From assembly GCA_031763025.1 (NCBI GenBank), contig JASSKH010000002.1:19162168-19226167 (forward strand): a DNA stretch of 64,000 bases. The letters run 5' to 3'. The notes below the pieces were generated by a model. It saw nothing but the letters and a program-made list of their open reading frames with translations. It was not told where the DNA came from and did not search any database. Shown one piece after another: positions 1 to 64,000 of this stretch; within the stretch, counting starts at the first letter, position 1; each line of letters opens with the position of its first letter. The stretch comes from Macrocystis pyrifera. Its lineage: Eukaryota; Sar; Phaeophyceae; Laminariales; Laminariaceae. A program made the translations under genes and the position numbers.

Positions 1-210
1 GAGGCCGACTGCAATCCCTTGTTTTTTAGAGCCAGCTCAGCAACGTTCAATGCCCCGAGCCCCACAACGGTGCTTGGCCGGGATCGAAACATGCGCCGTA
101 ATTTACCCACGACCCCCTTGCTTGCCCCGCGGCCGAAAGTGCGAGTAAGAACCCTCGGCCGCCGGAGAGCCGCATGCCAAAAAAAAAAAGAGTGCATCTT
201 ATACATATAT
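1..210 (+). repeat. Tail end of a TAC-core array unit
   Basis: This is the last module of the array unit. It has a GC-rich block with the words gccagctcagc and ggccgggatc, then an A-run, then gtgcatcttatacat just before the next unit. The same module recurs at about 2,930-3,115, 6,930-7,156 and 55,340-55,560 on the plus strand, and at 43,640-43,860 and 45,420-45,640 on the minus strand. Short frames through it differ in length and reading between copies, so I do not call a gene. Confidence 0.75.
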
Positions 211-3115
211 ACAAGGTTCCCCTTCGGGGTGTAGGTAACGTGAAATCTCGGGGGCGTCGCAAGGCTAAAAGGGAGTCACAGTCAACACATATAGCCGTTC
301 TTGGCGGAAACGTGAGACAGGGGTTAGCGTATTGCTCTAAGGGAAGAGTAATAATAGTAGTCAGCAGGAACGGAGTACTACTCTTTCTGTGGTGAACACT
401 ACACTACTACATGCACGCGGTGCCATGGGTTGACTACCATACCGTTACAATACATCACTACCACGACCAAGCGGATGTAGTACTGGTAGAGGCAGCATGC
501 ACTCTACAAAATACTACCCGATACACTATACTCCTACGACTACTAACTATACTATTTAATAGTGAATACTACTTCTAGAGCTTGACCAATCGCTCATACA
601 CTAGACAACCTCACAGTAGACAGAGGTCAAATAATCACGCAGTACCATGGGTTGGGGCCATGGCTGCTATACGGTTACACTATACACCATTGCCAGTAAT
701 ACGTAAATGCAGTACAGGTAAAAGCAACATGAATAAATACTACCTGGTACAGTACTATCTACTACGAGTACTACCATTGCTACTATAGTAATAACTTTCA
801 TACAACGGCAACGTAGCATGCAAGCGGTACCATGGGTTGGGGGCATGACTACTATATTGTTACTCTTCTTAACATACGCCACTACCTCTACTACGCAGAT
901 AGATGTACTGTATTAAAGGTAGAAGCAGCTTGCACGCTACAAAATACTATACTACTACGACTTCTGTTAATATTAAGATTTGGTAAATGCACACAGGCTA
1001 CGTATTATATACGGTTGGGGGCATCTGCTACTGGTGTTGGCCAGGTAGAAGCAGCATGCAGACGGCAACAGCCGCAATAGCGGACGCCACAACGGCTACG
1101 ACTATTGCTATTACTTAGAGTACAGGTACTACTACTGCTATTGGACAGGCATTTATAGAAGCAGCATGCACTCGGTACCACATCGGCTACTATTAATACT
1201 ACAACTACAACTATTATATACTACACTATCAAAAACTTCAGTACTTCAGAGTTATATACCTGCGTACCTGGTATCAAACACAGCGTCAGTAATGCAGAAA
1301 TGCCAAAAAAACAAAAACATCACTATCAATGTTAGTTGGAAGCAGCTTCTCTGTGTTTATGTACAGGTATACGTACGGTTAGGGCACGATGAAAGAGTTG
1401 TCTGCTTCTATTTGTTGTCATGAAACAAATCTAATGACCGTCAAATAAGTACTCACGGCAGCAGCATTTGACTCGTGGCAACAGCAGTAGAACTCTAACA
1501 TCACTATTAACGTCAATAGGCAGCAACCGGTCTACATACGACGGAAGACATGATGAACAAAATATGTGCACTTGTCATGAAATGTTTCTCTCTTCGTTTA
1601 AATTAATGACTGTCAAAAGCAGTGAAAAAATATAATATGCTCATCATCATGGTTACAGCAGCAGACTCGCGGCAACGACAGCACTACCATACCTACTATT
1701 ACCAATATACTACTACTACTGCTGCTATTAAATTCTACTGCTACTACTACTATTAATACAACTACTGCTACTACTACTACTACTATCAGTACTACTACTG
1801 CTACTAATACTATTAATACTACTGCTGGTACTATTAATACTACTATTGCTACTACTACTATTCAATACTACTACGCGTATTGGTACTACGTACTACTATT
1901 AATGCTACGTACTACTATACTGCTACTATTAACGCTACTCCTAGTAATACCACTACTACTCTACTACTCTACTACTCTACTACTATTAACACACCACTAC
2001 TACTATACTACTACAACAACTACTACTATGCAGATGCACACCGAGACAGGTAGGGTAGAGGGAGACGGGCGGCAGAATGAGCCTGGCTCTGTGGCTCTTG
2101 CCCGCAGGTGCGATAACCTGCTGCTGAGAGCGTACGACTGGACAACTCGCTAGGTATGATACCTACATATACAGTAGATATCTGTCGGTGCCAATTTACC
2201 CCTGGTCGACGGACCGAGGGGGGCAGTTTTGTGGTCACGTACGTGCTCGGTGTGAGGTGTGTGGTCACGTACGTGCTCGGTGTAAGGTGTGTGGTGTACG
2301 TCAAAGGGCTAGGCGAAACATATATGACTCTCGATACTGGACAGGCGTGTTCTGGTGTTGTACCTGCTGGTTGATAAAAAACAAAACGGGAAAAAGGCGG
2401 GGGATTTCAAAACTGTAGAGCTTTGAGATTTCCAACACAGACAAAATTCCTTGTTTTTGGAAGTGCACAAGGCTCGCCGTATCCGCAGTCGGGCAGTGTG
2501 GGATTTACGCGGTGTCGCACCGACACAGGAGGCAGTACGGCGAGACGGGAGGCAGTATGGGCCTGGCTCTATGGCTCTTGCCCGTTGCCATGCCTGCTGC
2601 AGAGAGCGAGCGACTGGACAACTCGCTAGATGTGACAACAACACCTAGATACCTGGTGCCAGTGTTTCCCAGGTATAGGCGGGACGGAGGGAGGCAGTTT
2701 TGTGGTCACGAACGTGCTCGGTGTTAGGTGTACACCACCCGTCGAAGGGCTTGGTGCAACAGATACGACGGTCGCCAGATGTGTACTGCTGTTGCTGCTG
2801 TATGTCACCTGCTGCTGCTACTGCTACTTTTTCTGCTGAGGTTGAAAACATATGTACCGCAGAGGGGGCTCGAAAATTGTTTTGGGGTGGCGGGTTATTT
2901 ACTATGGACTTAAGTGGGGTTTTTCATGTCACCTACTCGGCTCGGCGAGGCGGAAAGCAATCCCTTGTTTTTTGGATCCAGCTCAGCGACGTTCAATGCC
3001 CCGAGCACCGCCACGGTGCTTGGCCGGGATCCAAGCATGCGTCGTAATGTACCCACGGCCGCCGGAAAGCAACATGCCAAAAAAAAAGAGTGCATCTTAT
3101 ACATTTAACCTATAT
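211..3115 (+). repeat. TAC-core array unit 1 (about 2.9 kb)
   Basis: First complete unit of a tandem array, measured from one acaaggttcc start motif to the next. The order of modules is: a start block (ttcggggtgtaggtaacgtg, then a GC-rich stretch); several blocks with repeated ccatgggttg and gtagaagcagcatgc words; a TAC triplet core near 1,685-2,033; two similar blocks containing gtggtcacgtacgtgctcgg; and the tail module. Inside it, a 30-bp piece is doubled near 2,231-2,290. No frame is conserved between units. Nothing here looks like a gene. Confidence 0.75.
1685..2033 (+). repeat. TAC/ACT triplet core of unit 1
   Basis: Dense imperfect run of TAC, ACT and ATT triplets. The same core sits in equivalent places at about 5,560-5,950, 44,755-45,000 (inverted) and 54,010-54,235. 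Leucine- or tyrosine-rich frames across these cores are a result of the triplet repeat. Confidence 0.85.
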
Positions 3116-3589
3116 ACAAGGTCCCCCTTCGGGATGTAGGTAACGTGAAATCCCGGGGGCGTCGCAGGGCGAAAGGGGAGTCACATGTAACACACGTATT
3201 GCTGTTCTTGGCGGAAACGTGAGCCATTGGTAAGCGTATTTCTCTAAGGAACGAGTAATACTAGTCAGCAGGAACGGAGTACTACTATTTCGATGGTGAT
3301 TACTATATTACATGCACGCGGTACCATGGGTTGACTACAAAACTTCTACTATACACACTGCCACTACTACGCAGATATAATACAGGTAGAAGCAGCATGC
3401 ACTCTACAAAATACTGTTAATACCTGGTACGCTACTACTACGACTACTAACTAATATTAATAACTATACTACCAGGTACTACTGCTAGAGCATGACCAAT
3501 CGCTCATGCTATATACAGACAGCCTCATGTAAACAGAGAGGTCAAGTAACCATGCGTTACCATGGGTTGGGGCATGACTACTATACTGT

Positions 3590-5090
3590 TAGGGGTGGGA
3601 ATGGATTCGTTTTAATACGTAAAAAAAAACAAAGGATGTCGCATGGTCGTTACCGGGGGGAAAAAACTTTAGGAAATTAACCAATCCGTGATAGGGAAAA
3701 AAAAGTTTGCCACCAAAAAATCCGTTCTAGGATGCTGCCTCTCAAAAATAAAATAAAAAGCAGTGCCGGCATCGATGTTGTGGCGTTGAGGTGTAGCTGG
3801 AAAAAAGTCAGCCGTGCTTTTTGCACGACACGTGCTGCAGGACAGCACACAACCAAGCCCAGAGGGTAGAGTAGCAGCGTAGACACGGTCGCGCGAGCGT
3901 GAACGAATCACACGTTCCTGGGGAGGCCTTGGGATATGCGACCGGCAGCACGAGAAAGCTGCCCCCCCCCTGAAACACATCTTGCACAGATCAAGTCGCA
4001 GTATGCGGTCCTGTTTTACTGCTGTTGGACACGTGTAAACAAGAACATACCTCGTACCTACACAGAGCATCGACGCTCGGCTGCGTGTTGCTATACTGAA
4101 CTTCGCCGAGACCGGGAGTTCGACGGCGCTGCCTGCACCTCCGTGGCAGCGCGCCCCACTTCTAGCTCACGAGCAAGTTGTTGCTGTGCGTGCAGCTAGG
4201 CTGGAGCCTTGCGGCCAAGGCTGCATTCACCACGCGCCTGAAATCTGCATGCTGCTGCTGTATGTACTCGTACGTACCCATCGCTCTGTCCGGAAATGTA
4301 AAGAATAGCGTATTTTCACATATATTATTAAACCATTCCTGTATGTCCGGACAGGGTGGTACGGTAGAGTATTTTTACTCGATCGTTTCTTAAAGTGAGA
4401 CAACAATAATAATGCGTTCACATCTGAATGCTAGGGTTAACTCGCTTCCTGCTGTATCAAGGCCCGACCACAGATGGTCTTCGCTGCTGCGATGACACCG
4501 GATGTGACGGTGATCGCTCGGCGTGCGGCCGCGTTCATGTCTGGCACTGTTTGCCCGATACCATGAAGACTGGACGTCCTTTGTTTTCATCTCGGGATAT
4601 TTTTTGTCGAATTTCCCATCAACAATTGACTCTTCAAAAGAGGGTCAACTCGTGCAACGGATTTCATGTCGGCTACTTGTCGGATTCAGGCGCGGATTGC
4701 ATTGCTGTGTGCGCAAAGTCGTTTCGCATCGATTGACTGGTTTAGATTTTCGAGTATAGTCAAATGGACAGAAAGATACGAATGCAAGCTGTATAATCGA
4801 GTTTTCCCGCGTATTTCCACAAAAAATTAACGGAGAAAACATCTGCAGATCAAAACACAACGAGTCGGTCAATCATTCTCCATCGATGGGAGGTGTCTGT
4901 CGAACTTTATCATCCAATTCGTTTCCCGTGTCGGGAAATCAGGTGCTCGGTGCCACACTTGAATGTATTCTAAAACCAAGTAAATAGGGTGATGCCACAC
5001 TATTTTCAAAAATTGTCGATTTTTATTGAACGGATTCTCGAATAGACTGGACATTTTTTTACGTCTAAAACGAGTTCATTTCCATGCGTA
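3590..5090. mobile_element. 1,501-bp non-autonomous TIR element, copy 1
   Basis: Exact borders come from the 5-bp target duplication actgt (3,585-3,589 and 5,091-5,095) and from the undisturbed sequence in sister array units (e.g. about 48,330), which reads straight through as tatactgttacac. The ends are imperfect inverted repeats of about 30 bp: the left begins taggggtgggaatgg and the right, on the other strand, tacgcatggaaatga; both continue into cgtttta. A second copy in opposite orientation lies at 18,853-20,353 and is also exactly 1,501 bp. There is no long open frame, so it must be moved in trans. TAGGG-type ends suggest the hAT group, but a 5-bp target site is unusual there (most hAT elements use 8 bp). 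Confidence 0.85.
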
Positions 5091-5559
5091 ACTGTTACAC
5101 TATACACCACTGCCAGTGATACGTAGACGCAGTACAAGTAGAAGCAGCATGGATGAATACTTCCAGGTACACTACTACTTTACTACAAATATTTGGAGTT
5201 TCACAGGCTACGCATTATATACCTGGTACGGTTGGGGGCATCTACTGCTATTGGCCAGGTAGAAGAACAGCATGCAGACGGCAACAACAGCAATAGCGGA
5301 CACCAAAACGACTACGACTATAGCTACTAGTTATAGCACAAGCTCCTACTGCTAATGGACAGGCATTATTAGAAGCATCATGCACTCGATACCATGGACT
5401 ACTCTTAATATGAATACTACAACTACAGCTATTATATTACTCTGTACCAAAAGGCCGTTTTTTTCGGAATAGTTCACTTTTGTCGTTCGGTCGCGGGTCT
5501 TTCTCGTGCTTCCTGCTCCGTGTCCAGCAGGGGGGCGGCGTGGACAGTACGGTGCAAGC

Positions 5560-5950
5560 GTTGACCTGCTACTACTATTACGACTACTACTACTATTTCT
5601 CCTGCTCCAACTATTACTACCACTATTATTGTTTCTGCTGCTACTACTACTACTACTACTACTACTACTATTACTGCTACTACTTGTATTAATACTACAA
5701 ATACTATTAGTACTACTGCACTGCTACTACCACCTATTTCTCCTACTCCAACTAACACTACCGCTACTACTACTACTACTACTAATACTACTATTACTAC
5801 TGCTGCTGCTACTACTACTCCTGTTACTAGTGCCACTACTACTAGTACCACAGTATACTGCTACTGCTGCTGCTACTTCTACTACTACTCCGCCTACTGC
5901 TGTTACTACTAATATTATGTACTCTCACTATACTACAACAACTACTACTA
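5560..5950 (+). repeat. TAC triplet core of unit 2
   Basis: Triplet run with long uninterrupted TAC stretches around 5,640-5,680. The 125-157-residue poly-Leu and poly-Val frames across it on both strands are artefacts of the triplet. Confidence 0.85.
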
Positions 5951-7156
5951 TGCCAGATGCACACCGAGACGGGTGGTAAAGGGAGACGGGCGCCAGAATA
6001 AACCTGGCTCTGTGGCTCTTGCCCGCTTCAATTACCTGTTGCTGAGAGCGTTCGACTGGACAAGTCGTTAAGTATGATACCTACATACACAGTAGATACC
6101 TTCTACCTATTCCCCCCACGTAGGGGGGCCGAGGGAGTCAGTTTTGTTGTCACGTACGTGCTCGGTGTAAGGTGTGTGGTGTATGTCAAAAGGGTAGGTG
6201 AATCATACATCACGCTCGACAGACGTTTACTGCTGCTGCTGTATCTACTACTGCTTCTTGCTGCTGCTGAGGTTGATAAAAGCCAAAACTTGACAAGCGG
6301 GCGATTTTGAAGTTGTTCATGTTTTCAACCCAGAGAAAATTCAGCGGAGAAAATGCTTCGTTGTTGAAAGTGCACACATCTCGTCGTATCATACGGGAAA
6401 TTTAGTACAAGTAGAGTATCCAGCCAGTCGGGCAGTGTGGGTCATCCCCGGTGCCACACACCGAGGCAGTTTAGCGCGACCGGAGGCAGAATGCACTTGG
6501 CTCGGTGACTTTTGCCCGTTGCGATTATCTGCTGCTGTGAGCTTGCGACTGGACAACTACAGTAGCTAGATGACACCAATAGCTGATACCAAAAAATATC
6601 CCAGGTGGACGGACCGATGTGGTCGCGAACGTGTTCCGTGTTGGGTGTACACCCGTCAAAAGGCTTGGTGTAACAGATATAACAGCCGACAGATGTGTAC
6701 TGCATTTTCTGCTGTATGTCCGCCGCTGCTGCGTTTTATTTTATTTTGTTTTTATTTTATCCTCCGGCGGATTGGTAAAAAGAACGCTCACGCTCACTAC
6801 GCTTGCACGTTCCAATCTGTTGCTGCTACTTCTGCTGAGGTTGAAAACATATGTACAGCAGAAGGAGTGGGGTGGCGGGTGGCGGGCTTTTTACGAAACA
6901 CCCAAAAAAAGTGTGGGGTTTTCCGTGTCACCTACTCGGCTCGGCGAGGCGGAAAACAATCCCTTGTTGTTTAGAGCCAACTCAGCGACGTTCAATACCC
7001 CCAGCACCGCCACGGTGCTCGGTCGGGATCCAGACATGCGTCGTAATGTACCCACGGCCCCCTTGCTTGCCCCGCAGCCGAAAGCGCGAGAAAGAACCCT
7101 CGACCGCCGGAGAGCAGCATGCCTAAAAAAAAAAAGTGCATCTTATACATATACAT

Positions 7157-8510
7157 AAAAGGTTCCCCTTCGGGATGTGGTTAACGTGAAATCCCGGGGG
7201 TTTGCAAGGCAAAAAGGGAGTCATAGGTAACACCCGTATTATAGCTGTTCTTGGCGGAAACGGGGGCCATGGGTTAGCGTATTGCTCGAAGGAAAGGGTA
7301 ATATACTAGTACAGTAGTAGTCGGCAATAACTGAGTTTTACTCTTTCTGTGGTGGATACTACACTACTATATGCACGCGGTACCATTGATCGACTACTAT
7401 ACCGTCACTATACGCCACTACCACTACTAAGATGTAGTACAGGTAGAAGCAGCATGCACTCTACATAATACTACCTGGTACACTTCTACTACGACTACCA
7501 CGTACTAACTATATATACTACTAAGATGTACTGCTGCTGATCAAACGCTCATACGATAAACAGACATCCTCGTGGTAAACAGAGAGGTCAGATAACCACG
7601 CGGTACCATGGGTTTCGGCATGACTTCTGTATTGTTACTATACACCACCACCGGTACTAGTACCGGCGTCCCCGGTGGCTTGGTAGATAGTCCGCGAGCC
7701 TATCAAGACCAATTTCGTGGGTTCGAGTCTCACCGAGTGCATGCTCGTAGGCACTTTTTCTTGCATAAAATTGATTAGCGGAAAGCGCGAGAGCGTGAGT
7801 TAACTGTACATTCGATGAAAACGACGAGCAGTCGGAATGCTGAACCATATGCGCGATCAAAAATTAAAGGCGCGTACCGGGGGGGAAAAGGGACGACACC
7901 TGTGACCACGGCTTGTCCAGAAGATCGCTGAGGGTAAAACATCCTACGAGTTAGGCTGGAAAGTAAAAGTGATGATTGAAAAAACAAAACAACAAACAAA
8001 AGATAGGTGCAGTACAGGTAGAAGCAGCATGAATAAGTACTACTAAAACTTCCATACAACGGCGACGTAGCATGCAAGCGATAACTTAATGTACACCACT
8101 ACCACTACCACGCAGATTGATGTACTGTTACGTGTACTAAAGGTAGAAGCTGCATGCACGTTACAAACTGCCTGGTAGTACGTATACTACTACAACTACT
8201 ATATATAATAGTGATTCAGTAAATGTACAGGCTACGTATGTTATATGGCTGAGGGCTCTACTGCTATTGGTCAGGTAGAAGCGGCATGCAGAGGTAGACG
8301 GACCGAGGAAGCCAGTTTTGTTGTCACGTACGTGCTCGGTGTGAGTTGTATAGTGTTCGTCAAAGGGCTAGGTGACGCATATATGACGCTCGACCGGCGT
8401 GCATGTTGCTGCTGTATCTGCTGCTGATGATAATGCTGCTGCTGCTGAGGTTTATCAAAAACGGTTGATTCCAAAATATTATTGAGATTTTTTACGCAGA
8501 GAAAATTCTC
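7157..8510 (+). repeat. Partial array unit 3 with a SINE inside
   Basis: It starts with the same start motif as units 1 and 2 and follows them to about 7,650. It is then interrupted by a tRNA-related SINE, and resumes with the later blocks, including gtcacgtacgtgctcgg near 8,322. The triplet core is missing, and array similarity fades near 8,510. Confidence 0.65.
7661..7985 (+). mobile_element. tRNA-related SINE, copy S1
   Basis: The head has a box-A-like ggtggcttggtag and, about 40 bp on, a box-B-like gtgggttcgagtctc, both typical internal RNA polymerase III promoter parts. A conserved body follows (gcggaaagcgcgagagcgtgag, gaatgctgaac, ccacggcttgtccagaag). Sister copies lie at 42,591, 50,961, 53,440 (minus) and, more diverged, 62,750 (minus). 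The 7-bp acceptor stem expected of a tRNA cannot be formed, so this is a SINE head and not a tRNA gene. Confidence 0.7.
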
Positions 8511-8559
8511 GTGCTCGTGCGGGATTGATTATTGTTGACTGCTCGCCACGACTCGCGAG

Positions 8560-9200
8560 CTCACGGGTACGTTTCCAAGCCTATCGTACCGAAACAAAAG
8601 TACACGAGACCACGATCACTCGATTGCACGACCTGGTGAGCACTGTACACACGTACTATACGAACACTGCTGTTGTACTGCTGCTGCTGTTGTAGTGCGA
8701 ACCGTGGCTGTTCGTTGCCTTGGAAATACGGAGGAAGTGTGAGTTCGTACGAATCGTCGTCCTGCCCCTGCGCAGCATCCAATTGATTGCACCTTTCTGG
8801 AGATTATGTATGTGTTCGTTCGTACTTCCAAGGTGGACAGGAATCACGGCCCACACACGCACACACGCAAAATGCGCTATCCGTGGCCGTCACAAAAGCG
8901 AGAGCTTGATGAACGACTGTTGCTGTACCGTGACTGGCTCCGTAGAGAGCTCGAGGGACTGTGTGATCAGACATGATACAGCAGCAGCAGACAGTGGCAG
9001 ACTAAAATCTTCGAAATTGTGGGGTCTCCATTGTCCTGCTTGGCTCTAGCAGGTCGGAATGATTCCCCGTAAGTATTTGCCAGAATTCTCGACTTCGGAG
9101 GCCCAGAGCACGCGCCACGGACCTCAGCCGGGGCTTGCATTTGCGCCGTGGTGTACACTCGGGCTCCCTGTGCGCAATATGGTATGGCATCATCTCGTAT
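8560..9200 (+). repeat. Dispersed repeat block, inverted copy at 46.4-47.1 kb
   Basis: About 640 bp shared with 46,430-47,060 in reverse orientation. Marker words are ggcccacacacg, cgctatccgtgg and gcccagagcacgcgcc. A shorter related piece occurs near 57,450-57,560. No protein-like frame is conserved between copies. Confidence 0.65.
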
Positions 9201-9499
9201 CCTGTTTTATCATCTTATACTTCCTCTGTCCCATAAGTCTGGGGAGTTATGTTTGTACGAGCCCTTAACGGTGTCGGATGTCTTGGGCGATAATATTTTT
9301 GAAATCTTGAGCGTTTTTCGGGTTGAAACACATTTTTTTTTTTTTCTTGCGCACTACCCTGCATGTGCTAGCGGCTAACAAAAAAGTAGTCAGGCCAAAA
9401 ATGGCCGTATTTTGACCACTTTCCACTGGGGGGGGGGGGGGGCGCTATAAAAAAACACTAATAACCCCCAAGAATTATCGCCAACCCTAAACCTAACCC

Positions 9500-9860
9500 C
9501 CCTCTACTTAACGATCCATGTCGCATCTCCCCATACTAAAACCAGTATAATAGTGAACCCACACTAAAAATAAGACACTTGGGGGTCCCACACTAAAACC
9601 AAGACGCTTGGGGGTCCCACACTAAAACCAATACACTTGGGGGGCAAACCAAACAACACTAGGCCACCCCCTCTACTCAACGCTCCAACTCAACGATCCA
9701 TGTCGCGTCCCCCCATACTGAAACCAGTATAATAGCGTCCCCACACTAAAACCAGTACACTTGGGCGTTCCACACTAAAACCAATACACTTGGGTGTCCC
9801 ACACTAAAACAAGACACTTGGGGGTCCCTCACTAAAACCAAGACACTTGGGGGTCCCCAG
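9500..9860 (+). repeat. Minisatellite inside the mariner element
   Basis: Repeats of about 29-31 bp built on cacactaaaaccaagacac followed by ttgggggtccc, at least eight copies. There is also a larger duplication of about 186 bp, marked by aacgatccatgtcgc near 9,509 and 9,695. Confidence 0.8.
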
Positions 9861-9874
9861 GGGAAAACAAACGA

Positions 9875-10150
9875 TTAGTTGTCCTCGCTATCACTGGGAC
9901 TCGATGCCAGCCACGCCCCAACCTTTGATGGAGTAAGCAGCGACGGCCGCCCTTTCCTTTCCTTGCTAGAAAGGTCGACCGACTCGTTAGCGTTGATCTG
10001 GCTCTTAACGGTTTGCCACAACTTCGTCGGGTACCGGGGACCAACGCCGTACTTTTCGCAGATCGGGGCCATCGAGCCCTTGGGCACCCGCACCTTGCCC
10101 GGCGGAATAGCTAGCGCAACCTCCACCGCGATAGCAATGCGGCGGCCCAC
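9875..10150 (-). pseudogene. N-terminal fragment of a mariner-like transposase (helix-turn-helix)
   Basis: A 91-codon frame lies inside the mariner ends and reads on the minus strand. After about residue 30 it carries ICEKYGVGPRYPTKLWQTVK, the spacing of a DNA-binding helix-turn-helix, followed by KGRPSLLTPSKV. The latter resembles the linker after the first HTH in transposases of this group. The frame begins without an ATG (GTG at 10,150) and stops before any DD(D/E) catalytic region, so it is a remnant. The location between TA-flanked TIRs supports the assignment. The family match is from memory of the motif style, not a search. Confidence 0.5.
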
Positions 10151-10677
10151 GGATAGCTCGCCGCCCTTGCAACGGGGGGGAGGGGGTACTTGGGGGCAAT
10201 TCCATGGTATTGTGTTGTCTGTGGGCTACGTCCAGGGGTGGTAAACACGAATTCTAAAAAAAAAAACTAAAGCAAAACTCAAATGAGCCAAAATGGGCAT
10301 ATTTTGGCTTCATTTTAGTATGGACAACCGGCTTCTTTTTTTTTTTTGCATCAGCTTCGTTGAGACTTCATCTTTCCAACGAACCTAACTACAGGATGAT
10401 CGGAAAAGTATAAGTGCACAAACAATTACACGCCCATAACTCCCCAGACTTATGGGACAGAGGAAGTATCATATATTACCCTTTGTTTCGTATCGTATCG
10501 TACCCTATTTTACTATGTCATAAACTTGTGGCACCAAGTTGTATTTTATTGTATGTTTATTCTATCGTGTCGTATGGCACCATATCGCACCCTACTTTGC
10601 CCTATAATATAATATCGTGTTTATTCTCTTTTTTGTCGTATCGTATCGTATGGTATCGTATCGTTTTGTCTTGACAG

Positions 10678-10794
10678 CTGAGCATCTTGAGAGACGATGG
10701 AGTGCCGATAGGCTTGTCCCTTCACGAGTGTATGCTCATGGCGGCTGTGTTCAGCGCAGCGGACGAGGTCGCCACCCTGTCCCTCATCAAGCAG
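10678..10794 (+). CDS. Internal exon of a host gene, possibly PPR-like
   Basis: Exactly 39 codons lie between an AG acceptor (tttgtcttgacag, ending 10,677) and a GT donor (aagcag|gtgggt at 10,795). The translation begins LSILRDDGVPIGLSLHECML and ends TLSLIKQ, with a balanced composition quite unlike the triplet frames around it. It joins in phase with the candidate exon at 13,199. Across the join, the run from GLSLHECML to RAEGAFMSFDT has the length and helix-turn-helix hydrophobic pattern of a pentatricopeptide repeat (about 35 residues; PPR proteins bind organellar RNA). That assignment is tentative from a single repeat. The upstream exons are not in sight: sequence before 9,218 is repeats. 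Confidence 0.5.
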
Positions 10795-11070
10795 GTGGGT
10801 TTTATCGCTGTCCTTGCTCTGTTAATGGTTGTTACCACTGTTTGGTAGCTGTTTTCGTGTTGCTATTTCCTGTTTTTTTTTGTTTTGCACTATTTTCCTA
10901 TTTATTTTCGATTGTCTGCTTCGCGCTCCTGTTCATCGCGTTCTCTTGTTTTGTTATGTTGTCCTTTTCTTTGTATTTTTTCATACTCGCACGGTATGTG
11001 ATATGTTGTATTTTTGATCATTTTATTACGCTCTTATATACCAGGTATTTCAGTACAGTAGTGGTCCCTA

Positions 11071-11204
11071 AGTAGTGCCGGTATTGGCGGATACCGGCAC
11101 TACTGCGGCAACAGGCATTACTTAGAACGATGCCTCAGTAGTGCCGTTACCGGCACTGCTGAGGTTTTGGAATTCCCTCAATAGTGCCGGTATCGGCGCT
11201 ACTG
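11071..11204. repeat. Three palindromes sharing AGTGCCG...CGGCACT
   Basis: The first is perfect: 14-bp arms (11,071-11,084 and 11,091-11,104) around a 6-nt loop, starting agtagtgccggtat. The second (11,133-11,164) has 14-bp arms with one mismatch around ttac. The third (about 11,178-11,204) is imperfect. All share the core tagtgccg/cggcacta. A fourth copy lies at 12,629-12,660. Confidence 0.8.
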
Positions 11205-12134
11205 AATAGCTCTGGGCATTTTACTGTACCTTACTCTAGCTGCTACTTCTACCAAATGGGAAGAATGAAATGCGTAACGGTGGGCAGGCACCTCGTTAAG
11301 ATACACAGTAAGAACATTCACGTGTTGCTTCGCCATGGGAGAGCAACGGGTGTGCGCATACTAAGCGGCAAAGTATTGCGGGACACGTACTGTACGTAAT
11401 GGTGTACGTGTACACTAAACAGTCAGCTTTATCGGTGTACAATGCTACAAGAGCAGTACGAAATGCGTTGGCATGCTTGTAGTAGAATATAGCAGACGAA
11501 TGCAACAGTAGTACTGCTGTAACCTCGTGTCTACGGTAGTGCACTGAAAATCCGCATGGTTACAGAGCCCGCCTTGTCCGTGTAGTCCTTCACACTTTGT
11601 TCCTTTCTGGTTATCAATCGAGTGTACCAGGTACAGCACAGCAGTATTGTGCTGTGCCTCCATACTGGCGCTGCTTTGATTGAGGCGGCGTCTGTCGCAA
11701 GATACCACCAACGAGGTGTAAACCACGACCAATATGCAAACGGAATCTGTGCGTGCCACGAACAGCAACCTGCCCACCTCAACCCCCCTCATAGAAAACA
11801 TCCAATACGTACATAAAAAAATAGAAGAAAAAACGAACGGGAAAACATCAGCCTAACGAATGACGGCACATCATTCGTATTGTGAGATGTATTTCTTGCA
11901 CTGACACGCTTCGTATCCATGCCCGTTTTTGGCCGATCACATGACAACCACGTGTAGGTGGTTTAGAAAGACACGGAAGGCAAGAGAATCGAGCAAAAAG
12001 TATTGAAAGGATTAAGTTTGGCACATTTCACCTGCTGCAAAGTGTATTATGTACCTCGACTGGTGGTGCTATTAATGGTGCCTCTACTGGTGGCGCCGGA
12101 TGGGGGTTGTGCCTGCTACCGTGTGTGTACATCG

Positions 12135-12420
12135 AATGGGGGGTCGAAATTAACTTGGGTTTTGTGCGGGGATTCGAACTTGACTTGGGTTTGGTGCGGG
12201 AGACCGGAATTGATTTATTTCTTGTCCGAGGGGTCGAAATTGACTTGGTTTTTGTGTGCGGGCCGAAGCTGATTTTAGTCTATGGATCTAAATTGGCTTG
12301 ATATTTGTGTGCGGGCCGAAAATTAGTTGTTTTTAGTGTGAGGATCGATTGATTTAGTTAACGTGCGGGTAGTCGAAGTTCACTTGGTATTTGTGTCGGG
12401 GGTATCTTAGCTTTAGAGTG
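12135..12420 (-). repeat. Minisatellite shared with 40.7-41.6 kb (inverted)
   Basis: Degenerate units of about 35-40 bp with ggtcgaaattgacttgg, tttttgtgtgcggg and ccgaa. Read on the minus strand it is the same repeat as the much longer array at 40,660-41,590. Short open frames here only reflect the repeat. Confidence 0.75.
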
Positions 12421-12628
12421 TTATACATGGCTCTCGCACGGGGTGTGCACTTCATTAAATGCTGTGCAAAACCCTTCAAGCAATTGGTTCACATCCTAAA
12501 ATAGCTGTATTTTATCTGAATGGTTAGGAGCAAATCTACAAAATACGTGAGCTGTGAGTTGCAAATGCTGTAAAACGGTACTAGTGAGGGCGGGCGTCAT
12601 GCAAATCCCGGCATTATTGAGGGCAGTT

Positions 12629-12660
12629 CCTCGGTAGTGCCGGTAACGGCACTACTACGG
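12629..12660. repeat. Fourth copy of the intronic palindrome
   Basis: It reads cctcggtagtgccg, gtaa, then cggcactactacgg: near-perfect 14-bp arms with the same core as the three palindromes at 11.1 kb, 1.4 kb away. Confidence 0.75.
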
Positions 12661-13198
12661 GTTCAGTCTGTGCCAGCCAAAAATACTCTCTTGTTAGTGG
12701 TATTTGTTTACGTTGCTTCCTGGTGTTTTGTTGTCAAACCGGCTGGGCCAGCGAAAAAACGGGCAAAGGTTCTTCAAGTCGTATTTCGTGAACCACTGCA
12801 AATTTGAACTTGAAAATTGGAAGCACTGACCCTGACACCAAAGTGGATATAGTGGACTCGGTTTCAATACTATTGTTTTTTGGACGGCCATAACTTCTCC
12901 ATGTCGTTAAATGTTTTTCAAATTTTGTACATTTTTGTGATGGCCTCAACAACTGTTAGAAAATCGTCAAGACTATATATCGATTGAAGCTTATTTCGTG
13001 TTTTGAGTTATCGCGCTGTTTTTCTGTTGTAAATGGACAAAAATGTAGGGCTGTGAGTCGTGACGACTTAAGTCAACGACTAGTTATTAGTCGGACAAAT
13101 AGTCCGTCGCAAAATGGAGGTGCCGACTTTCCTTATTGGACATCCTATAGGGTAGGAACGCGTTTTTTACACGGGCTACAGCTTTTTAACGTTATTAG

Positions 13199-13378
13199 CT
13201 GCGGGCCGAGGGCGCCTTCATGTCCTTTGACACTGCAAAGCGTGGCGGGAGATTCATACGCACACACGCGCACACGTGGCGGAACAACCCGTCTCTCTCG
13301 ACGGTGCCGACGGCGTCAGCTCTGGTGCACCCGATGTCAACGCTGAGGGCGGAGATCCCGTACGCGGGCGCATTCTGA
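13199..13378 (+). CDS. Terminal exon candidate of the same host gene
   Basis: It begins after a TTATTAG acceptor and reads 59 codons to a TGA at 13,376-13,378. The start LRAEGAFMSFDTAKRGGRF continues smoothly from LIKQ at the end of the 10,678-10,794 exon, both in phase 0. The last 30 residues are Ser/Thr/Ala/Pro-rich, as often seen at protein ends. Alternatives are that it ends earlier at an unseen donor or belongs to another gene. A transcript read across the junction would settle it. Confidence 0.45.
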   Translation: MRAEGAFMSFDTAKRGGRFIRTHAHTWRNNPSLSTVPTASALVHPMSTLRAEIPYAGAF

Positions 13379-14080
13379 GCGCAGGTTTTCAACTGCACGG
13401 CTCACTGTGAACAACAGGCGTGTCTCACTTGACCCGGAGAACGTTGAATTACTGGTTTTTGTCGGGTGCAACTAGGAGGCTGTAAAGCAATGGCAGCATG
13501 AGGTAGGGCTGCCTCGCTTGACGCTTGGCGGTTCTTCCTGCCGGGCGTTGGTGTTTTGCTTGAACTCGTTTGGTGTTGTTTTGCTAACAACGCATTGAAA
13601 GGTGGCGTTAATGAGGAGTGGGTATAGAAGGTCGTGGCAGTACGTAGAGCGGGCGGTCATCCGACGGATCGTCAGAGTCTGCGTCGTATTAGAGAGCTGT
13701 GGAGCCATCGACCATGTGCGTCGTTTAATATTATACCAGAATGTTTTTTTTTGCGAAAACGCCCCATCTTTCATACCAGGTATGATATTGTATGACAAGT
13801 GGTTATAGGTGATATAGGTGGTTCACGACTTGGCGTCGTCATCGACGCGTGTGTTTCGCGCAAGGTTGGGAGAGATATAACGAAAAACATCACGGAGGGA
13901 TCCGAGACCTTTTATTTTAGGACTATTTGATGCACCGCTGCCGTTTAACTGTTGAAGACTCCACGTAGCTTGGTCATGAGTTCGGTGGTTCGCTCATATC
14001 CCCATCAGGTAAAATTGCGACTGAACCTCGTGTTGTCATGGTCCTCTAGTCCGAGGTATATAACTACATTTTTGTACTTT
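13379..14080 (+). other. No assignable feature
   Basis: Downstream of the exon candidate and before the YR element. Short open frames on both strands lack family motifs. I see no clear polyadenylation signal. Nothing further is supported. Confidence 0.4.
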
Positions 14081-14306
14081 GTTGTATATCCTTCGAATTG
14101 TCATATTATTATTCTCTGCGACGTTGGGGGGAGGGATCCACTGGCGTGGTACGAGTCCCGCGCCACCGACCGTTGACTTTTGTTGCCTATTGTACTGACA
14201 GTACCCAGGAGTTCGCCCCCCCGGCCGACTGGCCGGGGCTCTAACAAACGCAGTCTCGGATGACCGAGACCCCCAATGATAGTAAGCCATTGACATACAG
14301 TACCCC
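14081..14306 (-). repeat. Split direct repeat B2
   Basis: About 225 bp in the same orientation as B1 (14,690-14,913). Both start gttgta(t/a)atccttcgaattg, and share ggatccactggcgtggtacg, ggccggggctctaacaaacg, and end near cattgacatac. If the PAT/Ngaro layout is right, 14,081 is the outer 3' end of the element. Confidence 0.8.
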
Positions 14307-14440
14307 ACTCTACTAGTGCGAGCCCCGAATCGAACCAGTTAATCACCAACAATAAATCATGTAAAATACGGTTTGGCCAGCACTATGTGGCCGCTCCGTT
14401 CCACCCACCTTCGAAAGAAAAAAGGGGCGGGTGGACAGGA

Positions 14441-14687
14441 GAAACCACAACAGTAGGCCTGACCTCTTGGCCTATCAATCGACCGCGAGCGGTGCCGTGC
14501 TCTACTCGTGCACCTATCACGAAAAGCAAGGAGGGGGCACGGGACGAGTATGGTCATTGTTCTCTTCTATGCCTCTGAACAAATTAATCCGTTTAGTTTC
14601 CGTGGGTAGAGCCCATGACTATAAATAATTATTTCCGGCGGTTGTGAACTAAACAGGCATCTCACGTGAACTTAGAGATGCTACGCT
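14441..14687 (-). repeat. Split direct repeat A2
   Basis: About 247 bp, a direct repeat of A1 at 23,182-23,430. Both start gaaaccacaacagtaggcct and share cacgggacgagtatggtc and agagcccatgactataaata, ending tagagat(g/a)ctacgct. Its inner edge abuts B1 with only two bases between. Confidence 0.8.
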
Positions 14688-14689
14688 AT

Positions 14690-14913
14690 GTTGTAAATCC
14701 TTCGAATTGTCATATTAATATTATTCGCTGGGCCGTCGGGGGGGGGATCCACTGGCGTGGTACGAGAGCCGCGACACCGGCCGCTGACTCTCGTTGCCTA
14801 TCGTACTACCAGTCCCCGGGAGTTCCCCCCCCCAGCCGACTGGCCGGGGCTCTAACAAACGCAGTCTCGGAAGACCGAGACCCCCAATGGTAGTAAACCA
14901 TTGACATACCCCA
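14690..14913 (-). repeat. Split direct repeat B1
   Basis: Direct repeat of B2, lying immediately downstream (minus strand) of the recombinase pseudogene and touching A2. The B1-A2 junction copies the joint that would form if the outer ends of the element were joined in a circle, as expected for YR-mediated integration. Confidence 0.75.
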
Positions 14914-14980
14914 ATTCCGCGGTCGCGTCGATACTACGGTGTTCGGCCCCGAACAGTACCGTGGCCTGGCTGCCTCTGCC

Positions 14981-16116
14981 CTATGTTTCCCGTCTCTCTA
15001 GTTTACGAGATACAGTACCCGCGTCCTCTGGGTTATTGCGGATGTACGTCTTGGAAAACTCTGAAGACTTCATCTATCGTCTGGCTGGATCGCCCTCTGC
15101 GGCACTTCACCCCGGCCGCCGGCGTAGTGGTTGCGCCAATACGCAATGAGTGGAGGCCGACTTCGCTGGATTCGTCTCCTGCTTCCGCAACCACTTCCCG
15201 AAGTGCCCCGAGAGCCTGCGTGTACCCCCCCCCGCTCTGACCTCCTTACCGTACCGATACGACGACAGGGGGGCGCTTTCTGGCAACGTCGGATATCCCG
15301 ACAACAACTCCACCATGAGAGCGACGGCACCGCTGCCTGCTCCTACCCCGGAACGCGCCCGAGGCGTCGTCGCGTGTGAGCACGATTACCGATCCTTGCT
15401 GAGCTTGGTCGCCTTTATGGCCTCGAAACAGGACCTCGATGCGGGTGGCCTGATGCCCCTGCAACGAGGTTAACCGCCGCTCCCCAGCGAATAACGATAC
15501 GTCACCCCTTTTCAAGCAATGCACGGGGTGTACAATTCCAGAAGAAGATGCGAACATTTCGTCTGACCTCGCCATGAAACAAGTAGCCCAATGCCAACGA
15601 CAGCCAAAGAAGTATGCCACCGGGGACACGGACAGGCCCTGTCCTCCCAACGTGTCCCACGAAATAGGGCGACGAATTCTTAATATGGGGTACCGGCGAC
15701 AATGTGCGATCGTGCCCCCCTTTCAATGCACGTTTAGCAAACCGCGACGACGTGGACTCCATTTGCAAGTTTACGCGGTGGAAGTCTAACCCGGCTGATA
15801 GTGTACTGGCAACAGTACCGGCTTGGTTGCCCTCCGACGCACACCACCCTACGAATTCAAGCAACGCCTGAATCTTATCCGTACAGGAGGCTGGCGTGTC
15901 CAAATACGCAGCCACCCTTATTAACCCCCGAAAAACGGTCCAAGACCGGAAACCTGACGTATAACCTCGGTTAGACGACGGCGCAACAGACTGGTGGATG
16001 AGCTGGCTGCCAGCACTCCTGAGCATAGCGCGACGCCCGCTGGCCCCAAGACCTGGGCTCCCAACGGATGCCGACCCCGGACGTACAATGTGCAACTCGC
16101 GCTGCTGCTTCCGCAC
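14981..16116 (-). pseudogene. Tyrosine recombinase, frameshifted
   Basis: This would have integrated the circular DNA form of the element. The N-terminal half reads openly from about 16,116: SVAPSSNRGYTSGFRSW and the following helices match the SAM-like core-binding domain of DIRS/Ngaro recombinases. The catalytic domain is spread over other frames. The first catalytic Arg lies in ARSDEMF (codon 15,567-15,569). Then come HCLKRGDVSLFAG and a V-x-FRGHKGDQAQQG strand motif. An HxxR box near 15,125-15,145 is damaged by a small deletion, leaving RIGATT in another frame. The C-terminal block has SKTYIRNNPEDAG with the Tyr nucleophile at 15,044-15,046, ending at TAG 14,981-14,983. At least three frameshifts are needed, so it is inactive. 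No ATG start is visible; the open frame begins upstream of a GTG at 16,116. Confidence 0.75.
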
Positions 16117-16169
16117 GCCGTACGATCGGCCTCGCCCCCACTGAGGGACGAGGCCCGTCTCCCTATTCG

Positions 16170-17906
16170 TCAGCCTTGGCCGCCCCCCCCCCCCCCACTC
16201 GACGCCCCGCTGCCGCTATCGCTGCCGCTGGTGCTGGTGCTGCTGCTACCGGAACCATTGCCGCTGCCGCTGCCACTGCCGCCGCTGCCGCCGCCGCTGC
16301 TCCCATACTTGCACCGCCACCCCCAGCCCCCGCCTGCCCTTGCCCTTAGCGGTCTTGGCCGGGGTTCTCCGGATACAGCGCCGCTGGCTGCGGCGCCGCT
16401 ATCGGCCGACCTTCCGCCGGTAGCCGTCTTGTGCTTATTGCCAACGAGACCGATGTAAGTGAACACGTAGGTGTCACCGAAGCGGCACCTGCCGGTCTTC
16501 CCCCCCCTGCCGGCATTCGTCACCCCTGGCCCCGGCCGCCAGTGTGGAGGTAAGGCGAGGTTGCTGAACTTCGGCGTTGACAAAACCGCCGAGGGCGACG
16601 TAGCCGGAGAGGCGGGGCCAGTGCGGCCCCGGAATGGCGGGGAAGGACTCCGCCAGCAGAGGGTAGGCCCAAGCGTGGACGCAGGAGTCGGAGACACCGC
16701 GCAGATCGAGCGTGAAGGTCTCCAGGTCGTTGGTGACCAGAGCCGCCAGCCTGGCCTAGTTCGCCGGCGATTGGCGACCGCAAAGTGCTCCGTAACTTGG
16801 TCGTTGAGGATCTTATCCCCCGCGCTGAGGGCTCGTCCGAGCGCCTCCAAGCGAGCACGCGCCACATGGAGGTCTGCGCCATCTTGTGAGAGCCCGCGGG
16901 ACGCGATCGTAACGATCGCGCACCCCAAAATGCTCAGGTGTGTGCCAGTGGATATTTGATGCTTGCCCCGACGCGCGATGTGAAGACCAGAAAGTCGAGG
17001 TCGTCCAACACTCCAACATGCCAAGGACGCCCGCCGAAATGTTGACCGTGGCTCCCACGTACCCCTGCACGGCCGTCCTCTGCATCGACGCCAGGCGGCC
17101 GCCGCAGATGATCGGCCGTAGCCGAGTCGTGGGTGGTCATAATTTTGTTGGCCGGTCGCCCAGAGGCGGTAAAACGGGTTGCCGACGATGCCGTTCCCGT
17201 GAATGTCCGGACCGGCCTCAGCCCCATCCGGCCTGTCGCGGGCCGCGTGGCCGAGTGCAACCGATGGCGCGGCGTTGGCTCCTGCCCCGCCCGAGACGTA
17301 GCCGAGCCGGCGACGTGCCCGCCCGCCTGTCCGGAGAAGGCGCCGGCGCCACCGGCGCCGCCCGCATAACTCCGGTAGCCGGGCCCCACTCCCTGGCCCA
17401 CTGCGAGCCCCCCCGCCTGGCCGAGTTGGGCGCAAGCGGTTCCAGTACCGCCCGAAACACTTCCGTAGTCCGCCCTCCCGGGACCACGGCCAGCGGACCT
17501 GCGTGTCCGAGAGGGGCGCCGGCGGCTCCGGCGCCGCCCGGAGTATTGCCGTGGCAGAACGCCCCCCCCGGACCTACGGTGAGCCCTGCCCTGCACGGGG
17601 TTGGGGGGCCAACGCAGACCCGCGCGGGCGCCCGTGGCCCCATGGACGGGTTGGCCAGCGATGCTGTGAGTCGGCAGGAGGACACCGGCGACCTGGCTCC
17701 CGAACGGCTGTCCGGCCGGCGGTCCGAGCAGGGCGGTGCTGCGGGAGTGGTCCAGCAGGGAAGCCCCGGCAGCAGGAGCTGCCGGGATGCGTTCTAACCC
17801 TGCTGGCGCCACCCCCGTCCCCGAGGGCGGGACGGCGGGAGGCTTCGATGATGTCGTTCATCAATCTCTGGAGGGCCGCCTGGAGCTGGGCGACTTCGTT
17901 CGCCAT
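16170..17906 (-). pseudogene. ORF1 (gag-like position), disrupted
   Basis: Starts at an ATG at 17,906 with MANEVAQLQAALQRLMNDII, a short heptad-rich helix like the coiled coil at the head of many retroelement gag proteins. The sequence is then extremely GC-rich and moves between minus-strand frames: 17,574-17,906, then 16,934-17,812, then the C-terminal part of 16,170-17,435. The third part includes LHVARARLEALGRALSAGDK and ends in a Ser/Gly tail of about 60 residues. No zinc knuckle or RT motif is seen. Open plus-strand frames of up to 285 codons also occur but are expected from the base composition. The gag role is inferred from position before YR. Confidence 0.4.
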
Positions 17907-18044
17907 CTTCTATTTTAAGGTTGCAAAGTCGGCCACCCACGCGAAAGCGTCCTCGTCGCCGTCGCTACCCGTCATTGTCCGGAGTCCCCCCTACGCCGTC
18001 GTTCTCGCCGGGCCTCGGCCAAATTTGGACGCGGCGAGACAACG

Positions 18045-18135
18045 CGGACGCGAAACAGAACACAGTGACGGCAACAACGGACGACGCGAACGCGGAACAG
18101 AACACAACGACGGCAACAACGGACGCGACGAGACG
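18045..18135 (+). repeat. Two-copy 45-bp tandem repeat
   Basis: Units contain acagaacaca, acggcaacaacggacg and cgcgaacgcg. It lies between ORF1 and the satellite. Confidence 0.7.
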
Positions 18136-18469
18136 GCGCGGAAGCGGAAGGGGGCAGCGCGACGGGAAATATAGAGGCGAAGGTGAGCACTTTCCATGCA
18201 CCAGCGTGGACGAGGGTAGGGCTTGGTTGTCCCCGTGCTGGTGTGCTCCGGCACACCATTAGTACGCGCCTGCGTTGTTGATAGCCGTGGTTGTTGTGCA
18301 CCGGCATCTTCCTATCAACAGCATCCGCTATCGGGTGCTCCGCACCGTTTATCTCGTGCACCGGCCGAGAGCTTCCCTTGAGGTGACACGCGCCTCTCTT
18401 TGCTAGGAATGTATCGCTAGTGGGAGGGGGTTGACGCATGCGCCGTCATGCATTCCGCTTAATCTCGAC

Positions 18470-18852
18470 TGCAAGCCGGTGCGCGGGTCACGAGACGTGG
18501 ACCGGCGCATACTCCGCCACTATCGACCGCCTTAAAGTGCACCAGCACGGCATCGTTATTGTACGTCACGACGCGTATGTTAAGTATCGTTAGTGAGGGG
18601 CAAGGCCAAGGGTCAACGCGTTGGCGCTGGCCCCAGGCCATGCACTGGCACATAGTCCCTCACCATCGACCGCCTTCTAGTGCGCCGGCACAGCGGTGTT
18701 GTTACAAACATCTTTCATTTTGTACCGCGACGTTCAAGATGTGTATTATTAGTGAGGGACGGGCCAAGGGCGGACGCGTTGGCGCCGGCCACGAGGCCTG
18801 CGCCGGCACATACTCCCTCGCCATCGACCGCCTTTTAGTGCATCGGCACAGC
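18470..18852 (+). repeat. Higher-order satellite, left part
   Basis: Monomers of the same satellite as 20,354-22,330. The landmark agtgc(g/a)(c/t)cggcacag stands at 18,679 and 18,838. Phase continues across the transposon: 18,838 to the next landmark at 20,501 is 157 bp once 1,506 bp (the element plus one target copy) is removed. More diverged related sequence may reach back to about 18,180. Confidence 0.75.
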
Positions 18853-20353
18853 TAGGCATGGGAATGGATTCGTTTTAGACGTAAAAAAATGTCCAGTCTA
18901 TTCGAGAATCCGTTCAAAAAAATCGGAAGAACAATTTTTGAAAATAGTGTGCCACCACCCTATTTACTTGGTTTTAGACTACATTCAAGTGTAGCACCGA
19001 GTATCTGATTACTCGGCACGGGAAACGAATTAGATGATAAAGTTCGGCAGACACCTCCCATCGATGGAGAATGATGGACTGACTCGTTGTGTTTTGATCT
19101 GCAAATTTTTTCTCCGTTAATTTTTTGTGGAAATACGCGGGCAAACTCGATTTTACAAGTTGTATTCGTATCTTTCTGTCCATTTGACTATACTCGAAAT
19201 CTAAATCAGTCAATCGATGCGGAACGACTTTGCGCACACAGCAATGCAATCCGCGCCTGAATCCGACAAGTAGCCGACATGAAATCCGTTGCACGAGTTG
19301 ACCCTCTTTTGAAGAGTCAATTGTTGATGGGAAATTCGACAAAATTTCCCGAGATAAAAACAAAGGATGTTCAGTCTTCATGGTATCGGGCAAACAGTGC
19401 CAGACATGAGCGCGGCCGCACGCCGAGCGATCACCATCACATCCGGTGTCATCGCAGCAGCGAAGACCATCTGTGATCGGGCCTTGATACAGCAGGAAGC
19501 GAGTTACCCCTAGCGTTCAGATGTGAACGCATTACTATTGTTGTCTCACGTTATGAAACGATCGAGTAAAAATACTTTACCCTACCACCCTGTCCGGAAA
19601 TATAGGAATGGTTTAATAATATATGTGAAAATACGCTATTCTTTACATTTCCGGACAGAGTGATAAGTACGTACGAGTACATACAGCAGCAGCATGCAGA
19701 TTTCAGGCGCGTGGTGAACGCAGCCTTGGTCGCAAGGGTCAAGTCTAGCTGCACGCACAGCAACAACTTGCCCGCGAGCTAGAAGTGGGGCGCGCTGCCA
19801 CGGAGGTGCAGGCAGCGCCGTCGAACTCCCGGTCTCGGCGAAGTTCAGTATAGCAACACGCAGCCGAGTGTCGATGCTCTGTGTAGGTACGAGGTATGTT
19901 CTTGTTTACACGTGTCCAACAGCAGTAAAACAGGACCGCATGCCGCGACTTGATATGTACAAGATGTGTTTCACAGGGGGGGGCAGCTTTCTCGTGCTGC
20001 CGGTCGCATATCCCAAGGCCTCCCCTGGAACGTGTGATTCGTTCACGCTCCCGCGTCCGTGTCTACGCTGCTACTCCACCCTCTGGGCTTGGTTGTGTGC
20101 TGTCCTGCAGCACGCGTGCAAAAAGCACGGCTAACTTTCTTTCCGGCTATAGCTCTCAACGCCACAACATCGATGCCGGCACTGCTTTTTATTTTGTTTT
20201 TGAGAGGCAGCATCATAGAACGGATTTTTTGGTGGCAAACGTTTTTTTTCCCTATCACGGATTGGTTAATTTCCTAAAGTTTTTTTCCCCCCGGTAACGA
20301 CCATGCGACATCCTTTGTTTTCACGTATTAAAACGAATCCATTCCCGCCCCTA
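18853..20353. mobile_element. 1,501-bp non-autonomous TIR element, copy 2
   Basis: Same element as 3,590-5,090, inverted. Target duplication acagc sits at 18,848-18,852 and 20,354-20,358, and neighbouring monomers show the empty site (ggcacagcgt). Left end taggcatgggaatgg; right end, read on the other strand, taggggcgggaatgg. The length is identical to copy 1. Internally both copies hold a ctgtccgga...tccggacag inverted repeat with about 52 bp between arms. It has no coding capacity. It was inserted after the satellite had formed. Confidence 0.85.
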
Positions 20354-22330
20354 ACAGCGTCGTTGAAACATATAGCAATACATTGTGTCTCGCAACGTGT
20401 AGATTTGTATCGTTAGTGAGAGACGGGCCGCAGGCCGACGCTTTGACGGCGGCCACGAGACCTGCACCGGCATGTATTCCCTCACCATCGAACGCCTTTT
20501 AGTGCGCCGGCACAGCGTTGTTGGTACGTACAACAGTACATTTTGTCTCACGACGTGTGTGATATACATTGCTGTACTCATCGCGACGCGTATGATAAGT
20601 ATCGTTAGTGCGGGGCAGGACCCAGGGTCGACGCATCGGCGCCGGCCTCAAGCCGCGCACTGGCACGTTGTCCCTCACCATCGACGGTTTCTAGTGCGCC
20701 GGAACAGCGGTGTTGTTACGTACATCGTTCGTTGTGTACCGCGACATTTATTGTAGGTATCGTTAGTGAGGGACGGGCCAAGGGCCGACGCGTTGGCGCC
20801 GAGCACGAGTCCTGCGCCGGCACATGGTCATTCGCCATCGATCACCTTTTAGTGTACCGGCACAGCGTCTTTGAAACATACAGCAGTAAATTGTGTCTCG
20901 CAACGTGTATGATGTGTATCGCTAGTGAGGGACGGGCCGCAGGCCGACACTTTGGCGCCGGCCTCGAGACCTGCACCGGTATGTATTCCCTCACTATCGA
21001 CGGCTTTTTAGTGCACCGGCACAGCGTTGTTGGTACGTACAGCAGTACATTGTGTCGCGCAACGTATATGATATATATCGCTATATCTTTTTCGCGACGC
21101 GTATGATAAGTATCGTTAGTGAGGGGCAGGGCCAAGGGTCGACACATCGGCGCCGGCCCTAAGCCGTGCACCGGCACATAGTCCCTCACCATCGACCGCC
21201 TTCTAGTGCGCCGGCACTGCCGTGTTGTTACATACATCGTTCGTTGTGTACCGCGACGTTTATGGTATGTATCGTTAGTGAGGGACGGGCTAAGGGCCGA
21301 CGAGTTGGCGGCGGCCAGGAGGCCTGCGCCGGCACATGGTCATTCGCCTTCGACCACCGTTTAGTTTTTAGTGCACTGGCACAGCGTTGTCGGAACATGC
21401 AGCAATGTATTGTGTCCCGTAACGTGTATGGTATTTTTTTCTAGTGAGAGACGGGCCGCAGGCCGACGCTTTGGCGCCGGCCACGAGACCTGCACCGGCA
21501 TGTATTCCCTCACCATCGACGGCCTTTTAGTGCACCGACACATCGTTGTTGGTACGTACAGCAGTACATTGTGTCGCGCAACGTGTGTGATATTCATATA
21601 TCGCTCTGTATTTATCGCGGCGCGTATGATAAGTATCGTTATCGAGGGGCAGGGCTAGGGGTCGACGCATCGGCGCCGGCCCTAAGCCGTCCACCGGCAC
21701 ATCGTCCCTATCCATCGACTACCTTCTGGTGCGCCGGCACAGCGGTGTTCTTACATACATCGTTCGTTGTGTACCTCGACGTTTGGTATATGTATCGTTA
21801 GTGAGGGACGGGCCAAGGGCCGACTCGTTGGCGCCGGCCACGAGTCCTGCGCCGGCACATTGTCCCTCGCCGTCGACCGCCTTTTAGTGCACCGGCACAG
21901 CGTTGTTGGAACATATGGCAATACACCGTGTCTCGCAACGAGTATGATGTGTATCGCTAGTGAAAGACGGGCCGCAGGCCGACGCTTTGGCGCCGGCCAC
22001 GAGACCTGCACCGGCAGATATTCCCTCGCCATCGACGGCCTTTTAGTGCACCGGCACAGCGTTGTTGGTACGTACAGCTGTGCGTTGTGTCTCGCAACGT
22101 GTATGATATATATCGCTATTCATAGTGATGGACGGGCTGAGGGCCGACGCGTTGGCGCCGACCACGAGACCTGCACCGGCCCAAAGTTCCTCACCTTCGA
22201 CCGCCTTTTAGTACACTGGCACAGCATTGTTGGTACATACAGCAGTACGTTGTGTCTCGCGACGTTTATGTATGATCTGTATCGTTAGTGACGGACATGG
22301 CCAAGGGCCGACGGCATTGGCAATATAGCA
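20354..22330 (+). repeat. Higher-order satellite, right part
   Basis: Landmark positions are 20,501, 20,693, 20,851, 21,010, 21,205, 21,370, 21,529, 21,728, 21,886, 22,045 and 22,210. The spacings are 192, 158, 159, 195, 165, 159, 199, 158, 159 and 165 bp. Every third monomer is longer because of an insert of about 36 bp containing cgcgacgcgtatgataagta. This gives a trimeric unit of 509-519 bp repeated three times. Monomers share gacgggcc, ggcgccggcc and ccctcaccatcgac. It lies inside the YR element's 5' side. Confidence 0.85.
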
Positions 22331-23181
22331 TTGTTCATATATATAAAATAATTAAAAAGGCTTCAGCTGTGAGATCGAGGTACATGTATACATCAAATAT
22401 AGGCCGGTACATGCGCGTACGCATCCCCATTCCTGGGTGCGGCATGTCTGGGAGGGAAAAAGAAGAAAGAAAGAAAACTGGTATGTGCTCGTACAGCACA
22501 TACGCCCTCCGTTCAGGTGTTCACCAGTATTCCCTACTATTGCCATATACTCTGTGTGCGGGTATATATCTCCAATCCTTGGCACGACCTTTAGCGGATA
22601 TATCTAGTACAGAATTTGTGTCCTCTGCTCCGGTGGTACGCTCGTCTCGACCAAATATCTCTACTGATGTACGAGTCCTGTCTATGCTGTTACGAGTGTC
22701 ATCAGTTGTTCCCTCCTGTGAACGGCCGATTCGCGAATTCGCGTGTTCAGGAAGGACAGCGATTAAACGCGCCCCCAAGTTTACGCGAGTGTTTCCTTCT
22801 ACCCGTACTACCCTTCATGCGTGTACAAGCTACTTCCCCATCCACTGGGGCGAACCAGCCGAGAAAAAAAAAACTCGTGGGAAAAATCATGGCTGCCGGC
22901 CCCACGCGAGCGAGGTAACGATGCTTGCAGGCGTATGAGGCAGGCGTGTGAGTCATTGTGCATCAGAGTAGATAGCCCCACGCCCAATTGTAATCGAGTT
23001 CAAGCTCTAAAAACCCCGAACATTCCCGGATCTTCGCTTCGTTCGCACGCCTCTCGCACACGTACCGGGAAAGCGTGCGTCGCCTCTGCTCGTTCTCCTC
23101 CCTTGCGTGCTGCAGCCCTCCAACCGCCGCTCTTGTGCTGCCGCTGTCGTGAAGAGGAACCTTAACAGAGCAACCACAACA
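22331..23181 (-). other. Unassigned sequence between satellite and repeat A1
   Basis: In the YR-element model this is leader sequence. A minus-strand frame of 85 codons (22,521-22,778) has a protein-like composition (ANSRIGRSQEGTTDDTRNS) but no recognised motif. It could be a remnant of an upstream gag part. Confidence 0.25.
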
Positions 23182-23430
23182 GAAACCACAACAGTAGGCC
23201 TAGCCTCTAGGCCTATCAATCGGCAGCGAGCAGTTCCGTGCTCTACTCGTGCATCTATCGCGAGAAGCTAGGAGGGGGCACGGGACGAGTATGGTCGTTC
23301 TTCTTTTCTCTCTGCTTTTGAACAGATTACGACATTTAGTTTCCGTCGGTAGAGCCCATGACTATAAATAATTAATCCCGTCGGTTGTGAACAAAACAGG
23401 CATCTCATTTGAAGTTAGAGATACTACGCT
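23182..23430 (-). repeat. Split direct repeat A1
   Basis: Direct repeat of A2 (14,441-14,687) with the same start and end words. In the PAT/Ngaro layout 23,430 is the outer 5' end of the element. Sequence beyond both borders (ttctctttta here, atgttg at A2) no longer matches. Confidence 0.75.
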
Positions 23431-24799
23431 TCTCTTTTATGTGCTCTTGTGTAATCTGAAGCCGTTTGTTTTTTGTGTCGTAGCTTACGTGAATTTACGC
23501 CATATTTGTTGTGCTTTTTTTATGTATTATTTAGCCAAATAACGTATTTTTTTTCCTCCGGCGGCGCTTTCACCGGGATCCTCCGGAGGTGCCTCCGTCG
23601 GGCCCTCTGGGGGCGCCTCCAGCGGGCCCTCAGCCGGGGGGGGGGCTTTTTGACTCGCTTCGAAGCTCGGCTCAAATCGAATTGGCGTCTCAGCCAATAT
23701 GGTAGCCTTATCAAGGACATCACAATAATGTAAAAAACAAGGTTCCCCTCCATGAAGTGCCTAGGCGAGTGACACAAGAACGAAATCTTCGTGTGAAATA
23801 CCTGCATACCTGTTTAGAACTGCAGCTATCCAACATTAATGTGAAAACACACACACATTTTTTGGGGACAGACTACTTTTGTGGATTTATTTGTAGATCA
23901 TCACTACAATTTGTAGATCACTACAAAAATACAAGGTTCCCATCCTGGACGTGCCTAGGGGAGGGGCGCTAGAACGAATTGAAAACGATACAAAATGTGA
24001 TATTGTATCGTACGCATATGACACAATAATATTATGTTATGAAACATGTCCGTGTTACTGCTGTACATGTAGACATGTACCGTAGACCCTTTTAGAACTG
24101 CACCTGCTTTTTGGGGGATAAGACATGCCTTGAAAATAGTGTGGAACTGTTACTTTTGACTGGGTTTCTTTTATGGATTTTCTTGATTCCGCCAAACATT
24201 GTATATTTGTTCGTCAGTTTGTTCGTCAGTTTGTTAATGCATGTCTTTGTTGTGACGCTCACGGCGGAGATGGCCTGTCCTGCACAAAACCGAGGACTGC
24301 CGACAAAAAAAAGTTTAAAAGCACTCACGCGTGACACACGGTACACACCCCACACACACGCGTGACACACAAAACACAGCAGTACAGTACTGGGATAATA
24401 TTTACCGAAATAGAAAAGGATCCACCGAAGAAGGGGCTGGAGCTCTCGACCACACTCGGCTGCCCACGAAAATCACACTACAGCAGCAGCGTTGTTGTAC
24501 CTGTGGCAGCATGCGTGTACCTGGTATCCCACAACAGTAGAAACTCCCAGCTCTACAGATCGCAGGGTCCGATAAAAAAGCAACTACAAGATGTATAGGA
24601 AACCACAGCAATACAACGCGGACAAACTGCCGCACACGCACGATGTTGCTTCCTGCTCTGCTGGCGGGCGGCCAGCGTGTATGGCGTTACAACCAGCTGG
24701 TTGTAGCACGCGCCCTGCACTGCTCGTGTGCTGTTTGTTGTCTGTGGTGTCTGGGTTAAATGCATGATGCAAAGAAAACTTGGAAAAACAAAAGTGAAT
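23431..24799 (+). repeat. Two copies of the CAAGGTTCCC short repeat in otherwise unassigned DNA
   Basis: At 23,738 and 23,930 stands caaggttcccctcc or caaggttcccatcc, each followed by gtgccta, a g(a/c)gaacgaa word and later ttttagaactgca/ggggacag or gggggataag. The first unit closely parallels 41,981-42,151 and 48,446-48,616. The rest, including T-rich and ACAC-rich stretches up to 24,800, shows no gene. Confidence 0.5.
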
Positions 24800-25690
24800 A
24801 AAAATGACATGATCTCTGCGAGAATCGAACCCGCGCCTTCCAAATCCAAAATCGGGCGTTGTGACGATTTGACCATATTACGAAAGATGCATAAAAAAAT
24901 TTTAGCGGCGTGCACACCGGACGCACATGCATAGCACAACAGAAGAGAGAGAAGGGGTGATGACCCATGACGGATGGCAGCCTCCGATAATCGCAACCAA
25001 CCGCAGTGGTACACCGCACGCGTGTGGTGTTTCTGGCCGCTCTGTGTGTGCTGCTTTTTCAGGTTGTTTTGTGTTCTCTTCATTTTATCTGCTGTCTCCA
25101 GAAGATGTCTGATGTGTACTCGGGCCAAGAAACACAAACATCGGAAATAGAACGACCGTTGGCGTATTGATATTCCATCCAAACGATGCTTACGTTTCCG
25201 TCCAGAGTGTGCCTGGGTCTGTCACACAGCAGCAGCAAAGATAGGTAGATGGTTGATATTCGGACCGCAGGCTCCGATGAACACAACTAGCCACGGCGGT
25301 ACAGCGCAGATGGGTGTGTCACGCACGAACAGTATTTCTTGCTGGTGTTTTTGGGCGGCTGCGTTGTAGCCCTGTGCTCTCCGCCTGTTGTCTGTTATCT
25401 GTCTGGTACATTTCTGGGCTGTGTGCTCGTAAAAGGGCCAAAAGCTGACGACCTTTTACTGATACGTAAGCACAAAATAAGGTCTCTCGTACTAAAACCA
25501 GGGAAATAATCTCCTCCACTCTCGCCGAAAAAAAAAAGTTTGAGGGCTTGCCACACGCTTCACCTTGCACGGATCGCACCCAGACCTCGACCAATGTGTC
25601 CGGCCGGACTTCCCGCGTCGACTACATAGCGTTTGCCAAAAAGTGCTGGTACGAAGAGACATGTTCGGAAAAGTACGAAAAAACCATACA
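24800..25690 (+). repeat. Diverged copy of the 32-33 kb / 51-52.7 kb repeat
   Basis: At 24,805-24,870 there is a tRNA-like segment on the minus strand (box-B-like gcgggttcgattctcgc). Blocks follow that match 52,265-52,690: aggctccgat, ctgttgtctg, ggtctctcgtac, gtttgagggcttgcca and caatgtgtccggcc. The copy at 32,110-33,190 is closer in the last 200 bp. The tRNA-like part lacks a pairing acceptor stem. Confidence 0.6.
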
Positions 25691-26954
25691 AAAAGGGTAA
25701 CGGTGAGTGGGTATTGATCCTGAACAGATGACTCGCGGCGATCAGTTCAATGTTTGCGGCGTAATCGTAAGTACGCAAAAGTTGCGTGAGGTCGAGGTTG
25801 CGACATAATAATAGTTCTTGACCGGCTGAATAAAATGCAGCACATCGACTACGGTATACTTTCGTATGTAGTGGTCCGTATGAACTTTGCCGGTTACTCG
25901 CCCGGAGGTTTTTTCCTGCTCGATGTTCAATTGTAAATATTGGCGCTTTTGAAGCTTTCCCGCTTTTGTTCTCTTTGAAAAATGTTCGGCGTGTAGCGTA
26001 TTTTTATCCCGCTTTTGAAACGTTCCCGTCTTTGTTCTCTTTCAAAATGTTCAGGCGTGTTTTCCCTACGTACTGTACTCTTGATGCAAGTATTTAGACA
26101 GAAAACACCAACAGCATGCGTCAAAGATGCGAGTTTCGCTGGAAGTAGGGTGAACCTCGCAGTTTTGCAAGCAACGTCCATCCGTTGGTCGCGCGTGTTC
26201 AACAATAGTAGGAGTAGTAGTAGTGGCAGTAGTAGTAGTGACAGTAGTAGATTCCTCGTCAAGGACAAAGGGACGCACGGCCAAGGACATACAGTAGGTA
26301 GGTACGTGACCCCACCCTAGATGCGGCACTACTGTACCCGGTAAAATCATTTCCAGCCAGTACGGCCCTCTGCCCCCCACTCCCACGTCGCACCTGTACG
26401 GTCCCACAGCAGCACAGTACAGCACTCGGTAGTATGGCCGTGAAGCGAGCATACGTGTAATACGCCAGCTGGAGTTATCTCCCGGTTTAATGGCTGTAAG
26501 TATGATAGGTACGCTTCTTTCTCGACCCCTATGCAAGACTAGGCTTTTGCCTACGTATGTGTACGTACACACCAGGTACTAGCTGTACACATTATTAACA
26601 ATACAGACAACAACGCAACACACATATCATTTCAACAACAAAGACAAACACGAAAAAGGAACACGAGTAAAAGTGCACCAGATTTCGCGCGCTGCGTAAC
26701 CCACAACAGGAGCAGCAGCAACAGTAATACACTAGTGTTACGCTCAAGGTCGCGACAATTTGTATCCCTCGCTGGGTTTGTCTGTTGAGCAGTGTTCCTC
26801 GCCGAAAACCCCATGGTTTCCACCTAGGATACGCCTCCCGAGTACAAGTACGATCCCATTACCTTTACCCTGGTAATTACCGGCCTTTCTGCATCATTTA
26901 TAGCAGTACCATAACAGTAATAGCTGCGGTAGTTGTGCGTATGTGTATGCTTCT
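25691..26954 (+). repeat. 72-bp tandem duplication and AGT run in unassigned DNA
   Basis: At 25,939 and 26,011 the sequence cgcttttgaa(g/a)c, then ttcccg(c/t)(t/c)tttgttctcttt, is tandemly doubled with a 72-bp period. At 26,198-26,250 there is an AGT triplet run. I see no gene in the remaining sequence. The minus-strand frame of 168 codons (26,066-26,572) crosses the AGT run and has no known motif. Confidence 0.5.
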
Positions 26955-27030
26955 GTGCTGCTGCTGCTGTTTCGTAAGTTGCTGCTGCTGCTGTTTCGTA
27001 AGTTGCTGCTGCTGCTGTTCCTTCGTGTGC
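26955..27030 (+). repeat. Three-copy CTG-containing tandem repeat
   Basis: Units of 24-25 bp, (gct)4 plus gtttcgtaa(gtt), repeated three times. Cys-rich and Ala-rich frames across it are artefacts. Confidence 0.8.
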
Positions 27031-27205
27031 AGCGATGTGAGAAAATCGGGACGGGGGGGGGGAGTTTTTTTTTCTATTATAGTTGTTAAGGCAGTCTGCA
27101 GCTGCCAGCAGCACGAATATGTTGAGAAGCTTTTTTTTCACGCTGGGCAATTTGCTTTCTTGTGAGCTATCAACACGCTGATAAACATCAGTTCATGCGC
27201 CGGGA

Positions 27206-27345
27206 GACCTTTGATCTCGACTCTCGACATAGATTCAAGCCACGATCAACCCGGTTCGTGTTGGGTAAGGCCACCGAATGTAGATGACGGCCTGGAAGTT
27301 ATCATGTGGACCCGTGGTCGCGGGGGGGATAGAACTCTCCCGCGG
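27206..27345 (+). repeat. Short dispersed repeat, pair with 28,883
   Basis: Shared words with 28,883-29,010 are gatctcgac, (a/g)cggtcaac-like, gtaaggcca/gcaaggccaa, gtagatgacggcct/gtaaatgatggcct and ccgtggtc, in the same order. No coding interpretation. Confidence 0.55.
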
Positions 27346-28372
27346 CGTGGTATGGTCCACATCCAAGGCAGGGAAAAAAGGTTTCGGCATCGGAGAGAGA
27401 TCAGGGGAGATTGATCTTTTTTGCGTGTTTTCGGTTGAGCTACCAGCAAACAAACACCGCATGCCTGCATGGCCGACACAAACTACAAGCTACAAAACTG
27501 TGGGTCCGTCCCAGTCTTCAATTGGAAGGTGGATGTGATGTATTGATTGCTCTTTTTTATAGGCTCGTATAGCAGTACAATATACCATGTACAGGTGGTA
27601 CATTTTTCGTTGTCTGCAAAAAAAATAGAATGAAAGGCCAAGCCAACGCCTTTCTTTGTGACTGGCATAATCTATGATGTACGTATACATCAGTACGTAC
27701 TAATGCAGGTACGTAAATATTTTCACACCTCGGATAACGTAACACTCGGATAACTCGTATCTACATTATGGGGCCTAACGCAGGGACGTGGCCACGTGCT
27801 ATCATAGTGTTAGCGCTGGAGGATCAATCAAGGTAACGCAGTAGCACAGCGTTAACTGGAAACCCACGAACGTGCGCACGCCTTAGCATTGTGTTTCTGC
27901 TCGATCTCGTCCAGCTCTAGTACAGTCATCATGTTTCGCCATGATCCGTGCTTACACTAACACTGTACAAAAACGTTAGGATTTGAGCAAACACGTACGT
28001 TGTCACTCTAACATGCCCAGATCGATACCCACAGATTTACTAGCATGATAGCATGCTGTTCTCCCCAGCGTAAGACATACCAGGGTATCAGGTAACTCAT
28101 TAACATTGGGTTACCTTGAAGAGGAGTGTTACACATAGCACACTAGCATAACGTACCGCAGTGGCCAGCATTGCTAACACTACATTATTTGGACCCCCCG
28201 TCTGATTGCCTTAACGTCGGATAGCGTGACATGTAACCTACCTTAAAGTCGGATAGCGTAACATGTAACCTACGTTAGCAACGTTACAATCTTAACCGGC
28301 CGATGCGTAACAGCGTGTTAGAATGTTCGCCTAAATGCGGAGGTATCTGTAACACTATCTTACGGGGTAACT
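27346..28372 (+). other. TAAC-rich unassigned region
   Basis: From about 27,730 the sequence is unusually rich in gtaacac, cgttaac and tagcgtaacat words, with a near-duplicate at about 28,210-28,280 (gtcggatagcgtaacatgtaacc twice, roughly 40 bp apart). It resembles the degenerate array at 29.9-30.5 kb. No gene seen. Confidence 0.45.
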
Positions 28373-28642
28373 GTGAGTAAATACCTGATTTTAACGCTTC
28401 GTTACTGTGTTACCATAATAATCAATCCGCGCTTGACTGAGTTCTCGTTGGGGCCGAAGTCGTTCCAACGTAATGTTGCAACGTTCCCCTTTGGGTCCTG
28501 CGGAGATCTAACATGTGTTGAAGGGGACACCGACGAAAATATCATCGGCGGGGGAGGACAGCACATCATCTCCGTTAATAACGCCCCCATTTTTTTGAAA
28601 CCCCAAGACAGGGGATATTTAGGAGGGATCCCCGCAAAATAA
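28373..28642 (+). other. Unassigned open frame pair
   Basis: An 89-codon plus frame and an 82-codon minus frame overlap here. The minus frame (SVSPSTHVRSPQDPKGNVA...) and the plus frame (FPFGSCGDLTCVEGDTDEN) both look less simple than the surroundings. This may be a piece of an old transposon gene, but I recognise no family. Confidence 0.2.
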
Positions 28643-28882
28643 CGCATCAAGAAAACTTGGAAACCGTCAGTACGTTTTCCATCTAGGCAAGTCTAAAATA
28701 ATTCGGGGCAGTTGACGCCAGCTATCCTCCAATCAAATGGCTGAAATCACGCGAACGACGAGAGCCATCTTCCGATAAAATCGCTGTATTTATTGGAACC
28801 ACGTGAACCACGCGAAATCACGCCGCACACGAACAAGAAGAAATACATAGTTCGCAGCTCGCACACGCGCAGTCACACGACG

Positions 28883-29010
28883 ATTGACCTTCGATCTCGA
28901 CATATAATCCACCCACGGTCAACGAGCTTCGTACCGGGCAAGGCCAATGAGTGTAAATGATGGCCTCGGAGGTATCATTGGAATCCGTGGTCTAGGGGGC
29001 GAGAGGTTGG
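28883..29010 (+). repeat. Short dispersed repeat, pair with 27,206
   Basis: Second copy of the element at 27,206-27,345, 1.7 kb away and in the same orientation. Confidence 0.55.
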
Positions 29011-29049
29011 CCGCGACGTCCTACGCTCTTCGTCATTCAAAAAGTTCTG

Positions 29050-29482
29050 TTTTTTGCCAACGGAGAGTTTTTGTCGTCTGTTTTCTATACACCAGCTGCC
29101 AAATATGTTTTTAGTAGACGCCTGGCCCACCCACGCCACATATCACCGACCGAGGTGTGAGCACTGTGATACTAGCGTGGGTCGGAGCCTCTAACCATCG
29201 CGCTTCGTTCAGAGTTCGTGACGTAGTCGTTGATTTTGTCTATCAATGTCAAACCTGAGAGATGGTCTGTTTCTTGCCATCGGAGACGGGTCGAGATTTT
29301 TTTACCTCTGTCTTCTACAGACCAGCGTCAAAATGTTTTTTTATCAGACACCTGATCAGCCCACGCCACATATCACCGACGGAGATGTGAGCACTCTGAC
29401 ACTAAGGTGGGTCGGAGACCTTAACCAGCGCATTCCGTTCTGATTTCATGACGGTGTCGTTGGTTTTGTGGATCGGTGTCTG
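29050..29482 (+). repeat. 231-bp tandem duplication
   Basis: Two diverged copies; cacgccacatatcaccgac stands at about 29,131 and 29,362. Both also share gtgggtcggag and cgttc(a/t)ga-type words. No frame is preserved between copies. Confidence 0.75.
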
Positions 29483-29869
29483 CCGAGAATTATAATAAAA
29501 GTTGGCTAATCTCTAACAAAGGGAATGACTAAACATTCCCATTTGGTCTCTGAGTCTCCAGAGCCCAGAGCCTGCTAGAACAGGGATTTTGTATACATTA
29601 CGCGGCGCGCAATTAAAGTCCGCGAAAGCTGTCCCGTGACGTTCAAAATTTGACATCCATCTACAGTGGACAACACCGCTACGTTTCATCCACAACATAA
29701 TTTGCATACTCGCACATATGATCTAACGCAGCTGTAACATATTGTTGGTGTTAGATTGGGGATGTACGTTATCTGCTAACTTGTGTTACTACTGCACATA
29801 AATTGCACAAGCTAACACATTATTGACGTAGTGCTAGTGTTTTATCGACCTTGTAGATTATCCGTTTGA
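29483..29869 (+). other. No assignable feature
   Basis: AT-rich; from about 29,730 the gttag/taacac vocabulary of the next array begins. No gene seen. Confidence 0.4.
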
Positions 29870-30480
29870 CGTATGTTAGCAAGACGTCCGTTAACACCCT
29901 AACAGAACGTCGCTCGATACGGACTGCTGCTGTGATACGGTAACGTATCTCGTCCTATTGGCCATATGCGTGATCCCTCTAACGTGTGACGATAGCCACC
30001 AGGAATTCCGCCAACACCTATTACGGGAGACCATAGTAAATAGGACCTACGGTACACACAAAAACCTATATATTTATCTATTATTACTGACGATATTTGG
30101 TCATATTTGCCATGGTCCCCCGTCATAATAACATAGTGTTATATAAGCGTTTGATTGACAATGTACGTTTCCCGTCTAAAGTGTGTTACGGTGGCAAGCA
30201 AGAATTCCGCTGACACGCTAACATAGCGTTACTCGCTACGGGCTGATGTCGATAACACGGTAACATAGTGTTAACGTTCAATTTGTCATGCGCGTTTACC
30301 GTTCAACGTGTTACAATAGCCGCTACGAATTCCAACACACTAACATAGTGTCAACTCGCTATGGGCTGCCTACCCTAACACCGTGACACATATACTGCGG
30401 TCAATGCGGGATCAAGATAACACGCTTAAGATAATGGTACGTGATCGCCCGCCAATATGATAACATTACAGTATGTTATC
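29870..30480 (+). repeat. Degenerate 120-bp tandem array with a MITE inside
   Basis: Units share cgctaacatagcgttactcg, ctatgggctg/ctacgggctg, and gaattcc(g) with spacing near 120 bp (e.g. 30,215 and 30,336). Many copies carry the near-palindrome aacatagtgtt. One unit holds the MITE at 30,021. Confidence 0.6.
30021..30128. mobile_element. Mariner-type MITE, copy 1 (108 bp)
   Basis: Inverted ends ttacggg(g/a)gaccatagta flanked by TA on both sides (30,019-30,020 and 30,129-30,130). Neighbouring array units give the empty site. Almost the whole element can fold on itself. Sister copy at 53,218-53,324. Confidence 0.8.
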
Positions 30481-30868
30481 ACAAAATCCGGATAGTAGTT
30501 AACGTAACAACGTAATATTTCGTTTTGTTTCGTTGACGCGTGACATTGGCATGAAACGTTCAAGTGTTACGTGCTCAGAGGTGTGAAACATTTCACCAGC
30601 ATGTGACGAGAGCCCCCGAAAAAGAGAAAGCCGCACACCACACCCCCAGAGTTCAGAATGGAGAATCAATCGGAGCGTTGTGATCACAGGGCGACATAAG
30701 AAAATACCATGTTTTTCTATGTTTTCACTTGGTTTCAGAGTACCTCCCTGTGTAGCGAAAACACATTGTTCGGCGTGTCCTGGCGTTTCAATTGCTTTTG
30801 TTTGTGGCGCCCCTCCAGCATGCTAAAATATATCGAGAGTTCGTACGTACACGTTTACTTTTACAGCT
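30481..30868 (+). other. No assignable feature
   Basis: Sequence between the TAAC-rich array and the next inverted-repeat element. No conserved frame, and no repeat partner noticed in the window. Confidence 0.4.
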
Positions 30869-31625
30869 CAGGGCCGGTCCTAACGGGGGGAAAAAAACGA
30901 AATAAAACTAACAGACTTTCGTTTTTCGTAAAAAAAAACGAACAAAAAGACGAAACAGAAACCAGAAGCCGAGTCGATTTTTTACGCGGTGCATTTTTCA
31001 GAATGACTCAACCGCCACAGCACGTGATTGCCGCCGAAAGTGCTCGACAGCGGCGGTGGATAGACACAACTCGCACACGTGAGACACCCTCCACAGCAGG
31101 CGCTTCTCGTGGTCCAACCCGCTCCTTCCGGAGTGCTCTAACTTGTGTATCGGCCATCGATGTTCGATAGTAGACGTTTGAATGTTGAGTGGGACTCATG
31201 TTGAATAATACACCGCCACAGCCACTTCCTGATCCCCCGGTTTCTTCCGGGGGCACCCCATGATGATTCCCTACCCATATATGCTCGCGCCGTCAGCAGA
31301 AAATCCGCGTGGCAGCCACATGCACTACCTCGGGCATCGTGCGCTTGCCAACCGATCGCAGAAACTTTATCGGAACTTCATCCCAACGCTTCGAGCTCCT
31401 CCTATGTTCCTCTTCGACCCTGGGTATCCCATATTTCGTTTATTTGGCACCCATTCGTTTTTTTTAAGTCCTTTTAAGTCCTCAAAAGGAAAAAGAGTAC
31501 TTGAAAAAACCGAAATGTGAAAACAGAGGTATCGGGATCTCTACTTCTAAACTCGCGTGCTCTTTAGTTCTGCTCTTCGTTTTTTTACTTCGTTTTTCTT
31601 TCCCCCGTTAGGACCGGTTTCCGTT
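30869..31625. mobile_element. Possible non-autonomous element with hAT-like left end
   Basis: Inverted segments at about 30,874-30,912 and 31,573-31,618 share ccggtcctaacggggg followed by an A-rich aaaacgaa stretch. The left terminus cagggccggtcc is of the kind common in hAT elements. The right terminus does not end in the matching ccctg and I see no clear 8-bp target duplication, so the borders are provisional. It holds no transposase frame. Confidence 0.4.
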
Positions 31626-32109
31626 TTTGTCCAACCGCTTTGTCCGTTAACTGCTAAGTTTTTTATCAAGATACTGCGGTGTATTCGCTGCCGTCGTTGT
31701 TGCTGCTGTTGCTGCTGCTGCACATTATGTTGATGCTCTGCTGCCGTCGAGGTAGCCCACACTTTTTTGCGTCGCCCTTACTGTTGCCACTCCGAGGAAA
31801 GCCTCATACTATATATTTCCCGCTAAACAAATGTTCCTTGGCGCTCAGCGAGAAACAAAAGGTTTTACAGATGCTCCCAGTACTCGGAGTACCGAGTACA
31901 TTTCGTAGGCTGAGTAATGAGAGTATTGGAATACTGGCGGCCAAAATACTACAAGTACTTCGAAGGCCCGAGTATTGCGAGTATTGAGAAGGCCCAAATA
32001 CTGAGAGTATGGGAAATACAGAACCCCGAAAGTGCAGGCAAACATGTACCCGCAGTACATATAAATGGGTCAGAAAAAAAATGAGTACATACTGATACAA
32101 AATAGATCA
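31626..32109 (+). other. No gene; AGTA-rich stretch
   Basis: At 31,690-31,740 there is a CTG run. From 31,860 to 32,010 the words agtac, gagtattg and aatact recur irregularly. Nothing coding. Confidence 0.4.
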
Positions 32110-33190
32110 AAATCTGATTAATCAAAAAGGCGAGCAAAATGGGAATCGAACCTCGGAAGCGGAAGTATTATCGAGTGTAATCAGTCATCTACGCCATAGT
32201 ACTCGTACAGCTTGCAACTGGAGTTTTCACGCCATTTGACACATGGCCGACACTCTCAAGAGTAGCTTATACTGGTACACGACTGCATGCACAGTACTGC
32301 TGTAAAATGCCATGTGATGTGATACAGCGGCGAAATATTCGCGTACTGCAACAAAGGCACGTGGACTGCTGCCCTTTCAGCTGGCTCTAGTACCTATCGG
32401 CAGTGTAGGACACAGTCAGTGATACGAATACTGCTGTTCAGGATGGTTGTACGAACGATTGGTCTGACTCGACTCGTACATATCGATCCGGAATGATCGG
32501 TACGAAGCGAAAAATGCCCGTCACACAGCGGCAGGTGCGTGCAGAGGCCGATGCCAATGCCAACAACAACGTACACTAGGTACTGAGAGTACTGCGCGGA
32601 CCTACCACATACGCATAGTACGCCGCTTGCTGCTGCAGTGCACTGTGCTGCGCACAGCTGGAGCAGTCGCATTATTGGATCACACAGCAATACGCGAAAG
32701 AAGCAACACAATGGTGATTGATGTTGTGTTAGTGGCGTGGTCAAGCGATCGATCGCAGTCTCCGATGAAGCAACTATTAATAGCCGCAGTACGATCAGCC
32801 ATATGCGCAAGGTGCTGCCAGCCGCTGCTGTGCTGGGCGGCAGGGTTGTAGTGCTGTAGTCAGCTGGGGGCAAACACGCTCTGTGCACTGCCGCTATTGT
32901 TGTCTGGACTGTGGACCGTGCTTCCTGCAACAATCACAAAAAAAAGTACTGTTACGTCAGCCGTAAGCTGAACCCTCAAGAAAAAAATAAGCTGAACCCT
33001 CGGGAAATTGTCTTGTCCACTCCCGCTGAAAAATAAAAAGTTTGAGGGCTTGCCACGCGATCCAGAGTGCACGGATCGCGCCCGGATTTCGACCAATGTG
33101 TCCAGCCAGGATTTCCGGTGTCGACTACTCAGCGTTTTGCCAAAAAGTGCTCGTGCGAAGAGATATGTTGCGAAAAGTACGAAACATTCA
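32110..33190 (+). repeat. 1.1-1.4 kb dispersed repeat, copy C
   Basis: Matches 51,300-52,700 in order, with small gaps: a minus-strand tRNA-like head (cgaggttcgattccc near 32,140), gcacagc(t/c)ggagca, tggatcacacagcaat, gcgcaaggtg, gtttgagggcttgcca and gtccagccagg. Partial copies lie at 42,925-43,440 and 24,950-25,690. Confidence 0.7.
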
Positions 33191-34007
33191 CAAACATAAC
33201 TATAGTACACATGTTGACGAAAATGTGAAGAAATGGCGAAGGTGTGGCTTTTATTGTGTAATATAGAAAATATTATCAGCGTTCCAATGTGGATGTGGAT
33301 CCAAAGTACACGAACGTACTTTGGTATTTTTTTGGTCTCACGCGCCACCGGGTTCGCGGATGGTGTTGAGCAAAATGAGACCGCACGTTGATACCACTTT
33401 GTGGCTGTTTTGCTATCATCTCAGAAACATTGGACCAGGCAAAATGGATGCACACCCCGTATGGAGACCAGCCACTATCTCAGGAGCACAATACGCCACT
33501 ATATTTTTGCACTTTCACGTATGTCATAGATATACTTACTTAGATCTCGATCTCTGAGCGTGCTCGGTTGGTACATCCCTGGCCTCTCAGAGCTCCCACT
33601 TGGGAATGGCCTCCGTTTATTACTTGCCGGACCGTTCCAGCGAGTCTTTGTTTTCTCCATTTCTCGTCGTACTTTCAGTCCTTCTTCCCTTTTTTCATCT
33701 TGCGTTTCGTGTGCGTGCGTGTACTCCGAGCACGGTTGCGCGGGCGAACCCGGCACCGTCGCGGGTGTCAGCGGATGCTGGCAAGTAGAGGGGGAGTTGC
33801 AAGGAGCGCGGTCGCCGCTTTCGTGCCTAGGCGTCGCGTGTGCCTCGAGACACGAGGGATGCATCAATAGGCTCTGTCTGGCCTTCATTTGTGATTTTGG
33901 ATAGAGTACGTACGAGTATTGAAGGGTCGTTCCGGATTGTAAGATAATATTCAAGCGGTGCTTATTTTTGCGACCGGGCTGAGAGTCACAAGAGGGAGGT
34001 ACCCCGA
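33191..34007 (+). other. No assignable feature
   Basis: Contains plus frames of 114 and 100 codons and a minus frame of 151 codons at about 33,500-33,950. None has a recognised motif, and three frames open together argue against picking one. Confidence 0.35.
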
Positions 34008-34186
34008 ATGAGCACCAACATTGTCGAGCTTGCGTCGAGGTCCACGGTGAGCACCGGGCTTCACGCGAGGCGGGCGACGGGGCTCACTGTGGAAGAGAGG
34101 GAGGGCAGCTTTACCCGGACTGAATCGGTGGCGAGATGGTCACGAGAGGGGCGGGCGGCGTACGAGGCTGAGAGAGAAGCTCTGCT
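34008..34186 (+). CDS. Possible first exon of an unknown gene
   Basis: An ATG at 34,008 opens MSTNIVELASRSTVSTGLHA and continues to SREGRAAYEAEREAL, Glu/Arg-rich at the end. It then meets a good donor, ct|gtaaga, at 34,187; unspliced it stops four bases later (60 codons). GC content and composition differ from the flanking T-rich DNA. I find no matching next exon in the following kilobases, and I do not recognise the product. Confidence 0.3.
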
Positions 34187-34445
34187 GTAAGAGTTTTTCT
34201 TTTTTTTCATTTTTTTTCTTTTTTGACTGGTGTAAGGTGTTCCACTCAGGTAGTAAATTATTACACGAAAGGGGACGGGGATTTTATTTCTTTTCGAAAT
34301 TTTCGGTTTCATTTTTTCATTGTCTTTGCTGTGTTGCTGTGCCGTTCTGTGCTTTATCTTTCGTACATACGACGAGTACACAGACGCAGAGCATATCGAA
34401 AGAAGAAATAAGTACCCTACCTGGGGTATGTACGTATGTACGACG

Positions 34446-34690
34446 TGTGAGCGAGCGTAGCGGAAAACCGCCCGCGACGCGAAGCATACGTGGCGTCCGA
34501 GCTGTTTTCTCCTGAAGCATAGCGGCGGGACTCTTGGCATTATCAAGTCCCCAGTTTGCAGCTAACTACAGGGGCCATAAAAAAAAATAATATTCAATCA
34601 CGGGCCTCTGTCCGCTTCGCATAATTTGATGTTTCCTTCCTGAGCGAGCGTAGCGGGCGGCGTAGGCCGCCCGCGGAGCGAAGCGCCTTG
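34446..34690. repeat. Pair of GC-rich hairpin repeats
   Basis: Two related segments (34,446-34,482 and 34,641-34,685) both read gagcgagcgtagcgg, then a ccgcccgcg block, then gcgaagc. The second contains gggcggcgtaggccgcccg, a strong hairpin. They are about 195 bp apart. Confidence 0.7.
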
Positions 34691-36157
34691 TACATACGTA
34701 CCGGTATCATTTTTTTGCGTCTGAACACAGCACAGACAACAGACAACACAGCAGCAGAGCCGAGATCGTGCTTACCCGCAAGTGCCTACAACACTACGAC
34801 CCTGCTGTCCAGCAGCAGCAACACAGCGGGCAGCCACGTGCGCGTGTGACAGGTCCACATGCGCGCAAGTCGCCGCTGTACTGCGTGGCTAGGTGCTTCA
34901 ATCTGAACCTGAGATCGATCATCGCGCAACGACAGACCACCTCTCTCTCCGACCCTGTACGCGATCGTGTGATCGTAAAATAATGTTGGCGCTGTTGCAC
35001 ACAGCAGTGCAACTCCGGCAACAAACATCAACATCAGCAGCGCAGAGAGCGTGCTAGCCCGCAACTAACTGCAGCATCAACAGCAGTCAGGCCATGCACG
35101 TCTGGTAGACCCGCGCTGTACGGTGGACGGTTGCTCTATATTGGAGGCTGTGCGAGCAATTTAGTGACGTCAATGCTGCTTGCTGTGTGACAAATATGTT
35201 GAATAACAAATTTTCACCCCTTGACAGAGAGCAACTTTGCCTTGGCATGCCTTGATTGACACCAGACTACTATATTTTAGTGTAGAACACTCGGCTCTAC
35301 AGCCTTGACAGCGCACGTTTTGCCTTGGTTGACATGTCTCCTGAAATCTTTGTGTGTGAGTACACAAACCTTTTTTTTTCTGCTGCTTGCTGTGCTCTTC
35401 TTCTGCTTGGTGTGTATGTGTTCTTCACATTCAACCGTTCTTTCTACCCGTCGACATCCAGCACAACCAGTGTCCGTGCCGATTCTGCAATCCCAGAGAT
35501 ACAAGTTATGTGGTCACAAAACTACGCCACAGAGATACTACATTATTACGTACCGGTATGCAGTAAGCAGAATAGACAATGCAATGCCATGCCACCATAA
35601 TGCATGTGGCAAGAACGACATACACATTACATGAACGAGAAAAAAACAAGCAAAAACAGAAAAAAACAAATCCAAACAGAAAAAGGAAAAATCAAAGAAA
35701 AAAAAAACTGTCGTGCCTCCCCGCAGGGGATGTGGCAGACACTTGAAAGGAACGAGCTAAAGAAACAGCACCACTAAATATAAACAGGGTGAGACCAAAA
35801 ACCAAGGGAATTAACAGGCAAACTGAAAAGCAGAGCACCCTCCAGGTGGCCGCAGCAGTTTTTGGTACGAGTAGCATAGCCAAGTTCTCCCTACTAGTCG
35901 GTCTGGTACCTTGCTACTCTGTCTGCCGTCTCCGTCGGTTGTCACATATGCCCCACCCCCGGAGACGATGCGTCGGACAATACGAAACAAGCAAACCAGA
36001 CTCGTCATCCGCCCACGGCACTAAACTCCTTTCGTAAGGACAAGAACAAAGGAAGAGAAAAAGAAGCAATGTTGAAAAAGAAAAAAGTATTATCGAGAAA
36101 TTCACGGAGGATCAAGCGCAAAAAGAGAAAAAAGAAAGACCACGTTCGAACCAGCGG
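34691..36157 (+). repeat. Short dispersed repeats in unassigned DNA
   Basis: At 35,428-35,508 there is an 80-bp piece (ccgttctttctacccgtcga, gtgtccgtgccgattct) repeated at 41,896-41,978. At 35,851-35,935 there is a diverged duplicate of 36,158-36,240, the 3' side of the LINE (gcagcagtt, acgagtagcatag, gccgtctcc). The rest is A-rich and without genes. Confidence 0.55.
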
Positions 36158-36195
36158 CAGCAGTTGGCACGAGTAGCATAGACGTGCTCTACTTA

Positions 36196-36798
36196 CTAGT
36201 CGACCCGGTGCCTTGCTACCCTGGCTGCCGTCTCCTTCCTACTTTCGTTCACCGCGGTTTCCCTTCTACTCCCCCTGTTGCCCCCGCTTCCCGTATTCCC
36301 TTGGTCGGGTTTCCTTCCACTCCTGCTGTTGCCCCCCATCCCCCCATTCCCTTGGGCACCACCCATGGCAGATGCCCGGCGCTGCCTACTCAGCTGTGCC
36401 TCATCCTTGTGCCACCTCACCATGAGGCGTTCGGCTGCTTCGAAGACCCCCCGGTACCACTTCCCCGCTTTTTTTGCGTTGTCAACTCCAAACAACAAGG
36501 GGGAGTGTTCCGTTGACCCTTCGGTGGCTCGGAACTCCCTAAGGTCTTCGATTATGCATCTATGCCAAGTCTTGAACTGTCTGCCAAGTCTCGGGTTCTC
36601 CCCACCAGCCATCGTCCCGAACATTACCCGACTGGGTATTTGCTCTTTGCTTTGCCGTGACACGGCCCCCGCGAAGAAGAGCCGCCGTTTACGGATGGTC
36701 GATTCGATGCTCTCACAACGTGTCATCTTGAGGGCCTTCGCGTACGAGAGGGTGGCGTGGTCAGTACGAAGTCGGCGCTGGAAGCCAATGACTCGCAA
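36196..36798 (-). pseudogene. LINE C-terminal domain
   Basis: It follows the RT frame after a shift. The run LSYAKALKMTRCESIESTIR, then KRRLFFAGAVSRQ and SRVMFGTMAGGENPRLGRQ, is the arginine-rich tail commonly seen after RT in LINEs. The final 50 residues are Gly/Asn/Ser-rich. Confidence 0.65.
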
Positions 36799-36852
36799 GA
36801 GGACTTGGCGGTGAGTCGTTCGAAGCTTGGCAAAGTGTTTCGCTCTGCGAGT

Positions 36853-38169
36853 CTACGTCACACACCCGTACAGCAACGTCTCAATTATGTCGGCCTTCAG
36901 CATTTGGACTTTCAGGCCAGGGGGGACGGTCGTCGTATCATACAACTCCGGGCCAAACCGTTTGAGGCATGCCCGCATGAGACGGATCCGTCGGTCGATT
37001 TCGAGCGAGAAGTCAGCGTTTTCGTGGACAATGCCGCCTAGGTATAAGAACTGAGTCGTCTGCTTATACATCTGGCCTGCTGCTTCGATGACGAACGGCG
37101 GGGCGAGGATTGTCTGGTCTGGTGTTCGTAGAAGCATTGCCTCTGTCTTCTTTTCCGATACCCTGAGGCCTGCAGCTTCGAAGACAGTGACGATGACTGT
37201 CATCATTTCCGTGAGCCCTTCAGCCGACTTCGAGACAATTCCTGCGTCATCGACGTACAACACGCCCCATACAACCCTTGGCACGGACGCCAACGACTCC
37301 TGCTCCTCTGTTCCGACAACTCCAGCGTCACCGAGCTGAACCAAATCCCTTACGTTGGCTTCGTCTTGACTGAAGCGCACTAGTACCACGTGTAGCGCAG
37401 CAGCGTAGAACACGTTGAACAGTAACGGTGATAGCACGTAGCCTTGCGGCAGCCCCTGCGTGACATCAAACCATTCCGAGTGCTCGCCGTCATCCGTACG
37501 TACGCGAGCCCGCATGCCTTCGTGGGAATTACGGATGGTTGCCAGCACCTTGGTTGGTGCGCCAGAGCGTGTGAGTACCTCCCACAGCAGCTCTCGGTCG
37601 ACAGAGTCGTACGCTTTCTGCAGATCGATAAAACACACGTACAGGGGGATTTTTGTCTGTCGTCCGAACTCTTGCAACCGGCACACGACGAACATATCGA
37701 TCGTTGATCGTGCGGGGCGGAAGCCGCACTGTACCTCCGGCAGTAATCCCTCAGTCTCGCAGTAGTTGCTGAGGCGGGACGCGACGATTTGCAACAGCAC
37801 TTTGCCTGCGTGGGCGACAAGCGAAATCCCTCTGTAGTTGTTGCAATCAGTGCGGTTCTTCTTCTTGTGAAGGACCTTGACCGCATCTTTCCATTGTTGC
37901 GGGACTTCTTCTGTAGCCCAAACATTGACAAGAATGCTTTGACAGCACTGGGCGAATGCGGGGTGGTCGATTTTTGGGAGTTCGGCCGGAGACCATCTGG
38001 CCCAACATCTTCCAATTTGACATCCCCTTAGGTGCTTCCGTGATCTCGTCCATGGATGGTTCATCTCCGAGCGATAATTTGAGCGGTCGCGGTGGCAAGA
38101 GGTCGATGACCGTGGGATCGAGTTTGCAGCGATTTCGTGTTCAAGAGTTTGTGGTAAAACCACGACCAT
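36853..38169 (-). pseudogene. LINE reverse transcriptase domain
   Basis: A 438-codon frame. From about residue 80 it is typical [22 protein letters not shown] (about 110-129), FRPARST (150-156), [17 protein letters not shown] (180-196), QGLPQG (238-243), the catalytic YVDDAG (305-310), KKTEAM (340-345) and FLYLGG (374-379). It copies the LINE RNA at the nicked target site. The first 75 residues are out of frame: the true upstream sequence continues in the frames at 37,847-38,098 and 38,061-38,447. The frame ends early at TLLYGCVT. Catalytic aspartates are intact, but the whole protein is not. Confidence 0.85.
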
Positions 38170-38447
38170 CGTTCACGAATCTGCGCCTTATGCCGCAACA
38201 GCGTGCCATCCTCGTCCGTAATGAACTGCTCGCTCCTCGCTTTAGTCCCTTCCACTCCCACCGTACTTTGACGCTTATAGAATCCCCTCTGGTCGTCATT
38301 CGCTGGAAGTCGTTCGGTTTCGACGAGGTACTCTTCGAAGTACGCATGCAGTCCTGCGGCAATAACCTTCTGCAGGTCCTTACACGCAGATCTCTGTCTT
38401 TCACGCGGTTCTGTCCCGGGGTTGGGCACGCAAGAATTGTCGTGCAT
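38061..38447 (-). pseudogene. LINE linker between endonuclease and RT
   Basis: A 128-codon frame containing GLHAYFEEYLVETERLPAND and RSEQFITDEDGTLLRHKAQI. The pattern 'expects...D..G.L......I..RW..F...LLN' is usual before LINE RT domains. It continues in the frame at 37,847-38,098 ([20 protein letters not shown]). Confidence 0.65.
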
Positions 38448-38607
38448 CCTCCCTCGCTGTCCATGCTAATATGAATGCGGCCAAGGCTTCGGCAGACTCA
38501 CACCATCCATGTCTGCGCTGGCGATGTGGAGGGGGTGGTACCTCTTTTTCGACCGCATCAACAATAGCCATGGTGAAAAACTCAACCATGCCAGACGTAG
38601 TACGGGG

Positions 38608-39817
38608 CTAGATAATCTGGTTGAAAGTGGAAACAACCCTCGCGACTACTCGTTCACGACACTTTTCATCGGACATAAAAAGCTGCCTGTCGAATTCTCG
38701 GGGTTTCCGAGGTTTTTGTGTTTGTCTATTGGGCGCAAAGTGACCACTGAGTCGGACTTTGGTATACAAGTTGTTGTGGTCTGAGTCAGCCTTAGCTGAG
38801 GCAGAAGGCAGTAGAGCGACTTTAACATCATGCACTCGAGGTCGATGGGCTTGACGGGTTAGGCTGTAGTCGATCTGCTTATGGTCATTCGGGCTGGTGG
38901 CGTTGTGTGTGTGCGATATTCCGCCCTTGCGCGTGCTGAAAAACGTGTTGGTGAGAGCTAACTTCCACTTGGTGACTAACGACAGAAGTCGTTTGCCATT
39001 ATTCGTTGCGAGCATCGCGTCTATATGCTCCAAGCACTCTACTTTCATCATCCCCGCACCCTTCCATCCTCTGTCCAGTTCGCGCGGGGGCATCCATCAG
39101 TACAAACATACTCTCTTTCGTCGTAATCTGTTCCACCAAGTCCTCCAGCTTCTGCCAGACAATACGTTTCAGTTCGGCGTCCTTGGTACAATATGTTGGA
39201 GCATAGGCAACGACGAAGTCAACTGCCTCGCACTTACCAGCCAGCTCAAAGCGCATAGACATAAGCCGGTCGTCAATGAACTGGTGAGTGTACACAGACT
39301 TAGCGCACAACGATTCCTTGAGAGCTAGACCTACTCCGTATAGCCTTGTCGGGCAGCTGTTTTTTCCTGACCTGAAAAAAAAACGTGATACCTTGTCACA
39401 CGGAACGTCGTGCTGCCGGACCTCCCGAGTTTTCTGGAGGTCAATGAAGTCAGCCGAGTTGCTGGCCCTTCGCCAGTACACACTGGTCATATCCGTACCC
39501 GTTCTTCCCCTGTACAGCCAGGGTGTGCACATTGTAGGTCGCTGCCGCCACAAGTGCCTCCTTCTGTCTCTTACGAGCCTCACGTGCTGCTTTCTTTGCC
39601 AGCCGACGTGAGGCTCGTTCCCGACTACGTTTTTGATTATTTTGTTGTTTTTTTCTTCTCTGAGAGGAATGTGGCTCTCCGCGTCGTATCCCGGTACGCG
39701 CCTTGGTTTCCGTTGACTGGATGCAGCCGTCCCAGCCAACGCCGACACTCCCATCCTTCCTGTCGTGCACGCATACCCCACGCTGTGGACAGCCTCATCA
39801 CTTTCCCGGCTGCCCAT
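38608..39817 (-). pseudogene. LINE apurinic-type endonuclease domain
   Basis: This domain nicks the target DNA. In reading order: a basic N-terminus then ATYNVHTLAVQGKNGYG (39,450-39,770 frame); after a shift, YGVGLALKESL, FVVAYAPTYCTKDAELKRIV and FVLMDAPARTGQ (39,000-39,480; the usual GDFNA is altered to MDAPA); after a second shift near 39,005, KLALTNTFFS, a His-rich turn and KQIDYSLTRQ (38,608-39,010). These correspond to the successive conserved APE endonuclease blocks. A stop-rich gap at 38,450-38,600 separates it from the linker. Confidence 0.7.
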
Positions 39818-40080
39818 GTAGCGCTGTTTGCTGTGGTAATGTACCCGTCCCGCCTAAGGGATGAACTCCTTGGCGTCGGGGTTAAAAAGTAAAAACACTA
39901 CCAGCACCCCACGCGGTCTTTGAAGTGAGCAGGCCACCCGCCAGACCGCGCAAGGTTTTCCCTCTATCCAGCCCGAGGCTCGATGGTCGTGTGACTGTCG
40001 CTAGACCGTTGCAGGTCCTGGCGGACTTCCTCGGCCCACCCCAAGAACGGGGTAGGCCGAAGGAGAAGACCTGCTGGTAT

Positions 40081-40659
40081 AGATAGACAGCAGCAGAGCA
40101 GCAGGATATGTGAAGCAGTAGTGCGATCCTCGCAGCAACGGAGAGATAAGCAAACGCAACTATGTACCTACGAGTACCTGCTGCTCGTTGCTGTGACCTT
40201 GTTGGCCGCTACTTCTTGGTCGGCTTGCTGTTGTCTGCAGGATTTTTTTGGATATTTGTTTCTTCGAACCCAAGAAGTGGAACCGATCCCTCCCTCCCGT
40301 GTGAGCGTACATACGACACGTCGTTCGCACAATCATCGTACGAATCATTGGCTGCTGCTTGCCCTATTGCTGCTGCTGTACACTACCAGGCTTCTACACA
40401 AAGCAGTGGTGGCAGTGTGATCATTACAGTCGACCGAAAGGGTAGCTGTAGACGCCCCTGTTGTTGCGTGCGATCTTATCTTGCAATGCCGCCATATCAT
40501 GATATGATACGAGTACGTACATGGTACATGTACGTCGCAAGTGAGCTGCGGTAAGGGGATGTGTAACATTATACGCAGCTATCTTGATATCGAAGGTGCC
40601 TGTTTCTGGTCGACTATATTTTGAGTATCGTGTTTCGATGATCTCGTTCGGTGCCGTTT
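40081..40659 (+). other. No assignable feature
   Basis: Contains CAGCAG and CTGCTG runs and short frames without motifs. Upstream of the long minisatellite. Confidence 0.4.
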
Positions 40660-41590
40660 GTTTTGCAAAATAAATTTCGACTACACTGAAATCAAATCAA
40701 TTTCGATTCCCCACATAAAACCAAGTCATTTCCGGCCCGCACACAAAGCCCAAGTCAGTTCCGACCACCCACACAAAAACAAGACAATTTCGACCACACC
40801 CGCACAAACAGCAGGTGGAATGATTTTCCCACTTAACCCAAGCCTTTTCTGGCCGAACCCAAAAGTCAAGTCAATTACAATTACGGCCATCTACACAAAA
40901 ATCAAAGTCCTATTCGATCCCCCATACGAAAACGAAATCATTTTCGGGCCGCGTACAAGAATCATGTCGATTTCAACCACCCACACAAAAACCAAGTCAA
41001 TTTTGATCCCTCGCTCAAAAACCAAGTCATTTTCGGTCCGCACACAAAAAACTATGCGATTTCAACCCACACAAAAACCAGATTAACTTGATCCGTACTC
41101 TAAAACCACGCTATTTCCGGCCGAACACAAAAAATCAATTCAATTTCGAGCATCCGCACAAGAATCAGGTGAATCGATCCCCGCGCTAAAACCCCGTCAC
41201 TTCCGGCCGAACACAAAAAACAAGTCGTCTTTGACTATCCACTCAAAAAGCAATTCCATTTCGATCCCCTACACAAAACCAAGTAATTGTTGGTCCGCGC
41301 ACGTAAATCAAATCAATTTCGAACATCCACATAACAACCAAATAAATTTTGATCCCCGAAACAGAAAATATTTTTTTTTTCGGTCCGCACACGAAAAACG
41401 GATTCACTTTCGACCACCGACACAAAAAGCAAGTCTATCGATTCCAATACTGAAACCAAGTCAAAGTCGACCCCACCCTAAAATGGAATTCATTTCCGGC
41501 TCTCACACAAAACCAAGTCAATTTCTATCCCCCACACTGAAATCACGTGAATTTCGACCCCCCACTCAAAAATCATGCATATTTCTTAAG
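40660..41590 (+). repeat. Long minisatellite, partner of 12.1 kb
   Basis: More than 20 degenerate units of about 35-40 bp: cacacaaaaaccaagtcaat followed by ttcgatccc(c) or ttccggcccg. Two unit types alternate, giving an approximate dimer of 75-80 bp. The short array at 12,135-12,420 is the same repeat on the other strand. Open frames such as the 142-codon one at 40,658 come from the periodicity. Confidence 0.85.
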
Positions 41591-41980
41591 TGTGGTTGAG
41601 TGTTCCAGGCCCTCCTACGTTGCATTATTTTTTATTTCTGCAAATAAATATTATCCCACCAACTGTGTCCCGTTTGTCACGCGTCTGAGGTATTTGCCGT
41701 GTTTCACGCGTGTTGTGTGCAATGTGTCACTCGTGGAGTCTATTCAACTTTTTTGTCGGCGTCCTCTGTTTTGTGCGGGAGAGGCCTTCTTCGCCTTGAG
41801 CGCCATAACAAAGACATATTTACACATACCGACACAACATGATAAAAATGTTTGGCTCAATCGAAGCCATAGGAACCACTCAACTTGTGTGTTCTTCACA
41901 TGAAACCGTTCTTTCTACCCGTCGACATCCGACACAACCGGTGTCCGTGCCGATTCTTCAATCCTAGAGAGATACAAGTT
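41591..41980 (+). other. Unassigned, with an 80-bp dispersed repeat
   Basis: At 41,896-41,978 lies the copy of 35,428-35,508. A stretch near 41,680-41,830 (cgcgtctgagg, gtttgtcggcgtcctctgttttgtgc style) partly resembles 24,230-24,310 in reverse. No gene. Confidence 0.4.
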
Positions 41981-43450
41981 ACAAGGTTCCCCTCCGGGAG
42001 GTGCCGTATTAATAGGGGAGTGGCGCAAGAGCGAAACAGTATTCGTATCCAACCCTGCACACTTGTTTGTGTAGAAGTAGTACCTGCATCCACCCATCAT
42101 TTTTACGTGAAGAACACACACAACATATTTATTTTGAGGACAGACTAATATAATAGTGTTCACGGAATTAGTGCGGAATCAATAACACAAAATAGGGTAG
42201 CGGGAAGTGGATATATTGATCCAGCTGACTTGCGGCGATTAATTCGTAAGTACAAAAAAAGTTAATCGTTCAGAAAAGCAATAAGGTGGATGAACATACT
42301 GGTACGAAAAAAGTCACAAGTGGAAAACACAACTCTCACAACTTGTATTATATAATACTAAACGTTCAGAAAAGCAAAGTGGATGAATGCCGGTAGTTGA
42401 ACTGAAATGATGTGGGGAATGGAAATTGGGAAACGGCTGGCAGAGAAGCGTATGAATGAGGGATACTACTGATTTAAGGAAGGATGTTCGGTTTATATAG
42501 GAACGGCATCTGCGCTATATATTGTCGGAAGGTAAGCATAATAAAAAAAATGAATAATAATGAATGTACTGCTGTTAAGTTGTAGTACTCTGCCGGCGTC
42601 ACGGGTGGCTTGGTGGCCCGCGTGCCTATCAAGATCAATTTCGTGGGTTCGAATCTCACCGAGTGCATGCTCGTAGGGACTTTTTCTTGCATAAAAAATT
42701 GATAAGCGGAAAGCGCGAGAGCGTGAGTTGGCTACATTCGATGAAAATCGACGAGCAGTGGGAATGCTGAACGCTATGCGCGATAAAAATGAAGGCACGT
42801 ACCGGGGGGAAGAAGGGACGACACCAGTGACCACGGCTTGTCCAGAAGATCGTCGAGGGTAAAAACTTCCTACGAGTGGGCTGGAAAGTCATGAAAAAAA
42901 AAAAAAAAAAAGTCCTGAAACAAAAAAGCGTGGATGGTGCGAGTCGAACCTCGGAAACGAAAATTTTATCGGGCGCAGTATGCTCGTACAACTGGCACGT
43001 CGTGTTTTTTTCCGCAATCTGAACCACATTGCACAATCTCCTACAACCAGTTAGTCCTGCTGTAGAGTAGGTTGTGCAGGTACGACTGCGTATATAGCAG
43101 TACTGATGTGAAATGCCACGTGAGGAACGTACGTGTACTTCTCCCCTTTCAGCTGGCTCTAGGATCTATCGGTCAGCAGTGTGTAGGACACACAGCAATC
43201 AGAGAACTACTGCTGTAAAGCATGTTTTATACGAACGCTGCTGTACTAATTGTTGTACAGCAGTGTTTTACAGTAGTACGAACGGTTTGTTTTTGTTGTA
43301 CTAGAGTCGACGAATATATCGATCCGGGGATAATCGGTACCGAGCAAAAAATGCCGGTCACACATTGCGGAAGGTACGTGCATAGGGGGCCAATGTGCCG
43401 ATGACAACAACAACGAACACTGGTACTACTGAGGGTACAGCGCGGAACTT
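41981..43450 (+). repeat. 1.47-kb duplicated segment, left copy (empty site)
   Basis: Nearly the same as 48,446-48,649 plus 50,558-51,818, which shows that the 1,908-bp TIR element was inserted in the right copy only. It contains the CAAGGTTCCC short repeat (41,981-42,151), an AT-rich part with two gttcagaaaagcaa(a/g)gtgg repeats, SINE S2, and the head of the 32/51-kb repeat including a minus-strand tRNA-like piece (42,930-42,990). Confidence 0.85.
42591..42915 (+). mobile_element. tRNA-related SINE, copy S2
   Basis: Box A-like tggcttggtgg (42,606-42,616) and box B-like gggttcgaatctc (42,645-42,657), then the conserved body ending cgagtgggctggaaagt and an A-run of about 17 (to 42,912). The A-run at the 3' end supports retroposition. 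Confidence 0.75.
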
Positions 43451-43620
43451 TGTTATGCAGTTAGCAGAGTAGACAATGCAATGTCATGTTATCAATCAAC
43501 ACCACTAATAACGGTTTCACACTTTTTGCTAGCATGTTTAGTCCCCAAAAATGCAGGTGTCGGTGCAGTTCAAAAAGTCCGCGTGTAACATCAAGGTAGT
43601 TCATAATGTCGTAGTGTGAT

Positions 43621-46400
43621 ATGTTTATGTATAAGATGCACTCTCTTTTTTTAGCATGCTGCTCTGCGGCGGCCGAGGATTATTTTTCGCACTTTTGGCT
43701 GCGGGGCAAGCAAGTGGGCCGTGGGTACATTATGACGCATGTCTGGAGCCCGGCCGAACACTGTGGCGGTGCTCGGGGGATTGAACGTTGCTGCGCTGGC
43801 TCGAAATGACAAGGGATTGCTTTCCTCCTCGCCGAGCCGAGTAGATGACATGGAAAACCCCACTTTTTATAAGTAATAGCCCGCCACCCTCGAACACATT
43901 TTTGAGCTCCCCCTGCTGATGTTTTCAACCCCAGCAGAAGAAGTAGCAGTACCAGCAGCAGACATACAGCAGCGACAGCAGTGCAAATCTGTCGGTCGTC
44001 GTATCTGTTTCTCCAAGCCCTTTAACGGGTGGTGTACACCTAACACCGAGCACGCTCGTGACCACAAAACTTTCTCCCTTCGTCCGCCTATACCTGAGAG
44101 ACATTGACATCAGGTATTTAGGTGTTGGTGTCATACCTAGCTAGTTGTCCAGTCGCACGCTCTCAACGGCAGGAAATCGCAACGGGCAAAGGCCACGGAG
44201 CCAGGCCCATACTGCCTCCCGTCTCGCCGTACTGCCCCCTGTTTCGGTGCGGCACCGCGTACAGGCCACACTGCCCGACTGCTGATTCGACGAGCTGTTT
44301 GCACTTTTGAAAACGAAGAATTTTCTCTGATAATATTCTCTGCGTTGAAAATCTCAAATCTCGATAATTTTGGAACCCCCCGCCTTTTTTCTGTTTTGTT
44401 TTTCATCAACCTCAGCAGCAGCAGGTAACAGCAGCACCAGAACACGTCTACCAAGTGTGGAGAGTCATACATGTTTCACCGAGCCCTTTGACATACACCG
44501 CACACCTTTCACCGCGCACGTACGTGACCACACACCTCACACCGAGCACGTACGTGACCACAAAACTGCCTGCCTTGGTCCGTCTACCTGGGGGGAAATT
44601 AGCACCGGGTATCTACTGTATATGTAGGTATCATACCTAGCGAGTTGTTCAGTCGCACGCTCTCAGCAGCAGGTAGGCGCACCGGCGATCAACAGCCACA
44701 GAGCCAGTCTCAATTCTGCCGCGCGTCTCGCTGTACGCCCTGTCTCGGTGTGCATCTGGCATAGTAGTAATTGTAGTCTAGTAGTACAGCAGTAGTATTA
44801 ATAGTATGTGTAGTAGTACCGGTACGCAGTAGCAGCACGTAGTACCAGGTAGTATATAACAGTAGTAGCAGTAGCAGTAATAGTCGTAGTAGTAGCAGTA
44901 GTAGTAGTGGTAGTAGTGGCAGTAGTATCATAAGAGTAGCAGTAGTAACAGCAGTAGTACTATTGGTAACAGTAGGTATAGTAGTGCTGTCATTACCGCG
45001 AGTCTGCTGCTGTAACCATGAGGATTTTATGCTGTTTTCGACAGTCATTTATTTAAACGTAGAGAGAAACATTCCATGACAAGTGCACACATTTTTTGTA
45101 ATGATGCCTTCAATCGTATGTAGACCGGTTGCTGCCTATTGATGTAAATATTGGTGTTCTAGTTCTACTGCTGTTGTCTGGAGTCAGCTGCTGTTGCCGT
45201 GAGTACACATTTGACAGTCGTTGGATTTTTTTCCTGAGAAATAGATGCAGATAACTTTTTCATCGTGCCTCAACCGTACATGTAAGTGTGCATGAATAAA
45301 TATGGAGAAGCTGCTTCCAACTAATAATAGTGTTTTTTTGGGTATTTGGCCTTTCTGCACTCATGACGCTGTTTTTGACACGCAGGTATAGAATTCTGAA
45401 GTGGCTACAGTATGTATATGTATAAGATGCACTCTTTTTTTCTGGCATGCTGCTCTCAGGCGGCCGAGGGTACTTTCTCGCACTTTCGGCTGCGGGACAA
45501 GCAAGGGGGCCGTGGGTACATTCGACGCATATCTGGATCACGCCCAAGCACCGTGGCGGTGCTCGGGTCGCTGAGCTGACTTTAAAACAAGGGGTCGCTT
45601 TCCGCCTCGCCGAGCCGAGTATATGGCATGGAAAACCCCACAATTTTTTTTTCATTAGTAAATGGCCCGCCACCCTCGAATACTTTTTCCAGCCCCCTCT
45701 GCTGTACACATGTTTTCAACCTCAGCAGAAGAAGTAGCAGTAGCAGCAGATATACAGCAGTAACAGCAGTATGCGTCTGTCGGCCGTCGTATTTGTTGCA
45801 CCAAGCCCTTTGACGGGCAGTACACCTAACACCGAGCACGCTTGGGACCACAAAACTGCCTCCCACTCTCCGCCTATACTTGGCAGACATTGGCTCCAGG
45901 TATGTAGGTGTTGTCATACCTAGCTACTGTAGTTGTCCAGTCGCATGCTCTCAGCAGCAGGTAATCGCGATGTGCAAGAGCCACACGGAGCCAGGCCCAC
46001 ACTGCCTCCCGTCTCGCCGTACTGCCCCCTGTCTCGGTGCGGCACCGCGTACAGCCCACACTCCCCGGACTACTGACACGACGAGCTGTTTGCACTTCCA
46101 AAAGAGAAGAATTATATCTGATAATTTTCTACACGTTGAGAATCTCAAATCTCAATAATTTTGAAATTCCCCGCCTTTTGCCTGTTTTGTTTTTTTATCA
46201 ACCTTAGCACCAGCACCAGCATGTGCAGCAGCACCTCACAACACGTCTGCCGAGTGTCGAGAGTCACATATGTTTCTTGTAGCCGTTTGACACCACACAC
46301 CTTATACCGAGCACGTACGTGACCACAAAACTGCCTTCCTCGTTCCGTTACCCGGGGGAAATTGGCACCAGATATCTACTGTATATTACTAGTACCAAAT
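43621..46400 (-). repeat. Two TAC-core array units, inverted
   Basis: Minus-strand order from 46,400 down: the two gtggtcacg-type blocks and the tail module (to 45,420), then directly the middle part of a unit (45,415-45,000), the triplet core, both blocks again and a tail module ending at 43,621. The start block between the two units is missing, so one junction is deleted relative to units 1-2. Confidence 0.75.
44755..45000 (-). repeat. TAC triplet core, inverted copy
   Basis: AGT/TAG triplets on the plus strand, equivalent to the cores at 1.7, 5.6 and 54.0 kb read on the other strand. Confidence 0.85.
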
Positions 46401-46429
46401 AGACTTTTGGTCCGGAATACTTCACTTTC

Positions 46430-47060
46430 TCTTCCAGTCGTGGGTCTTCTCTCGCACTCTAGGCTGCGTGGCACACAGGGGGCCCGCGTGTACACCACGG
46501 CGCAAGTGCGAGCCCCGGCCGAGGTCCGTGGCGCGGGCCTCCGAAGTCGAGAGTTCTGGCAACTATCTACGGGGAGTCATTCCGACCCGCTAGAGTCAAG
46601 CAGGACAACGGAAACCACAAGTTTGAAGATTTTTGGCTGCTGCTGGCTGCTGCTGTATAATGTCTGATCACACCGTCCCTTGAGCTCTCTATAGAGGCAG
46701 CCACGACACTGCAACAGTCGTTGATCAAGCTCTCCGTTTAGTGGTGGCCACGGATAGCGCATCTTGTGTGTGTGGGCCGTGATTCCTGTCAACCTAGGAA
46801 TGAGGAACGAACACATATAATCTCGAGAAAGGTGCAATTAATTGGATGCTACCCAGGGGTAGGACGACGATTTGCACGAACTCACACTTCATCCTCAGCA
46901 GCAGCAACACTCGGCAGCACTCGAGAACAGTCGATTCAAGCAGCGCTCGTACGCCTGTTGTTGCTGTTCTTGTACTGCTGCGTACTGCTCGAGCAGCACT
47001 CAAGCGCACGAGCATCAATGAGTCATTTTCCAAGCCTATTTATTGCGCCGCAAAAAAAAG
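46430..47060 (-). repeat. Inverted copy of the 8,560-9,200 block
   Basis: Same words in reverse: ggcgcaagtgcgag, tggcaactatctacgggg, ggccacggatagcgc, gggccgtgattcctgtc. It adjoins the inverted array just as the plus copy adjoins unit 3, so array and block moved or duplicated together. Confidence 0.7.
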
Positions 47061-47339
47061 ACACGGGAGCACGAGACGAACACGAGCACGACGTGGCCAA
47101 GCAGCTACGGGTACACGAGCACTTGGCAGCAGAGCAGCAGCACCCAGCGACACTCGAGCAACACTCGACTCGAGTAGCACTCGTACGCCTGTTGTTGCTG
47201 TTGTTTTACTGCTGCTGCTCGAGCAGCACGAGCTCGAGCAGCACTGCTGTGTGCTCCGTTGCAGTTGCCGCAAGAAGCGAGAAGAACAAAATCTTTGCAG
47301 CTAAAAAAATTGAAGATCCGGGCAGGTTTCCAAGCCCCT
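47061..47339 (+). repeat. CTCGAGCAGCAC-rich duplication
   Basis: The segments at about 46,905-47,010 and 47,150-47,260 are direct repeats sharing ctcgtacgcctgttgttgct, tactgctgc and ctcgagcagcac. Several Ala/Ser-rich frames overlap and are artefacts. Confidence 0.6.
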
Positions 47340-47540
47340 AGATTGCTTTTTGGAAGTGGGACCCCATCCCCTGAGTTGCTTGCTGGGTCACGTGACTTTG
47401 ACCACCTAGAGCATATGCCACGTAGCCCGGCCGGAGCCAACGCTTGCATCGTGCTGTCCACGCCGCCCCCCCTGCGGGCCCCGCAGCAGGAAGCACGAGA
47501 AAAGACTCGGCCAAACGAGAAATGTGAATTATTCCGGAAA
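47340..47540 (+). repeat. Dispersed repeat shared with 57,145 and 5,490
   Basis: Shared with 57,145-57,310: ttgcttgctgggtcacg, gactttgaccacctagagc, gccaacgcttgca, aggaagc. A short inverted piece is inside array unit 2 near 5,490-5,560. Confidence 0.75.
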
Positions 47541-47874
47541 AACGGCCATTTGGTACAAAGTAATATGGGAAAATGGCAGCGAAGCTATGCATAATTCAAA
47601 ATGTTTGAGCTGGGCCAGCCAAGTCAATGCCAGAGCGGTGGATGGGCTGTGCCCCGCTTAGTGTTACGTTTTTGAATGCTGATGTTTTGACACGATGTTG
47701 ATTACGCAACCTAAAAAAAAAAACTGAAATCCTGTTTTTTTTTCCCATTTTTTTTTGTCCGAGGGATACCGCCGATACGAGGTCCTACATGAGGTGCCTG
47801 GGGGAGTAGCGCAAGGGCGAAAATAATACTCCTGGTTGTATAACGCCCATATCGCAAGGCGTATGATATAAGAT
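47541..47874 (+). other. Mostly unassigned; CAAGG-like motif
   Basis: At 47,780-47,825 a diverged gaggtcctacatgaggtgcc ... gcgcaagggcgaaa copy of the short CAAGGTTCCC repeat lies just before another, true copy. No gene. Confidence 0.4.
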
Positions 47875-48445
47875 ACAAGGTTCCCCTTCGGGATGTAGGT
47901 ATCGTGGAATCCCGGGGGCGTCGCAAGGCGCAAAGGGAGTCACAGTAAACTCACGTACAGCTGTTCTTGACGGCAACGTGAGCCATGGGTTAGCGTATTG
48001 CTCGAAGAATATAGTAATAATAGTAGTCAGCAGGAACTGAGTACTACTCTTGCTGTGGCGCATACTACACTACATGAACGTGGTACCATGGGCTGGCTAC
48101 TGTACTCCTCCTATACACCACTACCACTACTACACGGATGTAGTACAGGTAGAAGGAGCACATGCACTCTACAAATTCTACCTGGTACACTATACTACTA
48201 CGACTACTAACTATACTACTAAGTACTACTGCTAGGGCATAACCAATCGCTCATACCCTGCAGAAAACCTCATGGTACACAGAGAGGTCAAATAACCACG
48301 CGGCACCATGGGTTGGGGTATGACTACTATACTGTTACACTACGCACCACTGCCAGTAATACGTAGATGCAGTACAGGTAGAAGCATGAATAAATACTAC
48401 CTGGTACACTACTACCTACTACGAGTACTACTATTACTACTATAT
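47875..48445 (+). repeat. Partial TAC-core array unit (start blocks only)
   Basis: Begins acaaggttccccttcggg and follows unit 1 through ccatgggttggggtatgac and gtagaagcatgaataaatac, then is cut off by the CAAGGTTCCC repeat at 48,446. Confidence 0.7.
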
Positions 48446-48649
48446 ACAAGGTTCCCCTCCGGGAGGTGCCGTGTTAATAGGGGAGTGGCGCAAGAGCGAA
48501 ATAGCATTCGTATCCAACCCTGCACACTTGTTTGTGTAGAAGTAGTACCTGCATCCACCCAACATTTAAAACGTGAAGAACACACACAACATATTTATTT
48601 TGAGGACAGACTAATATAATAATGTTCGCGGAATTAGTGCGCAATCAAT
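48446..48649 (+). repeat. Right copy of the duplicated segment, first part
   Basis: Matches 41,981-42,186. Continues at 50,561 after the inserted TIR element. Confidence 0.85.
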
Positions 48650-48849
48650 AGAGTGTCTGCGCATAATATTTTTGTTTATCAAGGATTTCCGTCGGAAATG
48701 TAATCATAATCGATAGCCTTTCGGCATGCGCATAATCGTAGACGAAAAACAGCTAAATATTGGACGTTTGAAAAAAAAAAAAAAAACACTTGCGGCAGCG
48801 GCAGCACTTTTTTTTGTACCAAACGAGCCGAACACAAGAAGTCGTGCAA

Positions 48850-49330
48850 GCAGCAGCAGTACTCACCTGCAGCAGCAGCAGCAGCTGCAGGAGCAGTAAG
48901 CAGCAGCAAGCACCAACAGGCAGAAGTGCGATCTATCTTGCGTTCCTCGACACTCGCTGTGCAAGCAACGCCGCCACAACGAGAAGATCGCCCTCCTTCT
49001 TCGTCGTCCTCTCTGGCGGAAAAGGGGTCGAAGATCAGGGGCGTGGTGGCATGGGTGCACGTGCTTGCAGCACCAGCAGCGCCTGCGACAGCTCTTGCAG
49101 CAGCGCTTTTGCTTGAGGCAGCTCTCGCTTCCAGCAGCGCTTGCTCGCAGCAGCGCTTGGTTGCCGCAGACCTTGCTTGTGTGCAACAGCGCTCGCTTGC
49201 AGCAGCGCTTTTGTTTGCAGCAGCGCCTGCTCACCGCAGTGCTCGCTTATTGCCGCAGTGTTTCCAGCAACAACAGCACTTACTTGCAGCAGCAGCAGCA
49301 GCACACTATATGCAGTAGTAGCAGCAGTAG
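48850..49330 (+). repeat. CAG / GCAGCAGCGCTT minisatellite inside the TIR element
   Basis: Irregular units of about 15-24 bp built on gcttgcagcagcgctt, merging into CAG runs near 49,280-49,370. Cys-, Ala-, Gln- and Leu-rich frames in all phases are artefacts. Confidence 0.75.
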
Positions 49331-49705
49331 TCGGTGACGTACAGCAGCAGCAGCAGCAGCACCTACCTAGTAGTATCTGCTGCTGCAGCAGCAGGCAGCA
49401 AAGGCATGCAGCATCAGCGGCAGCAATTCTTCTCGCAAAACTCCGCCGGTAGCAGACACATGGTCCGAGGGTCTGAGGCCACTCTCGGGGCAAGCTTGGC
49501 CAATCCAAAGCGTCCGGAGAGTTTTCGGCCGATAGAATGCAGCGGTCGAATCTCATATCATACAAATATGGCTCTATTAATAGATATATATATATAAAAC
49601 TCGAGAATATCGCGATATTTGACATTTAGAGCCAAATTATGTACCTCACGAGTTTTATACGGACGTCGGGTATAGCGATATTTTCGCCACACGTGGTCCG
49701 CAACA

Positions 49706-49751
49706 CACAAATATATGCTTGGGGTATTTTTACCCCAAGCATATATTTGTG
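49706..49751. repeat. Perfect hairpin, 21-bp arms and TTTT loop
   Basis: Left arm 49,706-49,726 starts cacaaatatatgcttgggg; loop tttt 49,727-49,730; right arm 49,731-49,751 is its exact complement. Near it lies the 14-bp palindrome aatatcgcgatatt (49,606-49,619), repeated at 50,352-50,365. Confidence 0.9.
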
Positions 49752-50560
49752 TTCTCTTTTTTGTTGGTAGAGCCGGATTTGGCAGACAAAATTGGAAACA
49801 GCCTGTCCCCTCTACTCGGTCATCCGATCATTACCCTGCCAGCAAGCACCACAACAGCAGCAGCAGCAGTGGTGGCCGCCACGACTTGGTTGAATGAGTA
49901 CGGGAGACGGGTGCTCCCTTGGTCGGGGAGAGGCGGATGCACGGGATGCCCCGGTTCAGCGGCACCAGCACAGCACCCAGTGCTCTGGCTGGGCGTCTTT
50001 CTGACGGGGTTGCCCCAAACCCATGTCCCCAACACCGCACGCCCCACCTCATCCGGGAACAAGCGGGTAGCGCCAACCCGACCTTTAGTTTTTGGCGGAC
50101 ACGTCTCAGCACGAGCACGAGACGCGCCATCGTCTATGCCAAGAGCCAAATCCATGGTGTACGCGGGCGCTGTAGCCTGCCGAACTACGTAGAGAAGCAG
50201 CTGCAGCAGCAGCAGCGACGTCCTCCAGCCCATGCGATGTTCTACGTGTTTGTGCACTTGCCGCCTATTTGTATTTCACCCATGTTTTATCTCACGTTGC
50301 TTTGGCAAGAAACCCGATATTGAGTTTTATATCGAGGGATTTGCGTGTACGAATATCGCGATATTGAATTCAGCGCAAAGAGTCGAAATATCACCCTCTG
50401 TTGAGTTTTATATATGTCTAATAGTATAATATGCTATCCAAAAATGCATAACTTTGTCATTTTTATGCAAATTTGATTAGGATATTTGATTAGTCGTCGG
50501 TAACGGGGGAATAGATAAGCAAAATTCGTAATATTCTTTCTTTTGCGCAGACACTCTAAT

Positions 50561-51818
50561 AACACAAAATAGGGTAGCGGGAAGTGGATATATTGATCCA
50601 GCTGACTTGCGGCGATTAATTCGCAAGTAACAAAAAGTTAATCGTTCAGAAAAGCAAGGTGGATGAACGTACTGGTACAAAAAAGGTCACAAGTGGAAAA
50701 CACAACTCTCACAACTTGTATTATAATACTAAACGTTCAGAAAAGCAAGGTGGATGAATGCCGGTAGCTAAACTGAAATGATGTGGGGAACGGAAATTGG
50801 GAAACGGCTGGCAGAGAAGCGTATGTATGAGGGATACTACTGATTTAAGGAAGGATGTTCGGTTTATATAGGAACGGCATCTGCGCTATATTGTCGGAAG
50901 GCAAGCATAATAAAAAAAATGAATAATAATGAATGTACTGCTGTTAAGTTGTAGTACTCTGCCGGCGTCACGGGTGGCTTGGTGGCCCGCGTGCCTATCA
51001 AGATCAATTTCGTGGGTTCAATCAAATCTCACCGAGTGCATGCTCGTAGGGACTTTTGCATAAAAAAATGATAAGCGGAAAGCGCGAGGGCGTCAGTTAG
51101 CTACATTCGATGAAAATCGACGAGCAGTGGGAATGCTGAACCCTATGCGCGATAAAAATGAAGGCACGTACCGGGGGAAGAAGGGACGACACCTGTGACC
51201 ACGGCTTGTCCAGAAGATCGTCGAGGGTAAAAACTTCCTACGAGTGGGCTGGAAAGTAAAAGTGATGAAAAAAAAAAAAAAAAGTACTGAAACAAAAAAG
51301 CGTGGATGGTGCGAGTCGAACCTCGGAAACGAATTTTTTATCGGGCGCAGTATGCTCGTACAACTGGCACGTCGTGTTTTTTTTCCGCAATCTGAACCAC
51401 ATTGCACGATCTCCTACAACCAGTTAGTCCTGCTGTAGAGTAGGTTGTGCAGGTACGACTGCGTATAGAGCAGTACTGATGTGAAATGCCACGTGAGGAA
51501 CGTACGTGTACTTCTCCCCTTTCAGCTGGCTCTAGGATCTATCGGTCAGCAGTGTGTAGGACACACAGCAATCAGAACTACTGCTGTAAAGCATGTTTTA
51601 TACGAACGCTGCTGTACTAATTGTTGTACAGCAGTGTTTTACAGTAGTACGAACGGTTTGTTTTTGTTGTACTCGAGTCGACGAATATATCGATTCGGGG
51701 ATAATCGGTACCGAGCAAAAAATGCCGGTCACACATTGCGGAAGGTACGTGCATAGGGGGCCAATGTGCCGATGACAACAACAACGAACACTGGTACTAC
51801 TGAGGGTACAGCGCGGAT
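50561..51818 (+). repeat. Right copy of the duplicated segment, second part
   Basis: Matches 42,187-43,440 almost base for base, including SINE S3 and the following tRNA-like head (51,300-51,370). Small differences are a few bases (for example a 4-base expansion in the box B region near 51,020). Confidence 0.85.
50961..51290 (+). mobile_element. tRNA-related SINE, copy S3
   Basis: Duplicate of S2 as part of the larger segment, not an independent insertion. Box B is altered (gggttcaatcaaatctc), so this copy has probably lost promoter function. Confidence 0.75.
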
Positions 51819-52711
51819 CTTCCACATGCGCATAGTACCCTGCCTGCTGCTGCTGTTGGCGCACTGTGCTGAGCACAGCCGGAGCAATGGCAATGTTGGA
51901 TCACACACAGCAATAAGCAAAAGCAGGGAGAGAGGTAGGTGATGATGATGCATGGATGCTGGACCAGGTAGGTGGTGTGGTCGTGGCGTGGTCACAAGTG
52001 ATCGATCGAAATCTCCGATAAACCAACTTTGATAGCCGCAGTATGATCATCGGTACGCGCAAGGTGTGCCCACTGCTGCTGCTGGGCAGCAGGGTTGTGG
52101 TGCTGTGGGAAGCTGGCGGTAAGCACGCTCTGTGCACTGCTGTGGGCATTGTTCTCTAGGCGGTGGTCCGTGCTGTCCGCGCAACAACCTAAAAAAAGTG
52201 TACAGGGATATTATACTTCATCCTGGGTACATACCGATAAAAAAATATATGGCAGACGATGGAATGCGGACGGCAGGCTCCGACAAACACAACCAACCAC
52301 AGCAACACTGCGCATATGTGTGTGTCGAACACGCACGGCGTGTGGGCGGCAGCGTTGGAACGATGGGATCTGTGCATGTTGTCTGTTGTGTACCTAGTAT
52401 ATGCCTGAGCTGTGTGCTCACAGGTCATGAGAGCCTGGGGGAGAAAACAGACAGCATGTTGTACCGATACGTACGTACAAATAAGGCCTCTCGTACTGAA
52501 ACCAGGGAAATCGTCTTATCCACTCCCGCGGGAAAAAAAACTTTGGGCGCCTGCCACGCGCTTCAGAGTGCACGGATTGCGCCGAGACCTACACCAATGT
52601 GTCCGGCAGGGCTTCCCGTGTCCGTGTACTTACTGTTTTGCCTAAAAGTGCTCGTGCGAAGAGAAAAGTTGACAAAAGTACGAAAATTTGACAAATATAC
52701 GTATACATATA
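51300..52711 (+). repeat. 1.4-kb dispersed repeat, copy D
   Basis: Longest copy of the family also at 32,110-33,190, 42,925-43,440 and 24,950-25,690. It starts with a minus-strand tRNA-like piece and ends after gtgctcgtgcgaagagaaaa. A 219-codon plus frame (52,132-52,791) crosses it but is not kept in copy C, so I do not call it a gene. Confidence 0.7.
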
Positions 52712-53217
52712 GTACTACAGTAACTTTCATACAACGGCAACGTAGCATGCAAGCGGTACCGTGGGTTGGGGGCATGACTACTATTTTTTAACTCTTGACA
52801 TACACCACCATAATACCACTACTACGCAGATAGATGTACTGTATTAAAGGTAGAAGCAGCATGCACGCTACAAAATACTAAACTATTAATACTAATTGTA
52901 CTCTTAGTATTTTGTGAACGTACAGGCTACTTAAGTGTCTGGCAGCTATTCTTCACGGTTGAGGGCATCTAATGCTATTGACCAAGTAGAAGCAGCATGC
53001 TGACGGCATCAACAGCAATAGCGGACACCAAAACGGCTACGGCTGTTGCTACTACTTATAGTACAGGTACTATGATACCACTGCTATTGGACAAGTACCA
53101 TAGGCTACTATTAATAATAATACGTACTACAACTACAACTATTATATACTACACCAACTATTTCAGAATTCTATATCTGCGTGCCAAACAGCGTCAATAA
53201 TACACAAAGGCCAACTA

Positions 53218-53324
53218 TTACGGGGGACCATAGTAGATAGGACCAAATATTGTCAGTAAAAATAGGTAAATATATAGGTTTTTGTGTGTGTGCCGTAGGT
53301 CCTATTTACTATGGACCCCCGTAA
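53218..53324. mobile_element. Mariner-type MITE, copy 2 (107 bp)
   Basis: Ends ttacgggggaccatagta / tactatggacccccgtaa with TA on both sides (53,216-53,217 and 53,325-53,326). Sister of 30,021-30,128. Confidence 0.8.
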
Positions 53325-53439
53325 TAACCAAAAACATCGCTCTTAAAAGTATTTGTTGGTGCAGCTTCTCTGTGTTTATTGATGTACAGATATATGTACC
53401 GTTGGGGCACGATGAAAATATTTATGTATATTTTTACTT

Positions 53440-53746
53440 TACAGCCTAACTCGAAGGAGGTTTTAACCTCTGCGATCTTCTGGACATGCCGTGGTCACAG
53501 GTGTCGTCCCTTCTCCCCCCCGGTACGAGCTTTTAATTTTTTGTCCCGCATAGGGTTCAGCATTCCCACTGCTCGTCGATTTTCATCGAATGTAGCTAAC
53601 GCACCCTTTCGGGCTTTCCGCTAATCAATTTTTTTTAATGCAAGAAAAAGTCCCTACGAGCATGCACGCGGTGAGACTCGAACCCACGAAATTGATCTTG
53701 ATAGGCACGCGGATAACCTACCAAGCCACCGTGGACGCCGGTACTG
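53440..53746 (-). mobile_element. tRNA-related SINE, copy S4
   Basis: Minus strand; box A-like ggtggcttggtaggtt and box B-like gtgggttcgagtctc are both intact. It interrupts an array unit between cacgatgaaa and ttgtcatgaaaa, words that adjoin in unit 1 near 1,390-1,425. Confidence 0.7.
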
Positions 53747-54009
53747 AATCTATTTGTCATGAAAAAATTATAACGACTGTCAAATATGTACTCACGACAA
53801 CAGCAGCTGACTCGTGGCAACAGCTCGAGAACTCTAGCATACTATTTACATCAATAGGCGGCAACCGGTCTACATACGATTGAGGGCATCATGAAAAAAG
53901 TATGTGCAGTTGTCATAAAATGTTTCTCTTTGCGTTAAGTTAACGGCTGTCGAAAGCAGTATAATATGCTCATGGTGACAGCAGCAGACTCGCCGCAACG
54001 ACAGCAATA

Positions 54010-54235
54010 CTATACTGGTACCTATTATTACCAATACTACTACTGCTACTATTATAATACTACTGCCACTACTATTAATACTGTTAATTTTGGTACTGCT
54101 ACTACTGCTAGTACTACTATTATTAAGTACCAGTACGCACTACTACAACGTACTACTACACTACTACTAATACTACTGGTATACTACTACTGTACTACTA
54201 CCACTACTATACTACAGCTACTACTACTATGCCAT
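54010..54235 (+). repeat. TAC triplet core, fourth copy
   Basis: Imperfect TAC/ACT/ATT run in the same relative place as in units 1 and 2, followed at once by the cacaccgagacag block. Confidence 0.85.
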
Positions 54236-57130
54236 ATGCACACCGAGACAGGGGGGGTAGAGGGAGACGGGCGGCAGATTGTGCCTGGCTCTGTGGCTCT
54301 TGCCCGCCGGTGCGATTACCTGCTGCTGAGAGCGTGCGACTGGACAACTCGCTAGGTATGATACCTACGTACAGTATGCGCCCGCCAACAAGAAACACCT
54401 AATCTGGGCAAGCGATATATTCTTATTGGGGCACCATCTACAAACAACCTTGAGCGTAGGCCAATATATAGGATTTAGTGTAGAGTTCACCACTGAGCCG
54501 TTTTTCTTAACCCAGTTTTCGTAGCGTTCTCCAAAAAGTGAGCATTATGTTCTTATTGGGCATTTTCTTATTGGCGGGCCTATACTGTATACAGCAGATT
54601 TCTGGTGCCTATTCCCCCCAGGTAGACGGACCGTGGGAGGCAGTTTTGTGGTCACGTACGTGCTCGGTGTAAGCTGCGTGGTGAATGTCAAAGGACTCGG
54701 TGAAACATGTATGACTCTCCACACTTGGTAGACGTGTTCTGGTGCTGCCGTTACCTGCTGCTGCTGAGGTTGATGAAAAACCAAACAGAAAAAAGGCGGG
54801 AGATTTCAAAATTATTGAGATTTGAGATTTTCAACGCAGAGAAGATTATCAGAGAAAATTCTTCGTTTTTGAAAGTGCAAACAGCTCGTCGTATCAGCAG
54901 TCGGGCAGTCTGGACTATACGCGGTGGCGAACCGAGACAGGGGGGAGTACGGCGAGACGGGAGGCAGTATGGGCCTGGCTCCGTGGCTTTTGCCCGTTTC
55001 GATTTCCTGCCGTTGAGAGCGTGCGACTGGACAACTAGCTATGTATGACACCAACACCTAGATACCTGATGCCAATGTCTCCCAGGTATGGGTGGACGGA
55101 GCGAGGCAGTTTTGTGGTCACGAGCGTGCTCGGTGTTAGGTGTACACCACCCGTCAAAGGGCTTGGTGCAAAAGATACGACGGCCGACGGATTTGCGCTG
55201 CTGTCGCTGCTGTATGTCTGCTGCTACTGCCGCTTGTTCTGTTGAGGTTGAAAGCATGTGTACAGCAGAGGGGGCTCCAAAAAGTGTTCGAGGGTGGAGG
55301 TCTATCTACTTATTCAAAAAGGGGATTTCTACGTCACCTACTGGGCCCGGCGAGGTGGAAAGCAATCCCTTGTTTTTTAGAGCCAGCTCAGCGACGTTCG
55401 AAACCCCGAGCACCGCCACAGTGTTCGGCCGGGATCCAGACATGCGTCGCAATGTATCCATGCCTCCCTTGCTTGCCCCGCAGCCGAAAGTGCGAGAAAG
55501 ATCCCTCGGCCACCGGACAGCAACATACCAAAAAAAAAGAGTGCATCTTACACATATTCACACAAGGTCCCCTTTCGGGATGTGGGTAACGTGAAATCCC
55601 GTTGGCTTCGCAAGGGGAAAAGGGAGTCACAGTTACCACACGCATAGCTGTCCTTGGCGGAAACGTGAGCCATGGGTTAGCGTGTTGCTCGAAGGAAACA
55701 GGAATAATAGTCGGCAGGAACTGAGTACTACTCTTTCTGTGAATACTATACTACAAGCATGCGGTACCATGGGTTGACTATTAATACTATACTGTTACTG
55801 CACAGCACTACCACTACTACGCAGATGTAGTACAGGTAAAAGGAGCACATGCACTCTACAAAATGCTACCTGGTACACTATATTACTGTGCTACGACTAT
55901 CTATACTACCAAGTACTATTGCTCTAGCAGGACCAATCGCTCATACGTTACTGAAAACCTCATGGTAAACAGAGAGGCCAAATAACCACGCGGTACCATG
56001 GGTTGGGACATGAGTACTATACTGTTACACACTGCCAGTAATACGTACATGCGGTACAGGTAAAAGCATGAATAAATACTCTTAATACCTGGTACACTAC
56101 TATAGTACCTACTACGAGTACTACTAATACTACTATAGTACTAACTTTCATACAACAGGAACGTAGCATGCAAGCGGTACAATGGGTTAAGGGCATGACT
56201 CGTATACTGGTACTCTTAATATATAATACCACTACTACGCAGATAGAAGCAGCATGCACGCTACAAAGTACTGCTACGACTACTATTAAACTATCAATAT
56301 TTTGTAAATGTACAGGCTACTTGCGTAGATATTACCTGGTATATACGGTTGAGTGTCTACTGTTATTGGCTAAGTAGAAGCAGCATGCACTCGGTATCAT
56401 GGGCTACTATTGATTTAATACCACAACTACAGTACAACTATTAAATACAGGAAGGTTTCCCTTCGGGATGCGGGTAACATGAAATCCCGGGGACGTCGGA
56501 AGGCGAAAAGGTAGTTACAGACAGGTAACACCCGTGTAGCTGTTGTTGGCGAAAACGGGAGCTATGGGTTAGCGCATTGCTTGAAGGAAAGAGTAATAAT
56601 AGTAGTCAGCAGGAACTGAGTGAGTACTACTTTTTCTGTGGTGAACACTAAACCATGCACGCGCTACCATGGGTTGACTACTATACCGTCACTATACTCC
56701 ACTACCACTACTACGCAGATAGGTTTTGTACCGGTAGAAGCAGCCTGCACTCTACAAAATACTACCTGGTACACTACGACTACGACTACTAACTATACCA
56801 CTACTAAGTATTACTGCTGACCAAACGCTCATACAATACACAGACAACCTCATGGTAAACGGTGAGGTGAAGTAAAATAACCACGCGGTACCATGAGTTT
56901 GGCCATGACTACCATACTGTTACTATACACCACCACTAGTAATACGTAGATGCAGTACAGGTAGAAGCAGCATGAATAAATACTACACTACTACACCTAC
57001 TACTGCTCTTAAAATACTAAAACTTCCATACAACGGCGACGTAACCGGTACCACTACTACGCAGATAGATGTACGGTAGTGAAGGTCGAAGCAGCACTCA
57101 CGCTACAAACTACTACCCGTAAAATACTTC

Positions 57131-57744
57131 TACGGCTGCTAATGATTTTGTTTCGGAAGTGGGAGCCCATTCCCTGAATTGCTTGCTGGGTCACGCGACT
57201 TTGACCACCTAGAGCGTGTGCCACGGAGCCCGGCCGGGGCCAACGCTTGCACCGTGCTGTTCACGCCGTCCCCCTTCGGGGCCCCCAGCAGGAAGCGGGA
57301 TGTCGTTGACTTGAAATTCCAGGGGTATCGCAAGTTGAAATTGGGGGGAGCAGCACCATCGTCAGTCGTCTCTATTTACTCCGAGTACTGCTGCATATTG
57401 CTGTGTCACAGGACGAGGTTTGACGCCGTGTGCTGTATTTTTTAAAACTGTACTGTTGTCTCCTGGTGAACACTGCACTCACATACTATACGAACATCTC
57501 TGTTGTACTCTTGCTGCTGATGTTGTAGTGCCCACCGTGGGTGCGCGTTGCTTTTGTGCTCGTGACTGCTTGGCCACAAGACGTGAGTAAAGGCTATAAC
57601 CACCACGTACATACCTGGTAGCATTTTTTTAGTATCTCGGTGCGATTCTGATTTATCGGATCTTTGTACCACGTATTGCGTTGCTTGTAATAGCCGAGTG
57701 TTCACTGCTCTTTGTACAATGTGCCCGTGCCACACGGTTTGCTT
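57131..57744 (+). repeat. Dispersed repeat fragments
   Basis: 57,145-57,310 repeats 47,340-47,500. 57,450-57,560 (actatacgaaca, tgttgtagtgc) resembles 8,640-8,710. The remaining sequence is unassigned. Confidence 0.6.
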
Positions 57745-58150
57745 ATTATTCTGCCACTCCTGTTGTCGCTGCCGCTATTGCTACACACGATCACGGTTTA
57801 GCTGCTACTGTTGCTGGCACAGGTTGCTTTTCTTGCTTCTACCCTTATTTTATTTTTACCTGTGCCACGGGGTTGCGTATGTTGCTGCTCCTGTTGTTGC
57901 TGCCGCTGCTGCTGCACACTGCTACGCACATTCAGGGTATAGCTGCTACTACTACTGTTCCTGCTGGCGCCTTTTCTTGCTGCTACCCAAAGTATTTTCT
58001 TGCCCGCGTTACACGGTGGCTTATCTTGGGTGGTCGTGATGATGACGCTGCTGCACACTGCCACGGTATAGCTACTGCTGCTGTGTTGTTGCTGGCGCAG
58101 GTTGCTTTTCTTGCTGCTACTGTTGTTTTTTTGTGTCCGTGCGACTGATG
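57745..58150 (+). repeat. Three-copy 140-bp CTG-rich tandem repeat
   Basis: Units start near 57,752, 57,888 and 58,034 and share gttgctgccgct, cacggtttagctgct/cacggtatagctact, and ggttgcttttcttgct. The Cys/Leu/Ala-rich frames of 113-155 codons across it are artefacts of the CTG content. Confidence 0.75.
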
Positions 58151-59900
58151 TTTTTAGCACACCCTGGCTATTTTGTGCACCAGTATATTTTGTACCGTGT
58201 TAATTGCGTTGCGCGTGTATAGGGTTGTCCATCAACTCATTTTCGAATTTGATTTGTTTGTATTGATTCTTTGATCTTCCCCACGAAACATGTGCAGTTC
58301 ATGCAGATCCTACAGATCCCACCTGGTGAAGATGTACAGATCACACGGACCAACATCCATCTTACGTATACACCTGCCGAATATTACAGATAATACAGTT
58401 CCTGCAGGTCATGCAAACCCACCGATAAACATGTGCAGATCATGCAGATCGTACAGACCCCATCCCGGTCAAGATGAACATATCATATAGATCACATATG
58501 TTCCAGTCAGGTAGATCATATAGATCCTGCAGATCACACATATGTACAGATCACATCAAAAGGTTTCCAATCAAGTACACACGCGTGAATATCTACCTCA
58601 TACGGACCCCATCCCGGCTAAACATGATATAAACAATTATGAAGTATCCGGATTTACAAATCCTGCAGATCGCACAGAAATCCTGCAAGTTCCCACTCAG
58701 GTACACACGTGTGAAATATCGACCTCGTCATACAGATACCATCCGGTAAATATGTACAGATCACACATCAACATCCCCCTCAGGTACACACCTGCCAAAA
58801 ATTACAGATCCTGCAGATCATACAATTCCTGCTGGTCATGCAAACCCACCGAGAAACATGTGCAGATGATGCAGATCATACAAACCCCATCCCGGCCAAG
58901 GTGAACAGATCATACAGATCACACAGATTCCACTCAGGTAGATCATACAGATCGTGCAGATCACACATGTCTACATATCATACAGATCCTGCAGATTACA
59001 CATAGGTACAGACCACAGATCAAGTTCCCACTCAGGTACAAACGTGTGAACTATTCACCTCATACAGACCCCATCTCGGCTAAACATGATGTAAACAAGT
59101 GTAAACTATTCAGATTTTACAGATCCTTCAGATCATAAAGAAATCCTGCAAGTTCCCACTCAGGTACACATGTGGGAAATATCTACCTCATACAGACCCC
59201 ATCCCGCTACACATGCTGAAAGCAAGTGTGAAGTATCCAGATTTTACAGATCCTCCAGATCATACAGAAATCCTGCAGATCATACAGATCCTGCAGATCG
59301 TACAGACCCTATCTCGCGCAAGATGTACACATGAGGCAGGTTGGACAGATCCCATCCTGGTCGAAATGTACTGATTATACAGATCACACAGATTCTACTA
59401 GGGTATACATCTATGAAAATTGTAACCACACAGATCCCCTTCAAGCTAAACATGTGCATGCCATTGAGATCAACCAAATTCCACCCGGCACAAGTGCAAA
59501 TGATGCGGAACGTACATGTCTCCCCGGGCAAAAACTAGTTGTAGTGTGTACATATTAGACCCTTCAGATCGTGCAGATAGATTCTCCACATCATGCACAC
59601 ATGGCATTCAGATCATCCTACTCGGCACGCAAGTGCAATTATAAAGACCAATCAGATCTCACCGCCGAAAAAAGGGTGATATATCTACATTATACTAGTC
59701 CTGCAGATCGTACAGATCCTTGGTATCATGCGAACCCACCCACGCAAAGCTATTCATCAAGTAATCACGGTACATGTATGTTCGATTAACATGTGTAGTT
59801 CATGCAGATCGTGCAGACTCCACCAGGTAAAGGTGCTCAGATCACCAAGGATCACACTTATATCGATGATACAGATCCCACCCAGGCGATCAATACCTGA
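58151..59900 (+). repeat. CAGATC minisatellite with higher-order structure
   Basis: Core units of 9-11 bp (cagatcatac, cagatcctg). They are ordered into longer blocks of about 130 bp marked by cccactcaggtacacacgtg, and a block of about 445 bp seen at 58,340 and 58,785 (acacctgcc(g/a)a, gtcatgcaaacccaccga, aacatgtgcagat). It begins near 58,265 and fades out near 59,900. Confidence 0.85.
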
Positions 59901-60735
59901 ATGATACAAATCCCGTCAATTTCTTTCTGAGTGCTGCGTTTTCCTTTGAGCAATACAGTAGCTCATGCCTCCTATACGCAAAGACACGCGAGAGCATCGA
60001 AGACTGGACTACTACAGACTCCTACTCTTCGCTTTTAGCACTATTACAGAACTACTGTGACCCATGACTCATTTTACTCCCAGATCATTTTTACTCATAC
60101 CAGAGTTGCAAGGGTTTACCTGCGTCTCCCTTTTCAACTTGCGACACCCCACGGATTTCATGCCACCCACATCCCGAAGGGGAACCTTGTATGTTATACT
60201 GTTTTTTTGTATTTCTCGACGCATGCCTGCTGTAGGTAAAAAGAGTGCACCGAAATGTTTTATGAAGTTCCTCACTTGACAATGCTTGGATAACTGGTAC
60301 TGCTGCTGCTGTAGGAAGCATTGTTTAAACGAGGGGAGTCAAAGTGAACCACATGCCGTTAGTGGTGGGGCTTATATAATATAAGGCTCTCCAGTTCGAA
60401 GCGACTTTGACCGCACTATATCGAAAGTCCGCCCTATTGATATAGGCAGTTGTATTCAGAGTTACAGTCTTGCCGACCGATTGTCAACCGGTTTTAACTG
60501 CCACATATTGATTGGCCGCCTCTTTTATCGGCGTTGCATAGGCCCCACTACTGGTGTGTATTTGATGGGTTTATTTGCTTCGTTTGCTTAGTTTTTGTTT
60601 TGTTATTGTATGCTCACCGTATATCTGGCGGTGCTTTTGTTGATTACGATCGGCGGAAAACCCTAAAACCTTCAATTTTGTAATAGCTCAAGATGAGCAA
60701 TCCCGTGGCCCCTATATACTTCGAAGCATAACGTT
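59901..60735 (+). other. Unassigned; inverted CAAGGTTCCC motif
   Basis: At about 60,125-60,192 the minus strand reads tacaaggttccccttcggga ... gtcgcaagttgaaaagggag, a solitary copy of the array start block far from any array unit. 60,200-60,735 shows no gene. Confidence 0.5.
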
Positions 60736-60931
60736 AAGAGCGTTGAGTTCGCACAGGGGTGCGATCGTTTTCAGTGCCCGATTTTTTCAGAACGGGTAGG
60801 TTGCCATTGATGAACATTTTAGGGAAAATCTGGTCGAGATTGAGCCTTTCGAAAATATAGTGTTCGCCTTCAGCACCCTTACCGTTATCAAGAAAAAAAC
60901 GATCGCACCCCTGTGCGAACTCAACGCTCTT
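60736..60931. mobile_element. 196-bp inverted-repeat element (MITE-like)
   Basis: Perfect 36-bp arms at 60,736-60,771 and 60,896-60,931, starting aagagcgttgagttcgcac and closing at gcgatcgtttt, with 124 bp between. No target duplication is evident (left flank aacgtt, right flank tgcggt), so the superfamily is open. Confidence 0.7.
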
Positions 60932-62035
60932 TGCGGTACTTCTAAGTATTTACAACAAATAATGTTGTAAAACGGTAATGACCTTCCAAGGGTTATTGGG
61001 TGGTGCCTCTGGTAGGAAGCGTGGCCTTACGGCTAGATTATGAAGTATGGGGCGAGCCCCGCTTCTGAGCAGGTTCACTCTGGTTTCTCTCCAGCACTCA
61101 GATAGGTTGAGGTGGTATTAGCGGTGTTTTGCCTCTCCAGAGCTTCTGAGCGAGAGGGCAAGTATTCCTCATGAAAGAGGAAAAATAGAAAGTCGCTACC
61201 ACAACAACAGAGGGGAAATGGCGATACCATGACACCTCAGTTCGGGTGCCCATCAATCAGAAGGTCATTTGAAACCAGAGTGCTACGGTGGTGTACCCAC
61301 TTCAAGACCATCTGGTTTAAGGCCATCGTAGAGATAATACCAGGTGAATCCGCAGGGACCTGGTATAAGTACCCCATGGGGTACGTGGATAAAAAGTACC
61401 CCACCAAAGAGGTACTTTTAAAAGTGCACGTACCCCAAAGGAAGACCTACTACTGTAACTATAACACATATACATACATCCAATGTCGACGTCTCCCAAG
61501 CTTTGATCTGATCCGGTGCGCTACTGCTGTACAGCAGGCCGCGGCACCACTACATAAGGTCACATACAGCCGCAGCAGTACTATCGTGTCATTTGGTATC
61601 TTATACTACCGCTGCCCCGCAATAGTACGTCGACGTCGTCCGTTAGAGTATGATACTCCCACTCGTACTGGTATCCGACAGATCATGGTCTATTAATAGT
61701 ACATTGTTATTGTGTATGTATCTATCTGTAACCCATCGCTCTCCGTCCACTCCCGGCGAACAAACAACCTTTACCTGGGTATGTTACTACTGCTGCTGCT
61801 GGTTGTCCTCACCATTTTGTTTTGAGGAAATGCGTGCAGAAGAGCTATCAAGGATAATAGGTTCCTCCTGTCCTGGCCTCATGATTCGGGTGATAGACAT
61901 AAATAAATAAGCATTGAATGTATTGATTTGGTTGCTGTTTTTTCGTGAATTGTTAGCGATTGACACTATTAATATAAATATTATAATACAAACTGCTGTT
62001 TTGATGATAATATATACCTAATTTTGTCGTATTTT
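60932..62035 (+). other. Unassigned; weak exon signals
   Basis: A 155-codon plus frame (61,229-61,696) has no motif and spans a perfect 16-bp palindrome gtaccccatggggtac (61,369-61,384). At about 61,827-61,910, after ttttgttttgag, a frame reads EMRAEELSRIIGSSCPGLMI to a stop; this could be an exon but is too short to trust. Confidence 0.25.
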
Positions 62036-62157
62036 AGAAAGAAGAGCAGACGCCATGGTGCACGAACGACCACCCACCGCACGTGCATCAAATGAGCAGC
62101 GCGAGCATCAGGCCTGTGCTGGACCTCTGCCGCCTACTGCTCAACACCTTCAGGAAG
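62036..62157 (+). CDS. Possible exon of an unknown host gene
   Basis: After a good acceptor (cgtattttag, ending 62,035) a frame reads KEEQTPWCTNDHPPHVHQMS and then PVLDLCRLLLNTFR. It either runs on to a stop at about 62,190 or is spliced at aggaa|gtatat (62,158). Composition is protein-like and the region is not repeated in the window. I do not recognise the product. Confidence 0.3.
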
Positions 62158-62749
62158 TATATACCGTGTATCTGTACATCCTGCATTGTTTAATTTTGTA
62201 GTACAACTATAAACAACACGAGTATTAGCAAGCAGCAGTAAGGCTTCACAACGTACACTGCACATATAATTAATACATTGTCGGATAGTGAAACCGTAAG
62301 TTCATGCGGAAGGAGTTTTACCTCCGATATGTTATTCAGGTTGCCCTCCGAATATGTGCCACTCAATTTCCACTTTTCGACGTACCTTAAATATCGACAT
62401 TGGTGTATATATCAGCACCATACAAATAGCTGCTTGCTTCGTACTCGATGTAGATAGTATACGCGTTCTGATGTATTAATATGGTCGTTTTGCGGCGAGA
62501 GGGTGGTAGGCAACGTAATGCCCCCCGACGACGTAGTACGTAGCGCGAGCGAGTGGTCACGCTTTGGAAATATAAACATATCTCCAAGGAAACGCTGTTG
62601 CGTACCAGGGGATTCTTCAATTCATCCATGGAACACCATGTCTGCCTACCAGCATCTTCTATGCCTCGCGCTTTATTCACCTCGCGTTTTTGCGGGGAAA
62701 TTTGTCTTTGTTAACCTCATTTCTACTTTGCTGCTTCAGGACAAGCCGT
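62158..62749 (+). other. No assignable feature
   Basis: Includes a 97-codon minus frame and the first part of a 144-codon plus frame. Neither has a motif, and the plus frame runs into SINE S5. Confidence 0.35.
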
Positions 62750-62985
62750 CTGTACTCCCCCCCGGTACGTGCCTTCATTTTTATCGCGTAGAGGGTTCAG
62801 CATTCCCGACTGGTGGTCGATTTCCATCGAATGTCGCTGACTCACGCTCTCGCGCTTTCCGCAAGTCAACTCTATGCACAAGAAGAAGTCCCGACGAGTA
62901 TAGACGAGCATGCAGTTGGCGGGGCTCGAACCTGTGAAATCGTCCTTGGTCGTTACGCGGTTTACCTACTACCAGGCAGACCTTA
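62750..62985 (-). mobile_element. tRNA-related SINE, diverged copy S5
   Basis: Minus-strand box B-like caggttcgagccccg and box A-like tgcctggtagtaggt, with the family body words gagggttcagcattccc (plus strand) and cgctctcgcgctttccgc. More diverged than S1-S4. Confidence 0.6.
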
Positions 62986-63021
62986 GGGGACACCATGACC
63001 CTAAATGACATACGCTGCGCC

Positions 63022-63260
63022 CAACATGAACTATTTTTTTCTCTTCATGTTCCCATCTCATTTCTTTTCTCGCCCCCTCTTAGTCCTAACTGAGATCCGG
63101 GGTCATATAGCAGGCTTTTCTCTCCCCCCCGATACGCCCCCCCCCCCCCCCCCCCCCCCCCCCCTGTGCGCGCTACCGTGCACATGTTGTATTTCTATCG
63201 CGAAAAAGGTTCAGCACCTCCTTCCTGTGTCGACTCGTGTCGAATCCTACGCTCTTGGCT
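63022..63260 (-). mobile_element. SINE fragment S6 with a 28-base C run
   Basis: Body words of the SINE (gatacg, tatcgcga, ggttcagca) recur without the tRNA-like head. An uninterrupted run of 28 C at 63,137-63,164 stands where other copies have a C-run of about 7. Confidence 0.45.
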
Positions 63261-63266
63261 GGCCAC

Positions 63267-64000
63267 CTACGTGGCTTTGGATCTCTTCCTGGACGAGTGT
63301 AGCTCCGTGCAGTCTAGATACCGACTCTCCTTCTTACTTCTAACCGACGAATCGGGCGGATTGAGTATGCCCGAGATGTTGTCTGGGTCGCGAGAGAGGA
63401 GAGGGCCCCGCACAAAAGCTTGCGCATCCCGCGCGAACCTCGCCGCTACTTCCATCCCTGCATTGTAGTAATTCGGGCGGTTTTGGTCGAAGTGGTCGAT
63501 AACACTCCTGACCGCGGCAACGCATGTCTCCATCATGTTGGCGCTCAGCTTCCCTTTGATGACCGCACCTAGGGCGCTGCGCTTGACATGGTTGTCATCC
63601 TGCATGTATATCCCCCCAAAATCGTCAGTGAAGCCACCATCGTACGTCCCTCGTTCATGCCCGTCGAACACGCTAAGGTCGGCCCTGTGGATACTCCACT
63701 CGTCACCAGAATATCGCCAACGAGGGTGGATACAATCGCCATTGAACTCTAGGGCGCGTTGCAGCCGCGTGAAGAGTGCGACTAATACGTGCCTGCATGG
63801 CAAGCCACAACGCAGTACCTGCAAGCAAGTGCATAGCTGAAAACCGTCAGGCCCGACAACAACGATGTGCGCGCTTTCGTCTTGGTACCGGAACACCACT
63901 TTTACGACAGCAGTTAGCTGCACGTGCTCAACCAGTTGATGAAACGCGGGCAAAGATGTCGCCCCAAATTTGGGGCCCAATGGATCATAGTCCTCATCGA
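63267..64000 (-). CDS. SWIM-finger transposase, MULE/FAR1 type (partial, C-terminal part)
   Basis: The frame is open from the right edge to TAG at 63,267-63,269, so the gene starts outside the window; the first in-window residues read DEDYDPLGPKFGATS. A SWIM zinc finger is clear: C-T-C, nine residues, then C-R-H, in the run QLCTCLQVLRCGLPCRHVLV (63,788-63,840 region). SWIM fingers (CxCx(n)CxH) lie near the C-terminus of MULE transposases and the related FAR1/FHY3 regulators and are thought to bind DNA. About 170 residues follow, with HPRWRYSGDEW and VIDHFDQNRPNYYNAGMEV, and a basic tail SSRKRSKAT. The MULE catalytic domain should lie beyond 64,000. No frameshift is seen in this part, so the gene may be intact. 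The last codons run up to SINE remnant S6. Confidence 0.7.
   Translation of the reverse strand, partial: DEDYDPLGPKFGATSLPAFHQLVEHVQLTAVVKVVFRYQDESAHIVVVGPDGFQLCTCLQVLRCGLPCRHVLVALFTRLQRALEFNGDCIHPRWRYSGDEWSIHRADLSVFDGHERGTYDGGFTDDFGGIYMQDDNHVKRSALGAVIKGKLSANMMETCVAAVRSVIDHFDQNRPNYYNAGMEVAARFARDAQAFVRGPLLSRDPDNISGILNPPDSSVRSKKESRYLDCTELHSSRKRSKAT

Follow-up and report, generated by a model that had tools for sequence, protein, structure and literature searches.

The window analysed here, a stretch of 64,000 nucleotides from the giant kelp Macrocystis pyrifera, holds on its minus strand a 9.35-kb element that is delimited by repeats in the layout A1...B1-A2-B2 and has no reverse transcriptase (RT). 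This element is old and decayed and belongs to a non-autonomous family that derives from Ngaro-type tyrosine-recombinase (YR) retrotransposons of the kelp. An earlier note on this DNA had offered a non-autonomous derivative as one of two possible origins, and this is the one supported here, since relatives that carry RT (RT+) differ from the RT-less copies by one exact segment of 2075 bp. From the comparison of these copies, we consider it probable that the RT-RNase H lies within a GT-AG intron and that the RT-less families come from spliced RNA that was reverse transcribed and then spread in trans.

Borders and repeats of the element

Repeat A forms a direct pair with a spacing of 8,741-8,743 bp (134 nt at 88% and 122 nt at 86% identity) and repeat B a direct pair with a spacing of 611 bp (172 nt at 90%), both at the positions and in the orientation given in the earlier note. 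Read along the minus strand, the 5' terminal direct repeat A1 (23,182-23,430) is followed by B1 (14,690-14,913), A2 (14,441-14,687) and the 3' terminal direct repeat B2 (14,081-14,306). All four were delimited by repeat comparison, together with a sister copy, L069, for A1, B1 and A2, and with termini common to other copies for A1 and B2. This order is the one first described. In this copy 2 bp separate A2 from B1, with an AAA-like core in between.

The sister copy shows the A1...B1-A2-B2 layout in identical order over 9.28 kb, its A1 and A2 being 99.2% identical over 253 nt and its B1 and B2 99.6% over 230 nt. Because L069 repeats the layout while the flanks of the window element find no match in it, the arrangement is beyond chance. 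The 5' termini of copies read GCGTAG or GCGTGG in 14 of 14 listed cases and the 3' termini are followed by AAA in 33 of 38, a few places being listed twice. Since the termini recur in this way, positions 14,081 and 23,430 mark the limits of the insertion, with a tolerance of about 3 bp. The earlier note had named two findings that would speak against a single insertion, namely other outer borders and a repeat A widely living independently of B. L069 has both borders, and a widespread independent A was not seen in the loci inspected: 8 of 30 A loci had no B, ORF1 or YR match within 1.5 kb, as expected of A1, and the three of these eight that were followed further (L049, L055 and L059) lie at the proper distance from other pieces of an element.

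Interior of the element

The 5' region contains a main block of tandem units of about 159 bp (20,354-22,321), also found in L069 and L070, and more of these units (18,481-18,856) are split off from it by the segment 18,857-20,344, which has inverted ends, looks like a later insertion and accounts for some 1.5 kb of the total length of 9.35 kb. The remaining features lie on the minus strand. The ORF1 (Gag-like) region, the frames of which are broken in the window copy, occupies 16,166-17,909, and the corresponding ORF of the RT+ relative L070 carries a CCCH zinc finger. A TAG at 16,163-16,165 stands where ORF1 of the relatives ends; there it shares its frame with the leader behind it, whereas the window copy has an interrupted frame between this point and YR. 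Seven nucleotides past this TAG, a 12-bp RNA hairpin is predicted (16,128-16,155; z -3.75), the z-scores being weak in two lineages (-1.0 and -1.1). The scar CAG/GT of the missing 2075 bp (RT-RNase H), which we place as a putative exon-exon junction, is at 16,052-16,053.

The YR region (15,070-16,052) is broken over three frames. No YR model of Pfam matched its pieces, and eight window ORFs gave a single chance-level match to Pfam and nothing else. Since the window YR is both broken and without a Pfam match, the domain call rests on the intact relatives. The reported lack of RT was borne out: residues 1-48 and 729-764, the edges of the 772-aa frame of the RT+ relative L072, match the element and the RT core finds nothing. 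The age of the window copy is seen in its repeats, 86-90% identical, and in its broken frames. An argument opposing near-identical repeats within copies to 90-94% identity between copies was dropped, the between-copy values having been taken against this old copy and mostly reflecting its age.

RT+ relatives and classification

Do related copies carry RT, as the earlier note had asked? They do: the genome contains Ngaro-type relatives, which share the B1-A2-B2 end of the window element. Among 79 listed RT matches, 17 (the query counted) are at least 97% identical over 612-613 aa without a stop, and L071-L074 have open frames for RT (772 aa) and YR (390-391 aa). In such elements 159-bp-type repeats come first, followed by Gag ORF1, an in-frame stop, a short leader, RT-RNase H, YR and finally B1-A2-B2. 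The split-repeat layout of the RT+ copies was judged from this 3' end, leaving A1 out, and the end is complete in four of the eight retrieved (L072-L075). The YVDD motif and the acidic residues of RNase H are invariant in three of three RT+ lineages; the Pfam model RVT_1 matched RT+ relatives with E-values of 0.038 and 0.0019, neither of which reaches the cut-off of Pfam. The YR residues R179, H318-x-x-R321 and Y354 are invariant in three of three rows, two of which are one family. Phage_integrase (Pfam) matched the L072 YR at E 0.001, below its cut-off, and did not match the L078 YR; among PDB sequences the L072 YR had no match at E up to 1.

In RT+ relatives ORF2 ends about 70 aa past the last RNase H acidic residue, and Pfam at E up to 0.5 found no methyltransferase. 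The RT+ parents therefore fit Ngaro rather than PAT: of the PAT/Ngaro assignment made earlier the layout stands, and membership of PAT (DIRS group) falls for want of a methyltransferase domain after RNase H. A DIRS1-like element is rejected on the count of inverted pairs of at least 40 nt in the window, which is zero. Cryptons are YR elements without RT and without split repeats; the split repeats of the window and L069 and the existence of RT+ relatives exclude this class as well. Passages of PMC8547959 and PMC4157794 give the Ngaro layout as A1-[ORFs]-B1A2B2, which is that of the window element and L069 and, for its B1-A2-B2 part, of L072-L075. The RT and RNase H of Ngaro are present in the RT+ relatives and absent from the window element, which is therefore filed as a non-autonomous derivative and not as Ngaro itself. 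In the brown alga Ectocarpus, 15 Ngaro families are mentioned in a passage of PMC12477816.

The missing segment has GT-AG ends

Compared with RT-less copies, the five RT+ copies L070-L074 all carry a segment of 2075 bp, CAG/GTGTGA...GACAG/GTCTTGG. It begins with GT, ends with AG and has a length of 2 modulo 3; without it, the leader in the RT frame runs in frame into YR. The earlier note had not anticipated this GT-AG character. The pyrimidine tract of the acceptor, as judged by eye from the sequence, is poor, which speaks against splicing. In all 30 YR loci L009-L038, which had been picked by similarity to the RT-less query, a probe for the junction runs through with no RT in between. Genome-wide, pattern searches allowing up to 2 mismatches found the RT-less junction at about 182 places (reversed-pattern control 2) and the RT+ donor at 104 (control 0). 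The 5'-truncated copies, for example L019, L024 and L048, in which A1 is fused via A residues to the interior of ORF1, were rejected as further spliced forms, the joins inspected not being GT-AG.

Similar sites exist in more distant RT+ lineages. L078, L079 and L080 (RT 54-57% identical) are among the four of four rows that have the donor CAG/GTG in one alignment column. In L078 and L079 the matching place holds an AG acceptor in the correct phase, which is ambiguous in L079. Genome searches for spliced-type copies found 0 places for the L078 lineage and, with zero mismatches allowed, 0 for the L079 lineage, few copies of either lineage being seen. A fifth lineage (L087-L090) has several AG/GT sites, compatible with splicing and no more.

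Repeated loss of RT

In the tree, nine RT-less copies (L021, L022, L026 and L081-L086; ultrafast bootstrap 94 at their node) are nested in the RT+ clade, away from 42 other RT-less copies. On the YR side, L021, L022 and L026 are 99.3-99.5% identical to RT+ L072, and at 5-7 bp upstream and 13 bp downstream of the junction their bases are those of RT+ copies. This breakpoint thus has at least two independent origins. In the exon-1 tree, however, L081 joins RT+ L071/L072 and not the other RT-less copies; on the exon-1 side it is therefore less certain that the young RT-less copies form a single clade. The old RT-less clade, for its part, did amplify in RT-less form.

One could instead assume that RT was removed by a microhomology-mediated DNA deletion, or by an RT template jump between two copies of CAGGT, the GT-AG fit being accidental. 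A perfect 5-bp CAGGT does stand at both ends of the segment, and other copies such as the 5'-truncated ones have joins that are not GT-AG. However, among the 254 possible deletion pairs of direct repeats (at least 5 bp) around RT in L072, 7 are GT-AG, 64 are in frame and just 2 are both; the identical base pair was used in at least two losses; and lineages with about 55% RT identity show the donor and the phase again, L079 keeping GT-AG without the 5-bp homology. We thus regard this explanation as unlikely.

The other origin offered in the earlier note was a separate RT-less YR lineage. Such an element could be autonomous, mobile as DNA like a Crypton and keeping split direct repeats by chance. 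The lack of RT in the window and in all 30 similar YR loci would agree with it, as would L081, L082 and L085, RT-less copies near the RT+ group in which the leader-YR frame is open to the end of the retrieved piece. Yet RT+ relatives share the 3' end, and the loss is derived and repeated, Ngaro-type parents with RT having lost it on two or more occasions. We therefore reject this origin, which is very improbable. Decay of individual RT+ copies after insertion would suit the age of the window copy, but it is refuted by one junction pattern that is common to 182 places and also present where the repeats of a copy are still 99% identical, as in L069, and its probability is negligible.

Proposed mechanism

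The anatomy of the copies, the exact missing segment and its phase, the two origins of one breakpoint and the sites recurring in other lineages are what we observe; splicing from RNA, stop readthrough and RT supply in trans are what we infer. With RT-RNase H situated within a GT-AG intron, unspliced RNA of RT+ elements would give Gag and, through readthrough of the stop, Gag-RT-RNase H. In the spliced RNA the leader would be joined to YR, giving Gag-(stop)-YR. Some spliced RNAs would be reverse transcribed by RT from elsewhere and inserted by YR, and the RT-less families so founded would retain the A/B repeats and then amplify in trans. A -1 frameshift could be another route to YR expression.

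A wider proposal, to which we give even chances, concerns brown-algal Ngaro as such. The whole RT-RNase H would be a retained intron, splicing setting whether Gag is extended to RT (unspliced) or to YR (spliced), with one stop codon and hairpin serving both. The spliced RNA would itself be a replication substrate, and the genome would be repeatedly seeded with RT-less Gag-YR copies sharing work with RT+ copies.

Comparison with known systems

The kelp RT+ relatives resemble Ngaro in the 3' repeat layout, the order gag, RT-RH, YR, the YR motifs and the lack of a methyltransferase; the window family differs in lacking RT-RH, cut at GT-AG boundaries. Passages of PMC8547959, PMC4157794 and PMC12477816 make no mention of a splice-dependent YR in Ngaro. 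The closest parallels of the kelp case are SpIREs, the spliced integrated retrotransposed elements of human L1, and the splicing of rt from CRR; for YR retrotransposons it would be new. As described in part of PMC5860796, SpIREs arise by retrotransposition of spliced RNA from an element that carries splice donor and acceptor, and a GT...AG segment at recurring splice-like sites is likewise found here. On the other hand, SpIREs lose the 5'UTR or 5'UTR/ORF1 and are generally evolutionary dead ends (same part of PMC5860796), whereas the kelp family loses RT and reached many copies; L1 also integrates as a LINE, while the kelp family uses YR. According to a passage of PMC3735527, CRR splices out rt, copia removes 2.9 kb of pol and BARE splices 104 nt; in the first two, splicing makes a subgenomic RNA, which lacks rt in the case of CRR and pol sequence in that of copia. 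All three are LTR elements, unlike the kelp YR family. TOC1 of Chlamydomonas, an RT-less split-repeat element, and SIRE of VIPER are, like the kelp family, non-autonomous derivatives of YR elements. SIRE retains no more than the two ends and a short stretch from the interior (a passage of PMC6681497), whereas the kelp family kept its ORF1 and YR regions and lost RT alone.

Passages of PMC3783388 and PMC3266345 report that in such elements YR may be frame-shifted or may share sequence with other frames, without stating how YR is then made. The kelp family provides a concrete candidate answer recorded in DNA, namely splicing, and a junction of a few bases with which any kelp RNA data set can test it directly. 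It further points to spliced RNA of retroelements as a possible founder of families that spread, whereas L1 SpIREs are viewed as dead ends.

Structure of the window element and its family

The direct repeats A and B described in the earlier note were recovered by repeat comparison. The element (14,081-23,430) lies on the minus strand and runs from A1 (23,430-23,182) through units of ~159 bp (22,321-20,354 and 18,856-18,481), the Gag-like ORF1 (17,909-16,166) and the tyrosine recombinase (YR) region (16,052-15,070) to B1 (14,913-14,690), A2 (14,687-14,441) and B2 (14,306-14,081); the ORF1 and YR frames are both broken. Since A1 and A2 are only 86-88% identical and B1 and B2 90%, this copy is old. 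The ~159-bp units, possibly a promoter or spacer, lie between A1 and ORF1 in the RT-less window copy and its RT-less sister L069, and similar ones occur upstream of ORF1 in L070, which carries reverse transcriptase (RT). Two blocks of them are parted in the window by ~1.5 kb (18,857-20,344), apparently flanked by a short ACAGC duplication and with only a 49-nt match among the fetched loci. Because this segment has no match in L069 and its edges are inverted copies of GGGAATGGATTCGTTT, it reads as a later nested insertion, probably a DNA transposon.

The assembly searched comprises 537,376,219 bases in 223 contigs, and 40 of 914 candidates were scored for A and 40 of 896 for B. The layout of L069, which spans 9.28 kb, is that of the window element, and its coding side is 84% identical to the latter; its own repeats are 99.2% (A1/A2) and 99.6% (B1/B2) identical, its B1/A2 joint is CAACAAAGCGTAG, and it does not match the flanks of the window element. 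In the lists of copy ends, where some places are entered twice, all 14 5' ends are GCGTAG or GCGTGG, AAA comes next after 33 of 38 3' ends, most of these ends being ACAAC, and no longer target duplication was seen. Such near-uniform ends would fit a YR inserting a circle at a ~3-bp core. Eight of 30 A loci had no B, ORF1 or YR match within 1.5 kb; for three of these eight, further parts of the element lie as far away as expected. Two pairs of copies, L023/L027 (both on contig C210) and L044/L063 (C211, C192), are followed by identical 3' flanks, as after a segmental duplication or where the element has inserted into a different repeat. Four RT-less copies (L019, L020, L024 and L048) are 5'-truncated, with A up to its GGTTTC end joined to the ORF1 interior; the join starts with A residues in L019, L024 and L048. 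This suggests that A may be restored onto incomplete cDNA from A2.

RT-carrying relatives

Among 150 YR matches listed of 1441 candidates, one group has an open 390-aa frame. L070, the first of these copies fetched, carries both ORF1 and YR together with an RT-RNase H frame. Of the 79 RT protein matches listed, 17 (counting the query) reach 97% identity or more over 612-613 residues and contain no stop. YVDD and the RNase H residues, and R, HxxR and Y of YR, are invariant in all three rows of their respective alignments. Pfam matches stayed below cut-off for RT (E 0.038 and 0.0019) and YR (0.001), none was obtained for the YR of L078, from another RT-carrying lineage, and a CCCH finger in L070 ORF1 passed. 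We class these relatives as Ngaro-type because no methyltransferase follows RNase H. Their repeat layout is known from the 3' ends, A1 lying outside the fetched DNA: B1-A2-B2 is complete in 4/8 (L070-L077), B1-A2 with a remnant is present in 1/8, and 3/8 (L070, L076, L077) end in one full or partial B, perhaps through B1 x B2 recombination. A further Ngaro-type RT family (C127:3392679, C201:2240124, C210:4170158 and others), ~51% identical to L078, has several copies with open 839-900 aa frames.

A precisely missing segment

The coding part of the window element is collinear with L070 except for 2.07 kb with RT-RNase H, which it lacks. The absence of RT stated in the earlier note holds: the window matches the 772-aa RT frame solely at residues 1-48 and 729-764, where the missing segment begins and ends. 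The segment is 2075 bp long and lies between CAG/GTGTGA and GACAG/GTCTTGG in 5/5 RT-carrying copies (L070-L074), where YR overlaps the RT frame in a different phase. As 2075 is 2 mod 3, removal places the leader, the short stretch of RT frame before the putative GT-AG donor, in frame with YR. L072 contains 254 direct-repeat pairs of at least 5 bp (left ends 185-700, right ends 2150-2650), of which 7 are GT-AG compatible, 64 keep the frame and 2 do both.

Genome-wide, with up to two mismatches, the spliced junction pattern was found at 182 places versus 2 in the control, and the RT-type donor pattern at 104 versus 0. RT-type sequence precedes 13 of 95 exact junction places. Among the matches listed, with 47 hand-picked places of the 95, at least 41 of 150 YR places are preceded by an RT match no more than 2.6 kb away and at least 46 contain a junction; none has both and 63 have neither.

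The same arrangement recurs in L078, L079 and L080, whose RT is 54-57% identical to that of L072: the donor CAG/GTG occupies the same alignment column and an AG acceptor the homologous place. The joined frame runs into YR in L078 and L079, whereas L080 could not be read in this manner. Either GGCAG or ACAG would serve as acceptor in L079, where GT-AG is kept and the 5-bp homology is absent. A fifth lineage (RT ~50% identical to L078), with several AG/GT sites, would be compatible with an intron. The genome pattern search found no spliced-type copies with the L078 or L079 junction.

An in-frame ORF1 stop directly precedes the leader (TAG in L071-L074 and L079, TGA in L078). Among 36 RT-less loci, 24 have a stop, 2 have none in range and 10 lack the junction string as sought; in 19 of the 24 this stop is a TAG lying exactly 38 codons before the junction, the frame-shifted window copy being outside these. 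A hairpin starts 7 nt past the stop in L072 (12 bp, z -2.8), L078 (8 bp, z -1.0) and L079 (9 bp, z -1.1), and the window has one of 12 bp after its stop (z -3.75). Stop and hairpin look like the gag-pol readthrough that occurs in some retroelements; Tca2 is reportedly a case with UGA and a potential pseudoknot.

At least two losses of RT

In the YR-side tree (56 sequences and three outgroups, rooted on L078-L080, the too short L054 left out), nine young RT-less copies (L021, L022, L026, L081-L086; support of their own node 94) are nested in the RT-carrying clade and 42 others form a separate clade (86), support labels on the root path being possibly one node off after re-rooting. Three of the nine are nested likewise in a tree of 50 sequences rooted at its midpoint. 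The exon-1 side could be compared for 43 of 60 loci, as 12 were too short and 5 had no match. Eight of the nine again group with RT-carrying copies, but L081 joins L071/L072 rather than the other RT-less copies, and supports are modest.

Borrowing of an old deletion by gene conversion would need a very short tract, since L021, L022 and L026 carry RT-type bases on both sides of the junction, at 5 and 7 bp on the leader side and at 13 bp on the YR side. Their identity to L072 is 99.3-99.5% on the B-repeat side of the junction and 96.1-99.3% in the ~300 bp that precede it. In L081, L082 and L085 the leader-YR frame stays open as far as the fetched sequence reaches, and L086 has lost nearly all of ORF1. 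RT was thus lost at least twice from RT-carrying relatives, which speaks against the RT-less YR lineage that the earlier note had considered as origin; its other proposal, a non-autonomous derivative, agrees with the nesting and with the exact absence of the RT-RNase H segment.

Proposed mechanism

YR elements that lost RT through splicing are not described in the literature consulted; papers on Ngaro and DIRS elements, such as the series by Goodwin and Poulter, may already mention introns. The closest precedents among the sources consulted are the L1 SpIREs (PMC5860796) and the splicing known from the LTR elements CRR, copia and BARE (PMC3735527).

The evidence consists of DNA facts, from which we infer splicing, readthrough and the supply of RT in trans. 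We consider it quite likely that RT-RNase H resides in an intron, its expression presumably passing through stop readthrough, and that YR is made from the spliced RNA. On at least two occasions such RNA would have undergone reverse transcription and YR would have inserted the product; the first RT-less family would then have amplified further without an RT of its own, presumably using one provided in trans.
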